Shown in pieces: positions 1 to 50,465 of a stretch of DNA of 50,465 bases. The notes beneath the pieces were generated by a model. It did not search any database and was not told the origin of the DNA. It was given only the letters and a program-made list of their open reading frames with translations. The first letter of the stretch is position 1. The number at the start of each line of letters is the position of its first letter. The position numbers and the translations under genes are program-made. The DNA is from Candidatus Poribacteria bacterium (lineage in GTDB: Bacteria > Abyssobacteria > SURF-5), in contig JACRIR010000243.1 of NCBI GenBank assembly GCA_016215705.1, forward strand, positions 1-50,465. The letters run 5' to 3'.

Positions 1-174
1 GGGGGGGATGCTCAGCGCTATGCCCGTCGGAACAAAAGCGGTTTCGCCCGGAGCGATGCTTATGGGCTCGCCGAGAGCGGCCATAAGGTCGAATCCGGAG
101 CTGTGCTCGCTCATTTTCTGCGGAAGCGGGAGGTCGGGATTGTGTGGCAGTCTCTTTATCTTGACGGTAAGCAT
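1..174 (-). CDS. dut: dUTP pyrophosphatase, N-terminal part (cut by window edge)
   Basis: Reading the minus strand from the ATG at 174 gives 58 residues that run off the window. They begin MLTVKIKRLP and contain SSGFDLMA, which matches dUTPase motif 1 (the family form is roughly a-G-[YF]-D-L-x-A), followed by the usual PGE and a V-P-T-G-I-A-L-x-I-P segment. dUTPase hydrolyses dUTP to dUMP and pyrophosphate, keeping uracil out of DNA and supplying dUMP for dTTP synthesis; it is normally a cytosolic trimer. The gene is the last visible member of the minus-strand run rpsO-pnp-M16-dut. A 74-bp spacer with a low-complexity TTTTGGATTTTCGATTTTGG stretch (about 188-215) separates it from the M16 gene, and no clear SD is visible. 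The active-site motifs 3 to 5 lie outside the window, so integrity cannot be judged. Confidence 0.85.
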   Translation of the reverse strand, partial: MLTVKIKRLPHNPDLPLPQKMSEHSSGFDLMAALGEPISIAPGETAFVPTGIALSIPP

Positions 175-248
175 GTCATGGTATTTCGGATTTTGGATTT
201 TCGATTTTGGATTGTCCGCAATAAGAAGTCGCGTTCCGCGGAATTCGT

Positions 249-1487
249 TCACAGCTTCATTAGTTCGAGGCCATCGACAGGCCCGAGGCCGACTACGGTC
301 AGGGTGTCGTTCCGGAACAATTCGCGGGCGAGTTCCTTGATCTCTTCGGCGGACACGGCGTCGATTTTTTTCATGATCGTTTTAAGACTTTCGATGTGGC
401 CGAGTGAAAGGACGGAGCGCGCGAGACGCATCATGCGTCCGGACGTGCTTTCCAAAGATAGAACGACGTTTCCTTTCAACTGTTCTTTGGCGCTGTGGAG
501 CTCGTCGGCTGGAACGTCTTTCTTTTTCATCAGAGCCATCTCTTCGAATATGATATCTGCGACCCTTTGTGTCCGTTTCGGGCTGATTGCGGCGTATACG
601 CCCATTAGTCCGGTGTTTTCAAAGGAACTCAGGAACGTATTGACCTGGTAGGCCAATCCCTCGTCTTCCCTCACCCTTTGATAAAGCCTGGAGACAGATG
701 AGCCTCCGAGGATATTGGCGAGGAGATTGAATGCGTATCTCTTCGGGTCGCTCGCTGTAACGCCCGGGGTGGCTATGGTAAGATGCACTTGTCCGATCTG
801 TCGCTGATGCATCTTATTCGCCGCCCGGATTCTTGGGGGATCATAGGCGTGGCGGCCTCCAGTTCCATCCAAGAGGCAGAAATGTTTTTCGAGCAGTTTT
901 CGCAAGGCTTCATTCTCGAAGTTGCCGGCGACGGCTATGAGGACATTCGAAGGCACGTACCAGCGTCGATAGTAGTCCTTTACAGTTTCGACTGTGAGCC
1001 TCGAGAGCGCGCGTTTTGAACCTGTGATCGGGAAACCGAGCGGATGTCCTCGCCATATGGTTGAGGAAAGCAAATCCAGCACGTGCTCTTCAGGAGAATC
1101 GATGTAGGACTGGATTTCTTCAGCCACGACCGCCTTCTCTTTCGCGAGGTCGCAGAAGGTCGAATTGAGGAGAACATCGGCCAGAAGCTCGACGGCCACA
1201 TCCACGTGAGCATCCAGAATCCTGGCGTAGAGGCAGGTGTACTCCCGACTGGTGAAAGCGTTGGCGGAACCGCCCATTCCTTCCAACGCTTCCATAATCT
1301 GGCGGGCGGTCCGAGTCTTTGTTCCCTTAAAGAAGAGATGTTCAAGCAAGTGAGAAACCCCGTTGATATCGGGGGTCTCATTGACCGAGCCCACCCGCGC
1401 CCACACTCCGATGGTTGCGGACTTGAAATGCGGAATCCGCTCAGTCACGACCTGTATCTTGTTTGCGAGTTCGTATCTTCTTAGCAA
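249..1487 (-). CDS. M16 family zinc peptidase (processing-peptidase-like)
   Basis: The 412-residue protein has the inverted zinc motif HLLEH at residues 46-50, with the third ligand expected in the EEIQSY segment near residues 123-126. Mid-protein NLLANILGGSSVSRLYQRVRE matches the conserved Gly-rich, substrate-binding region of M16B peptidases and mitochondrial processing peptidase beta. Bacterial members of this length are single-chain zinc metallopeptidases thought to degrade peptides; the substrate here is unknown. The start is a TTG only 3 bp after the pnp stop, implying translational coupling. M16 peptidase genes often lie directly downstream of pnp and upstream of dut in many bacteria, and the same order is seen here. 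No signal peptide is visible, so a cytosolic location is likely. Confidence 0.9.
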   Translation of the reverse strand: MLRRYELANKIQVVTERIPHFKSATIGVWARVGSVNETPDINGVSHLLEHLFFKGTKTRTARQIMEALEGMGGSANAFTSREYTCLYARILDAHVDVAVELLADVLLNSTFCDLAKEKAVVAEEIQSYIDSPEEHVLDLLSSTIWRGHPLGFPITGSKRALSRLTVETVKDYYRRWYVPSNVLIAVAGNFENEALRKLLEKHFCLLDGTGGRHAYDPPRIRAANKMHQRQIGQVHLTIATPGVTASDPKRYAFNLLANILGGSSVSRLYQRVREDEGLAYQVNTFLSSFENTGLMGVYAAISPKRTQRVADIIFEEMALMKKKDVPADELHSAKEQLKGNVVLSLESTSGRMMRLARSVLSLGHIESLKTIMKKIDAVSAEEIKELARELFRNDTLTVVGLGPVDGLELMKL

Positions 1488-1490
1488 AGC

Positions 1491-3584
1491 TCAAGTCCCC
1501 GGATGAAGTTCCTTGTCGGCAGCCCTCTTGCTCAGGTTGATGCGGTTTTGCCTGTCGATCTCGATACACTTGACCGTCACGGTATCGCCCTCATTCAGGA
1601 CATCCTCGACGCGGCGGACGCGCTGGTCGCTGAGTTCCGAGATATGGACAAGCCCTTCTTTTCCCGGCAGAATTTCGACGAATGCGCCGAACTTGAGCAC
1701 TCGTTTGACTGTGCCCGTGTAGATTTTGCCGACCTCCACCTCTTCGACGAGAGAGCGAATCATGTTATAGGCTTTTTCGCCCACTTCGGGATTGACCGCC
1801 GCAATGAGAACGCGGCCGTCGTCCTCGATATCGATCTCGGCTCCTGTTTCAGCCACGATTCCCCGGATGATGCGGCCTCCGGGTCCGATCACGTCGCGGA
1901 TTTTCTCCGGGTCTATCCGCATATGTATGATCTTGGGGGCGTGTTTGGATATCTCGGCGCGCGGTTTGGCTATTGCCTCAATCATCTTGGAAAGGATGTG
2001 TGCACGGCCTGCTTTGGCCTGCTCCAACGCTTTCGCAAGTATTCCGAGGTCGAGACCTTCGGTCTTGATGTCGAGTTGGAAGCCCGTGATACCCTTGTTG
2101 CTTCCGGCGACTTTGAAATCCATGTCACCGAGATGGTCTTCGAGGCCAAGGATATCACTCAGGATGGCGGCCTCATTGCCTTCCTGTATCAGTCCCATCG
2201 CAATGCCGGCGACGGGCGCCTTGATTGGCACGCCTGCATCCATGAGTGACAAAGTCGCTCCGCAGACCGTAGCCATGGAGGAAGACCCATTGGATTCGAG
2301 GATATCGGAAACGACGCGAATCGTGTACGGAAACTCCTCGAACGAGGGCATCATAGTGAACAGCGACCGCTCTGCGAGAGCGCCATGCCCTATCTCACGC
2401 CGACCCGGCCCCCGGATGGGTTTCACTTCGCCGACGCTGAACGGCGGGAAGTTGTAGTGCAGCATGAACGTTTTCTTATATTCGCCGAAGAGTTCGTCCA
2501 TCACCTGTTCGTCCGTCGAGGTCCCGAGCGTGGTCGCAACAAGCGCCTGCGTTTCGCCGCGTGTGAACAGAGCCGACCCGTGCACTCTCGGAAGGAGTCC
2601 GATCTCACAGGTTATCGGTCTGATGTCGGCATGTCCGCGCCCGTCGGCCCTCTTCTTCTGCTTAAGCACCATGTTGCGCAGGAGTCTCCTCTCGAGGTCT
2701 GCGAATGCGGAGGAAATCTGTTTGACTTCAGCGTCCGTCGCCTCGGGGAAATGCTTGATGGTCTGCTCGAGCAGCCAATGTGTGCGCTCCTGCCGCTTGA
2801 GCTTGTCGCCGATCTTGAATATCTCCATGAATTCGGCTGTTGCGAACGATTCGACCTGCGCAATTATGTTCGGATCGATGATCGCCTGGGGGGGCGGAAG
2901 CTTGAACTTGCCGCATCGGGCGACCAATTGCTCCTGTATCTCGACGGTGTCTTTCAGCATCTGATGGCCGAATTCCAAGGCCGCCAACATGGTCTCTTCG
3001 TCAACCTCTTTGGCCCCGCCCTCCACCATCATGATCGCGTTTTTCGTGCCCGCGATAACGAGGTTGATGTCGCTCTGTTCCAACTCTTTGGATGTCGGGT
3101 TTACAGTGAATTCGCCATTTACCCGGCCCACCCTGACCGCGCCGACTATCTTCGTGAAGGGAATCTGCGAGATCGCCAGCGCGGCCGACGCGCCTATTAT
3201 GGACAAGACGTCGGGGTCGTTTTCCTGGTCATGAGAAATGACCGTCGCCATTACTTGTGTCTCGTTAAAATATCCCTCCGGGAACAGGGGCCTTAGCGGC
3301 CTGTCTATGAGCCTTGAGGTAAGAGTTTCCTTCTCGCTCGGTCTTCCTTCTCTTTTGAAGAACCCGCCGGGAATTTTTCCGGCGGCATACGTTTTCTCGC
3401 GATAATCGACGGTCAGCGGCAGAAAATCAACCCCTACGCGTATATCCTGTGATGCCACCGCCGTCACGAGAACGGCTGAGTCGCCGTAGTAGACGCAAAC
3501 GGCGCCGTCGGCTTGTTTCGCCATGCGACCGGTCTCGATCACGAGATTCTGTCTTCCCAGTTTCGTTTCCACTTTCTCAATCAT
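1491..3584 (-). CDS. pnp: Polyribonucleotide nucleotidyltransferase (PNPase)
   Basis: The 697-residue protein has the full PNPase layout: a first RNase PH domain (VETKLGRQNLVIETGRMAKQ start, FFKREGRPSEKE), an alpha-helical linker, a second RNase PH domain (FTRGETQALVATTLGT, RREIGHGALAERSL, SDILESNGSSSMATVCG), a KH domain with the GxxG loop in VIGPGGRIIRGI, and a C-terminal S1 domain (GKIYTGTVKRVLKFGAFVEI). It degrades RNA phosphorolytically from the 3' end and is part of the degradosome in many bacteria. It follows rpsO with a 112-bp spacer, the classic rpsO-pnp arrangement, in which PNPase often autoregulates through processing of the intergenic leader. Confidence 0.98.
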   Translation of the reverse strand: MIEKVETKLGRQNLVIETGRMAKQADGAVCVYYGDSAVLVTAVASQDIRVGVDFLPLTVDYREKTYAAGKIPGGFFKREGRPSEKETLTSRLIDRPLRPLFPEGYFNETQVMATVISHDQENDPDVLSIIGASAALAISQIPFTKIVGAVRVGRVNGEFTVNPTSKELEQSDINLVIAGTKNAIMMVEGGAKEVDEETMLAALEFGHQMLKDTVEIQEQLVARCGKFKLPPPQAIIDPNIIAQVESFATAEFMEIFKIGDKLKRQERTHWLLEQTIKHFPEATDAEVKQISSAFADLERRLLRNMVLKQKKRADGRGHADIRPITCEIGLLPRVHGSALFTRGETQALVATTLGTSTDEQVMDELFGEYKKTFMLHYNFPPFSVGEVKPIRGPGRREIGHGALAERSLFTMMPSFEEFPYTIRVVSDILESNGSSSMATVCGATLSLMDAGVPIKAPVAGIAMGLIQEGNEAAILSDILGLEDHLGDMDFKVAGSNKGITGFQLDIKTEGLDLGILAKALEQAKAGRAHILSKMIEAIAKPRAEISKHAPKIIHMRIDPEKIRDVIGPGGRIIRGIVAETGAEIDIEDDGRVLIAAVNPEVGEKAYNMIRSLVEEVEVGKIYTGTVKRVLKFGAFVEILPGKEGLVHISELSDQRVRRVEDVLNEGDTVTVKCIEIDRQNRINLSKRAADKELHPGT

Positions 3585-3629
3585 TACGTCTTTCTCCGTT
3601 CGTTTTTCGACTTATGTGAATCTGCCCCT

Positions 3630-3643
3630 GGGCACAATTGCCC
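3630..3643 (-). promoter_or_regulatory. Small hairpin in the rpsO-pnp spacer
   Basis: The minus strand reads GGGCA-ATTG-TGCCC, a 5-bp stem with a 4-nt loop, 45 nt before the pnp start. In E. coli the rpsO-pnp spacer carries a longer RNase III-processed hairpin that mediates pnp autoregulation. Here the stem is short, so an equivalent role is only a guess. Confidence 0.3.
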
Positions 3644-3696
3644 TCGACGCAGGATCGCACTCGGCTCACGCACAAGAAAGAAGGGACGTGAAGCCC

Positions 3697-3966
3697 TTAT
3701 TTTCTGAGCCCGAGATCGGTGATGATCTTGCGATATCGCTCGATGTCTTTTTCTTTAAGGTAGTTCAGCAGGCTGCGCCGATGGCCGACCATTTTGAGCA
3801 GACCACGACGTGAATGGTGGTCCTTGCTGTGTTTTTCGAAGTGGCCGGCTAACCCATTGATGCGTTCGGTGAGAATCGCGATTTGCACTTCCGGTGAGCC
3901 AGTGTCTCCTTCGTGAGTCTGGTACTTCTTGATAACCCTCTGTTTTTCGTCCTTGGTGATCGTCAT
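3697..3966 (-). CDS. rpsO: 30S ribosomal protein S15
   Basis: The protein is 89 residues, the standard length, starting [12 protein letters not shown]. The family signature runs through [35 protein letters not shown] and [15 protein letters not shown]15 binds the 16S rRNA central domain early in 30S assembly and forms an inter-subunit bridge. The open frame continues upstream, but the ATG at 3966 is chosen because a strong AAAGGAGG lies 10 nt before it (3977-3984) and the product then matches the family length. It lies 98 bp downstream of pgk and directly upstream of pnp. Confidence 0.97.
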
Positions 3967-4064
3967 TGCTTGTAAACCTCCTTTGGCGGTTATTATCCCA
4001 TCCCCAAGTGCGGCGCCGGAGTTTCGCCGACCTAGCGAATGGATAAGAAAATGGCCCGTGCGGC

Positions 4065-5249
4065 CTATCGGTCGCTCAGGGCTTCGACACCGGGGAGCTT
4101 TTTGCCCTCGAGAATCTCGAGCGACGCGCCACCCCCGGTTGAAACATGAGACATCTTTTCGGCGAGGCCGAATTCCGCCATTGCGGCGGCCGTGTCGCCC
4201 CCGCCCATGACGGAAACCGCGCCGGAATCGGCAACAAAGCGCGCGATGCTTCGCGTGCCTGCCGCAAACGGTTTCATCTCGAATGCACCGAGCGGACCGT
4301 TCCATACGACCGTTCCGGCGCCGGTAAGCTCTCGCCGGAACAACTCTATCGTTTTCGGGCCTATATCAAGCCCCATCCATCCGTCGTCAATATCTATTCC
4401 GTCGGTGACCCGGATATTCGCATCCTCGCTCAGCTTATCGCCGATCACGTGGTCAACCGGCAAGACAAAACCTTTGCGCAGTCGCTTCGCTTTATCCATG
4501 GCCTCGAGCGCTACATTCAGCTTGTCGGTCTCCACGAGAGAATTACCGATCTTGTGACCCATCGCCCGAAGAAAAGTATACGCCATGCCACCGCCGACAA
4601 GGAACTTGTCGGCCTTGTCCATCAGGCTGTGTATCGCGCCGATCTTGTCGGAGACTTTCGCGCCTCCCAGTATCGTCACAAACGGGCGATCCGGGTCGTT
4701 CAGAATCCTCGAAAAATACTCTATTTCCTTTCCCATCAAGAAACCGGCTACACACGTGTGAACGAACTTCGTGATTCCATGCGTTGAAGCGTGAGCGCGG
4801 TGGGCGGTGCCAAAAGCATCGTTAACGTATATGTCCGCCAGCTTGGCCAGCGCGCCGGCAAAATGCTCGTCATTTGCCTCTTCCTGTTCGTGAAAGCGCA
4901 GGTTTTCGAGCAAGACGACGTCGCCCGGCTTCATTTCCGATACGGCCTTTTCCACTTCGTCTCCGATGCAGTCGTCGAGTTTGCGGACGGGCTTGTCGAG
5001 AAGCTCGCTCAAACGCTCTGCCACGGGATTCAATCGGAACTTGTCCACAGCTTTACCCTTGGGCCGGCCCAGATGCGAAGCCAGAATCGTCTTCCCACCC
5101 TGCTCGATCACGTACTTAATTGTCGGTATAGTCTCAACGATTCGCTTGTCATCCGTAACCCGGCCGTTCTCGAGCGGGACATTGAAGTCCACACGTATGA
5201 ATACCCTCTTACCTTTGAGTTCAACGTCCTTGACGGTGAGTTTCTTCAT
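4065..5249 (-). CDS. pgk: Phosphoglycerate kinase
   Basis: The 394-residue protein has the N-terminal signature [15 protein letters not shown], the substrate-binding ASHLGRPKG, the hinge region with [13 protein letters not shown], and the C-terminal nucleotide-binding segments [10 protein letters not shown] and [14 protein letters not shown] followed by [14 protein letters not shown]. It transfers phosphate from 1,3-bisphosphoglycerate to ADP in glycolysis (the reverse in gluconeogenesis) in the cytosol. It starts 19 bp after gap, so the two form an operon. The GGAGAACC just before the ATG serves as SD. It is full length and shows no anomaly. Confidence 0.98.
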
Positions 5250-5268
5250 GAAGGTTCTCCGAACGCGG

Positions 5269-6267
5269 TCACATCGCCATCCGAATCATCATGTCTATGC
5301 AGCGTTTGGAATAACCCCATTCGTTGTCATACCATGACACGGCCTTGAGCATCTTCGGTCCCATAGTCATGGTGAGTTGTGAATCAAATATGGACGAATG
5401 CGGATTCCCGATTATATCTACGGAGACTATGGGGTCCGCACAGTATTCAATGATTCCCTTGTGTGTTGTTTCCGAGGCTTTCTTCATTGCCTGATTTATG
5501 GTTTCGACCGTGACCTCTTTCCGTGTCACCGCCACGAAATCCGTGACCGAGCCGTCCGGAACAGGCACGCGCATCGCCATTCCGTCCAGTTTTCCTTTGA
5601 GCTCCGGGATCACTTTGCCCACGGCTCTGGCCGCGCCGGTGGTGGTAGGCACAATCGAAACTGCGGCTGAACGGGCCCGTCTCAAGTCTTTATGAGGAGT
5701 GTCCACAAGCCGCTGGTCGGCGGTGTATGCATGGACGGTTGTCATGAAACCGTACTCTATGCCGAAGGCATCATTCAAGACTTTCGCCATCGGCGCAAGG
5801 CAGTTTGTGGTGCAAGACGCATTGGATACTATGAGGTGCTCAGGCTTCAGAGCGCTGTCATTTGCACCCAGCACTATCATTGCATCTACTTCACCCTTGG
5901 GCGGAACCGTCAGCAGAACTTTCTTGGCGCCCGCCTGAATGTGCTTGGCGCAGTCCTCACGTTTGGCAAAGATGCCAGTGGCTTCCACGACAATCTGCAC
6001 TCCGAGGTCTTTCCATGGCAGCTTGGCCGGGTCTCTCTCCGCCAGGACTTTTACCTCACGTCTGCCGACAAGGAGTGCATTTCCATTGACGGAGACTATT
6101 TCGCTGAAACGCCGGTGGACTGAATCGTATTTTAGGAGATGAGCCAGAGTGGCTGCATCTGTAATATCATTGACTGCGACAACATCGATTTCAGGGTTCT
6201 CAAACGCTGCTCGATAGACCATGCGGCCTATCCTTCCGAATCCGTTAATTCCTATTCTTATAGCCAT
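5269..6267 (-). CDS. gap: Glyceraldehyde-3-phosphate dehydrogenase, type I
   Basis: The 332-residue protein opens with [16 protein letters not shown], the Rossmann NAD-binding motif. The active-site cysteine lies in [12 protein letters not shown] and the catalytic histidine in the [13 protein letters not shown] region. The C-terminal [11 protein letters not shown] is diagnostic. It oxidises glyceraldehyde-3-phosphate to 1,3-bisphosphoglycerate with NAD(P). The frame stays open 21 codons further upstream, but the ATG at 6267 follows AGGGGGAG at an ordinary distance and starts exactly at the conserved N-terminus. It is the first gene of the gap-pgk operon. Confidence 0.98.
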
Positions 6268-6320
6268 CGCTCCCCCTTCTGTTGTATGCATTGCTGTGTC
6301 TCTTCCGTAATAATCAAAGT

Positions 6321-6329
6321 AGTATATCA
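6321..6329 (-). promoter_or_regulatory. Extended -10 promoter for gap-pgk
   Basis: The minus strand reads TGATATACT, an extended -10 (TGN followed by TATACT) 54 nt before the gap start. The -35 region is weak (TGGATT at 17-nt spacing). Only a few bases differ from consensus, so the call is reasonable but unproven. Confidence 0.5.
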
Positions 6330-6446
6330 CAAGAGCCGTGATAAATCCACATTGCCTGACCGAAGTAAAAGTAAATTAACCATTTGCAAAGAGTGAATTC
6401 CTGTTTTCTGGACTTGACCTTTCCCGATGGGAGTTATGACGCATTC

Positions 6447-6609
6447 CATGGTGTAGGGGGGCCAGGTGAACGACCGTTAAAGGACGGTGGCAAAGGGCGC
6501 CGATACATGCGGAGCGACCTCTGTTGCGGGTGCTTCTTGCATGCCGAATCGGTGAAGAGACATCGTTCACTTGTTTGCAACTGTCGGAAGGGCGACCCCC
6601 TACCCCATG
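6447..6609 (+). ncRNA. Candidate structured RNA, unassigned family
   Basis: Within the 544-bp gap between gap and the next plus-strand gene, nested complementary blocks predict one compact RNA of about 163 nt. P1 pairs 6447-6460 with 6596-6609 (13 of 14 pairs). P2 pairs 6463-6473 with 6563-6573 (11 pairs, one G-U). Inside are a hairpin pairing 6474-6477 with 6484-6487 and a long arm pairing 6498-6504 with 6548-6554 (one G-U), then 6506-6510 with 6539-6543. A 22-nt unpaired strand (6574-6595) faces only 2 nt, leaving an asymmetric internal loop. The G-U pairs fit only the plus strand. A TTGACC (6414-6419) and TATGAC (6435-6440) lie at a short 15-nt spacing and would start transcription near 6447. 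I compared it by eye with tmRNA, RNase P, SRP, 6S and common riboswitch motifs and found no match. It could also be an unrecognised divergent member of one of these. Confidence 0.45.
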
Positions 6610-6697
6610 CGGTAGCGCCTTTTGAACATATCAACCTGTTGGGGGTCAACGTAAGGCATTGGAATTGTTGTGGTTGAGATTCGACATTATTTTTTTG

Positions 6698-6726
6698 TTG
6701 ACAGAGGGGGCGGTACTGAGTATTAT
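6698..6726 (+). promoter_or_regulatory. Strong sigma-70-type promoter for the methyltransferase/ATP-grasp gene
   Basis: TTGACA (6698-6703), a 17-nt spacer and TATTAT (6721-6726) match the consensus closely. Initiation near 6733 would give a leader of about 80 nt with AAGGAG at 6791-6796 before the ATG at 6812. The structured RNA at 6447-6609 is upstream of this promoter and so would be a separate transcript. Confidence 0.75.
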
Positions 6727-6811
6727 TATGTTCAAGGTTGTGCAAGTCTGAACTGTAGGATTTGCAATGGGTAAGGTAAGGGTATTGACAAAGGAGATTG
6801 TGTGAAAGGGT

Positions 6812-8803
6812 ATGAGTGAGAAGACATCTGCAGACAAACCTCCCCAGCGAGGCAGGAATGGCGACCGTCACAGCGAACGTCCAAAGAGGGTATTAGGGCC
6901 TGTTCCCAACCTTGAGGAATATGTTCGTCCTGACTGGTGGAGGGGTATTTTCAACTCGATCTACCTCAAGACAGATGCGGATGTGGTTGACGACGATAAC
7001 ATCACTCGACACGAAATTGGTTTGTTTTTGGAAATCCTCAACAATCTCTCGCCCGAGGACAGGATACTGGACCTGTGCTGCGGGCAGGGGAGACATTCCC
7101 TGGAGTTGTCGAGGAGAGGATTCAAGAACGTAGAGGGATTGGACCGCTCGAGCTATTTGATTCAGAAGGCGAAGAAGAGCGCTCAGCAGCAACTATTAAG
7201 TGTAAAATTCAGGGAGGGAGACGCGCGAAAACTTCCTTACCCATCGGATACTTTCGATGTAATCATGATTCTGGGAAACAGTTTCGGTTACTTTGAGACT
7301 GTCAAAGATGACCTCAGGGTGCTCCAGGAGGTTTTCAGAATCCTGAAACCTTGGGGCAAGCTTCTCATTGATGTTACCGACGGCGAATATGTAAAGAAGC
7401 ATTTTCAGGCCCGCTCGTGGGAATGGATAGACAAGAAGTTATTTGTATGCAGGGAGCGGTCGCTTTCAGCCGACAAACAGCGTTTGATATCGCGTGAGGT
7501 GGTCACGCACGTGGGCAAAGGCGTGATTGCGGATCAGTTCTACGCCGAGAGGCTATACACGCGGAAGAGCCTGGGCGAGCTTATCAAAGAGGCTCGTTTC
7601 AGCGATTGCACGATACACGGGGAGATATCTCCCAATTCACGGCGCAACCAGGATTTGGGGATGATGGAGCAGCGCATTATCACTACGGCGCTGGTCAGAA
7701 AAGAGTGGACGCCCCTCAAGAGCAAGAGCAATGGAGTGGCCAGAAACGTCGTGGTGATTATGGGCGACCCCCACAAACCGGACCCTTTGAAGCCATCGTC
7801 GGTTTTCGATGATGACGACTTCTACACGATTGACCAGTTGAAGGATGCGTTGAGGGAACTGGAAGAGTACCGTTTCTCGTACTTGTGCAACCATGACAGC
7901 CTGATTCACGACATGAGGCGGCTGGCGGGAAGAGCGGACCTGGTTCTGAACCTGTGCGACGAGGGTTTCACGAATGACCCCAGGAAAGAGCTTCATGTGC
8001 CGGCCCTTCTGGAGGCGCTGGACATCCCGTATACGGGCGCTCGCCCTCAATGTCTCGCCTACTGCTACGATAAATCGCTTGTGCGCGGAATCGCAAGTGA
8101 GATGGAGATTCCCGTCCCTAAGGCCTTCTTTATCAAGCCGGAAGACACAAAGTTCGAGCTTCCGTTCGGATTCCCCGTAATCGTGAAGCCCAATTTCGGT
8201 GATTCCAGTTTCGGGATCACACAGCGATGCGTCGCGAACAGCCTCGAGGAGTTGCTCAACGCAATCTCGGAAATCCGCGAGCAATTCGGGTATGACAAAC
8301 CGATTCTGGCTGAGGAGTTTCTTCCTGGAAAAGACCTGAGCGTCGGGATCATAGGCAACCCGTCGACGTCATATAATGTTCTGCCAATCACGGAAGAGGA
8401 CTATTCCGCCGTCCCCGATGAACTTCCGAGAATCTGCGGTTACGAGGCAAAATGGCGTCCTGACTCGCCCTATTGGAACATCAAGTCAATTCGCGCTCAA
8501 CTGTCCGAAGAGGTAGAACGGTCCATCGTGGAATGGTGTCTAAAACTCTTTGAGCGTCTCGAGTGCCGGGACTATGCGCGTTTCGACTGGCGACTCGATG
8601 CCGACGGCAATCCCAGGTTGCTCGAGGTTAATCCGAATCCGGGCTGGTGCTGGGATGGTCATCTCGCGAAGATGGCGAAATTTGCAAGTATGTCGTACGC
8701 CCAGATGCTGGAAGCCATTCTGCGAGCAGCGGAACTGAGGCTCGGTATCCACGGGGCTGATGTGAAGAGAGAAGAGGAGCAGGTTGTAAAGGCCGCGGTT
8801 TAG
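6812..8803 (+). CDS. Fused SAM-dependent methyltransferase and ATP-grasp (D-Ala-D-Ala ligase-like) enzyme
   Basis: The 663-residue protein carries two enzymes in one chain. Residues about 40-295 are a class I methyltransferase: motif I ILDLCCGQGR (85-94), the acidic end of strand 2 near GLDRS (109-113), and REGDARKLPYPSDTFDVIMILG (134-155). Residues about 312-645 are an ATP-grasp ligase of the D-Ala-D-Ala ligase type: N-domain VVVIMGD, the GFPVIVKPNFGDSSFG ATP-binding region (453-468), EEFLPGKDLSVG (501-512), and metal ligands in RFDWR (D592) and LEVNPNPG (E605, N607). The first half would methylate a small molecule or peptide and the second would join a carboxylate to an amine with ATP. The substrate is unknown; peptide or amino-acid-derived product assembly is an inference. 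SD AAGGAG lies 15 nt before the ATG. The gene stands alone between a promoter and a terminator. Confidence 0.85.
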   Translation: MSEKTSADKPPQRGRNGDRHSERPKRVLGPVPNLEEYVRPDWWRGIFNSIYLKTDADVVDDDNITRHEIGLFLEILNNLSPEDRILDLCCGQGRHSLELSRRGFKNVEGLDRSSYLIQKAKKSAQQQLLSVKFREGDARKLPYPSDTFDVIMILGNSFGYFETVKDDLRVLQEVFRILKPWGKLLIDVTDGEYVKKHFQARSWEWIDKKLFVCRERSLSADKQRLISREVVTHVGKGVIADQFYAERLYTRKSLGELIKEARFSDCTIHGEISPNSRRNQDLGMMEQRIITTALVRKEWTPLKSKSNGVARNVVVIMGDPHKPDPLKPSSVFDDDDFYTIDQLKDALRELEEYRFSYLCNHDSLIHDMRRLAGRADLVLNLCDEGFTNDPRKELHVPALLEALDIPYTGARPQCLAYCYDKSLVRGIASEMEIPVPKAFFIKPEDTKFELPFGFPVIVKPNFGDSSFGITQRCVANSLEELLNAISEIREQFGYDKPILAEEFLPGKDLSVGIIGNPSTSYNVLPITEEDYSAVPDELPRICGYEAKWRPDSPYWNIKSIRAQLSEEVERSIVEWCLKLFERLECRDYARFDWRLDADGNPRLLEVNPNPGWCWDGHLAKMAKFASMSYAQMLEAILRAAELRLGIHGADVKREEEQVVKAAV

Positions 8804-8829
8804 CAAGCGGGCCAATCAGCCAACAAGGG

Positions 8830-8868
8830 ACATCCCCTTTCGCCTATTTGGCGGGAGGGGATGTTTTT
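8830..8868 (+). terminator. Intrinsic terminator after the methyltransferase/ATP-grasp gene
   Basis: ACATCCCCT (8830-8838) pairs with AGGGGATGT (8856-8864), followed by a T-rich tail. The hairpin overlaps the 3' end of the convergent dinG-like gene, whose stop codon falls in the loop region. Confidence 0.75.
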
Positions 8869-11429
8869 CTTGCGCTGAGCTTGCGGCGTGACTGGCGAAA
8901 GCCAGAAAAGAAACGCTGGAATTCGCCGAAGACTTCATCGGATGCGCCACGCACTACGGGACACTGCGGCAGCGAGTTGAGAAATGTCTGCCCGTAAATT
9001 TTCTCGACAACCCGTTTGTCGAGGATGAGGACGGCGCCATGGTCGGCGCTGTTACGAATCAGTCGCCCGAATCCCTGCTTGAACTTGATTACCGCCAGAG
9101 GCACAGAATACTCGGTGAAGGCATTGCCTCCGCGCCGCTCGATGTCTTCCACTCGGGCCTGTGTGATCGGTTCGTCCGGCACTTTGAACGGGAGCTTCAC
9201 GAGCACGATACACTCGAGCGCCTCGCCCTCGACGTCCACTCCTTCCCAGAAGCTGAGCGTTCCGAACAGAACGGACGTGATATCGCGCCGGAATTTTTCC
9301 AGGAGAGTCGTGCGGTTGTCGTCCCCTTGCCGGAGGGCGTGGATGCGCATGCGCTCTTCGAGTTGCGGCGCCAACTCGGAATAGACCGAATCGAGCATGC
9401 GAAATGAGGTAAAGAGCAAGAAGGCGCGCCCCTCGCTGATAGTCAGACACCTTTGAATCGACTGAACAAGCGCCCGGTGATACTTCGGGTCCTTGACGCC
9501 AGGAATGTCAGTGGGTATGCCTATGATCGCTTGCTCAGCGAAATTAAAGGGTGAGGGCAACACCAGATACTTTACCCGGTCGTGGTCCGTCTGGTCGAGC
9601 CCTATACGCCGGGCAAGAAAGTCAAAACTGTCCACAACCGTCAGTGTTGCGGATGTGAGCACAACGGTGGGAAATTTTGAGTAGACCTGCTCGGCGAGAA
9701 AAGGACCGACATTGAGAGGGGCTGAAAGAAGCCTGACTACCGGAAACCGTTTGCGACCGGATGTTTCGATCCATCGAACACGGTCGGAGCTTTCGCCGTG
9801 CAGTACGTCTTCGATGTTGGCGACCACGACGTCGAGCCTGTTGCCCATAGCGCACAACTCGACTCGTTCGTCAATGAAGCTGATTCCCTCCTCCAGATTG
9901 TCTTCCACACTATCGAGCTTCTTTAAGATGAGCGTGAGCCTCGAAACAAAAGCGCGCAGATCGGACAGCAGTTTGCCGACATGCGGCAGGTAATCTTCGC
10001 GCCATCGCCCGTCGCTCCGGAATTCTTGCCCGATGCGAATCTTGTTTTCCGTCTCGCCTGCCGAGTGAAGGAAAACGAATTCATAGATCGCATCGAAGGC
10101 GGATGCGACTATCTGTTCCAACTCGGTTTTCCTCGGGATTATCTCGTTCTGAATGTCAAGGATGATTTCCTGAACGTGTTCGTTGACGCCCGGCAGTCGC
10201 ATCAGTTTCGCCCTCAAGAGCGTAATGAGGCCGCCTTCTTCCTCCTTCTTCTTCGTGAGGCGGTGGTGAATGCGCCCAAGCAGTCTAAGGAGACCGATGC
10301 GCGTCACTCTCGCGCCGAAATAGGAAGTCGCCGAATCCTCGATATTGTGCGCTTCGTCGAGGACAATTCTGCGGTAACCCGGGAGAATCGCCATTTCGTG
10401 ATAGTTCTGCGCTGCGGTCCTCACCGAGAGATCGGCAAAGAGGAGATGGTGATTGACGATCAGGAGGTCCGCCGAGGCGGCGCCGCGGCGCGCCTTGTTG
10501 ACAAAGCAATCAGTAAATTGCGCGCACCGTGCGCGAAGACACGTGTCGCTTTCGGCATTCACTTTTTCCCATATCTCCGGTCTGGGAACGAAATTGAGGT
10601 CGGCGAGGCTGCCGTCGCGGGTCTGTTTTGACCACTCGAGAATCGAGTGAAGAATCTCTCGCTCGTCGGGCGCGGTGAGCAAATCGAACTCCTGTTCGAG
10701 CATCGCAAGTTTTCGTTTGCAGGCATAATTGCCACGGCCTTTGACGAGGACGGCCTTGCACTTGGACTCGAGCGAGGAGAGAAGCGCCGGGATGTCCTTT
10801 TTGATGAGCTGCTCCTGCAGGTTGATCGTGTTGGTCGAAATGACTACGCGCTCCTTGTTCTTCATCGCCCACTGGATGGAGGGAATGAGATATGCAAAGC
10901 TCTTGCCGGTTCCCGTGCCCGCTTCAATTGCGGCGATTTCGTTTTCATTGAACGCGCGGGCGACGGCCTGCATCATCTGAATCTGCTGGTCTCTGCGCTC
11001 GTATTTCTTGAGTTTGCGGGCAACGGGCCCTCCGGGCATCAGTATTTGGGAAAGCCTGTCAACATCGACGATTTCAAGCTTTTCGTGACCGAATGCGGCA
11101 ACAACCTCGTAGACTTCCGTAACGTCATTGTTAATAATATAGAATCCGACGCCCGTGTGGCCGAGGCTGCTCGCGATTCCGACGTCGGCTGAAGACGGAG
11201 TCAGGGCGCCGGTAGGATGGTTATGTATGACGACGTCGCCCTGGCGCGCCAACTGAGTTATCGCAGGGACTGATTCTTCATTCCCGCGGGCCAAGGGCAT
11301 GACTTTCGTGACGACTCGCTCTTCGTCGGTGGCGCCGATGAAGAAGACTTCGTTTCCGTCAGCGCCATCGATTTCCGCCCGCATGGCCTCGAGGGCGGCA
11401 GGTGAGAACATCTTTTTGGCTGATTTCAT
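8844..11429 (-). CDS. JAMM (RadC-like) domain fused to a DinG/XPD-type iron-sulfur helicase
   Basis: The 861-residue protein starts with a JAMM/MPN-type domain (about 1-125): acidic E27 and the RadC-like metal motif H69-x-H71-P-T-G-x4-S79-S-x-D82. It continues into a superfamily 2 helicase of the DinG/XPD group: Walker A GTGTGKS (171-177), four cysteines fitting a 4Fe-4S cluster (C237, C297, C302, C308), DEAH at 358-361, and late motifs SATLT and VILDKRVVEKIYG. DinG proteins unwind DNA 5' to 3' and resolve R-loops or damaged structures. RadC-type JAMM domains have no firmly known activity, and other JAMM proteins are metalloproteases. The metal-binding residues are intact, so the domain may be active. 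Known DinG proteins usually lack this N-terminal domain; some fuse an exonuclease there instead. The SD is weak. The gene lies 115 bp downstream of the 3-hydroxyacyl-CoA dehydrogenase gene. Confidence 0.85.
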   Translation of the reverse strand: MKSAKKMFSPAALEAMRAEIDGADGNEVFFIGATDEERVVTKVMPLARGNEESVPAITQLARQGDVVIHNHPTGALTPSSADVGIASSLGHTGVGFYIINNDVTEVYEVVAAFGHEKLEIVDVDRLSQILMPGGPVARKLKKYERRDQQIQMMQAVARAFNENEIAAIEAGTGTGKSFAYLIPSIQWAMKNKERVVISTNTINLQEQLIKKDIPALLSSLESKCKAVLVKGRGNYACKRKLAMLEQEFDLLTAPDEREILHSILEWSKQTRDGSLADLNFVPRPEIWEKVNAESDTCLRARCAQFTDCFVNKARRGAASADLLIVNHHLLFADLSVRTAAQNYHEMAILPGYRRIVLDEAHNIEDSATSYFGARVTRIGLLRLLGRIHHRLTKKKEEEGGLITLLRAKLMRLPGVNEHVQEIILDIQNEIIPRKTELEQIVASAFDAIYEFVFLHSAGETENKIRIGQEFRSDGRWREDYLPHVGKLLSDLRAFVSRLTLILKKLDSVEDNLEEGISFIDERVELCAMGNRLDVVVANIEDVLHGESSDRVRWIETSGRKRFPVVRLLSAPLNVGPFLAEQVYSKFPTVVLTSATLTVVDSFDFLARRIGLDQTDHDRVKYLVLPSPFNFAEQAIIGIPTDIPGVKDPKYHRALVQSIQRCLTISEGRAFLLFTSFRMLDSVYSELAPQLEERMRIHALRQGDDNRTTLLEKFRRDITSVLFGTLSFWEGVDVEGEALECIVLVKLPFKVPDEPITQARVEDIERRGGNAFTEYSVPLAVIKFKQGFGRLIRNSADHGAVLILDKRVVEKIYGQTFLNSLPQCPVVRGASDEVFGEFQRFFSGFRQSRRKLSARKTSPPAK

Positions 11430-11544
11430 GATTTCTTAACAGTCTTTTTCACTGCTGCCCAAGAAAAAGAATCTGAACCACGGAGGGCGCGGAGGGGCGC
11501 AGAGGAAAACGAAGAGATACCAATGGCCTCCGGGTCCTTTCGCC

Positions 11545-12444
11545 TTATTCCCCTTTGAGGAAATCCGGTTGCATGTAGGCGGGGTCAGGATAAGAATAGA
11601 ATCCCTGGCCGGTCTTGACACCGAGGTGACCGCGGTCGATGTATGGTTGCAGGAACTCGCGGAGTTCCGCCCAATGACCGGGGAATCCCTTTGCAGCTAA
11701 TCCGTTGCCTATATCGCTTGCGACATCGAGCCCGACACGGTCGATTGCCCCGAAGGGGCCGTAAGACATTTGGTGGACAAGCATCCATGAACGGTCGATA
11801 TCCTCGACGCTGCCGTAGCCTCCCGCCGCCAGCCATACAGCCGCCTCGAGCCACGCGATGAACATTGAATTATGAAGAAACCCTTCCTTCTCCTTTTTCA
11901 TGACGATTGGCACTTCGCCTATGCTGCGAGCAAAGCTCTTCAGTAGCTCGACGGTTTCATCGGAAGTCCGGGTTCCGCGCATGATGTCGGCCACGCTTTT
12001 GTAACCGTGGAAATGAAGGGCGGCGAAACGGTCTTTGCGGGCGAGAGCGGTTTCCATCTCGCTTGCAAGGAGTGACGAGGTGTTTGAGGCGAAAACAGTC
12101 CTTGCGGGACACAGTTTGTCAAACTGCGAATACACTTTATGTTTCAAGTCGATTTTTTCGGAAACGGCTTCGATAAGGATGTCCGCATTGGCGGCGGCTT
12201 CGGCCGGATCGGTCACTGTTCTGATGCGACTCAGCGAAGCTTCGACCTCCTGCTGCGTGGTCAACCCCTGCTTTATCCAATACTGCGCCATGAACTGGTG
12301 TCGGAATTCCAGCGCCTGCAGCGCCGTTTCAGAGACGTCGTAGACTAATACATCATACCCGTGAAGGGCACAGCCAAGCGAGATGCGCGAGCCCATTGTT
12401 CCCGCGCCGAGCACCAATACGTTCTTAACGTTCTCGATCTTCAT
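11545..12444 (-). CDS. 3-hydroxyacyl-CoA dehydrogenase family protein
   Basis: The 299-residue protein has the NAD-binding GAGTMG near the N-terminus, NTSSLLASEM in the middle and a C-terminal helical dimerisation domain with FLHNSMF, GPFGAIDRVGLDV and GVKTGQGFYSYPDP, the usual C-terminal signature. Family members oxidise L-3-hydroxyacyl-CoA to 3-ketoacyl-CoA with NAD. The catalytic-histidine segment reads LHFHGYKSVADIM in place of the common HFFNP, and the usual PGF is replaced by EGF, so the substrate may differ from classical beta-oxidation intermediates. SD AGAGGGG precedes the ATG. It lies 129 bp downstream of an acetoacetate decarboxylase-family gene on the same strand, suggesting a shared pathway. 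Confidence 0.85.
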   Translation of the reverse strand: MKIENVKNVLVLGAGTMGSRISLGCALHGYDVLVYDVSETALQALEFRHQFMAQYWIKQGLTTQQEVEASLSRIRTVTDPAEAAANADILIEAVSEKIDLKHKVYSQFDKLCPARTVFASNTSSLLASEMETALARKDRFAALHFHGYKSVADIMRGTRTSDETVELLKSFARSIGEVPIVMKKEKEGFLHNSMFIAWLEAAVWLAAGGYGSVEDIDRSWMLVHQMSYGPFGAIDRVGLDVASDIGNGLAAKGFPGHWAELREFLQPYIDRGHLGVKTGQGFYSYPDPAYMQPDFLKGE

Positions 12445-12573
12445 GCCTTTTCCCCTCTAGCGAGAGTTCAGAGTTTATGGTTCATGGTTTTGGGTTTTGG
12501 CATCGCGTTGCCCAATTCTTTTTGCAACTCTCCCATCTTCCCCCGTCTTTCGTTTTTTGCTTTCGTCTTTCCT

Positions 12574-13467
12574 CTACTCCATAGGATGCTGCTGATATAT
12601 CAACAGGTCGTTTGAACCGCGAGTTATGACAGCGCCCTGGTATTGCACGATAGGGAGTTTCTTGAGAACGCTGACGACGCGGTGAGACAGCGGGGCTTTT
12701 TCCCATTCGGTCTCGTGGAACATGACTTTCCCCTGCCCGACAAGAATCTCCTTGAGATCGCTTTTTGCGGGCAAAGCGGTGGCGTTGCTGACATCTGCTC
12801 CGCGCAGGTCGCACGAGGGAATATACTTCCAACCCATCCAAATCTTGCCCTTGTTGCGTTCGGCCATGGCTTTGAGCTCTTCATCCGTGGGTTTTCGCAA
12901 GTCCCACACCTCGCCTTCGAGGAGGAGGGTTCCATTCTCGGAGACGGTAAAACCTTTCTTGTCGTCGCGCATCCATGCGTCCGGGATTTCACCGAAGAGT
13001 TTGGGAGCGCCGAGGACTTCTCTGCCGAGCAAGATCGGGAAGAAATTGTTTTCCCACAAGACGAGCGCGAAATTCCCCTCGGCGATGTCGCGCTTGCCGA
13101 CAAACCGAGCCGCAGCGTTTATCGAAACAAGATTGTAACCGCCACCAGCCATGAAATCGACCCCACGACACATGACGAATGTGACCGAAATGAGCGGAAT
13201 GTCTGCCGGAACAAAACCGGGCGGGAGAAGAGGCGCGATGGCTTCGCGTTCGGTCAAGTACATAATGGTGATAGCCGTGTTGTCCTCATAGTGGGCCACC
13301 TTTCCGTCCCATCCCGTTGTGGCGGTTCCGAAGTGTCCGGGCATAACATATGGCTTATCCGGCTCATATTCGAATCCGATTGCTGCACCTGAGAGAAAAG
13401 CAGACCCGACGATATTCATGAGCATTACGATCATAATTGCGACAAAACCCGTGGTCCGTCTCCGCAT
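12574..13467 (-). CDS. Acetoacetate decarboxylase-family protein with N-terminal membrane or export segment
   Basis: The 297-residue protein starts at the ATG at 13467, which follows GGAGG; an upstream in-frame Met lacks an SD. Residues 1-31 are a basic run (MRRRTT) and a long hydrophobic stretch (FVAIMIVMLMNIVGSAFLSGAA), a signal peptide or membrane anchor. The rest fits the acetoacetate decarboxylase superfamily: LPPGFVP, ENNFFPILLGREVLGAPKLFGEIPDAW and a C-terminal beta-rich part. The lysine in GAPKL is the likely Schiff-base position. Classical acetoacetate decarboxylase is cytosolic and converts acetoacetate to acetone and CO2; this superfamily has many members of unknown substrate. Predicted export is the odd feature. 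A paralogue without it lies at 47714-48451. Confidence 0.75.
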   Translation of the reverse strand: MRRRTTGFVAIMIVMLMNIVGSAFLSGAAIGFEYEPDKPYVMPGHFGTATTGWDGKVAHYEDNTAITIMYLTEREAIAPLLPPGFVPADIPLISVTFVMCRGVDFMAGGGYNLVSINAAARFVGKRDIAEGNFALVLWENNFFPILLGREVLGAPKLFGEIPDAWMRDDKKGFTVSENGTLLLEGEVWDLRKPTDEELKAMAERNKGKIWMGWKYIPSCDLRGADVSNATALPAKSDLKEILVGQGKVMFHETEWEKAPLSHRVVSVLKKLPIVQYQGAVITRGSNDLLIYQQHPME

Positions 13468-13555
13468 ATTGAATCCTCCGTGTGGTGTTCGCGTCTTGGG
13501 AAGGGCATTGTCCCGCGCCGACTCACACTCGAGCATGCGCGGGCTTCAGTGCGCT

Positions 13556-13585
13556 ATTATACCAATCGCGGTCGCCGCGCGGCAA
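13556..13585 (-). promoter_or_regulatory. Promoter for the exported decarboxylase-family gene
   Basis: On the minus strand TATAAT (13561-13556) is preceded by TG-G, an extended -10, and by TTGCCG at an 18-nt spacing (13585-13580). Initiation near 13549 gives a leader of about 80 nt. Confidence 0.55.
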
Positions 13586-13765
13586 GGCGGAGCGGGAAAG
13601 GGAGAGGGGGCCTGCCAAGAAACATCGCAAAGGCAGACACGAAAACATCGCGAAGAAAAGATTCTTGCGGACTACTGCCGCGCGGTTCTTGCAGATCGGC
13701 GTCGGGGCCAACATGTTTCGGATTGCGGACTAAGGATTGAAATCGCAGACAAGAACCGCGAACAA

Positions 13766-13794
13766 ATGAGATTCTTCGCTTCGCTCAGAATGAC
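13766..13794. repeat. Dispersed 29-bp intergenic repeat, copy 1
   Basis: The sequence around GAGATTCTTCGCTTCGCTC followed by AGAATGAC recurs with two mismatches at 15180-15208. Both copies are intergenic. Part of it (GAATGAC) recurs as an inverted repeat at 16035-16058. Such words are common small intergenic repeats in many bacterial genomes; no function is known. Confidence 0.7.
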
Positions 13795-13846
13795 CTATTG
13801 TGGATCACTGGCAAACAGCGAAGTCTGCGGATAAGAGAGGTGAGAA

Positions 13847-13925
13847 TGGTCGGGGCGGCCGGATTTGAACCGGCGACCTCCTGCTCCCAAGGCAGGCGCG
13901 CTAAACCAAGCTGCGCTACGCCCCG
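13847..13925 (-). tRNA. tRNA-Pro (anticodon TGG)
   Basis: The minus strand folds as a complete cloverleaf: acceptor CGGGGCG with CGCCCCG, a T-arm containing GGTTCAAATCC, and an anticodon arm CCTGC-CTTGGGA-GCAGG, giving anticodon TGG (UGG), proline. The discriminator base is A and the CCA end is encoded (13849-13847). It charges proline for CCN codons. Confidence 0.97.
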
Positions 13926-13987
13926 AAAACGGCTAAGTGGTCTGTTTCCCAGATTCAATCACGTTTCTCACTAGAGCAAGCATGCGA

Positions 13988-14008
13988 GGGCGACCCACCG
14001 GGTCGCCC
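13988..14008. repeat. Perfect 9-bp inverted repeat, intergenic hairpin
   Basis: GGGCGACCC, a 3-nt spacer and GGGTCGCCC form a perfect hairpin in the leader between the tRNA-Pro promoter and the tRNA. It has no T-tract, so it is probably a dispersed intergenic repeat rather than a terminator. Confidence 0.65.
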
Positions 14009-14061
14009 CTACGTAAGAGCGGGGATACGTGACCGTATTTATGAAAACATATACTACGTGA

Positions 14062-14091
14062 ATTATAAGCTGAACATGCCGACGCTGTCAA
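14062..14091 (-). promoter_or_regulatory. Consensus promoter for tRNA-Pro
   Basis: The minus strand has TTGACA (14091-14086), an 18-nt spacer and TATAAT (14067-14062). Both hexamers are perfect. The only downstream gene on this strand before the decarboxylase-family gene is tRNA-Pro, about 130 nt from the predicted start. Confidence 0.75.
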
Positions 14092-14111
14092 TGTGGAGGA
14101 AGGTTCGTCTT

Positions 14112-14879
14112 TTACGGCTTGATGAGAAGCAGGACGCCGGAGAGGAGGAGCATGGCGCTAATGGCGCGTGTGAAGGTGGTGTCGCTCACTTTGAAGTGCA
14201 TCCTGGAGCCGAGTATCAGTCCGAGAATCAGGGCCGGGAGCAAAAAGAGGTCGAACCGAAGAACGTCAAGATTGATGAGCGAGTTCTTTGCATAGAGGAG
14301 AATTCGAAAACTATCGTGCAGCAAGAAGAGAATCACGAGTTGAGAGCGGAATGATGTCTTGTCCTCGGCGAAATGGTGGACATAGATGACCAGCGGCGGC
14401 CCGCTCGTTCCGAACAGGCCACCGAGTACACCGGACAGAATGCCTGCGACCACGCCGATCGGCCCGCGGAATTTAGGGGCCTCATGCTGGCGCACGCGCA
14501 GCAATATGTGACACGCAAAGAGAACAATCACGATTCCCAATATTCTCTTTAGCATTCCGGTGTCAAGATTCTCCAGCCTCCCGGCGCCGGCATTCTTCAA
14601 GAGGTATGTTCCAATCCATGTGCCGACGGCCATAGCGACTGCCACTATGATGACCATGCGCTCCTTGAAGAAATGGAGTTTATTCACGCTGAGGACGATC
14701 ACTGAGAAGAAACCCGCAAGGAGGACCAGAGGAACGGCAAACCGGAGGTCAAGAATAAGGAGCAAAAAGGGAACCGACATCAGGGCGAAGCCGAATCCGG
14801 AGAAACCGGTGACTATCGCTGAGACGAAATAGATGACGCTGCAGATTGCGATGGCCGTCAATGATGGTTCAGGAGCCAT
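14112..14879 (-). CDS. TauE/SafE family membrane permease (sulfite exporter type)
   Basis: The 255-residue protein is mostly hydrophobic with about seven to eight membrane segments. Two related halves carry GFSGFGFALMSVPFLLLI near the N-terminus and GILSGVLGGLFGTSGPPLVIY in the middle, the repeated glycine-rich signatures of the TauE/SafE (DUF81) family. Members move sulfite, sulfoacetate or other small organic anions out of the cell, but most are uncharacterised. No neighbour indicates a substrate. No SD is seen upstream of the ATG at 14879, so the start is uncertain by a few codons. Confidence 0.85.
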   Translation of the reverse strand: MAPEPSLTAIAICSVIYFVSAIVTGFSGFGFALMSVPFLLLILDLRFAVPLVLLAGFFSVIVLSVNKLHFFKERMVIIVAVAMAVGTWIGTYLLKNAGAGRLENLDTGMLKRILGIVIVLFACHILLRVRQHEAPKFRGPIGVVAGILSGVLGGLFGTSGPPLVIYVHHFAEDKTSFRSQLVILFLLHDSFRILLYAKNSLINLDVLRFDLFLLPALILGLILGSRMHFKVSDTTFTRAISAMLLLSGVLLLIKP

Positions 14880-15025
14880 ATGAGAGGGAATCCAAGTTCC
14901 AAGAACTAAGGTCCAAAGTTTGAGGTTTCAAGTTTCAGATTTCCTGTCAACTTCGTGTCGTTCTTGCCTAAACTATCCTCGCGGACGGGTAAGAGGGTTC
15001 CCGATCTGCGCTGGGTTCCTACTTA

Positions 15026-15056
15026 AATCCCCCCTTCCCCCCTTTACAAAAGGGGG
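15026..15056. repeat. C-rich hairpin repeat, copy 1
   Basis: AAT-C6-TT-C6-TTT-ACAAAA-G5 recurs almost identically at 27705-27736. The CCCCCTTT and AAAGGGGG blocks form a hairpin. Similar elements are scattered through many unrelated bacterial genomes. Confidence 0.7.
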
Positions 15057-15179
15057 AAGACTGACGACCCACTACCGCATGTCTTGCACGCCCACCGCGC
15101 AGGGACAGGCTACCTTCTCCCGTGTGAAAGGGGGGAATTCGCATAGTTTATCCTGAGCAAAGAAAAGGTGTCTCATGGC

Positions 15180-15208
15180 ATGAGATTCTTCGCTTCGCGC
15201 GGAATGAC
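15180..15208. repeat. Dispersed 29-bp intergenic repeat, copy 2
   Basis: Second copy of the repeat at 13766-13794, differing at two positions (CGCTCAG versus CGCGCGG). Confidence 0.7.
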
Positions 15209-15335
15209 GGTCAAGGACTCGGAATGACATTTCTCATGAGTTTCCTCGCGCCAGCCAGAATAACAGCGAAGAGTCCGGAATGGCATTCCTTGTTAGTGCA
15301 TGAAACCGACCCGCATGTGGAGACGATGATTCGAA

Positions 15336-15920
15336 TTACACGAGCGATTCACCTATGCTCCGCGCCTTCGCCATCATTTCGGCATTGTTGCGCGCGGAGC
15401 TCTTATCGTTCTCAGAGCCGCAATGGGTGACAAATTCTGTCGAGGAAGCGCTCATGATCGTCGTCACAAGGTTAAGCCAATCGAGTGTTTGCTGGTACAT
15501 CTCCGGAACGGCATCGCCCTGCGAGGTTACTATCACGAATTTCTTGCCGCCGGGGAACGTGGAGAACGTGCTTTCTTCTCCCGTCTCAGGGCTCGTTTCG
15601 TGTCCCATGTAACAGTAGAAACGGTCGATGAGCATTTTAATCTGGGCGCTGACATGGAACCAGTATATGGGGGTTCCCAGGATGATCGCATCGCAGTCCT
15701 TCATTTCCACGAGCAAAGGCGACAGATCGTCTTTAGTGGCGCACTGGCCCGGCTTTTTCTTGCAGACCTCACAACCCTGGCACCCCTTGATGTTCAGTTG
15801 GTTCAGATTCACCAGGCGCGTCTCCGCGCCTTTGTCGGCGGCCCCTTTGAGGACGGCCTCGACCAGAGTCATGGTGTTCGCATTTTTTCTCGGACTGGCA
15901 TTGAAGCCTATGACTTTCAC
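15336..15920 (-). CDS. NADPH-dependent FMN reductase / flavodoxin-fold protein with CxxC motifs
   Basis: The 194-residue protein begins MKVIGFNASPRKNANT, the FMN phosphate-binding loop of the NADPH-dependent FMN reductase family. It also has ILGTPIYWFHVSAQIKMLIDRF and the cysteine cluster CQGCEVCKKKPGQC (about residues 48-61), typical of iron-sulfur flavoproteins and related reductases in anaerobes. It probably transfers electrons between FMN and a partner or reduces small molecules in the cytosol. The start codon is GTG, with AAGGAG 8 nt upstream. A TGATATAAT extended -10 lies about 100 nt upstream. It sits alone between repeat-rich stretches. Confidence 0.85.
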   Translation of the reverse strand: MKVIGFNASPRKNANTMTLVEAVLKGAADKGAETRLVNLNQLNIKGCQGCEVCKKKPGQCATKDDLSPLLVEMKDCDAIILGTPIYWFHVSAQIKMLIDRFYCYMGHETSPETGEESTFSTFPGGKKFVIVTSQGDAVPEMYQQTLDWLNLVTTIMSASSTEFVTHCGSENDKSSARNNAEMMAKARSIGESLV

Positions 15921-16434
15921 CGTTGTTCTCCTTTTCTTTTTGCCGTTGAGCGCGCCGAGAACACTGAAGTATCGACGGGATTGTTTCGGCCCGCTTCCAG
16001 ATTATGAAGATGTATTATATCACACTGCCCCGCAGAATGACCCAACGCATTGTCATTCCGCACAGAGCGCAAAGGACGCAATGAATTGCGCCCCCACGGA
16101 TATGGAATCGATCATCGGACGGACTCTCAGATCATCGTTGTCAAAGTAGCCAAGACCGGCGGCGCTTTCTATGCCTCGAGCACGGCGCCTGCGGAGGCCG
16201 GACCCACAAGCTTGGGTTTGAGGGTTTGGGTGCAAAATAAATGTAGACTCGGTAGCAGGCAGAACGAGAATGACAAAGTAGCAAAAACGCAGCGGCACAC
16301 TTTCCATAAGTCGACGGATGTGGTTACAATAGTGATGGTTGAAAGACGGTGGGCGACTCGATGTCTGGTGTCAAAGGCAGAGAAGGTCTAGAGCCCAAAC
16401 TTCGCGCGTTACGAGACTCGAAAAGGGGGTTACT
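15921..16434. other. Intergenic region between divergent flavodoxin and HEAT genes
   Basis: No convincing gene is seen. A minus-strand extended -10 lies at 16014-16022. GAATGAC (16035-16041) and GTCATTC (16052-16058) form a 7-bp inverted repeat. A TACAAT at 16325-16330 could be a weak plus-strand -10 for the HEAT gene. Confidence 0.5.
16014..16022 (-). promoter_or_regulatory. Extended -10 promoter for the flavodoxin-fold gene
   Basis: The minus strand reads TGATATAAT, a TGN extended -10 with perfect TATAAT. No good -35 is seen. Initiation near 16007 gives a leader of about 87 nt. Confidence 0.5.
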
Positions 16435-17088
16435 GTGGCGGGACTGGTCGATGAGATACGAGAAGCGCTGGTCGCGGACGGCTCTTTAGACGGACATGGG
16501 CCATATCCGGAGCGCGAGTTAGTTCGTGCGTTGCTCATGCTTATCAACGACACCGAAGAGTTGGTTCGCCAGAGAGCGTGTTGGGAGCTTGGCAGGGCAG
16601 TTTCCCGTATGAGTGAATCCAAGATCGAGGTTTTCATCCAACGACTGTTGTGGAGGCTCAACCCCGAATCGGGTGACAATCCGATGGGGGTGCCGGAGGC
16701 GCTTGGAGAGATCGGATATCGCGCACCGGAGCAAATCAGGAACGCAGTTTGCGTTTTCTTGCAGTATCTGGACGATGAGAGGCTGCGGCCGGGCCTGCTT
16801 CAGGCTGTCGGGAGGGTCGGCCAGAGATTATCTGACGTTTTCACCGAACATTTCAGCGCAATCTCTCCTTACCTTGGCGACAAAGACCCTATTATCTCCG
16901 GCAACGCAGTGCTCGCCCTTGCAAGGATATCGCGCGGAGATGCAACAGAAACGACAGACGTTGTTGGAAATGACGAGCGCGAGGTCAGAATCTACTGTAG
17001 AGGTGAATATCGGAGAATGGCGCTGTGTGAGCTTGTCAGTCACGATTGCGTGAATGAGGATGCTCTCTGTTTTGTGACAGGCAACTAA
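16435..17088 (+). CDS. HEAT-repeat-like protein, function unknown
   Basis: The 217-residue protein starts at a GTG with AAAAGGGGG 5 nt upstream; the open frame extends 32 codons further but without an SD. It contains helical pairs typical of HEAT repeats: ELVRALLMLINDTEELVRQRACWELGRA, GVPEALGEIG, RPGLLQAVGRVGQ and PIISGNAVLALARI. The tail has cysteines in IYCRGEYRRMALCELVSHDC. Such alpha-solenoids usually bind other proteins. It resembles small HEAT proteins found in Deltaproteobacteria, but I cannot name a function. It is followed 154 bp later by the UVR-motif gene, which has its own promoter. Confidence 0.7.
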   Translation: MAGLVDEIREALVADGSLDGHGPYPERELVRALLMLINDTEELVRQRACWELGRAVSRMSESKIEVFIQRLLWRLNPESGDNPMGVPEALGEIGYRAPEQIRNAVCVFLQYLDDERLRPGLLQAVGRVGQRLSDVFTEHFSAISPYLGDKDPIISGNAVLALARISRGDATETTDVVGNDEREVRIYCRGEYRRMALCELVSHDCVNEDALCFVTGN

Positions 17089-17176
17089 GAAAGAGACGAA
17101 AAGTGAAGCATTTGGTGTTGGATCAGGGTTGGCCGCACGAGGCGCTGCATCCAGAGTCCAGCCGTCGTTATTTTTC

Positions 17177-17205
17177 TTGACATATCACCGGTTGGATAAT
17201 ATAAT
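17177..17205 (+). promoter_or_regulatory. Perfect consensus promoter for the UVR-motif gene
   Basis: TTGACA (17177-17182), a 17-nt spacer and TATAAT (17200-17205) match the sigma-70 consensus at every hexamer position. Initiation near 17212 gives a leader of about 30 nt before the ATG at 17243. Confidence 0.85.
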
Positions 17206-17242
17206 TCAATTATAGCGTTTCGTTCAGCCCGAGGGTCTCCTT

Positions 17243-17923
17243 ATGGAACATGGTAGAAAGATAAGGGTGGTAACGCAAAAGGGCACTTTCTACCTTGATG
17301 TCGATGGAAGGCCGGATGGCAGTGAACCCATTCTTCCCAGGTATCTCAAGCAGAAGACACAGTCTCTTTCCGAAGGCTGGGATTGCTTTTCCCTCGATGA
17401 CGCCGACGTTCAGCAACTGAGTGAGGAAGCTTTCCTCTACAGGCTCAGGCGAGAGTATTTCTTTAAGGTCGGCGACTACGTCCGATGCATACGCGACGTA
17501 AACACCGGCATACAGATAATCGATTTAATAACCGCATGTGCGAATAATCCCGAACTGAGCACCTTTTTCTTACAGTTCCGGCCCGACCAGGAGATATTCA
17601 GGCGCACCGCCGAAGCCAAGCTCGCAATCGTACAAAAGGATTATTCACTTGCCCGCCAGCGGATAGAGCTTGCGGGCTCTTTCATCCGCGAGTTCGCGCA
17701 TATACACTCGGATTCCTTCCCGGAGACGTGGCTCGAACAGCGTCTGTCGCAACTCAAGAAGGTATATGACGATATCGGCGAAGCGTGGGAGAACGATGTC
17801 TCTCCTTTGAGAAACTCGCCGTCCAGTCTCGAGGAACAACTCAGGGCCGCTATCCACTCCGAGGAATACGAAAGAGCGGCAGAGTTGCGGGATATGATCC
17901 GAAAGCGCGCCAACCCCCGCTAA
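17243..17923 (+). CDS. UVR-motif (UvrB/UvrC-type) protein of unknown function
   Basis: The 226-residue protein ends with a UVR motif: EEQLRAAIHSEEYERAAELRDMIRKR (about residues 195-221), the coiled-coil helix pair by which UvrB and UvrC contact each other and which also occurs in McsA and ClpC partners. The N-terminal two thirds are novel to me: a short beta-rich start (KIRVVTQKGTFYLDVDG) and a helical region. The zinc fingers of McsA are absent. A perfect promoter drives it, suggesting high constitutive expression. A role as an adaptor in repair or proteolysis is possible but unproven. Confidence 0.75.
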   Translation: MEHGRKIRVVTQKGTFYLDVDGRPDGSEPILPRYLKQKTQSLSEGWDCFSLDDADVQQLSEEAFLYRLRREYFFKVGDYVRCIRDVNTGIQIIDLITACANNPELSTFFLQFRPDQEIFRRTAEAKLAIVQKDYSLARQRIELAGSFIREFAHIHSDSFPETWLEQRLSQLKKVYDDIGEAWENDVSPLRNSPSSLEEQLRAAIHSEEYERAAELRDMIRKRANPR

Positions 17924-18173
17924 GAGACGGTTTCAAGTCCAAAGTCTAATCTCCAGGAATTCAGGTTTCAAACATAAGGACACATTGGCGCTTATTCCAC
18001 AAAGAAATATTGCGGGGCGGTTCCCATTTTCCTCCGGGACGGGAAGAGACGGCAGGAGTGGGGCCTAAAGCAAATGCGCGAGGCAATTATTGCCACGCAC
18101 ATTCCTTCAACCATATCTTTTGTCAGCGGCCTCCAACAGGCTCAGCCATAAGGCCTTAGCCCTAAGCAAGGCG

Positions 18174-18632
18174 CTAAAGCTCTATCTTCTTTTTCCCAAA
18201 AACCTTCTCGAAATACGATCTCGTGTCTATGAGATGCAAGTCGATGTTCACGAAGTCGCGGATATCGTCGCGTGTTATCGGAGGGGCACTTCTGTCGTTT
18301 ACAGAAGGTGAAACCCTCTTTTTTGCGCCTGCTTTGCCCTTCTTGCCGGACTGTTTTTGTTTCGGTTCAGGCTTAAACTCGTCGTTCTCGATCACCTCAT
18401 CAACTTTGACCGCAACCATGTCCACTATGGTTTCGAGCAGATGTTGTTTTTTCTCCTCGATGGTTCCATCGGTCATTATATTCTTATCGAGCGGCATAAC
18501 CGTGCCATTATAGAGCAGAACCATCTCACCGCAGCGGGGACATGGCCCCACAATTATCGAACCGAGTGGTGGCGCCATTATTTGACCAGTCGTTTTACAG
18601 AATGGGCATTCGACTTCAATAATCGGAAACAT
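18174..18632 (-). CDS. Small zinc-ribbon protein, function unknown
   Basis: The 152-residue protein starts at the ATG at 18632, which follows GGGAGG; an upstream in-frame Met is less well placed. The N-terminus is a zinc ribbon, VECPFCKTTGQIM then GPCPRCGEMVLLYNG, with a CxxC pair on each side. A helical segment (EEKKQHLLETIVDMVAVKVDEVIE), a lysine-rich linker (KQKQSGKKGKAGAKKR) and a conserved-looking tail (ITRDDIRDFVNIDLHLIDTRSYFEKVFG) follow. The tail looks like a binding motif. I do not recognise a family with known function. It stands alone. Confidence 0.75.
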   Translation of the reverse strand: MFPIIEVECPFCKTTGQIMAPPLGSIIVGPCPRCGEMVLLYNGTVMPLDKNIMTDGTIEEKKQHLLETIVDMVAVKVDEVIENDEFKPEPKQKQSGKKGKAGAKKRVSPSVNDRSAPPITRDDIRDFVNIDLHLIDTRSYFEKVFGKKKIEL

Positions 18633-19069
18633 CCTCGCACCTCCCTTCGAGCGATACACGCCTTTTTGCAGTCACTGCCGGCAGCATCACTCCGGATGTT
18701 TATGCCGTTATCTGCAGAATAATAAAGCAATTGTTGTGCCATTGTGCGCAACGGGTGATCATGGCCTTTTTCGGTTGGCCGACAGACCTCCCATCTGATT
18801 GTCCGCAACAGCATATTGCCCTTCATTCATAGCAGTTTGAATCATGTTTTCTTTTCCCACAAGTTTAGACGAACAGGGGCAATACGACATTCATACAAGT
18901 TTGGCAGCCGTGCAACATTTGCAGGAGACTATGCAGGATTTGGCAATTTCAGGATGAATATACAGAGTCGCTTGTGAAAAATACAATCGTTTAGCTGGGG
19001 GTTGGTGGGTTGTTTAACCCAGATGAAAACGCAGGCGAGCATGACCAAAAATGTAGCAGGCGGACAAAT
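18633..19069. other. Gene-free stretch, no clear feature
   Basis: No credible gene, tRNA or strong promoter is seen. A short hairpin TGGGTT-GTTT-AACCCA lies near 19006-19021. The region must contain the minus-strand promoter for the zinc-ribbon gene but I cannot pick one reliably. Confidence 0.5.
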
Positions 19070-20041
19070 TTAGGCGCGTAGTGATGGGGCCATATGGAGG
19101 AGATGGTACTTGCCCGAGCGTATTCTAATTGGGGTCATGTTGTGTTGGCTGAGACTCGATGGCAGTTCGAATATGCCTCTAATGGGCAAAGTCCCTGTCT
19201 GCCGCTTCGTAGTGCGCCTGAGCTTCTTGGCTCGAGTGATGTTTCGTGTCCCGACCGGGTCGTAGTCGAGGCAAACGGAGTTTTCCGGATCACGCAGAAA
19301 CTCGATTGCCAGTGAGATTGAGAGGTCTCTCAGCCATTTGACGTATTCTTGTGAAACCTCCCATCGCGAGTTCTTCTCGATGAAGTCGCACGCTTTATGC
19401 CAGCGCTCGAGGTCCGTAAGATTGAGAACCTGTACGTAAATGTTCTTTTTGGTCTTGAAGGAGATTATTTTTCTTCTTACGGCGTTTTCGAGGAAGGCGT
19501 CGTTCTCGTGGTTTTGCGCCTCAACGACTTTTCGGGCAAGTTCCCAGTATGCGAGGTCAACACCGCTGTCCGACCTGAATTCCCAATACACGTGGCCCAG
19601 ACGTTTCGATGAGGAGGTCAGGTAGAGCTGGTTCGGTATATAGAAATTGTGCGCAACGATGTCCGCTGCAAGGTGCGCGAGGTAGCCGTATGCGAAAGCT
19701 TTGGCCGGGGGTGTCTCCGATGACGCGAGCATTTTTAGTCCGACAGACCAGTTGTGGCAGTGGTCGTCCCGCCGGCGGTGGCCTTTCCCTATGAAAAAAT
19801 CGGCGCTTATGCAGCCATAGAGGAAATCGCGCGGGAAGGCTCTCAGCAACTGGGCGATAGAGGGGAGAATGAGATGGAGATTATCCAGGATGTATGTCCC
19901 CTTCACCACGTGGATGCCGGCGCCCCAGGCAAATGCGTCATTCGATAAGAGCGCAATCCACGAGGCCACTAGGATGGCATAGTTGGCTACGCTGAGCAGT
20001 ATCCTGATATTGCTTTTCCGTCGTTGCTTCTCGAAAACCAT
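19070..20041 (-). CDS. Zinc-dependent phospholipase C-like secreted protein
   Basis: With the Met at 20041 the protein is 323 residues; an alternative Met at 20080 would overlap the uspA 3' end by 23 bp. A signal peptide (LLSVANYAILVASWIALLSNDAFA) ends just before W-G-A-G-I-H. A tryptophan at the mature N-terminus with a nearby histidine is the first zinc ligand set of the zinc phospholipase C/S1-P1 nuclease fold. Further candidate ligands are D in ISADFF, H in DDHCHNW, H and D in YLAHLAADIVAHNFY, and HxxxE in GHVYWE. Such enzymes cleave phospholipid headgroups outside the membrane. The C-terminal 80 residues are basic and not recognisable. It lies 16 bp downstream of uspA. Confidence 0.75.
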   Translation of the reverse strand: MVFEKQRRKSNIRILLSVANYAILVASWIALLSNDAFAWGAGIHVVKGTYILDNLHLILPSIAQLLRAFPRDFLYGCISADFFIGKGHRRRDDHCHNWSVGLKMLASSETPPAKAFAYGYLAHLAADIVAHNFYIPNQLYLTSSSKRLGHVYWEFRSDSGVDLAYWELARKVVEAQNHENDAFLENAVRRKIISFKTKKNIYVQVLNLTDLERWHKACDFIEKNSRWEVSQEYVKWLRDLSISLAIEFLRDPENSVCLDYDPVGTRNITRAKKLRRTTKRQTGTLPIRGIFELPSSLSQHNMTPIRIRSGKYHLLHMAPSLRA

Positions 20042-20057
20042 GTTTATGGGCCCCGGT

Positions 20058-20531
20058 TTAGCCAACCGCAGGCATGACAAATCTGTGTCCCGGCTTGCGA
20101 ACGGTAAACACAGGGCACGGGGCTTTTCTCACCACTTTTTCCGCGGTGCTTCCGAGCAAGGCGCTTTCAATCGCGTTGCGTCCGTGAGTTCCCATCACGA
20201 TCATATCAATCTTGTTGTCCCGGGCAAACTTGACTATTTCGACGAAGGGTGCGCCTCTCACACAAGAGACCTCATAGTCGAGATGTTTCAGCGCGTCCTG
20301 GGACGTGGCAGACTCAAGTTCACGAAGCGTCAATTCCGCCGTCCGGGAGCACAATTCCTCTATGGGAACTCTCGCAGAAACCAGTTCAGACATATCCGGC
20401 GGGACATCGACCACGTGGAGGACGTGCAACTTTGCGCCGTAGTCGCATGCGAAGGCCACGGCAAAACTGGCCGCATAGCTTGAGAAATCCGAAAAATCCG
20501 TCGGGAAGAGAATTCGCTTCAATGTTATCAT
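20058..20531 (-). CDS. Universal stress protein, UspA family
   Basis: The 157-residue protein begins MITLKRILFPTDFSDFS, the family start, and ends with the ATP-binding motif GTHGRNAIESALLGSTAEKV (G-x2-G-x9-G-S/T) and APCPVFTVR. Family members bind ATP and are induced under starvation or other stress; the molecular target is not known. The gene is divergent from the acyl-CoA dehydrogenase gene at 20817, with a 285-bp shared region carrying promoters for both. Confidence 0.92.
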   Translation of the reverse strand: MITLKRILFPTDFSDFSSYAASFAVAFACDYGAKLHVLHVVDVPPDMSELVSARVPIEELCSRTAELTLRELESATSQDALKHLDYEVSCVRGAPFVEIVKFARDNKIDMIVMGTHGRNAIESALLGSTAEKVVRKAPCPVFTVRKPGHRFVMPAVG

Positions 20532-20576
20532 ATGCTCTGTTTATCGGGACAAATTCACCGCTCGTAAGCCAAAATA

Positions 20577-20585
20577 ATTATACCA
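20577..20585 (-). promoter_or_regulatory. Extended -10 promoter for uspA
   Basis: The minus strand reads TGGTATAAT, a TGN extended -10 with perfect TATAAT, 46 nt before the uspA ATG. The -35 (TTTCAA) is weak. Confidence 0.55.
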
Positions 20586-20639
20586 CAATTCGGAGATTGT
20601 TGAAAGCTTATGTGACTTGCCATGTGGGGAATTCGCGGG

Positions 20640-20666
20640 TTGTCGCAGTCTCGTCATGTGCGACAA
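20640..20666. promoter_or_regulatory. Perfect 8-bp inverted repeat upstream of the acyl-CoA dehydrogenase promoter
   Basis: TTGTCGCA (20640-20647) and TGCGACAA (20659-20666) are separated by 11 nt. It ends 16 bp before the -35 element. An overlapping direct repeat ACAAGCGAT occurs twice, 13 bp apart, starting at 20663 and 20676. The position and symmetry suggest a regulator binding site. No regulator gene is adjacent. Confidence 0.5.
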
Positions 20667-20682
20667 GCGATGTCACAAGCGA

Positions 20683-20711
20683 TTGACACAACGAAAGCCA
20701 TCTGATAAACT
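20683..20711 (+). promoter_or_regulatory. Promoter for the first acyl-CoA dehydrogenase gene
   Basis: TTGACA (20683-20688), a 17-nt spacer and TAAACT (20706-20711), preceded by TG-A (extended -10). Initiation near 20718 gives a leader of about 100 nt. Confidence 0.65.
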
Positions 20712-20816
20712 TAAGCGGAAATTGCTTGTCGAGCCCCGGTCCGAATGGTGCAACCCCGCTCATTCGGGCCCGCTGAGTATTTCAAACCAGGAACCAAATG
20801 ACTTAAGGAGAGGCAT

Positions 20817-21977
20817 GTGGACTTTGAACTTAGTGAAGACCTGCGTATTCTTCAGCAGACGTCGCGCGACTTTGCGCTGAATGAGCTGGCGCCCGGGGCC
20901 ATCGAGCGTGACGAGAAACGCGAGTATCCAACCGAAGTAATGAGAAAACTCGGGCCACTGGGATTCATGGGCATACTTGTGCCGGAACAGTATGGAGGCG
21001 CCGGCCTGAGCACGCTGGCCTATTGCGTGGTCATGGAAGAGATAGCGCGGTGGGACGCCTCGGTAGCCTTGAACATGGTGGCCCAGAACTCTCTGTGTCT
21101 GGGACACCTCATGGTCGCGTCGAACGAGGAGCAGAAGCGGAAGTTTGTGATGCCGCTCGCGCGTGGCGAGAAATTCGGAGCGTGGGGATTGACCGAGCCC
21201 GGCTCCGGCAGCGACGCCGCCGCGATGCGTACGACGGCGCGGCTGGACGGTGACGAGTGGGTGCTGAACGGCTCCAAGATGTTCATTACACAAGGCAACG
21301 TAGCCGAGACGTGCGTCATACTTGCAGCGACGGGAAGAGGCGAAAAGAAGAACCCGATTTCCGCGTTCATTGTAGAGGCGCGCAAGGACGGCGAGGCGAC
21401 TCGCGGATACACCACCCGTAAGATAGTTAACAAGCTCGGAATGCGGGCAAGCGACACGGCAGAAATATCGATGGAAGACGTGCGGATTCCGCGAGATCAT
21501 CTTTTAGGCGCGGAGGGACAAGGTTTCACCGATGTGCTGAAGGTGCTTGACACCGGGCGCATCGGTATCGGCGCGCTTGCCGTCGGCATTGCGCGCGGCG
21601 CCCTCGAGGACAGCGTCAAGTACGCAAAGGAGCGAGAGCAGTTCGGGAAACCTATTGGTCAGTTTCAGGCGATTCAGTGGATTCTCGCCGACATGGCAAC
21701 TCAAATTGACGGCGCCCGCCTCCTGGTGCACCGCGCGGCTTTCATGAAGGACAAAGGAGAGACGGTCAGCCGCGAGGCGGCCGAGGCGAAGCTTTTCGCT
21801 TCAGAGACAGCGATGCGCGCCGGAGTAAACGCGATCCAGGTTCTCGGGGGGTACGGATACACTTCGGAATTCCACGTTGAGCGGTACATGCGCGATGCGA
21901 AGCTTCTCGAGATCGGCGAAGGCACGTCGCAGATTCAGCGCATAGTCATTTCCAAGCATTTGCTGCGCCAGTTCTGA
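20817..21977 (+). CDS. Acyl-CoA dehydrogenase (short/branched-chain or butyryl type)
   Basis: The 386-residue protein has the standard three domains: a helical N-domain (MDFELSEDLRILQQ), the beta domain with WGLTEPGSGSDAAAMRTTA and NGSKMFITQGNVAE, and the helical C-domain with REQFGKPIGQFQAIQW, IQVLGGYGYTSEFHVERYMRDAK and IGEGTSQIQR, which holds the catalytic glutamate (in GEGT). It oxidises acyl-CoA to enoyl-CoA using FAD and passes electrons to electron-transferring flavoprotein. The start is GTG with AAGGAG 6 nt upstream; an ATG two bases earlier is out of frame. It is a single-gene unit here with its own promoter. Confidence 0.95.
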   Translation: MDFELSEDLRILQQTSRDFALNELAPGAIERDEKREYPTEVMRKLGPLGFMGILVPEQYGGAGLSTLAYCVVMEEIARWDASVALNMVAQNSLCLGHLMVASNEEQKRKFVMPLARGEKFGAWGLTEPGSGSDAAAMRTTARLDGDEWVLNGSKMFITQGNVAETCVILAATGRGEKKNPISAFIVEARKDGEATRGYTTRKIVNKLGMRASDTAEISMEDVRIPRDHLLGAEGQGFTDVLKVLDTGRIGIGALAVGIARGALEDSVKYAKEREQFGKPIGQFQAIQWILADMATQIDGARLLVHRAAFMKDKGETVSREAAEAKLFASETAMRAGVNAIQVLGGYGYTSEFHVERYMRDAKLLEIGEGTSQIQRIVISKHLLRQF

Positions 21978-22060
21978 ACGGTCAATCGCACCGCACGGAT
22001 ATGCGCGCAAGGGTCATTCGCGCAAAAACGGGAACCGACTCATTGGCCGTAAAGGTTGAT

Positions 22061-22076
22061 TCCGGCCTTCGCCGGA
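22061..22076. repeat. Short hairpin between convergent genes
   Basis: TCCGGC-CTTC-GCCGGA is a perfect 6-bp stem in the 143-bp space between the acyl-CoA dehydrogenase and the last PilT-like gene. The context GATTCCGGCCTTCGCCGGA is a common dispersed intergenic element. It has no T-tract. Confidence 0.5.
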
Positions 22077-22120
22077 GAGACAAAGTTGGTTTGTCGTTCC
22101 GCGCGGTTTCTCAGAAGCAT

Positions 22121-23176
22121 TTATTCGAAGAGTCGCTTATTGCGGGCTTTCTTTCGGGCTTCTTCGGGAGTGACAATACACGCCTGTACGAGCTCGAGGA
22201 GATGTTCATCAAGTATTTGCATCCCGAACTTCCGTCCTGTCTGCATAATCGAGATCATTTGCTCGATCTTGCCTTCGCGTATTGCATTTGAAATCGCGGG
22301 TATTCCGATGAGAATCTCGGCGGCGGCCACCATGCCCGAGCCATCGGCGCGGCGGAGGAGATGCTGAGCGACCACGCCCGTGAGGGTTTCAGACAACAGG
22401 GTGCGCACCTGGTTCCTCTGCTCGAACGGAAACACGTTTACAATCCGGTTTATTGTCTTCGCCGCGTTGTCGGTGTGCAAAGTTCCGAAGACAAGCGCGC
22501 CCGTCTCGGCGGTGGTGAGGGCGGTCGAGATTGTCTCGAGGTCGCGCATCTCTCCGACCATGATCACGTCGGGGTCTTGTCGAACCGCGACGCGGAGCGC
22601 CGACGAAAAGCTTTCCGTATGAGGCCCGACTTGTCGCTGGGTAATAATACTGTTGACATTGTTATGGAGATACTCTATCGGTTCCTCGATTGTAATGATA
22701 TGGCACTGGCGGGACCTGTTGACGTAGTCAACCATCGACGCAAGGGTGGTCGTCTTGCCGCAGCCCGACGGCCCGCAGACCAGAACGAACCCGCGTTGGG
22801 TTGAGGCCAGTTTTTTCAGGCCGGGTGGGAATCCCAGTTCGTCGAGCGACCTGATTTTCGAGGGAATCGCGCGAAAGGCTATCGCGATTCCGTGCGACTG
22901 TGTGTAGACATTGCTCCTGAAGCGCGACACGCCCGGCAACTCATAGGCCAAGTCGAGTTCGCCTTCCTCTTCCAGAACCTTGATTTGCCTGTCAGTGAGT
23001 ATTTCGTAGACAAGCGGTTTCACGACTTCGTTGGTGAGAACGCCCGAGTTCTTGCCGAAAGTAATCGGCCTCAGTTCGCCGTGGACACGCACCACGGACT
23101 TCGAACCCGACATGATCATCAGGTCCGAGCCATCGTGTTTCACCAGAAAATCGAGAAACCTGTCTATCTCAGCCAA
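22121..23176 (-). CDS. PilT-like secretion/retraction ATPase, copy A2
   Basis: The 351-residue protein has Walker A GPSGCGKT (135-142), an Asp box written as TIEEPIEY (the usual D is E here), Walker B in DPDVIMVGEMRD (201-212) and the His box GTLHTDNAAKTINR. The C-terminus has IREGKIEQMISIMQTGRKFGMQ. PilT hexamers power type IV pilus retraction. This is the last of four tandem paralogues (transcribed 26533 towards 22121) and groups by eye with the copy at 24324-25379. It has a TTG start 14 bp after its upstream neighbour. No pilin or pilus-assembly gene lies in the window. Confidence 0.9.
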   Translation of the reverse strand: MAEIDRFLDFLVKHDGSDLMIMSGSKSVVRVHGELRPITFGKNSGVLTNEVVKPLVYEILTDRQIKVLEEEGELDLAYELPGVSRFRSNVYTQSHGIAIAFRAIPSKIRSLDELGFPPGLKKLASTQRGFVLVCGPSGCGKTTTLASMVDYVNRSRQCHIITIEEPIEYLHNNVNSIITQRQVGPHTESFSSALRVAVRQDPDVIMVGEMRDLETISTALTTAETGALVFGTLHTDNAAKTINRIVNVFPFEQRNQVRTLLSETLTGVVAQHLLRRADGSGMVAAAEILIGIPAISNAIREGKIEQMISIMQTGRKFGMQILDEHLLELVQACIVTPEEARKKARNKRLFE

Positions 23177-23190
23177 TGTGAATCCCTGTC

Positions 23191-24303
23191 TCAGGCAGTT
23201 TTGCCCGCCTGCTCCTTTTTGTGTTTTTCCCCGGCCTTTTTTTGTTCCTGGACGTACTCTCTGAAAAGCCCCTTATCCTCAATCTTGACCTGAGCCACTT
23301 TCGGGTCTATCTTTCCGGCCCTGAGCAGGTCTATAATGTGCTCGTCCATGAGCTGCATGCCGAACTTCTTGCTTGTCTGCATCGTTGAAGGAATCCGGTA
23401 TGTGTCGCCATGACGGATCAGGCTGGCCACAGCCGAGGTATTTATCATCACCTCGAGGGCCAGAATCATGCCGTCGCCCGCGCGGTTACGCATCAACTGC
23501 TGGGAGAGCACGCCGACAAGCGATTCGCCGAGCATTGTGCGCATCATATATTGTTGTTCGGGCGGAAACACGTTGATGATGCGCTCGATAGTCTTCGCCG
23601 CTCCCCTTGTGTGAAGCGTGCTGAACACAAGGTGGCCGGTTTCAGCCGCCGACACCGCGAGCGAAATGGTTTCGAGGTCGCGCATTTCGCCTACGACGAT
23701 CACATCGGGGTTTTCTCGGACGACCGAGCGGAGCGCGGAGGCGAAAGTCTTGGTATGTGTGCCCACTTCGCGCTGGTCTACATATGCCTTGTTGTTGATA
23801 TATTGAAACTCGATGGGGTCCTCGATCGTGATTATATGGCAGGCGCGCTCATGGTTTATGAGGTCCACGAGGGCGGCCAGCGTTGTGGATTTGCCGCATC
23901 CGGACGGACCGGTCACGAGAAAGAGCCCTTGCTCGCGTTGGGTTATCTCTTTGACAACCTCCGGAAGACCGATACTGTCAGCGGTCTTGATTTCGGTCGG
24001 AATGATTCGGAACGCGCCGCTCATGCCGCGTTCCTCCTGGTGGATGTTCACTCTAAACCGGCCGACTCTTTCGACCGCGTAAGAGAAGTCGATTTCCTTG
24101 TGGCGATCGAATTCCTGCCGCTGAACCTCATTCATGATCTCAAGGAGGTCGTGCTCGTTCTGTTCAGGGGATCGAACGTCGTGGTCGCTCAGTTTAATGA
24201 TATTCCCAAAGAGCCGGACCATCGGAGGCGATTTCGAGCACAGATGGACATCTGAAGCTCTTTTTTCCTTTGCGACTTTAAGAATAGAGTCTATGGCGGC
24301 CAT
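23191..24303 (-). CDS. PilT-like secretion/retraction ATPase, copy B2
   Basis: The 370-residue protein has Walker A GPSGCGKS, Asp box TIEDPIEF, Walker B NPDVIVVGEMRD and His box STLHTRGAAKTIERI. The N-terminus (IDSILKVAKEKRASDVHLCS) and the C-terminal YRIPSTMQTSKKFGMQLMDEHI match the copy at 25445-26533 better than the intervening copy, so it belongs to the B type. The C-terminal tail is extended and lysine-rich (EYVQEQKKAGEKHKKEQAGK). It starts with ATG after GGAG and lies 20 bp from the upstream paralogue. Function is type IV pilus-like motor ATPase by family. Confidence 0.9.
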   Translation of the reverse strand: MAAIDSILKVAKEKRASDVHLCSKSPPMVRLFGNIIKLSDHDVRSPEQNEHDLLEIMNEVQRQEFDRHKEIDFSYAVERVGRFRVNIHQEERGMSGAFRIIPTEIKTADSIGLPEVVKEITQREQGLFLVTGPSGCGKSTTLAALVDLINHERACHIITIEDPIEFQYINNKAYVDQREVGTHTKTFASALRSVVRENPDVIVVGEMRDLETISLAVSAAETGHLVFSTLHTRGAAKTIERIINVFPPEQQYMMRTMLGESLVGVLSQQLMRNRAGDGMILALEVMINTSAVASLIRHGDTYRIPSTMQTSKKFGMQLMDEHIIDLLRAGKIDPKVAQVKIEDKGLFREYVQEQKKAGEKHKKEQAGKTA

Positions 24304-24323
24304 TTGTCTCCTCTTTTCGCCTC

Positions 24324-25379
24324 TCAGTTGAACCTGTGTTTCTCGAATGCCTTCTCGCGCGCGGCCTCGCGAGAGACCACGCCTTTGTCCACCAACTTGA
24401 GCAGATGGTCGTCAAGCATCTGCATACCTTCGCGGGCGCTGGTTTGCATAATCGAGATTATCTGCTCGATCTTGTTCTCGCGGATCGCGTTGCGAATGGC
24501 CGGGCTGCAAATCATGATCTCCATTGCGGCGACACGGCCCTTCTTGTCGGACCTCTTCATGAGTGTCTGCGCTATGACGGATGAGAGCGATTCGGAGAGC
24601 AGCGTCCGTATCTGGTTCTGGGCCTCATTCGGAAACACGTCAATAATCCGGTTGATCGTTTTTGCAGCGCTATTTGTGTGCAGAGTCGCAAACACGAGCG
24701 AGCCGGTTTCGGCAGCGGTCAGCGCAAGCGATATGGTCTCGAGGTCACGCATCTCGCCCACGAGGATTATGTCGGGGTCCTGTCGCAATGCGACTCGCAA
24801 CGCGGCAGAAAAGGAGTTGGTGTGTACACCGACTTCGCGCTGAGTGATAAGGCACTTCTTGTTTTTGTGCACGAATTCTATGGGGTCTTCAATCGTGACG
24901 ATATGTCCCTCGCGTTCGTCGTTGATCTGGTCCATCATGGCGGCAAGGCTGGTTGTCTTTCCGCTTCCCGTGGGTCCCGTGACCAGAATCAAGCCGCTGT
25001 TGAACCGGGCTATTTCTTTCAGTTGGTCGGGCAGACCGAGTTGATCGACCGTCGCAATGTTTGTCGGAATGGTCCGCATGACGGTTGAGGGACCGCTTAT
25101 CTGGTTGTGCACATTCACGCGGAAACGAGCCACTCCTTCGATTTCATAAGCGAGGTCGATATCGCCCGTGGCCTCGAAATGGCGTATCTGGTCGTCGTCC
25201 AACATCTCGTAGATCAATCCCCGGTTTACCTCCGGAGTCAGGACGATATCGCCTTCGCTGTAATCTATTCGCCTCAAGTCGCCGTGCACGCGAATGAGCG
25301 GACGGGCGCCGCACATAAGGTGGAGATCGGACCCTTGTTGCGCAACCATGAATCTGAGCAGTTTGTCAATTTCGGACAA
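24324..25379 (-). CDS. PilT-like secretion/retraction ATPase, copy A1
   Basis: The 351-residue protein has Walker A GPTGSGKT, Asp box TIEDPIEF, Walker B DPDIILVGEMRD and His box ATLHTNSAAKTINRI. It has exactly the same length as copy A2 and shares IREKKIEQIISIMQT-type spacing (here IRENKIEQIISIMQTSAREGMQ). Of the four it has the most canonical ATPase motifs. The start is TTG preceded by an in-frame stop two codons upstream, with AGAGGG as SD. It lies 65 bp downstream of copy B1. Confidence 0.92.
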   Translation of the reverse strand: MSEIDKLLRFMVAQQGSDLHLMCGARPLIRVHGDLRRIDYSEGDIVLTPEVNRGLIYEMLDDDQIRHFEATGDIDLAYEIEGVARFRVNVHNQISGPSTVMRTIPTNIATVDQLGLPDQLKEIARFNSGLILVTGPTGSGKTTSLAAMMDQINDEREGHIVTIEDPIEFVHKNKKCLITQREVGVHTNSFSAALRVALRQDPDIILVGEMRDLETISLALTAAETGSLVFATLHTNSAAKTINRIIDVFPNEAQNQIRTLLSESLSSVIAQTLMKRSDKKGRVAAMEIMICSPAIRNAIRENKIEQIISIMQTSAREGMQMLDDHLLKLVDKGVVSREAAREKAFEKHRFN

Positions 25380-25444
25380 TCCGGCTCACCCTCTTCATAA
25401 GGAGGCGAAAGACGAGAGGAAACGCATTCCACCTGACCTCGCTT

Positions 25445-26533
25445 TCACGATACGGCTGCGGCGCGTCCCGGTTTCTGGGACAGCGCAGAGCGGATAACTT
25501 CCTTGTTTGTCGCCATCTGGTACGCGTGTTTCGGGTCCACTTTTCCGGCCTGAAGAAGCTCCAGTATGTGGTCGTCAAGCATGCGCATTCCGTATTTTCG
25601 GCCGGCTTGCATGTAACCGGGTATCTGGTACGTTTTGTCATCTCGAATCATCGATCTGATCGAAGGCGTAGCAATCAGGACCTCCATCGCAGCGATGCGG
25701 CCGGTTCCCTTCGCGTTCCTGATGAGTTGTTGCGACATAACGCCGCCGAGCGATTCCGAGAGCATGGTGCGTATCTGTTTTTGTTGGTTGGGCGGAAACA
25801 CGTTGATGACGCGCTCGACCGTCTTGTATGCGCTGAGAGTGTGGAGCGTGCTGAAAACAAGGTGCCCCGTCTCAGCAGCGGTGATGGCCATCGAGATCGT
25901 TTCCAAATCGCGCATCTCGCCGACCAGAATAACGTCCGGGTCTTCGCGAAGCGAAGCGCGGAGAGCAGCGGCGAATGACCGTGTGTGAATGCCGACCTGC
26001 CTCTGGTTCACCTGGCTCAGGATGTTCGTATGAACAAACTCTATGGGGTCCTCGATCGTGATTATGTGTTCTCCGCGCTCTCGGTTGACCAGGTTGATGA
26101 GAGCCGCCAAGGTCGTTGACTTCCCACAGCCGGCGGGACCCGTTACGAGCACAAGACCGTTGCGTAGACGGGTAAGTCCCTTGATCGCCTCGGAGACTCC
26201 AATCTCCTCCGCGCTGGTGATAACAGAAGGAACGATTCTAAAAGCGGCGCCGACTCCGCGCTCTTCGAGATAAACGTTGGTTCTGAAGCGGCTCAATCCC
26301 TGAATTTCGTAACAGAAGTCCACTTGTTTGTGCACATCGTATTCGGAGCGCTGGTCCGGATTCAGTATCCCCATTATCATATCCCGGCAATCCTCTTTCC
26401 GTATGACATCCTGGCCGGGCAGTCTTTTGATGTCGCCGAGATGACGAACCATGGGAGGCATGTCGCTCAGAACGTGCACGTCGGATGCCTTCATATTCAT
26501 GGCGTCGCGCAGAATTTTGTCGAGGTCAACCAA
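25445..26533 (-). CDS. PilT-like secretion/retraction ATPase, copy B1 (first gene of the array)
   Basis: The 362-residue protein has Walker A GPAGCGKS, Asp box TIEDPIEF, Walker B DPDVILVGEMRD and His box STLHTLSAYKTVERV. The C-terminus has the YQIPGYMQAGRKYGMRMLDDHI segment of the B type. The TTG start follows AAAGG and lies 100 nt from the start point of a perfect consensus promoter. It leads the four-gene minus-strand operon. Confidence 0.92.
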   Translation of the reverse strand: MVDLDKILRDAMNMKASDVHVLSDMPPMVRHLGDIKRLPGQDVIRKEDCRDMIMGILNPDQRSEYDVHKQVDFCYEIQGLSRFRTNVYLEERGVGAAFRIVPSVITSAEEIGVSEAIKGLTRLRNGLVLVTGPAGCGKSTTLAALINLVNRERGEHIITIEDPIEFVHTNILSQVNQRQVGIHTRSFAAALRASLREDPDVILVGEMRDLETISMAITAAETGHLVFSTLHTLSAYKTVERVINVFPPNQQKQIRTMLSESLGGVMSQQLIRNAKGTGRIAAMEVLIATPSIRSMIRDDKTYQIPGYMQAGRKYGMRMLDDHILELLQAGKVDPKHAYQMATNKEVIRSALSQKPGRAAAVS

Positions 26534-26639
26534 GAGCGCCTTTCACCTGAGAAAATCAGCTTGCTGCAACCATTGCAAAATAGGCGACTTACACGCACAT
26601 GGCAACGCTGGAGTGAGCAGGGCGCATAAATCTACTTTG

Positions 26640-26668
26640 ATTATAATGGGAAAGGCTTTTTGTGTCAA
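26640..26668 (-). promoter_or_regulatory. Perfect consensus promoter for the PilT-like operon
   Basis: The minus strand has TTGACA (26668-26663), a 17-nt spacer and TATAAT (26645-26640), matching sigma-70 consensus at all twelve hexamer positions. Predicted initiation near 26633, with a leader of about 100 nt before the TTG start. Confidence 0.85.
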
Positions 26669-26696
26669 TTCATTCCTACGAAGGAAAACAGTGGGC

Positions 26697-27677
26697 TCAC
26701 ATGTTTCGGGCGCAAGGGAGACCGCCGGCGCATTCCGCACTCCGAACAGCATCGAGAATTGCGAAACACATCGCCTGAGCAGCGGCGGCTCCGACGGCTG
26801 ACACGGGGGCAGAGAGATTTGTCTCCGAATTGCTGAGAGCAAAGACGACATCGCCATCGAACATTGTGTGGGCCGGAGAGATAGCGCGGGTGATTCCGCC
26901 ACTAGCCATCTGGGCGAGCTTGTTGGTCTCTTCCTTATTCAATCGGGCATTCGTAGCGACGAGTCCGATGACCGTATTGTGAAAGGCGCAAATCGTGCCT
27001 GAGAGGTCCTCACGCATAACCTTTTCCGTGTCGGCAAAGCCCTGCCCCTCGAGGTCACGCGCGCCCGCGACTATTCTCCCTGTTGCGGGGTCGCGCACGT
27101 CGCCGAACGCATTGACGGCCACGATTGCGCCCACCTTAATTCCTCCGTGCAGATCGATGCCGGCGGTACCCAGGCCAGCCTTCATTGCACGAATCATTCC
27201 ATAGACCTTGCCGACGGTCGCGCCCGTGCCTGCGCCGGCATTACCTCGAGGGAACTCGCTCCCGGCCGCCTCAACACACGCCTTATACCCCATCTCCGCA
27301 TCAGGCCGTGCGTCAGGACTTCCCAAAGCCAGGTCCATCAGTATTGCCGCCGGCACAATCGGCACGCGAGCGATTCCCACGTCGTATCCGCGACCGCGCT
27401 CTTCAAGATAGCGCATTACGCCCGATGCGGAATCGAGGCCGAAGGCGCTTCCGCCGGAGAGGACGACTGCGTGCACGTGTTGGATCAAGTGAGTGGGACG
27501 GAGAAGCTCGATTTCGCGGGTGCCGGTAGCTGAGCCTCGGGCGTCGACACCGCCGGTCATTGCAGCGTCGCAGAGGATGACCGTGCAACCGGTCAGACCC
27601 ACAGAGTCCGTCGAATGCCCGACGCGCAGTCCGCCAACGTCAGTCAAATAGCCCGGTGCTCTCATAGGCAGATGCAT
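26697..27677 (-). CDS. P1 family (S58, DmpA-like) peptidase
   Basis: The 326-residue protein has the family start YLTDVGGLRVGHSTD, the DARGSATGTREIELL and VVLSGGSAFGLDSASGVMRYLEE blocks, and GATVGKVYG and GGIKVGAIVAVNAFGDV. The NTVIGLVATNARLNKEE block, with its N-T pair, is where members autoprocess into two chains and expose a nucleophile. Members are aminopeptidases or D-amino-acid-related amidases in the N-terminal-nucleophile-like fold. Specificity cannot be read here. The gene is upstream of and separate from the PilT array, whose promoter begins just beyond its 3' end. Confidence 0.88.
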   Translation of the reverse strand: MHLPMRAPGYLTDVGGLRVGHSTDSVGLTGCTVILCDAAMTGGVDARGSATGTREIELLRPTHLIQHVHAVVLSGGSAFGLDSASGVMRYLEERGRGYDVGIARVPIVPAAILMDLALGSPDARPDAEMGYKACVEAAGSEFPRGNAGAGTGATVGKVYGMIRAMKAGLGTAGIDLHGGIKVGAIVAVNAFGDVRDPATGRIVAGARDLEGQGFADTEKVMREDLSGTICAFHNTVIGLVATNARLNKEETNKLAQMASGGITRAISPAHTMFDGDVVFALSNSETNLSAPVSAVGAAAAQAMCFAILDAVRSAECAGGLPCARNM

Positions 27678-27704
27678 TCCTTATGTGATGCTTTGGATTC
27701 TGTG

Positions 27705-27736
27705 AATCCCCCCTGCCCCCCTTTGCAAAAGGGGGG
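27705..27736. repeat. C-rich hairpin repeat, copy 2
   Basis: AAT-C6-TG-C6-TTT-GCAAAA-G6, a near copy of the element at 15026-15056. It is followed by degenerate GCAAAAGGC and GCAAAAGGG words up to 27790, in the space between the AAA-VWA gene and the P1 peptidase gene. Confidence 0.7.
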
Positions 27737-27821
27737 AAAAGAGGAGTACTCCGCAAAAGGCGGCAAGACTTTGCAAAAGGGAGAAAAAGAGGAGGATAGT
27801 CACCTCCGCCGGAAAGGAGGA

Positions 27822-29711
27822 CTAATTGATGAGCTCGAAAATCTTGACCATCCCTTCTTTATTCGGCATCACCTGGAAATGGATACCACCGGTGTCCTTC
27901 GATATCTTCTTGAGAATCGGCGGACACTGCTCACGCCCGATAAAAATGGAGTGTATCGCAACTCCTATTTTCTTCGCCAGATTCAGTTCCAGTTTGACTT
28001 CCTTGTCGCCGCTCGTAGGCATGCCGTCGGTCAGGAAAATCACATGTTGCCGTCCGCCGCGCACATCCGCAAATTCCTTCAATGCGTCGTCGAGCGCATT
28101 CTGGTAGTCTGTAAAACCCGAGCATTGCGTTTCCATGCTCTTGCGCATAAGCGCCTCGTAGTTACGCGTGAAGAAGCGTCCGTTGTCGAGATATTTGTAG
28201 GATTGATGGTTGAATTCGACGTAGCCAACCGCCATCCGACTGCGCTTGGCCATTTCGACGAGTCCGATGACTACCATCGAGACCCACAGCGATGATTTCC
28301 CCGTCATTGACTGGCTGATGTCGCGTATGACAGCGAGCCTCCCGCCGCGCTCCTTGCGGGTACGCCTGAACACGCGGGGTGTGACAGGGTTTGCGTTTTC
28401 GATCCAGACGGAGCTTTCTCCCGGGTCGGTGTCGAAAAAGTCATCGAGTGTGCGCATCGAGCGCCACTCTTTCGGAACGCCGCCATGTGATTCTCTTTTC
28501 GAGGCGATGCTGCGCTGCACCTCCCCCTCGATGACTTTCAAGATGACATCGAGGTCGTCGATCTTTTCCTTGTTGAGGGGGGACGGTTCGTCCTTGCGCT
28601 GGCCGTCCTTCTTGACTTTTTCGTAGTGGACTTCCTTACGGTAGGCGGTATTCTTTTCAGACTCTTCATCGGAGGGAGAGGCTTCAGCTTCGGCGGCTTC
28701 CTCGGTTTCTTCGCTGCGGGCCGCTTCCTCGTTGCTTTCCTGGGACTGACCTTCCTCCTCGTTCACTTCATCTTTTTTTTTTTGCTCGGCCTCTTGTATG
28801 AGGTCTTCCACCTTTTCATGAATTTCGGGCGGTACCCGAAAAGTGGTCATGTACTTCAGGACTATCATGTCGCGCGGTTCGACAATCCACCGGTGTTCGA
28901 GAACGGCTTTTGCTTTCAGCATCTTGACGGCCTTCACGAGGAACGTGCGGTCAGTGATGAGTGAATTGTTGTCGTTCAGATCGAATCGCGTCATCAAATC
29001 CGAGACGAAGCCAAGGAGCAACTCCCTGACCGTTTCGGGTAATTCCACTCTGAGCAGGATATCGCGGTCAGCCTTCAGACTATCCGATGAGGCGGGCGCT
29101 ATCTCTGCGTCATCGAAGTCATGTGTAGCGTAGAAGTCGACAACCCGTCTGGCCATTTCCCATTGGTTTTTCTGTATCAGGCCGACGACGCGAAGTTGAA
29201 GAGTGAACCGGTCGAGATTAGCCATGTCGAGCGGTTCGTTGTAATAATCGTCCCGAGCGGGATTGCCTGTGGCAATAGTGGTCAGGAGCGGGATGCGATC
29301 TTTTCCGAACTTTCGTTCATTCAACACTCGTAACAGCACGTTGAGCGCCTCGCCGGGCGCGCGGGAGATGTCATCGAGCACGCATATATCGGCGGTCAGT
29401 ATGCGGCCTTTCATGATGTCTTGGCGGATGAGTTCGCTTTTCTCCTCTCGTTCACGATGGATGATGTAATCGCCGACGAGCTCGGAGAGCCGGGTGTCGC
29501 GGTGGAGTTGGTAAAAGAAGAAGTCGAGATTGGCAGCTTTCGCCGCTATCTCGGCGAGCATCGTTTTCGCGGTTCCCGGCGGGCCCTCGATGTAGACGTG
29601 TTCGCGCGCAATAAGTCCGAGCAGGATTGCCTCTTTGATGTCGTCGTGCCCGATGACAAAGTGATCCATACATTTCTTTATGTGGGTCAGCGTCTCATGC
29701 AGTTTTTCCAT
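27822..29711 (-). CDS. MoxR-type AAA+ ATPase fused to a von Willebrand factor A domain
   Basis: The 629-residue protein joins two partners that are usually separate genes. Residues 1-300 are a MoxR/RavA-type AAA+ ATPase: Walker A GPPGTAKT (43-50), Walker B CVLDD (110-114; the usual DE is DD), ATGNP sensor 1 and NLDRF. Residues about 305-375 are a charged linker rich in E, Q and K. Residues about 440-629 are a VWA domain with an intact MIDAS: RDISQS, the GFTDY threonine and FLTDGMP. MoxR-VWA pairs act as chaperones that insert metals or assemble complexes. In magnesium chelatase BchD the same two folds are fused. The client here is unknown. An A11 run lies at the domain junction (separate entry). 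The gene follows the giant PKD gene on the same strand, across a terminator. Confidence 0.88.
   Translation of the reverse strand: MEKLHETLTHIKKCMDHFVIGHDDIKEAILLGLIAREHVYIEGPPGTAKTMLAEIAAKAANLDFFFYQLHRDTRLSELVGDYIIHREREEKSELIRQDIMKGRILTADICVLDDISRAPGEALNVLLRVLNERKFGKDRIPLLTTIATGNPARDDYYNEPLDMANLDRFTLQLRVVGLIQKNQWEMARRVVDFYATHDFDDAEIAPASSDSLKADRDILLRVELPETVRELLLGFVSDLMTRFDLNDNNSLITDRTFLVKAVKMLKAKAVLEHRWIVEPRDMIVLKYMTTFRVPPEIHEKVEDLIQEAEQKKKDEVNEEEGQSQESNEEAARSEETEEAAEAEASPSDEESEKNTAYRKEVHYEKVKKDGQRKDEPSPLNKEKIDDLDVILKVIEGEVQRSIASKRESHGGVPKEWRSMRTLDDFFDTDPGESSVWIENANPVTPRVFRRTRKERGGRLAVIRDISQSMTGKSSLWVSMVVIGLVEMAKRSRMAVGYVEFNHQSYKYLDNGRFFTRNYEALMRKSMETQCSGFTDYQNALDDALKEFADVRGGRQHVIFLTDGMPTSGDKEVKLELNLAKKIGVAIHSIFIGREQCPPILKKISKDTGGIHFQVMPNKEGMVKIFELIN
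28773..28783 (-). other. A11 slippery tract at the AAA-VWA junction
   Basis: The coding strand carries eleven A residues encoding the KKK of EQKKKDE near residue 310. Loss of one A gives AAG-ATG-AAG-TGA, and gain of one gives AGA-TGA, so slippage in either direction hits a stop within four codons. The product would be an AAA-only protein of about 313 residues, the normal length of stand-alone MoxR proteins. Confidence 0.5.
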
Positions 29712-29861
29712 TATTTATCCAGACTTTCTGCTTTGGGAGGGCTTTGTGTAACCAACTACAACTCAATCTTAGCACGCTTTCTCGACAAATTGCAAGCCGG
29801 CGAAAAGTGAGAATCAAAGAACAGGCGCGTGGCAAAGAGTCTACCGCGACTCCCAAAACAG

Positions 29862-29891
29862 CGGGGGCGCGGCGATGACGCCGTGCCCCCG
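29862..29891 (-). terminator. Intrinsic terminator after the PKD protein gene
   Basis: A GC-rich hairpin (CGGGGGC-x-CGGCG and its complement, with a 4-base TCAT loop and one mismatch on this strand) is followed on the minus strand by CTGTTTTGG. It lies 30 bp after the PKD gene stop. The same stem is fully paired with a G-U on the plus strand, but no T-run follows there. Confidence 0.6.
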
Positions 29892-29921
29892 ACAATTCCG
29901 GTGTTTCGATAGTACGGATGG

Positions 29922-32900
29922 TCACCTCTTTGTGAAGGACCATATTTGCAGACTGTTAACGATTGTCGTCGGCTGGTGGTTCAAATCCGCTCCGTCCACT
30001 TTCCAGTATACCGGTTTTCCGGCGGTGATCTGGTTCCACAGCGACTGAGGCATAGTCCAGCTATTCCCGGATATCGTCTGATGCAGGTTTTTATACGTGG
30101 ACCAATAGGTCTTGAAATCCGGTGAATAGCTCAAATCGACGCTGAAAACGTTGTTTATGCCGCCTGTCGCCGACCAGACAAAGGTTGGCGGAGCGCTGAG
30201 TGAGGAGCTGTTCCACGGTGACACCAGGTTAATCTGCGTCAATTCCGACTCTGCGACATTGAGGTTTACTGTCAGGGTCTGCGGGCTATTGCCTACGCCG
30301 GCGGAGGTAACTGTTACTGTAGTCGAGTAATTGCCCGGGTTCAGGCCGGAGGAACTGTACTGCACGGTGATGATATCGTGTTCGCCGGCTGAAGAGCCGC
30401 TAATCGGAGAGCAGGACAACCAGAACACGTTTTCGCTTACCGTATACGACAGCGTCCCCTGACCCGAATTCCAAATCTCGAAAGTCTGAGACGGAGCATT
30501 TGCTCCGCGCATCGTGGAATTGTTCAGTATTGTTGTGCTCAGGGCCAGGGCTGGGGCGGACTGTGCGGTCACCGTCGAGCAGAATGTGTCCGAGCCGCAG
30601 CCATTTGCGGCAGTGAGACAAACCTGGTACGTGCCCGGGGTCGTGAACGTGTGAGATGGGTTCCTCAACGTACTTACTGCCGAGCCATCACCGAAATTCC
30701 ACTGCCATGAGGACGGATTTCCTGCGGAAGTATCTGTGAACGCGACCGGCAATGGCGCTTGTCCGATGGCAGGAAGCGCTGTAAAACCGGCGACCGGTGT
30801 CCCGCCCACCGTCACGTAGCCGTTCTTCGTCATAGTGTCGGAGCCGGCGACACTCGTCACGTTCAGACTGACATTGTATGTGCCCACGTTAGAGTAAATG
30901 TGCGCGGGGTTCTGCTCCGTGCTGGTCTGGCCATCACCGAGATTCCACTGCCAAATGGTCGGGTCGCACTGCGAGAGGTCGGTGAACTGCACATTCAGCG
31001 GGGCGCAGCCGCTTGTGACATCGGCGCTGAAGTCAGACACGACCTCGCTTACTGTGATGGGTTTGCACAATGTGTCGGAGCCCGCGTCATTTGTGACTTG
31101 CAAGCATACCATATATGCGCCGGCGCCGGCATACTGGTGCGATGGGTTCCCCACGTCACTCGTGTAGCCATCGCCGAAATCCCACGCCCACGATGTCGGA
31201 ATGCCGCTCGAGAGATCAGTGAACTGCACAGTCGTCCCGACACAGACATCACCCGGCGGTATTGTTTCGAAATCCGCCTGAGGCGGCGCGCTGACCGTCA
31301 CATAGTCCATCAGTGTGACTGAATCCGTGCCACCGGCGTTTGTGACCGTCAGGGTGACAGTGTACGTGCCGGCATCCGTGTAAACGTGCGCCGGATTCTG
31401 CTGGGTGCTCGTTTCGGCATCGCCGAATTCCCACAACCAACTAGTCGGGTTACACAAGGACTCGTCAGTGAATTGCACGGTGAGGGGGCCGTTGCCGCTC
31501 ACGGGATCACCACTAAGACCGGCCACGATCGGGCTGACCGTGATAAAGGCTGTCCTTGTCAGGGAATCGGACCCGGCGGCATTGGATACCGTGAGTCTGA
31601 CCGTATAGGACCCGGCCAACGCATACGTGTGCACCGGATTCACCTGGGCGCTCGTCGCGCCGTCGCCGAATTCCCATAGCCAAGCGGTCGGACCACAAGT
31701 GGCGAGGCTAGTGAATTGTACGGACTGCCCAACACAAACGGTGTCGGCCGGGCTGCCGGCAAAATCGGCGGTCGGAGGAACTGCCAGAACCGATGTCGCG
31801 AAAGTCACGGAGGTTGTAGCAGCAGGGCCGGGGCCGTTAAACGGCGGCGACAACGGATTGCCGTCAATGTTGTTTCTGAACGGATATATGCGGAAAGTGA
31901 CAGTCCGCCCTGCCAGGAACGACGGCCCATCAAACTGAAGCTCAGTTTCGTCCGCCGGTAACGGGTTGACGGGAAGAGGGGCAAACTCGCCATAAATATC
32001 AGCTTCAATCCAGTAGCCGCTCTCGTTTTCATCGACATACAGCGTAGCCGCATTATCACTATTGGTGTCATCCCATGTGAGGAGAACCTGTCGAATGGGA
32101 TTCTCGATTTCAGGCGCGCACAGATTGCCGTTGAAGCTATCCACAGCGTTCAGCAACGTTGTGCTCGTCGAATTGAACACGTTTGTGTTGATTGTCTCAT
32201 TCGAGCGCGTGCGGATGCCGTTCGAATCCACAAACCCAATCCCGCGGCGGGTGAACGGGTACGCCTGGTGGGTGTTGAGGGCCTCGTATGGTCTGTAGCG
32301 GTTTCCGCTGACAGTGTGCGGCGCCGGGGCCGTCGGGCTGTCCGGTCCCCAGCTTATCAGGGCAACAGAGAAACTGTCTCTGACGGGATCAAATACCGAA
32401 CTTGTGCGGATGACCAGGAAGAAGTCGTCGCCTTCGTTAGCGTCGGTATCGGCCGCCGGAATGAGTTGTTTGTTCTGATCGGAGGAGAATACCATCAGAA
32501 CTTGATTGGACTCTTCTCCTGCGAGCCCGATCCGAGACGGATTGAGCCCCAATGCAGGGGTTACATCCATGGGAACGAGCGTGTCGACGCCCGGACCATC
32601 GAATCTGCCGTTGCCATTTGCGTCGTGGTAGAGCTGGATTCCGCTGTTCACGGTATTGGCGCCATTGACATTTTCAAACGGAAGCAAGTCAGAGGCGAGG
32701 TTGAAACTGTCGTGCGTGCCGTACTGCAGGAAGGCGACAACGAGTTGCTCAAAATACACATCCACGCCTCCCTGGGCTGCGGGCGATCGGTTTGTGTACA
32801 TGTTAAACCCGATCACGGGCGTGTAGCCGCTGCTCGAGGCCAGCGATTGACCTGACGCCACCAGATCATGCAGCTCGACAGGCACATTGGCTCGAACACT

Positions 32901-35804
32901 CTTGATGTTGGAATCAGGAGAGGGGTTCTCCGGATCAAACAAATCAACGCTTCTTATGGTTGTAAGCCCGTTCGAAAATGCAAGACCAAAAATCGGTATT
33001 TCGATTTTGAGTTCGTCGTCGTAGCTGATTGAATCAGATGTTTCAACCACCACAAAGTAGTCAGCGCCTGTAAAAACGGTATCCCGGGGAATCTGAAGGC
33101 CCGGCGTGTACGGACTCTGAATCATCTCAAAATTGTCAGTGAAGACATCGACGGAAGCATCTTCTTCTATCATGTCGTGGGAATATAGACGAGGAGGTAT
33201 TTCGGGAGTGAGCACGACATAGTCAGCGCCGTCATTCTGCCACGTCCAAGGTGTCAGAGCAACAGGTGAGTCTTCGTCGGGATTAGTCGGCGCGTTGAGA
33301 TTGCTTTCCGGTGGGGGGAGATTCCAGAGATCATTAAAGATATCGAACACACCTACGGTTCGCCCCGCGCGCAGATAGGGGCTCTTGTCATCGCGCACAA
33401 GGAATATTTCGCTTATGTCATCCGGATTGAAGCCGTCCCCCGAGAAATTCAGCCTGATTTCCGTCAGCGTTATCGGCTCGTCTATGAGGTTCAACTGCGG
33501 AACTTCACTTGTTGCTGCGTTGAGAGCAAGGAGCGCCGTCGGCAAAGACGTGGCGTCAATCCTCTGTTGGATCGGTGTCGCCTGATCGAGGTCAAGCTCA
33601 AAGTCGAATGAAAGGTCCTGGGCGTCCACGACACCGTCCAGTTTGTGTGTCTGTCTGAAGATGCTGGGCGCAGCGGAATTATCGGCCAAGATCACAAGCC
33701 CGTCCCGTGGATTGGCACGCTCGAATATTACAGGCGGCGTTTGCGGCAGGCCGTCGAGATTGAAGTCAGAGCGATCTTCCGCCACATTGATCGTTCCGTC
33801 GCCATCCAAGTCTTCGGCGCGTTCGAGAGAGATTTTGAAGTCCGCCCCGAAATTGATGGCAGTCCCATCACCCCATGTTCCGGAGTCGTCGAGCCAACCT
33901 GAGTCGGGCCTCATCACGACAAAGAAATCGGATTTCCGGTCCGGGAACGTCTCTAAGTACGGAGGGTTTGTGAACGCAAGTTGGAGCATGTAAATGGTTG
34001 CGTCCGGGTTTTGATGATACGGAAAGCCGGGAAGCGGTGAAACCCAGAAGTCAAAATCCACCGGTTGGTCGCCGGTGTCCGGGTCAAAAGTATAGGTTAG
34101 CGGGTCAAGCGTAGGCTCCGTATATTTTCCATCGTTGTTGGTATCCTCATAGACCGCTATTCCGCAGAAGTAACTGGAACAGCAGAGCACCGAGTCCAGA
34201 CCCAGCAGAGGATTAAACTCGTAGAGTGAAAGCAAATCTCCGCCTACGTTGCTCAAAGTAAGCGTTAAACCGGCAAGAACCTCAGGGTTACTGGTTGTTC
34301 CACCTGCTATATCAAGCCCTATAATGTTCTGTCTGCGTTCAAGTTGCGCAACAACAGGCTGCTCAAAGGAGTGATGGAATCCCTCATAGGTGTTTTCGCC
34401 TATGCCGGTGAACTCTCGATCTCTTTCACCGAGGTATCTTATTCGCAGGCTCTGCCCCGGAATACTGTATGCGTACCGCAGGGCATCTTCGGGGAGATCC
34501 AAAGAAGCACCCGGATTCGCTGCGACTTTCGTATCGTCGTCGGTTCTATCCATTGCAATCGGCCACAAATCAAGCACAAGGGCTTCCGTTGTTATTGCAG
34601 ATGTCTCAATATCGGGGGATAGGAGGGGCGGGAAAAACTGCATTGCTCCGCTGACGCTGGTCACCCATACTGAATACGGCTCAATTATCATTTTGAAGTC
34701 GTCAACCCGATTGAGATCGACCATGTCGAAATCAGAATCAATGGAGTCGCTCGTGCGGATAGTCACGAAAAAGTCGTTGCCGGCATAAACATTCACGTCG
34801 TCAGCGGGAAGGTATGGATGCGGCATTGCGCTCGACCACTGCCAAATGAGATAGAATGGTGTGTTTTCTGAACTCTGAGGAATCTCGACTTCGCCAATGA
34901 GAATATCGGGGGGATTTTCCCCACCGGGTGGATTAAACACTCCGTTCGTTTCGGGGTCCAAGCCGGGAGCATCCTGATACAACTGCAATACCATGAAATC
35001 CGAGGGAGTTATCTCCTCAAGACCGTCCGCAGAGGTTTCCCCCACGTCTTCCACCCGGACCACGATGGTGTATAGCCATTGATTGGCGCCTTTGACGGAG
35101 GCATTGATTCCAAACACTTCGGTCGAACCGGATCGCGGGAGAATGGCCTGATTGGCGCCCGCGAGCGGCGTTATGACCATGGTTGCCTTAGGAGTTTTTA
35201 CCACGGTCAGGATGAAGGTCTCTTCGTCTGCGGCGGGAAACGAACCTGTTTCGACTACAGGAGCGCCACCCGGGTATCCCACGACCAGCATCGTGGCCTG
35301 GTTTATGCCTACGCTAAAATCGTCGCCTGTATTCAAGGTTTCTGCCGTCGAGATGACAACGAATATGTCATTCGGTACAGCGATTGCCACTTCATCAAAT
35401 ACGGCTGTATAATCGCATCCGTCCACAGTCAAATCGGAACCGGCTACGGTGCCGGCGGCCGGGCCATCCTCCACCGAATTGAATATGCCGTCTCCGTCGT
35501 CCACATAGAGCTCGACCGAAACAAAATCCTCGGGCAAGACATCACAAGGGGATATTCCCCCCGCATGGATGACAACCTCCGCGCCTTCCACCTGAGTCAA
35601 GTAGGGATTCGCCGTTGTAGCATGGATAAGGAGAACCGCTGTCGGGACCGAACCCGTTGCGATAACTTCCCCGGAATATGTAAGGTCTTCAACCCAGACA
35701 TTGGTTTGCGCGAGCGCGCTTTGCCCGCAAAGGAAGAAGGTCGAAAGAGTGAGAATGAAAACAAGTGGAGTCAGACAACGCAACGCATGATTACGCAACG
35801 ACAT
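29922..35804 (-). CDS. Giant secreted protein with five novel modules, five PKD domains and a BACON-like domain
   Basis: The protein is 1960 residues. Residues 1-32 are a signal peptide ending ALAQ. Residues about 55-1150 hold five degenerate modules. Each starts with a beta-strand such as VIGFNMYT, most carry an acidic calcium-loop-like stretch (for example YHDANGNGRFDG at 1059-1070), and each ends with a [DN]-x-F-[FV]-V-x-[IV]-x-T-type block near 146, 344, 626, 915 and 1126. An Fn3-like segment follows (about 1235-1340). Five PKD domains of about 81 residues (about 1344-1750) each carry a W-x-[WF]-x-[FL]-G-D-type core and NPxHxY. A BACON-like domain (WLSCSPISGSSAGEHD, about 1750-1850) and a C-terminal beta domain (1856-1960) complete it. 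There is no PEP-CTERM, LPXTG or obvious anchor. Such proteins bind calcium, glycans or other surface proteins outside the cell. SD is GGGAGGG. A hairpin-containing leader precedes it. Confidence 0.85.
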   Translation of the reverse strand: MSLRNHALRCLTPLVFILTLSTFFLCGQSALAQTNVWVEDLTYSGEVIATGSVPTAVLLIHATTANPYLTQVEGAEVVIHAGGISPCDVLPEDFVSVELYVDDGDGIFNSVEDGPAAGTVAGSDLTVDGCDYTAVFDEVAIAVPNDIFVVISTAETLNTGDDFSVGINQATMLVVGYPGGAPVVETGSFPAADEETFILTVVKTPKATMVITPLAGANQAILPRSGSTEVFGINASVKGANQWLYTIVVRVEDVGETSADGLEEITPSDFMVLQLYQDAPGLDPETNGVFNPPGGENPPDILIGEVEIPQSSENTPFYLIWQWSSAMPHPYLPADDVNVYAGNDFFVTIRTSDSIDSDFDMVDLNRVDDFKMIIEPYSVWVTSVSGAMQFFPPLLSPDIETSAITTEALVLDLWPIAMDRTDDDTKVAANPGASLDLPEDALRYAYSIPGQSLRIRYLGERDREFTGIGENTYEGFHHSFEQPVVAQLERRQNIIGLDIAGGTTSNPEVLAGLTLTLSNVGGDLLSLYEFNPLLGLDSVLCCSSYFCGIAVYEDTNNDGKYTEPTLDPLTYTFDPDTGDQPVDFDFWVSPLPGFPYHQNPDATIYMLQLAFTNPPYLETFPDRKSDFFVVMRPDSGWLDDSGTWGDGTAINFGADFKISLERAEDLDGDGTINVAEDRSDFNLDGLPQTPPVIFERANPRDGLVILADNSAAPSIFRQTHKLDGVVDAQDLSFDFELDLDQATPIQQRIDATSLPTALLALNAATSEVPQLNLIDEPITLTEIRLNFSGDGFNPDDISEIFLVRDDKSPYLRAGRTVGVFDIFNDLWNLPPPESNLNAPTNPDEDSPVALTPWTWQNDGADYVVLTPEIPPRLYSHDMIEEDASVDVFTDNFEMIQSPYTPGLQIPRDTVFTGADYFVVVETSDSISYDDELKIEIPIFGLAFSNGLTTIRSVDLFDPENPSPDSNIKSVRANVPVELHDLVASGQSLASSSGYTPVIGFNMYTNRSPAAQGGVDVYFEQLVVAFLQYGTHDSFNLASDLLPFENVNGANTVNSGIQLYHDANGNGRFDGPGVDTLVPMDVTPALGLNPSRIGLAGEESNQVLMVFSSDQNKQLIPAADTDANEGDDFFLVIRTSSVFDPVRDSFSVALISWGPDSPTAPAPHTVSGNRYRPYEALNTHQAYPFTRRGIGFVDSNGIRTRSNETINTNVFNSTSTTLLNAVDSFNGNLCAPEIENPIRQVLLTWDDTNSDNAATLYVDENESGYWIEADIYGEFAPLPVNPLPADETELQFDGPSFLAGRTVTFRIYPFRNNIDGNPLSPPFNGPGPAATTSVTFATSVLAVPPTADFAGSPADTVCVGQSVQFTSLATCGPTAWLWEFGDGATSAQVNPVHTYALAGSYTVRLTVSNAAGSDSLTRTAFITVSPIVAGLSGDPVSGNGPLTVQFTDESLCNPTSWLWEFGDAETSTQQNPAHVYTDAGTYTVTLTVTNAGGTDSVTLMDYVTVSAPPQADFETIPPGDVCVGTTVQFTDLSSGIPTSWAWDFGDGYTSDVGNPSHQYAGAGAYMVCLQVTNDAGSDTLCKPITVSEVVSDFSADVTSGCAPLNVQFTDLSQCDPTIWQWNLGDGQTSTEQNPAHIYSNVGTYNVSLNVTSVAGSDTMTKNGYVTVGGTPVAGFTALPAIGQAPLPVAFTDTSAGNPSSWQWNFGDGSAVSTLRNPSHTFTTPGTYQVCLTAANGCGSDTFCSTVTAQSAPALALSTTILNNSTMRGANAPSQTFEIWNSGQGTLSYTVSENVFWLSCSPISGSSAGEHDIITVQYSSSGLNPGNYSTTVTVTSAGVGNSPQTLTVNLNVAESELTQINLVSPWNSSSLSAPPTFVWSATGGINNVFSVDLSYSPDFKTYWSTYKNLHQTISGNSWTMPQSLWNQITAGKPVYWKVDGADLNHQPTTIVNSLQIWSFTKR

Positions 35805-35969
35805 AAGGATTCCCTCCCCGGCTACGCCCGACAGCTTTGGCCAATCGTAACCATTTGCAGCAACTGGCGTTATGTAACAAAAAAGAAACAGGAACCAATG
35901 CCATTGGCACAGTTCCCTTCATTTTCAAAGCATTCCTCCCCCTTGCCCCACACCAGTGAATTCGCAAAC

Positions 35970-36022
35970 AAAAAAACCCGTGCCGGCGAGTTTGCGCCAC
36001 CAAGCTCAGGTCGCCGGCCGGG
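35970..36022 (-). terminator. Terminator-like hairpin with T7 tail in the leader of the PKD gene
   Basis: On the minus strand CCCGGCCGGCGA (36022-36011) pairs with TCGCCGGC-A-CGGG (35989-35977), 12 pairs with one bulge and a 21-nt loop, followed by seven T (35976-35970). It lies 166-218 nt upstream of the PKD start and downstream of the likely promoters. GGCG in the loop can also pair with CGCC of the 3' arm, an alternative fold. This is either transcription attenuation controlling the PKD gene or the end of a short transcript. Confidence 0.6.
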
Positions 36023-36099
36023 ACTCATGATACTTAATAACACTCATGTTTTACGATTTCCTGCGGACCTTTAACCATCAGGATATAGTTGTGTCAATA

Positions 36100-36128
36100 T
36101 ACTTACCACATTACGGCTCATTTGTCAA
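36100..36128 (-). promoter_or_regulatory. Probable promoter for the PKD gene leader
   Basis: TTGACA (36128-36123), a 17-nt spacer and TAAGTA (36105-36100) on the minus strand. A second TTGACA at 36098-36093 lacks a good -10. Either would start a leader that runs through the T7 hairpin. The surrounding 35805-36353 stretch holds no other gene I can support. Confidence 0.45.
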
Positions 36129-36353
36129 CAACTTTTATTTGTCATAATGTTTCGCTTGCGATTTCATAATAATATCGTCACCGATGGCGAAATTCGTATG
36201 AAATTCGTCAATCTATGAAATTTTCCCTCCCCTCACGTCGGCCCAGGGATGCAGAACTGCTTTACTCACACTGAACGCCTTAAGAATCACGACAAAACTT
36301 CAAGAGACAGAGGAAGATGTGGCATAGCGTTCGGGGTTCCTGGATATGTTCTT

Positions 36354-37007
36354 TTATCGAACGACAGCCGAATGAACGAGTCTTCCGCCGTGGCTGATGA
36401 AGAGCAGGCCGAAGACGACGAGGAAAAGTCCGCAGGCTTGAATAATGCGTTGATAGATAGCGCCGCTAAACAGGTCTCTCCTCCAACCGACAAGAAAGCC
36501 GACACTGCCCAGCCACAGGAAATCAGCCAATATATGTCCGAAGTAAAACGCTACGACCCCGGCCACGCCGACGCGCGCGGCGTCCAGCGTAAGCTTTAGA
36601 CCGACCGTAAGCCACCACACAAACCAATACGGATTTGCAACTGTGACAGCGGCGCCGCCCAGAAGCAGATTGTTCTCCCTGCCAATTGGACCAGAGCCGT
36701 CGGCTGCATTTGACTCGGGGCGTTTTTGTCTGAGGGCGCCGGCGCCCATCCAGATAAGGATAGCGCCTCCGATAAGGCCCACAGCTCCGACAACAGGGTC
36801 CCCTTCGAGGAACCGGCTCAAGCCCAGCGCCAGAGCGCACACCATCAATAGCTCGCAGAATGAATGGCCGCTCGAGAGCCGCAGGGCGGCCCACCTGCCG
36901 CGTCCGAGGGATTCTTTAAGTGTAAGGGTCGAAAGAGGTCCCGGCATAACCGCCCCACTGAAGCCGATGACGAGGGAAGTAAAGAAGATCGGAATAAGGC
37001 TAGTCAT
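36354..37007 (-). CDS. LysE/RhtB family amino-acid exporter
   Basis: The 217-residue protein has about six membrane segments and the family start FFTSLVIGFSGAVMPGPLSTLTLKESLGRG, whose PGP and gly-rich loop are characteristic. It also has ANPYWFVWWLTVG mid-protein. LysE-type carriers export amino acids or related small molecules using the proton gradient. The substrate is unknown. It is the last gene of the run from 40258, 83 bp after the EF-G-like gene. Confidence 0.88.
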   Translation of the reverse strand: MTSLIPIFFTSLVIGFSGAVMPGPLSTLTLKESLGRGRWAALRLSSGHSFCELLMVCALALGLSRFLEGDPVVGAVGLIGGAILIWMGAGALRQKRPESNAADGSGPIGRENNLLLGGAAVTVANPYWFVWWLTVGLKLTLDAARVGVAGVVAFYFGHILADFLWLGSVGFLVGWRRDLFSGAIYQRIIQACGLFLVVFGLLFISHGGRLVHSAVVR

Positions 37008-37090
37008 TCGTTGAGAGTCTCACTTATGGCAAAAGCATGCGAATATGGTCGCACCCGGGCGCAGATGCGAACAGATTCATGCCCGCAGAA

Positions 37091-39145
37091 CTATTTCTCG
37101 CCCTCTTCTTTCGCTTTCTTTGCCTGTTCGATTATTTTCTGTACTATGTGGGCGGGCACTTCCTCGTAGCGTGAGAACTTCATCGTGAAAGTTCCCCTGC
37201 CTCCCGTAATCGAGCGCAGCTCGGTCGAGTAGTTGAGCATTTCGGCCTCAGGAACAGCAACACGGATAAGCTGGCCGTGCGGGGTTGACTCCATGCCGAG
37301 GATTCGGCCCCGTTTCGAGTTGAAGATTCCGGTAATGTCCCCCATGAACTCCTCGGGCACGAGCACTTCGGCCTCCATGACGGGCTCGAGCAGACACATC
37401 TGAACTTCAGCGGCCGCTTTCTGAACGGCCATTGAGCCCGCAATTTTGAATGCCATTTCCGACGAGTCGACCGTATGCATCATCCCATCGTACAGGCGCA
37501 CCTTAATATCGACAACAGGAAAGCCTGCCAGGATTCCGCGGTCGAGGGCCTCAACCGCACCCCTCTCGACGGCGGGAATGAAATTTTTGGAAATGACGCC
37601 CTGCGAGATATCGTCTTCAAACTCGAATCCCTCTCCCCTACCCTTTGGGCTGATCTCGAGTTCGACTTCGCCGAACTGACCGCGGCCACCCGTTTGTTTC
37701 TTGTGACGATAGCGGGCGGACGCTTTGCCCTTGATGGCTTCCTTGTATGAGATTTTCGGCAGAGCGGTTTCTGCCGAGACATTGAATTTGTTTTTCAGGC
37801 GCTCCATGATTACGTTCAGGTGCAGGTCACCCATTCCAGCAATTATTTCCTCTTTGGTTTCGGTGTTCCGATATACCCTGAACGTCGGGTCCTCATCGAC
37901 AATCCGGTTGAGCGCCTGCATGATACGGTCTTCATCGGCGCGCGACAGGGGTTTCACCGAGAAGCGCACCATCGGTTCCGGAAAATCTATGGAATCGAAC
38001 ATAATTGAGCGGTTCTCATCGCAAAGCGTGTCACCGGCAGACGTGGCCTTAAGCTTTGGCACGGCGCCGATCTCACCCGGCCCGACTGAATCGACGCTGG
38101 TTTGTTCTTTTCCCTGCATCACCAGGAGATTCCCGATGCGCTCATGGACTCCTTTATTGGCGTTGTAGAAGCCGACATCGGCCTTTACCGTTCCCGATAA
38201 GACGCGGAAATAAGTAAGCTGGCCTATGTAGGGGTCAGTCATCGTCTTGAACACGTGTGCAGCGAGAGGAACAGAAGCGTCGGCCTTCAGCTCGACTTTC
38301 TCGCCCTTTTTGTCCTTTGCAACACGCGGAGGCAAATCGAGGGGAGAGGGCAGGCAGTCAACCATGAAGTCGAGCAACTCCTGGATTCCCGCATCCTTCT
38401 CACCAGCCCCGCAAAGGATGGGCACTATATGTCCCGTGGCGATTCCCTGCCTGAGGCCCGTGGCCATTTCCTCTTCGGACAGAGCCCCTTCCTCGAGGTA
38501 TTTTTCGGTTAACTTGTCGTCGGTCTCGGCTGCCGCCTCGACCAGTTTCTCACGGTATTCGGCAAAAGTGTCCCGCACTTCAGCGGGTAGTTGCGATTCA
38601 TCCGAGGCGCGCCAGAGACTGACTGCTCCTTTCAGGCCGGTTTCCTTTCCCACAGGAATGGTAAACGGAATACAGGAAGGTCCGAACGATTGTTGCAGTG
38701 AGTCGACCACTTTGAAAAAGTCGCTGTGCTCCTTATCCAGCTTGTTGACAAAAAAGGCGCGGGCCATGTGATTCTTTTCGCAGCGGCGCCAGCAGTTTAT
38801 AGTGCCGACCTCGATGCCGGCAAGCCCATCGACGAGGATTATTGCGCTGTCAAGAACGGAGAGAGAAGCCACCATTTCGGCTATGAAGTCAGCGTAACCG
38901 GGATTATCAACGATATAAATACGAGTCTTCTTCCAATCCGTGTGCATCAGTTTGAGGGAGATCGTGAATTTACGCGCTATCTCTTCTTGAAGGTAGTCGC
39001 CGACCGTATTGCCGGCCGCGATTGCGCCAACGCGGCTGGTCTTGCCGCTTTTGCTAAGAATATGTTCCACGAGGGTGGTCTTTCCCGTGCCCCCGTGGCC
39101 CACCAGGCCCATGTTACGCACATCCTTCACATCGAATTTGCTCAT
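37091..39145 (-). CDS. EF-G-like GTPase (second-type EF-G paralogue)
   Basis: The 684-residue protein follows the EF-G domain order. The G domain has P-loop GHGGTGKT (16-23), G3 DNPGY (80-84; canonical EF-G has DTPGH) and G4 NKLD (134-137). The switch I sequence ARKFTI replaces the canonical RGITI. Domains II to V follow, ending in the EF-G C-terminal signature GRGTFTMKFSRYEEVP. This pattern marks the EF-G-2 paralogues found beside the true FusA in many bacteria. Their role is unclear; some lack translocation activity. The start at 39145 follows GGGAGG and removes a non-conserved 14-residue extension. It lies 22 bp after the Nudix gene. Confidence 0.92.
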   Translation of the reverse strand: MSKFDVKDVRNMGLVGHGGTGKTTLVEHILSKSGKTSRVGAIAAGNTVGDYLQEEIARKFTISLKLMHTDWKKTRIYIVDNPGYADFIAEMVASLSVLDSAIILVDGLAGIEVGTINCWRRCEKNHMARAFFVNKLDKEHSDFFKVVDSLQQSFGPSCIPFTIPVGKETGLKGAVSLWRASDESQLPAEVRDTFAEYREKLVEAAAETDDKLTEKYLEEGALSEEEMATGLRQGIATGHIVPILCGAGEKDAGIQELLDFMVDCLPSPLDLPPRVAKDKKGEKVELKADASVPLAAHVFKTMTDPYIGQLTYFRVLSGTVKADVGFYNANKGVHERIGNLLVMQGKEQTSVDSVGPGEIGAVPKLKATSAGDTLCDENRSIMFDSIDFPEPMVRFSVKPLSRADEDRIMQALNRIVDEDPTFRVYRNTETKEEIIAGMGDLHLNVIMERLKNKFNVSAETALPKISYKEAIKGKASARYRHKKQTGGRGQFGEVELEISPKGRGEGFEFEDDISQGVISKNFIPAVERGAVEALDRGILAGFPVVDIKVRLYDGMMHTVDSSEMAFKIAGSMAVQKAAAEVQMCLLEPVMEAEVLVPEEFMGDITGIFNSKRGRILGMESTPHGQLIRVAVPEAEMLNYSTELRSITGGRGTFTMKFSRYEEVPAHIVQKIIEQAKKAKEEGEK

Positions 39146-39167
39146 TTCTTCCTCCCAATCTGATGTT

Positions 39168-39722
39168 TCAGGTGGTACCGCTCCCACGGATCATGGAACT
39201 GACCTTCATTAGACTCACTATTGTTTTTCCGTCCACTATGTCGCCGTTCTCTATTTTGCCAAGCGCGTCTTCAAGGCTCACCCTGTGAACCTCTATCTGC
39301 TCATCGTTGTCTTTTCCTTCAGGGCCGGAGTCACAAAGTTCGAGATTCGTCGCCACGAACAGGTGTATGAATTCGTCGCAGAATCCGGGCGAAGCATAAA
39401 ACCCTCCGATCGGCCTCATTTTGCCGGCGCGATACCCCGTCTCTTCGATCAATTCTCTCATTGCGCAAGCGATGGGTTGCTCACCGGGCTCGAGCGTTCC
39501 GGCGGGAATCTCCCACAAGGTTTTCCCGGCGCAATAACGGAACTGCCTTATGAGAAGCAGCTCGTCGCCGGAAATCATGGGCACAATGGCCGCCGCGCCG
39601 CGATGATGAACGGCTTCACGAACAGTTTTCACGCCGCCGGGCAAGATTATGGTCTCGACGGAGAGGGTGACGACGCGGCCCGAGTAGACCTGTTTCGATT
39701 CCGTGACCTTGAAATCATCCAT
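39168..39722 (-). CDS. Nudix hydrolase, ADP-ribose pyrophosphatase type
   Basis: The 184-residue protein has a complete Nudix box GTLEPGEQPIACAMRELIEETGY (G-x5-E-x7-R-E-U-x-E-E-x-G-U) after ALWEIPAG-type sequence (here TLWEIPAG). The proline-rich WEIPAG and the GFYASPGFCDE after the box are typical of ADP-ribose pyrophosphatases, which cleave ADP-ribose and related nucleoside diphosphates. It is in the middle of the hydrolase-Nudix-EF-G-LysE run, 14 bp after the isochorismatase-like gene. Confidence 0.92.
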   Translation of the reverse strand: MDDFKVTESKQVYSGRVVTLSVETIILPGGVKTVREAVHHRGAAAIVPMISGDELLLIRQFRYCAGKTLWEIPAGTLEPGEQPIACAMRELIEETGYRAGKMRPIGGFYASPGFCDEFIHLFVATNLELCDSGPEGKDNDEQIEVHRVSLEDALGKIENGDIVDGKTIVSLMKVSSMIRGSGTT

Positions 39723-39736
39723 GCGATTGACTATCC

Positions 39737-40258
39737 TCAGACCACTTCTGCGCCGTACGTTTTCACCATTCGTTCGAGCGCAAATCTATGATACTTCTGG
39801 TCGAAATCGGCAACGCCCTTCTTGTACACTCTGACGGCATATCCCCTGTTGCGAAGTTCGCCCACCATGTCCATCACGCAGATTGAGGTGCATACCCCCA
39901 GCGCGTTGACGTGTTTCACTTTGTGGCGCGCCAGGACTTCGTCCAATTTCGTTTTGTAGAAGCATGAGAGTGTCGGCTTTGGTATAACGATGTCACCACG
40001 TTGCGGTCTCAGATCGGGAATTATTTGCGCGCCCGGAGTTCCTTTGACGGCATGTCTCGGGAACATCCGGAACTCTTTATCGTCGATCTTGTGATTGTCC
40101 GTCATGTAGATAACGAGGTCACCCGCCTGTCTTGCATGTTCCACTTTTTCCCGGATGAAGGGGACTATTTTCTCGGCGGTCGGACCGCAGTACAGTGTTC
40201 CCCTTTTGTCAATAAAATCCACAAGCACATCTATGATAATCCAGGCGCTTCCGGGCAT
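39737..40258 (-). CDS. Isochorismatase-family cysteine hydrolase
   Basis: The 173-residue protein (start at the ATG at 40258; a longer frame exists without added conservation) has the catalytic triad positions of the family: D10 in IIDVLVDF, K94 in VIPKPTLSCF and C127 in GVCTSICVMD. Members include nicotinamidases and other amidohydrolases that use a cysteine thioacyl intermediate. HKI near residues 56-58 and the D10-K94-C127 set are compatible with nicotinamidase but the metal site is not clear. It leads a minus-strand run with the Nudix and EF-G-like genes, so a role in nucleotide or NAD turnover is plausible but not shown. Confidence 0.85.
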   Translation of the reverse strand: MPGSAWIIIDVLVDFIDKRGTLYCGPTAEKIVPFIREKVEHARQAGDLVIYMTDNHKIDDKEFRMFPRHAVKGTPGAQIIPDLRPQRGDIVIPKPTLSCFYKTKLDEVLARHKVKHVNALGVCTSICVMDMVGELRNRGYAVRVYKKGVADFDQKYHRFALERMVKTYGAEVV

Positions 40259-40418
40259 GATCTCACATCCCTTTCCGGCCGGGTTACGAGTGGGACACAC
40301 TCAAACGGCGTGTCGGTGAATACGACCCGGAATTCATGATTTATTTGCACCTAAACCACTTTCGGCAAGGTTGCCAATTGCGGGATAGTTTTTCAGTCCC
40401 TTCCTGATAGCCAGGGGA

Positions 40419-40811
40419 TCAGCCGCTCCCAAGCCGCCGTAAGAAGTCGTCAACGTCAAAAGGCGGAAGGTCGTCCCGGGGCAAATCGGGACGGGCATTG
40501 TTTCCCAAAGGATTCCTCAGAAACTTTTGTTGGCAGCTTCGGCAGAGATCGAAGCTGAATTCCTTGAACACGTCTTCCTGAAGTTCTTTCGGGTCCATAT
40601 GCTCCATCTTCTCTATCAAGCTCCGGATTTCTTCCGTGTAGTCTCTTGCGAGGTCCGTAAGCTCTATTTCAAGCGTGTCATAGGCGGCGAAGATGGTCGT
40701 CTTGACCACATAACGCAACTCCTTCGGCTCGATACGTTGACCGCATATGTCGCACTCGTAGTATTTCACGTCTTCAACCGCCTGCTTTTCTGAATCAACA
40801 TAATGTAACAT
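40419..40811 (-). CDS. Small zinc-binding protein, function unknown
   Basis: The 130-residue protein has CDICGQRIEPKE near the N-terminus and CRSCQQKFL in the second half, two CxxC knuckles that could bind one zinc ion. A helical, acidic region lies between them and a proline- and aspartate-rich tail follows. The first 18 residues look non-conserved, so the true start could be downstream. It lies 160 bp upstream of the isochorismatase gene. I do not recognise its family. Confidence 0.7.
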   Translation of the reverse strand: MLHYVDSEKQAVEDVKYYECDICGQRIEPKELRYVVKTTIFAAYDTLEIELTDLARDYTEEIRSLIEKMEHMDPKELQEDVFKEFSFDLCRSCQQKFLRNPLGNNARPDLPRDDLPPFDVDDFLRRLGSG

Positions 40812-40914
40812 AAAGAAGCGGCTTTTTCAATAATGAGACCTGCGCATGCATAAAATGTGTGCAGTTGCTGAAAATGGATGCATCATGGCGCTAATGCTCC
40901 GAAAGAGGACGCCC

Positions 40915-41405
<491 letters not shown>

Positions 41406-41521
41406 CCGGAGCATTTGCCCGCCATCGCTGTGGTCTTGGGAAACGCATTGAAGGCCGGGCTGCATATTTCATAGTAGGTTCCAAAGGCACCATCAACTTG
41501 AAGAAGGGAGCTAACTGACAA

Positions 41522-42934
41522 ATGACCCCGCGTGACGTATTGAAAATCGTGAAGGAAAACAATATTCAGATGGTAGACCTCCGCTTCATGGATTTTCCGG
41601 GATTGATGCAGCATTTCGGGATTCCGGCGACGAAGCTCAACGAGGCGATTTTTGAAGAGGGAGTCGGCTTTGACGGCTCAAGCATTCGCGGCTGGCAGGA
41701 GATACACGAGAGCGACATGCTGGTTGTCCCCGATCCCGTGTCGGCGTATGTCGACCCGTTCTACAAAGTCCCCACATTGGCTATACATTGTGACATTGCT
41801 GACCCGATTACAAAAGAGCCCTATGGTCGGGACCCTCGCTTTGTCGCACGGAAAGCCGAGAAATACCTGAAATCCACCGGTATTGCCGACACACCGTATT
41901 TCGGGCCCGAGGCGGAGTTCTTTATTTTCGACGACATCAGATTTGATCAGAACCAATACAGCGGATACTACTTCATTGATTCGGCTGAAGGAATCTGGAA
42001 TTCGGGGCGCGAAGAAAAGCCCAACCTCGGTTACAAACCCAGGTATAAAGAGGGTTATTTCCCGATGCCTCCGATGGACTCGCTCGAGGACATCCGCGCT
42101 GAGATGGCGATGACAATGATCAAGTGCGGAATGGACATCGAGGCCCAGCACCACGAGGTAGCTACCGCCGGCCAGTGTGAGATCGACATCAGGTTTGACT
42201 CGCTCGTGCGCATGGCCGACAAGCTGATGATGTTCAAGTACATAACCAAGATGGTCGCCCGGAAATACAACAAGACGGTTACATTCATGCCTAAACCGCT
42301 TTTTGCGGATAATGGAAGCGGCATGCATGTTCATCAAAGTTTGTGGAAAGGCGGAAAGCCTCTCTTCGCCGGAGACAAATATGCCGGCTTGACCGACCTG
42401 GCGCTCTACTATGCCGGCGGTTTGCTCAAGCACGCGCCCGCGTTGACCGCCCTGTGCAGTCCAACTACAAACTCCTTTAAGCGTCTTGTGCCCGGTTACG
42501 AAGCGCCGGTGAACCTGGCCTACTCGAGCCGCAATCGCAGCGCCGCGGTGCGTATCCCGATGTATTCAGCAGACCCGAAAACGAAGCGCCTTGAATACCG
42601 GCCGCCGGATTCATCGTGCAACCCGTATCTCGCATTCGCCGCGATGCTGATGGCTGGTCTCGATGGGGTGCAGAACAAGATTGACCCAGGCGCACCACTC
42701 GACAAGAACATTTATGACCTTCCGCCCGAGGAAATGGCGAAAGTGCCGTCAGTTCCCGGCTCGCTGGATAAGGCGCTCGACGAACTCGAGAAGGACTGTG
42801 ACTTCCTGCTGAAAGGCGACGTCTTTTCCGAGGATATCATAAAGACGTGGATCGACTACAAACGCAAGAAGGAAGTGGACGCGATTCGGCTTCGCCCACA
42901 TCCGTATGAGTTCTTCCTGTACTTCGATGTATGA
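41522..42934 (+). CDS. glnA: Glutamine synthetase, type I
   Basis: The 470-residue protein has the class I signatures: [11 protein letters not shown] near the N-terminus, the GQCEIDIRF block, the ATP-binding [19 protein letters not shown] and [10 protein letters not shown]. The adenylylation tyrosine is present at Y398 in [10 protein letters not shown]. It forms a dodecamer and makes glutamine from glutamate, ammonia and ATP. With P-II and the adenylylation site intact, control by the GlnD-GlnE cascade is plausible, although those genes are not in the window. A strong terminator follows 27 bp after the stop. Confidence 0.98.
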
Positions 42935-42960
42935 GATTGGTTGGTAGGATGCGCGATACA

Positions 42961-43000
42961 GGGCCATCCGGAATCCTGCAAGATTCCGGATGGCCCTTTG
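42961..43000 (+). terminator. Intrinsic terminator after glnA
   Basis: A perfect 15-bp stem (42961-42975 with 42982-42996, GC-rich, starting GGGCCATCC) with a 6-nt loop is followed by TTTG. It is the strongest hairpin in the window on the plus strand. It separates glnBA from the convergent TPR gene. Confidence 0.9.
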
Positions 43001-43077
43001 TATGTTCGCCCGTGAAAGAATATTTGGGAAGCGACCTTGCTTTCTTCGACGGCCAAGCGTAATGGAGTTGGTCGCAA

Positions 43078-45585
43078 CTACCTTGATTTCTCCGAAGCTT
43101 CACACCTATCCAGGTTCGCCCTTGCGTCTTCCAATGAGGGGTCTGCCTCAAGAGCTCGCTGCCACGCTTCCGCCGCCAGATAATCGAATCCAAGAATATA
43201 GTAAGCGACCCCAAGATTGTTATAGCAGGGTGCAAAAAGAGAGTTGGCCTGCAAGGCCGCGGAATAGCACTGGATCGCCGACACGGCGTCCCCCAGCCGC
43301 ATATAGACGTTGCCGAGATTATATTGAGCATCTGCATTCCCGGGTGTGAGCCGCACAGCCTCGCGATAACTCTTCAGCGCGCCGCCGATGTCCCCTTTTT
43401 CTTCCCTAACGGTCCCCATCGTAAAATGGGCGAAGCCGGAGTCAGCCGAAACGCCGGAAGCGCTGATAGAACCATTCTCAGTTTCAGTGGATGGACCTAT
43501 GCCCGCATCCTTCGGGCTGACCAATTCGGGCTTCCGCGCAGATTTCGCACGGATGATAGCGCTTGGCGACATGACAGGTTTGGGTCGGGATTTGTCCGCA
43601 ACTTCAGGCGTGTCTTTCGGGGGAACAGCTTGCAGCGGCGCTGTCTCAACTCGGCGTTTGACCACGGTTTCCACGAGCACGTCAAGATCGCGGCTCGCTG
43701 ATTCGGGCCGGGGATCAAGTTCTCGGGCTCTAGCCAGGGCAGTGTCGGCCTCCGCGTGACGGTTCAGCCGGCGATACACACTTCCAAGACCGTAATACGC
43801 CTCGGCGTTGTTTGGATCAATGAGGGTGGCCTTGCGATAGCTCTCGAGCGCTCCCTCGAAATCGCCTCTCTCCTCTCTTACAGCGCCCAAAGACACGCAC
43901 GCCAACGGTGAATCCGCAGCGGCGTCACTCAGCCGAGGCTGGTTCTCCTCTTTTTGAAGTTGCTGTTCCAGAGGCGGCAGATCCGGAAGGGGCTGCGGAT
44001 ATTCTCGAGTGGGTGATTTGTCATCGGACGGCGAGGGCGCAGAGAGCACGGACGGCGGTGACGCGGAGAGCGCGGGAGTGGTTGCCTCTGTCGGAAGAGG
44101 AGCCGGGGTGGCAGAAACTTCGTTGCCGAGATTACTCCGGTTTTCTTCTGTTTCGTCTTGCCGGTCAATGGGAGCCGGGGGTTCTGCCACTCGCTCAGAT
44201 CGTTCCGGCGCCGTGGACCTGTCACCAGATGCGGATGCGATCTCTGAGTTCATCGAAGGGGGCGGGCCGGCAGGAACTTCCTTGTTCGAATCGACCAGGC
44301 CCTCATCTGATTGGGTTTGCGCGGCAAAAGGCGCAGGGGGTTCCACCACTTGTTCGAGCTGTACCGGCGCCGGTGATTCACTTCCGGATGCGTCCGCCAC
44401 TATCGGTTCACTCAAAGCGGGCGAACTTGTTTGAACTTCCTTTTCGTCAGAGGGTGTGGAGTTCACAGGCTTCGTCACAGGTTGCTGCGTGTCCGTCTGT
44501 TGTTCAATGCGATCGGTTTCGCGCACGACATCATGGTCAGGCTTCAGAATCGCAGGCTCTGAATCAAGTATATGCGTTTTTGCAACAGAGGCCTCCACAT
44601 ATTCGCCACCAGCCATCTTCAGGTTGGCCCGAGCGCTTACGTTGCGAGGGTTAAGCTCGACTGCGCGCAGAAACGCTTCCTTGGCGTCTTCGTTCATTCC
44701 AGCGAGATAATACGTTGCGCCGAGATTGTTCCAGGCATCGGAATCATTCGGCTGGATGCGAAGCGCCTTGCGGTACATATCGGCAGCCTTGCCCAATTGG
44801 TTTTGCGCGCGATGCGCAAGCGCAAGATTGTAATAGCCATGAGGATACTCGGGTTGTTTGTCGATAAGCTTCTCGAGCGTCTTTTGCGCTTCTGCGAATC
44901 TGCCCGTCTCATAGTAGAGAATTCCCAGTTTGGCAAGCGCATCGGTATAGCCTGAGTCTTTGGATAGCGCGCTGATTAAGCGAAGACCTCGATCCTTTGA
45001 TGCCGCGGACGCGGACAACGCTTCCCCATATAAGGTCATTGCCTCAACGGAAGTTGTCGGAATCCGGCGGATACCAGCAAGCTGTTTTTCAGTGTAGGCG
45101 ACATTCAATGATGAAGCAATCAACACTGAGAAGTCGGCCAGCTTCGGATACAGACCGGGCGCCACCGATACAAACGAGAATTCGCCCATTTGGTGTCGGT
45201 TCAAGACCTCAAGAAAATACACGCTTACTGATATCTTCTCGCCGTTCCTGCTGAAATCACCGCCGACAGCGTAGTTGGCGCCCGAGATTCGCGCAATGTC
45301 GCACAGACTTTCCTTGAGCGCGCCCGCATCCGCAAAGCGACTGTCTTCGCGCGAGCCTCCGGGCCTCTTCTCGGACAGAACCTCCAACTCCGAGAAAGTC
45401 CTCAGGTCATTTGCAATCGAGTCTGCGATTATGACGCCGATCCAACCGTCCTCGGCGGAATCCGTCAAATTCACAAATTCCGCCACGGACACTCGAATCG
45501 GATCGGCACAGCAGTCGGCAGGAATTCCCGCCGCCGGCAGGATTGCCACCGCCAGCAAGACCACAAATGCGGCCAAACGTTTCAT
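43078..45585 (-). CDS. Secreted TPR-repeat protein with FlgO/TolB-like N-terminal domain
   Basis: The 835-residue protein has a signal peptide (MKRLAAFVVLLAVAILPAAG) followed by a domain (about 30-160) of the CsgG/FlgO/TolB-N type: VSVAEFVNLTDSAEDGWIG and IADSIANDLRTFSELEVLSEK. TPR units follow around 205-320 (for example YNLALAHRAQNQLGKAADMYRKAL, AWNNLGATYYLAGMNEDAKEAFLRAVEL). A long linker rich in P, S, E and T (about 330-555) contains repeated SE...PAP stretches. Two more TPR groups lie near 560-640 and 725-830. It is probably periplasmic and acts as a protein-binding scaffold. SD is GGGGAG. A TGATAAGAT extended -10 lies near 45632-45640. Confidence 0.82.
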   Translation of the reverse strand: MKRLAAFVVLLAVAILPAAGIPADCCADPIRVSVAEFVNLTDSAEDGWIGVIIADSIANDLRTFSELEVLSEKRPGGSREDSRFADAGALKESLCDIARISGANYAVGGDFSRNGEKISVSVYFLEVLNRHQMGEFSFVSVAPGLYPKLADFSVLIASSLNVAYTEKQLAGIRRIPTTSVEAMTLYGEALSASAASKDRGLRLISALSKDSGYTDALAKLGILYYETGRFAEAQKTLEKLIDKQPEYPHGYYNLALAHRAQNQLGKAADMYRKALRIQPNDSDAWNNLGATYYLAGMNEDAKEAFLRAVELNPRNVSARANLKMAGGEYVEASVAKTHILDSEPAILKPDHDVVRETDRIEQQTDTQQPVTKPVNSTPSDEKEVQTSSPALSEPIVADASGSESPAPVQLEQVVEPPAPFAAQTQSDEGLVDSNKEVPAGPPPSMNSEIASASGDRSTAPERSERVAEPPAPIDRQDETEENRSNLGNEVSATPAPLPTEATTPALSASPPSVLSAPSPSDDKSPTREYPQPLPDLPPLEQQLQKEENQPRLSDAAADSPLACVSLGAVREERGDFEGALESYRKATLIDPNNAEAYYGLGSVYRRLNRHAEADTALARARELDPRPESASRDLDVLVETVVKRRVETAPLQAVPPKDTPEVADKSRPKPVMSPSAIIRAKSARKPELVSPKDAGIGPSTETENGSISASGVSADSGFAHFTMGTVREEKGDIGGALKSYREAVRLTPGNADAQYNLGNVYMRLGDAVSAIQCYSAALQANSLFAPCYNNLGVAYYILGFDYLAAEAWQRALEADPSLEDARANLDRCEASEKSR

Positions 45586-45829
45586 ATCAACTCAACTCCC
45601 CAGAAGCTCACAGTCACACCTGTAAGACAAAATCTTATCACACCCCGTCATATTTTTAAAGGCCGACAGAGAATCAGCGCACTCGCGAAGGCGCGACTCT
45701 ATTTGCATACGCCTTTGACTCCCATGGCGCGCCAAGTGCTCCGGCCTCACCCCGGATAGACTCCGCGAGGCGTTCCTCGCACTTCTTTCCCGATTTCTCG
45801 ACATGGTCTTGACTTTTTCCGATTCTTAG

Positions 45830-45842
45830 TATACGCTGTATA
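45830..45842. promoter_or_regulatory. TetR operator site 1 (13-bp palindrome)
   Basis: TATACGCTGTATA is a palindrome of the form TATAC-N3-GTATA ending one base before the tetR ATG. It also overlaps a likely -10. The same palindrome with A in place of T at the third spacer base occurs after tetR. Confidence 0.75.
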
Positions 45843-45843
45843 T

Positions 45844-46443
45844 ATGAAGCGAGAACGTGAACGAGGTGACACGGGACGGCGTATCCTTCAGACGGCGAGC
45901 GAGTTGCTCGAGCGCGAAGGGATGGAGAGCGTATCCATCCGCAGGATTGCCAAGATTGTCGACGTCACCCCCATGGCGATTTACAATCACTATCCGAGTC
46001 TCGAGGCGCTGTTGCTTGCCCTCTATGAAAGAGGAGTCGAGCGGTTGACCCATCAGATTTGGAAAGCCGTTGCCAGAGCTGAGGCGCCACCGGATAAGCT
46101 TCGGGCGATGATTCGAGCATATGTAGGTTTTGGGATCAGGAATCCTCACTACTATTCGTTGCTTTTCGGCAGCAAGTTTATCCAGAAATACCTGTGGGAT
46201 CGACATCCCCGCAGTCTCGTGATGCAGAATTTCTGGGCGCCTTTCACTGAGATTATCGAAGCATGCCAGGAAGCGGGCGCAATCGATCCAGGCGCAAATC
46301 CTCAAGAGTTGGCGACGCATATATGGTCGTCGATCCACGGGTACGTCGGCTTTCTCATCATCGGGCGGTTGCAGCAGCTTTGGCAGACGGATGAACAAGG
46401 CATCACGGAGATGATGGAGAAACATCTCCTTCGGTTCCTATAA
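45844..46443 (+). CDS. TetR/AcrR family transcriptional regulator
   Basis: The 199-residue protein has the N-terminal TetR helix-turn-helix at about residues 31-50 (SIRRIAKIVDVTPMAIYNHY), preceded by RRILQTASELLEREG. The C-terminal ligand domain (IRAYVGFGIRNPHYYSLLFG, HIWSSIHGYVGFLIIGRLQQL) is the less conserved half. No SD lies before the ATG. With the likely -10 (TATACG, 45830-45835) and TTGACT at 45809-45814, transcription could start at or very near the ATG, giving a leaderless mRNA. A 13-bp palindrome overlaps the start, implying autoregulation. The gene precedes an acyl-CoA dehydrogenase and an acetoacetate decarboxylase-family gene, so its ligand may be an acyl-CoA. Confidence 0.92.
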   Translation: MKRERERGDTGRRILQTASELLEREGMESVSIRRIAKIVDVTPMAIYNHYPSLEALLLALYERGVERLTHQIWKAVARAEAPPDKLRAMIRAYVGFGIRNPHYYSLLFGSKFIQKYLWDRHPRSLVMQNFWAPFTEIIEACQEAGAIDPGANPQELATHIWSSIHGYVGFLIIGRLQQLWQTDEQGITEMMEKHLLRFL

Positions 46444-46445
46444 CA

Positions 46446-46458
46446 TATACGCAGTATA
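46446..46458. promoter_or_regulatory. TetR operator site 2 (13-bp palindrome)
   Basis: TATACGCAGTATA lies 2 bp after the tetR stop and 31 bp before the acyl-CoA dehydrogenase start. It matches site 1 at 12 of 13 positions, with both half-sites identical. Confidence 0.75.
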
Positions 46459-46489
46459 CAAAGCCGATTCAAAGATGGAGGTGGTATCA

Positions 46490-47656
46490 ATGTTGGATTT
46501 TGAGCTTTCCGACGAACAGGTTGCCCTTCGACGATTGGCCCACGAATTTGCCAATAAGGACCTAAGGCCCATCGTGCGACAACTGGATGAGGGGAAGAAT
46601 TTCAACTGGGATATCCCCAGGAAGCTCCACGAGCTTGGATTCCTCAGCCTGTTTATCCCGGAAGAGTACGGAGGCGGCTCGGGCAAGGTAACGGATGCGA
46701 TGCTTCTGATGGAAGAGATCGCAGCCGTCGAGCCGGGCGTATGCACGACAATGGGGGCTACGTGGCTGGCGACCGCTCCGCTCCTGTTCGCGGGAACGGA
46801 GGAGCAGCACAAGAAGTTCTTCCCTATTATTGCGGAGCAAGGGGGACTGGGGGCGTCCGGGACAACGGAGCCCCAGGCGGGATCGGACCTCGAAGCGAAA
46901 GTCCTCATTCCCGGCGCGTGCCGCACGGTTGCACGCAAGACAGGAAAAGAATACGTGTTGAACGGACGAAAATGCTTTATCTCGAATGCAGGTGTTGCCG
47001 GCATTTACATTATCTTCGCAGTCACCGACGCGCAACGTCCTCTGGAGACCTCATGTCTCTTTGCGGTCGAAAAGAATACGCCGGGCCTCAGCTTCGGCAA
47101 GGTCGAAGATAAGATGGGACTTCGTTCCTCGTGGACCGGCGATTTGATAATCGAGGACATGAAGCTGACCGAGATCAATCGTATCGGTCCGGAGGGAATG
47201 GGCTACCAGATTCATTTGGCCAGGCTTGCCAATGCGCGCGGTCCCGTCAGCGCACAGGCAGTCGGAATCGCGCGTGGCGCATACGAGATTGCATTGCGGT
47301 ACGCGAAGGAACGAGTGCAGGGTGGTAAACGGATTATTGAACACCAGGCAATGATCCAAAAGCTGGCCGAAATGGCAATCCAGATCGAGGCCGCCAGGTT
47401 GATGGTGTGGCGGGCTTGCTGGGTTAACGCGAATCTGCTTCCGCCGAATCGTCTCTATACGGCTATGTCGAAGGTATTCGCTACCGACATGGCTGTGCGC
47501 GTGGCGGTCGAGGCGATCCAGGTGCTCGGCGGATATGGTTACATGAAGGATTATCTCGTCGAGAAGTCTCTGCGAGACGCGAAGGTGCTGCAGATATACG
47601 AAGGCCCGAATGAAATATGCCGCGAAACCGTCATGGAAGTGTTGGCGGAAGACTGA
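46490..47656 (+). CDS. Acyl-CoA dehydrogenase family protein
   Basis: The 388-residue protein starts at the ATG at 46490, 5 nt after GGAGGTGG. It has the family layout: MLDFELSDEQVALRR, GASGTTEPQAGSDLEAKV, NGRKCFISNAGVAGIY, VQGGKRIIEHQAMIQK, IQVLGGYGYMKDYLVEKSLRDAK and IYEGPNEICRE, with the catalytic glutamate in YEG. The terminal P-N-E-I-C-R differs from the T-N-x-I-Q-R form of butyryl-type enzymes, suggesting another acyl substrate. It sits between the operator and the decarboxylase-family gene, and is the apparent main target of the TetR regulator. Confidence 0.93.
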   Translation: MLDFELSDEQVALRRLAHEFANKDLRPIVRQLDEGKNFNWDIPRKLHELGFLSLFIPEEYGGGSGKVTDAMLLMEEIAAVEPGVCTTMGATWLATAPLLFAGTEEQHKKFFPIIAEQGGLGASGTTEPQAGSDLEAKVLIPGACRTVARKTGKEYVLNGRKCFISNAGVAGIYIIFAVTDAQRPLETSCLFAVEKNTPGLSFGKVEDKMGLRSSWTGDLIIEDMKLTEINRIGPEGMGYQIHLARLANARGPVSAQAVGIARGAYEIALRYAKERVQGGKRIIEHQAMIQKLAEMAIQIEAARLMVWRACWVNANLLPPNRLYTAMSKVFATDMAVRVAVEAIQVLGGYGYMKDYLVEKSLRDAKVLQIYEGPNEICRETVMEVLAED

Positions 47657-47713
47657 TCGGGAAAGAAAGAATTTCGAGTCTGTGGGCGAGTATGACGAGG
47701 AGGAACACGCATC

Positions 47714-48451
47714 ATGAAAAAAGAAGATTTTGGTCATAGCACACCGGTGCATGCGCCGTTATATCCGGAAGGCATTCGCACGAACAAGAGGTTTGAGTTA
47801 ATCCAGGTTTTGATGAAGCCGAATCCGGAGAAAGCGGCAGCGCTCATACCCGAGCCGCTCGAGCCTGAGGCGGAACCACTGGCGGCAGTAATTGTCGCCA
47901 ACTACAGGTTCGTGACAAACATTGGTCCTTACCGCGAGGCCATTGTCAATATCACGGCGAGATACAAGGGCGAGCCGGTCGCATACACCGCCTATATTTA
48001 CGTGGACAGCGACGCGAGTCTAGCAGGCGGCCGCGAGCGGTTTGGGCATCCCAAGAAAATGGCCGAGCTTACGCTCAGCCAGGACTGCGAAGTAGTCCGC
48101 GGCACATGCACCAGACGAGGGTTCAAGATAGTTGATGCTGCCGTGTGCATTTATCGCGACGCCAACATGGAACATGTGTTGATGCGGCCTCTTTACCAAC
48201 TGAAGGTGGTCCCTCAACCGGATGTTAACGCACAGGCCGACATCAGTCTGGTGAAAACGTGGCAAGAGGACCTCGAGTTCCACGAAATGCTGGGCGGACC
48301 TGCGACGGTGAGTTTTGAACGTTCTCCGGCCGATCCCATCTATCAACTGGAGCCTGCCGAGATTATCGGCGGCGTGTACGTTGTCGGAAGTCTCAAAGGT
48401 CCCTACGGGGAAGAGGTGGAAAGATTCAAGGGGCGAACCTTTTGCGCCTGA
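47714..48451 (+). CDS. Acetoacetate decarboxylase-family protein
   Basis: The 245-residue protein has the superfamily signature GRERFGHPKKMAEL, with the PKK lysine pair that carries the Schiff-base residue in classical acetoacetate decarboxylase. It also has the N-terminal LIPEPLEPEAEPLAAVIVANY and the C-terminal EIIGGVYVVGSLKGPYGEEV segments. It is cytosolic, unlike the paralogue at 12574-13467. It lies 57 bp after the acyl-CoA dehydrogenase gene with GAGGAGG as SD, so both enzymes are likely coexpressed under the TetR regulator. The substrate is not known; a beta-keto acid or its CoA derivative is plausible. Confidence 0.85.
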   Translation: MKKEDFGHSTPVHAPLYPEGIRTNKRFELIQVLMKPNPEKAAALIPEPLEPEAEPLAAVIVANYRFVTNIGPYREAIVNITARYKGEPVAYTAYIYVDSDASLAGGRERFGHPKKMAELTLSQDCEVVRGTCTRRGFKIVDAAVCIYRDANMEHVLMRPLYQLKVVPQPDVNAQADISLVKTWQEDLEFHEMLGGPATVSFERSPADPIYQLEPAEIIGGVYVVGSLKGPYGEEVERFKGRTFCA

Positions 48452-48490
48452 AGCGGTCCCGGTCGATTCGGCAAATTTCGCCGCTTTTTC
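48452..48490 (+). terminator. Probable terminator after the decarboxylase-family gene
   Basis: AAGCGG (48452-48457) can pair with CCGCTT (48482-48487), followed by TTT; alternatively CGGC and GCCG form a tighter hairpin before CTTTTT. A new promoter begins at 48494. Confidence 0.55.
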
Positions 48491-48493
48491 GCT

Positions 48494-48522
48494 TGACCCG
48501 TAGGCACACCCTTGATAGAATA
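48494..48522 (+). promoter_or_regulatory. Promoter for the acyl-CoA synthetase-type gene
   Basis: TTGACC (48494-48499), a 17-nt spacer and TAGAAT (48517-48522), preceded by TG-A. Initiation near 48529 gives a leader of about 284 nt that contains a repeat and no gene. Confidence 0.65.
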
Positions 48523-48812
48523 GCCCTTGGCTCCCGGCAAAAGGAATCTCATTTAGCGAATGCCTCAAACAACTGTACTGCTCAATATCAGAATCACGAA
48601 TTCTTGTCGTGATTCTCTTTTCTTCTTCTTTCCCCAAATCCGTGTTAATCCGTGGCAATCCGTGGATAAGAATGACTCTTCTTCTTTTCTTCTTCTTCTC
48701 CCCGAATCCTTGAAATCAGTGGTTCCCAATGCTCTTTCTTTTGTTTGGTTGCGGCTTTGCCGCGCTGTGCGAATCCTAAGCAGGTCTTTCCCTTTATATG
48801 ATTGGAGACACA
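48523..48812. other. Long leader stretch with AATCCGTG triplicate
   Basis: No gene is seen. Three AATCCGTG words occur at 48637-48665, a small repeat known from many bacterial genomes, along with C- and T-rich runs (TTCTTCTTC). No riboswitch pattern is recognised. Confidence 0.5.
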
Positions 48813-50312
48813 ATGGCGTTGCGTGCTATGCCGGGAACCAGTGAAATTCTAACGAACCTCTTCGAGCCGAAATCGATTGCGCTCATCGGCGCGTCGAAGA
48901 GCCCAACAAAATGGGGATTCCTCATCCTCATGAACCTCACCCTCGGCGGCTACAAAGGCAATATCTACCCCGTTAACCCCAAAGAGACGGAAATCCTCGG
49001 CCTCAAAGCGTATCCCTCCATATCCGATATTCCGGGTCATGCTGATTTGGTGGTCATTGCGGTTCCAGCAACACATGTGGCGCAAGTCATCCGCGAGTGC
49101 AAAGGCAAAGCAAAAATCGCGCTCGTGATAACCGCCGGCTTCGGCGAGCTCGGGCCGGGAGAGAAGAAGATGGAGGACGACGTTGTCCGTGCCGCTCGAG
49201 AGAATGGTATCCGCGTCGTAGGCCCGAACTGCAACGGCGCAATGTGCTCGAATCCGGCGTGCATGTACGCGCTCATGCCTTCCTATTTCCCGCGGCCAAA
49301 CACGCTCAGCATGGCCTCACAGAGCGGTAACGTCGGCGGCATCATGCTCCGCATGTCCGTGCTCCGCAACTGCGGGTTCGGCAAATATGTGAGCACAGGC
49401 AACGAGGCCGACCTGCACGTCGAAGACTATTTCGATTATTTCTTGAACGACCCGGCTACCGATGTCATCCTATCGTATGTCGAAGGGCCACGCGACGGAA
49501 AGAAACTGATGCAGGTGGCCCGCGCCGTGACGCCCCATAAGCCGATCGTAATGATAAAAGGCGGCCGCACACCCGCCGGCAGCATAGCCGCCAACTCGCA
49601 CACCGGCTCGCTCGCCGGCGCCGACACCGTGTTCTCCGCCATGTGTAAGCAATCGGGCATAATTCTTGTGAATGATATCGACGAGTTGTTCGACGTAGGA
49701 CTTGCTCTCAAACGACAGCCTCTGCCGCGCGGCAACCGCGTCGCCATACTGACCACCGGCGGAGGGCTGGGAGTCCTTTGTGCAGACGTGTGCCACAGCA
49801 TCGGATTGGAAGTCGTATCCCTCAAATCCGAAACCATTAAGCGGCTCGATTCCGTCCTTCCGCCGTGGTGGAACCGTGGGAATCCCGTCGACCTTGTGGC
49901 CGGACTCACGCGAAGCAGCGTGACGGGCTGTCTCGATGCGCTCGCGCGCGCCGACGAAGTAGACTGCATCCTTGCGCTCGGCATGGGATTCGGCTCGGCC
50001 CGCGCAAAACTGCTCAAAGACACGTCGCTTTACCAGGACCCCGACGTGAAGAAAATGTGTGAGCGATCGATCGAAGAAGACATGAATTCCGCCCGCGCAG
50101 TGATTGAGTGTATCGACAAATTCAACAAGCCGGTCCTGGTCGTCTCCGAGGCAGCGGTTTTGTCCAAGGAGGATAGGAAGGGCTCACTTGAGTTGCTCGA
50201 GTCGAACGGCGTTTTCCCATATCCCAGTTTCGTGCGCGCGGCAAGGGTAATGAAGTGCCTGGTTGAAAGACAGCGGTTTCTGCGTGCAGAGGGGTCAGGT
50301 CTACACACTTGA
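48813..50312 (+). CDS. ADP-forming acyl-CoA synthetase, alpha-subunit-type protein
   Basis: The 499-residue protein starts at the ATG at 48813, following TTGGAGA. It has a CoA-binding domain (PKSIALIGASKSPTKWGF, a Rossmann-type start; GPNCNGAMCSNP) and two succinyl-CoA ligase-like domains with the phosphohistidine segment NSHTGSLAGAD and the hinge MIKGGRTPAGS. Such proteins convert acyl-CoA, ADP and phosphate to acid, CoA and ATP, gaining energy. They usually need a beta subunit with an ATP-grasp domain, either fused or next door; here the last residues are SGLHT and no beta domain is fused. The stop codon lies inside the left arm of a 21-bp inverted repeat, so the C-terminal residues may come from an insertion. 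Confidence 0.88.
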   Translation: MALRAMPGTSEILTNLFEPKSIALIGASKSPTKWGFLILMNLTLGGYKGNIYPVNPKETEILGLKAYPSISDIPGHADLVVIAVPATHVAQVIRECKGKAKIALVITAGFGELGPGEKKMEDDVVRAARENGIRVVGPNCNGAMCSNPACMYALMPSYFPRPNTLSMASQSGNVGGIMLRMSVLRNCGFGKYVSTGNEADLHVEDYFDYFLNDPATDVILSYVEGPRDGKKLMQVARAVTPHKPIVMIKGGRTPAGSIAANSHTGSLAGADTVFSAMCKQSGIILVNDIDELFDVGLALKRQPLPRGNRVAILTTGGGLGVLCADVCHSIGLEVVSLKSETIKRLDSVLPPWWNRGNPVDLVAGLTRSSVTGCLDALARADEVDCILALGMGFGSARAKLLKDTSLYQDPDVKKMCERSIEEDMNSARAVIECIDKFNKPVLVVSEAAVLSKEDRKGSLELLESNGVFPYPSFVRAARVMKCLVERQRFLRAEGSGLHT

Positions 50313-50343
50313 CAGTGTATTTACTGTCAAGTGTGTAGACCTG
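50296..50343. repeat. Perfect 21-bp inverted repeat overlapping the end of the acyl-CoA synthetase gene
   Basis: 50296-50316 is the exact reverse complement of 50323-50343, with a 6-nt GTATTT loop. The arms begin CAGGTCTACACACTTG. The gene stop (50310-50312) lies in the left arm. There is no T-tract after it and no transposase nearby. It resembles a REP-like or miniature palindromic element rather than a normal terminator. Confidence 0.8.
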
Positions 50344-50386
50344 GTAATGTGAAAAAGCGGGCATCCAAGTGTTGCAGTTGGTATAA

Positions 50387-50399
50387 AATACGCAGTTAA
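50387..50399. promoter_or_regulatory. Possible third, degenerate TetR operator
   Basis: AATACGCAGTTAA matches the operator TATACGCAGTATA at 10 of 13 positions. It sits directly after a TATAAA -10-like element (50382-50387) and upstream of the gene starting at 50440. One half-site is nearly intact and the other is broken. Confidence 0.3.
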
Positions 50400-50439
50400 G
50401 GTAAGAACAAACCAACCAGTCAACGCAAGGAGGCCCGAG

Positions 50440-50465
50440 ATGCATACTATCGGATTGGACGCTCA
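50440..50465 (+). CDS. Start of an unidentified gene (cut by window edge)
   Basis: An ATG at 50440 follows AAGGAGG and encodes MHTIGLDA before the window ends. The start resembles the ASKHA-type openings of CoA-dehydratase activases (x-x-I-G-[IL]-D), but eight residues are too few to identify a family. It is probably next in line after the acyl-CoA synthetase-type gene. Confidence 0.5.

Follow-up and report, generated by a model that had tools for sequence, protein, structure and literature searches.

A 163-base segment at 6447-6609, lying between the divergent genes gapA and a methyltransferase/ATP-grasp gene, is a GC island bounded by inverted repeats, with no coding signal and no detectable homologues. 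We favour the view that this segment is what remains, in decayed and inert form, of a small inserted element with inverted-repeat ends and is under no selection at the RNA level (probability about 0.45), and prefer it to the view that the segment specifies a species-specific small RNA; both the insertion event and the absence of function are what we infer here. Under the favoured reading, a small element would have been inserted between the divergent promoters of the two genes and would then have decayed, and the ability of the strand to fold would stem from its two halves being inverted copies (forming the helices P1 and P2 described below), not from any use of the fold. The window, i.e. the whole 50,465-nt stretch of DNA analysed, is contig C184 of genome G000 (5.47 Mb, 92% complete).

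The segment sits in a 544-bp spacer. On one side is gapA (5269-6267, minus strand, start codon at 6267), named for glyceraldehyde-3-phosphate dehydrogenase from its sequence and known biology; on the other is the gene for a methyltransferase with a D-Ala-D-Ala-ligase-like ATP-grasp part (6812-8803, plus strand). The GC content of the segment is 59% vs. 42% on either flank, and the edges of this GC island lie near P1. Two open reading frames (97 and 145 aa) cross the segment; their codon-usage scores equal those of their own shuffles, while the neighbouring genes score clearly higher, and neither frame has a match among protein families. These two results rule out a protein-coding gene or a protein remnant, and agree with the first-pass annotation, which had placed no gene in the region.

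That annotation had also described a compact structured RNA made of two nested long helices (13 of 14 pairs, then 11 pairs) that enclose a hairpin and a long arm. The minimum-energy fold of 6447-6609 (-70.6 kcal/mol, plus strand) includes these helices. P1 joins 6447-6460 to 6596-6609 through 13 of 14 possible Watson-Crick pairs, with one U-C mismatch and no G-U pair, and P2 joins 6463-6473 to 6563-6573 through 11 pairs, one of them G-U. They are separated by 2 nt at the 5′ side, and at the 3′ side by 22 nt that form an asymmetric loop in the centroid fold (6574-6595). In six sequence contexts of 163 to 501 nt, the mean pair probability is 0.94-0.99 for P1 and 0.86-0.90 for P2; in all of these contexts both helices thus dominate the ensemble and are undisturbed by the flanking sequence. 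The hairpin (ACCGUU-AAAG-GACGGU, 6473-6488), whose first A-U pair is in competition with the last one of P2, is likewise found, as are the 22-nt loop and an arm at 6490-6540, but the minimum-energy pairing of this arm differs from the one originally drawn, and the model leaves it less certain than P1 and P2. The argument that G-U pairs fit only the plus strand proved thin, given that P1 has none and P2 a single one; the outer helices are retained nearly unchanged on the minus strand, which folds with z = -2.4. Overall, the original observation is partly confirmed.

The stability of the fold depends on where its ends are placed. For 6447-6609 the stability z-score is -3.5, a value that holds for these hand-picked ends only. 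Folding 6400-6640, the check that had been proposed with the annotation, gives z = -0.5; sliding 160-nt windows reach at most about -1, and neutral ends overall give about 0 to -1. When the best closed local structures, 120-200 nt in size, are ranked along its own strand of the window, the segment comes 21st, and local shuffling of the window gave, in each of 11 replicates, 11-26 closed structures of that size with equal or better stability. The overall folding stability is therefore ordinary, at the level of shuffled sequence, and the case illustrates that a hand-drawn fold, however impressive, can turn out to be thermodynamically unremarkable when one corrects for how its ends were chosen. 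Helices like P1 are, on their own, at chance frequency (2 seen vs. 1.2 expected). The combination of a P1-like helix with a P2-like helix nested inside it turned up in none of 400 shuffles of the whole window and, with looser rules, in 1 of 200 block shuffles. This nesting is the only unusual property of the fold, and its being rarer than chance is suggestive only, since the rules of the test were written after the structure had been seen and the reader had the whole window to pick from.

The earlier reader could place the segment in no known class by eye, and the Rfam covariance models bear this out: none matches it at the gathering score, nor at E≤10. Two families of comparable appearance were considered. 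6S RNA (RF00013) shares a similar length, a closing helix and an internal loop with the segment, but the genome's real 6S RNA lies at another locus (G000:C80, 88 bits), which excludes a disguised copy. The bacterial small SRP RNA (RF00169), alike in being small and structured, is excluded in the same manner by a real copy at G000:C7 (74 bits). The segment is neither a tRNA nor a tmRNA, the sole such match in the window being tRNA-Pro at 13847-13925.

Searches for homologues were calibrated with these two RNAs. The phylum genomes available for comparison are two sisters (G001 and G002), both from other genera of the same family, in which blastn recovers the 6S and SRP RNAs of G000 at 80-94% identity (E 1e-29 to 1e-54). 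The best blastn match of the segment in the same sister genomes is 21 nt long with E = 0.035. A conserved RNA would thus have been detected, and the segment is not a housekeeping RNA of the phylum, as the yardstick RNAs match strongly while it has no such sister match. A sister-genome search that uses known RNAs as a yardstick is in this way informative even without a covariation test. A covariance model built from the single sequence of the segment (R1) gave only chance-level matches outside it: the best had E = 3.8 in the three phylum genomes (an unrelated repeat-like sequence in a sister genome), E = 3.5 at loci around relatives of both neighbouring genes (sisters included) and E = 0.096 in 386 genomes, a set that includes G000, where the segment itself was the only match. 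No copy was found by blastn in 98 genomes (G000 counted, again with the segment as its only match; 95 lie beyond the three of the phylum), nor was there a match in phages, plasmids or viral contigs. Many bacterial small RNAs are confined to one genus, so a segment that lacks homologues may still be an RNA.

Several of these observations are what a decayed insertion would leave behind: the segment is absent from both sister genomes, where real RNAs of similar size are 80-94% identical; its overall stability is that of shuffled sequence; it is a GC island with edges near P1; it is non-coding, with no good promoter or terminator found by scan; and its inverted repeats are nearly all Watson-Crick and hence strand-symmetric. 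In addition to terminal inverted repeats of about 10-14 bp, a 5-bp direct repeat, CCATG, occurs at both ends (6446-6450 and 6605-6609) and is compatible with a target-site duplication, but it is short, and weak as evidence because CATG is itself palindromic. In sister genome G002, the sequence immediately upstream of gapA holds a long inverted repeat unlike that of the segment (L047, about 1763-1868; nearly perfect, 16 of 17 pairs, CCGGGCACATGATACCT...), and nine weaker partial matches to its second half occur at other places in that genome. From this repeat and its partial matches, repeat-like insertions upstream of gapA seem to occur in the lineage. The G002 repeat was discarded as a homologue of the segment itself, having neither sequence similarity to it nor a match to R1. 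The segment resembles MITE-like elements in its inverted-repeat ends, its lack of coding capacity, its size (they are about 150 bp) and its short flanking direct repeat, but differs from them in being single-copy. No sibling or second copy was found in G000, which leaves the insertion putative. The nesting of P1 and P2, the robustness of the fold to its context, which is like that of a real RNA, and the confinement of many small RNAs to one genus, with which missing homologues fit equally, also count against an inert insertion.

A small RNA confined to the species or genus, made from the plus strand between about 6447 and about 6609-6626 and acting in trans, is the reading we would turn to next, although we hold it to be rather unlikely. 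It would account for the context-independence of P1 and P2 and for a nesting that shuffled sequence reproduced in 0 of 400 and 1 of 200 cases, and a hairpin followed by UUUU at 6587-6623 could terminate such a transcript. It would also be in keeping with the contrast between a GC-rich island and the AT-rich spacer around it, the feature exploited by the GC-IGR approach, in which GC-rich intergenic regions yield candidates for structured non-coding RNAs that are judged by covariation and conserved unpaired nucleotides (PMC6429828). The segment shares with those candidates a long GC-rich stretch in an AT-rich spacer, a multi-stem junction and the absence of coding, but unlike them it has no homologues and hence neither covariation nor conserved unpaired nucleotides (PMC6429828). 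Shuffle-level stability and the empty homologue searches argue against a small RNA, as do the transcription signals. The short-spaced promoter pair noted in the first pass exists in the sense that TTGACC (6414-6419) and TATGAC (6435-6440) are present on the plus strand, but the pair is poor, with a 15-nt spacer and a -10 element lacking T at its last position, and the consensus scan does not report it as a promoter. That scan, which covers only sigma-70-type sites, found neither promoter nor terminator for the segment; the signals seen there by eye are this weak TTGACC-15-TATGAC pair (6414-6440) and the hairpin with its UUUU. If the segment is transcribed, it would add one species-specific small RNA for a poorly sampled phylum.

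A more elaborate form of this proposal appears improbable: the segment would encode a small RNA limited to the lineage, about 165-180 nt long and built around a multi-helix junction, that switches between two forms. In this supposed switch, P1 would be exchangeable for an alternative 3′ hairpin, GAAGGGCG..CUACC..GGUAG..CGCCUUUU (6587-6623, plus strand), which would take up the 3′ strand of P1 and ends in UUUU. The alternative hairpin is unpopulated in the ensemble of 6447-6626, and the fold without P1 is 11.4 kcal/mol worse.

That the segment is simply unselected intergenic sequence in which two helices have become nested by accident seems more improbable still. P1-like helices arise about once per window at random, the structure is one among thousands that a reader could have picked, and its overall stability rank is ordinary, but the nested pair itself appeared in only 0 of 400 and 1 of 200 shuffles.

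There is little to recommend the idea that the segment derives from two GTAG-tagged repetitive extragenic palindromes (REPs) in inverted orientation that have since decayed. Such REPs carry a GTAG-tagged head followed by a small palindrome (PMC3733652). G000 does contain a repeat family of this kind, with a head of the form TGTAGGGGCG and then a palindrome: the motif TGTAGGGGSG occurs 219 times in G000 (vs. 17 for the reversed control), 213 times in G002 and 35 times in G001, where reversed controls across the genomes number 11-18, and the copies read have the GTAG head and small palindrome, like the REPs of PMC3733652. Such repeats were also read at L146-L175. The segment resembles GTAG-tagged REP/BIME units (PMC3733652) in being intergenic and in having inverted arms that both contain GTAGGGG, as do the REP-like repeats of the genome, and the 5′ arm of P1 carries the first eight bases of the repeat head. 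The segment is single-copy, however, and both arms fail the repeat profile of the genome: their scores are negative and place them at ranks 132 and 345 in the window; the copies in the window that are likely genuine are those at 16073 (+20) and 13988 (+18). Where GGGGTAGGGGG was read at other places in G000, it formed part of an unrelated palindrome, and a search for sibling elements with GGKGTAGGGGG ends also led to an unrelated palindrome or to unrelated sequence. A second dispersed palindrome, of the type CCCCCCTTTGCAAAGGGGGGTAGGGGGGATTT, is present in G000 (L183, L186 and L189).

Least of all do we expect the segment to be a riboswitch-like, cis-acting leader of the methyltransferase/ATP-grasp gene, with P1 and the 3′ hairpin plus its UUUU as competing forms: the 3′ strand of P1 can indeed form the 6587-6623 hairpin instead, as in a transcription-terminating switch, but the stability of that hairpin is lower by about 11 kcal/mol and only four U follow it, R1 matches no other locus with relatives of this gene or of gapA (best outside E = 3.5), and a promoter lies between the segment and the gene. 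This predicted promoter for the methyltransferase/ATP-grasp gene, TTGACA-17-TATTAT (6698-6726, plus strand), is near-consensus for sigma-70 (11 of 12 matches) and is the only strong promoter that the consensus scan finds in the spacer, 3′ of the segment and 5′ of the gene. On the other side, gapA apparently has its own extended -10 element (TGATATACT, 6321-6329, minus strand), read by eye as its probable promoter. The segment falls outside both untranslated regions as predicted from these promoters at 6698-6726 and 6329-6321, which are not mapped starts, and is thus probably not the leader of the methyltransferase/ATP-grasp gene. The cis-acting alternative raised in the first-pass annotation is accordingly disfavoured, both neighbouring genes appearing to have promoters of their own.

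The methyltransferase/ATP-grasp protein (6812-8803) has at least 579 relatives, of which the best 80 are 66-75% identical and are spread across many bacterial and archaeal phyla; among the NCBIfam models listed for it, none reaches its cut-off. In one of the two sisters there is no full-length copy, which suggests horizontal transfer of the gene.

Other features of the window were observed as well. A perfect inverted repeat of 21 nt, its arms separated by 6 nt (CAGGTCTACACACTTGACAGT), lies at 50296-50343, at the end of a 504-aa open reading frame, and this region holds the most stable plus-strand local structure of the window relative to composition. At 22121-26533, four consecutive open reading frames of 351-370 aa, which are probably tandem paralogues, have repeated DNA common to all of them at regular spacing. 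Finally, a 1960-aa open reading frame (29922-35804) contains five direct repeats with a spacing of about 240 bp (30684-31691), which suggest that its product has repeated protein domains.
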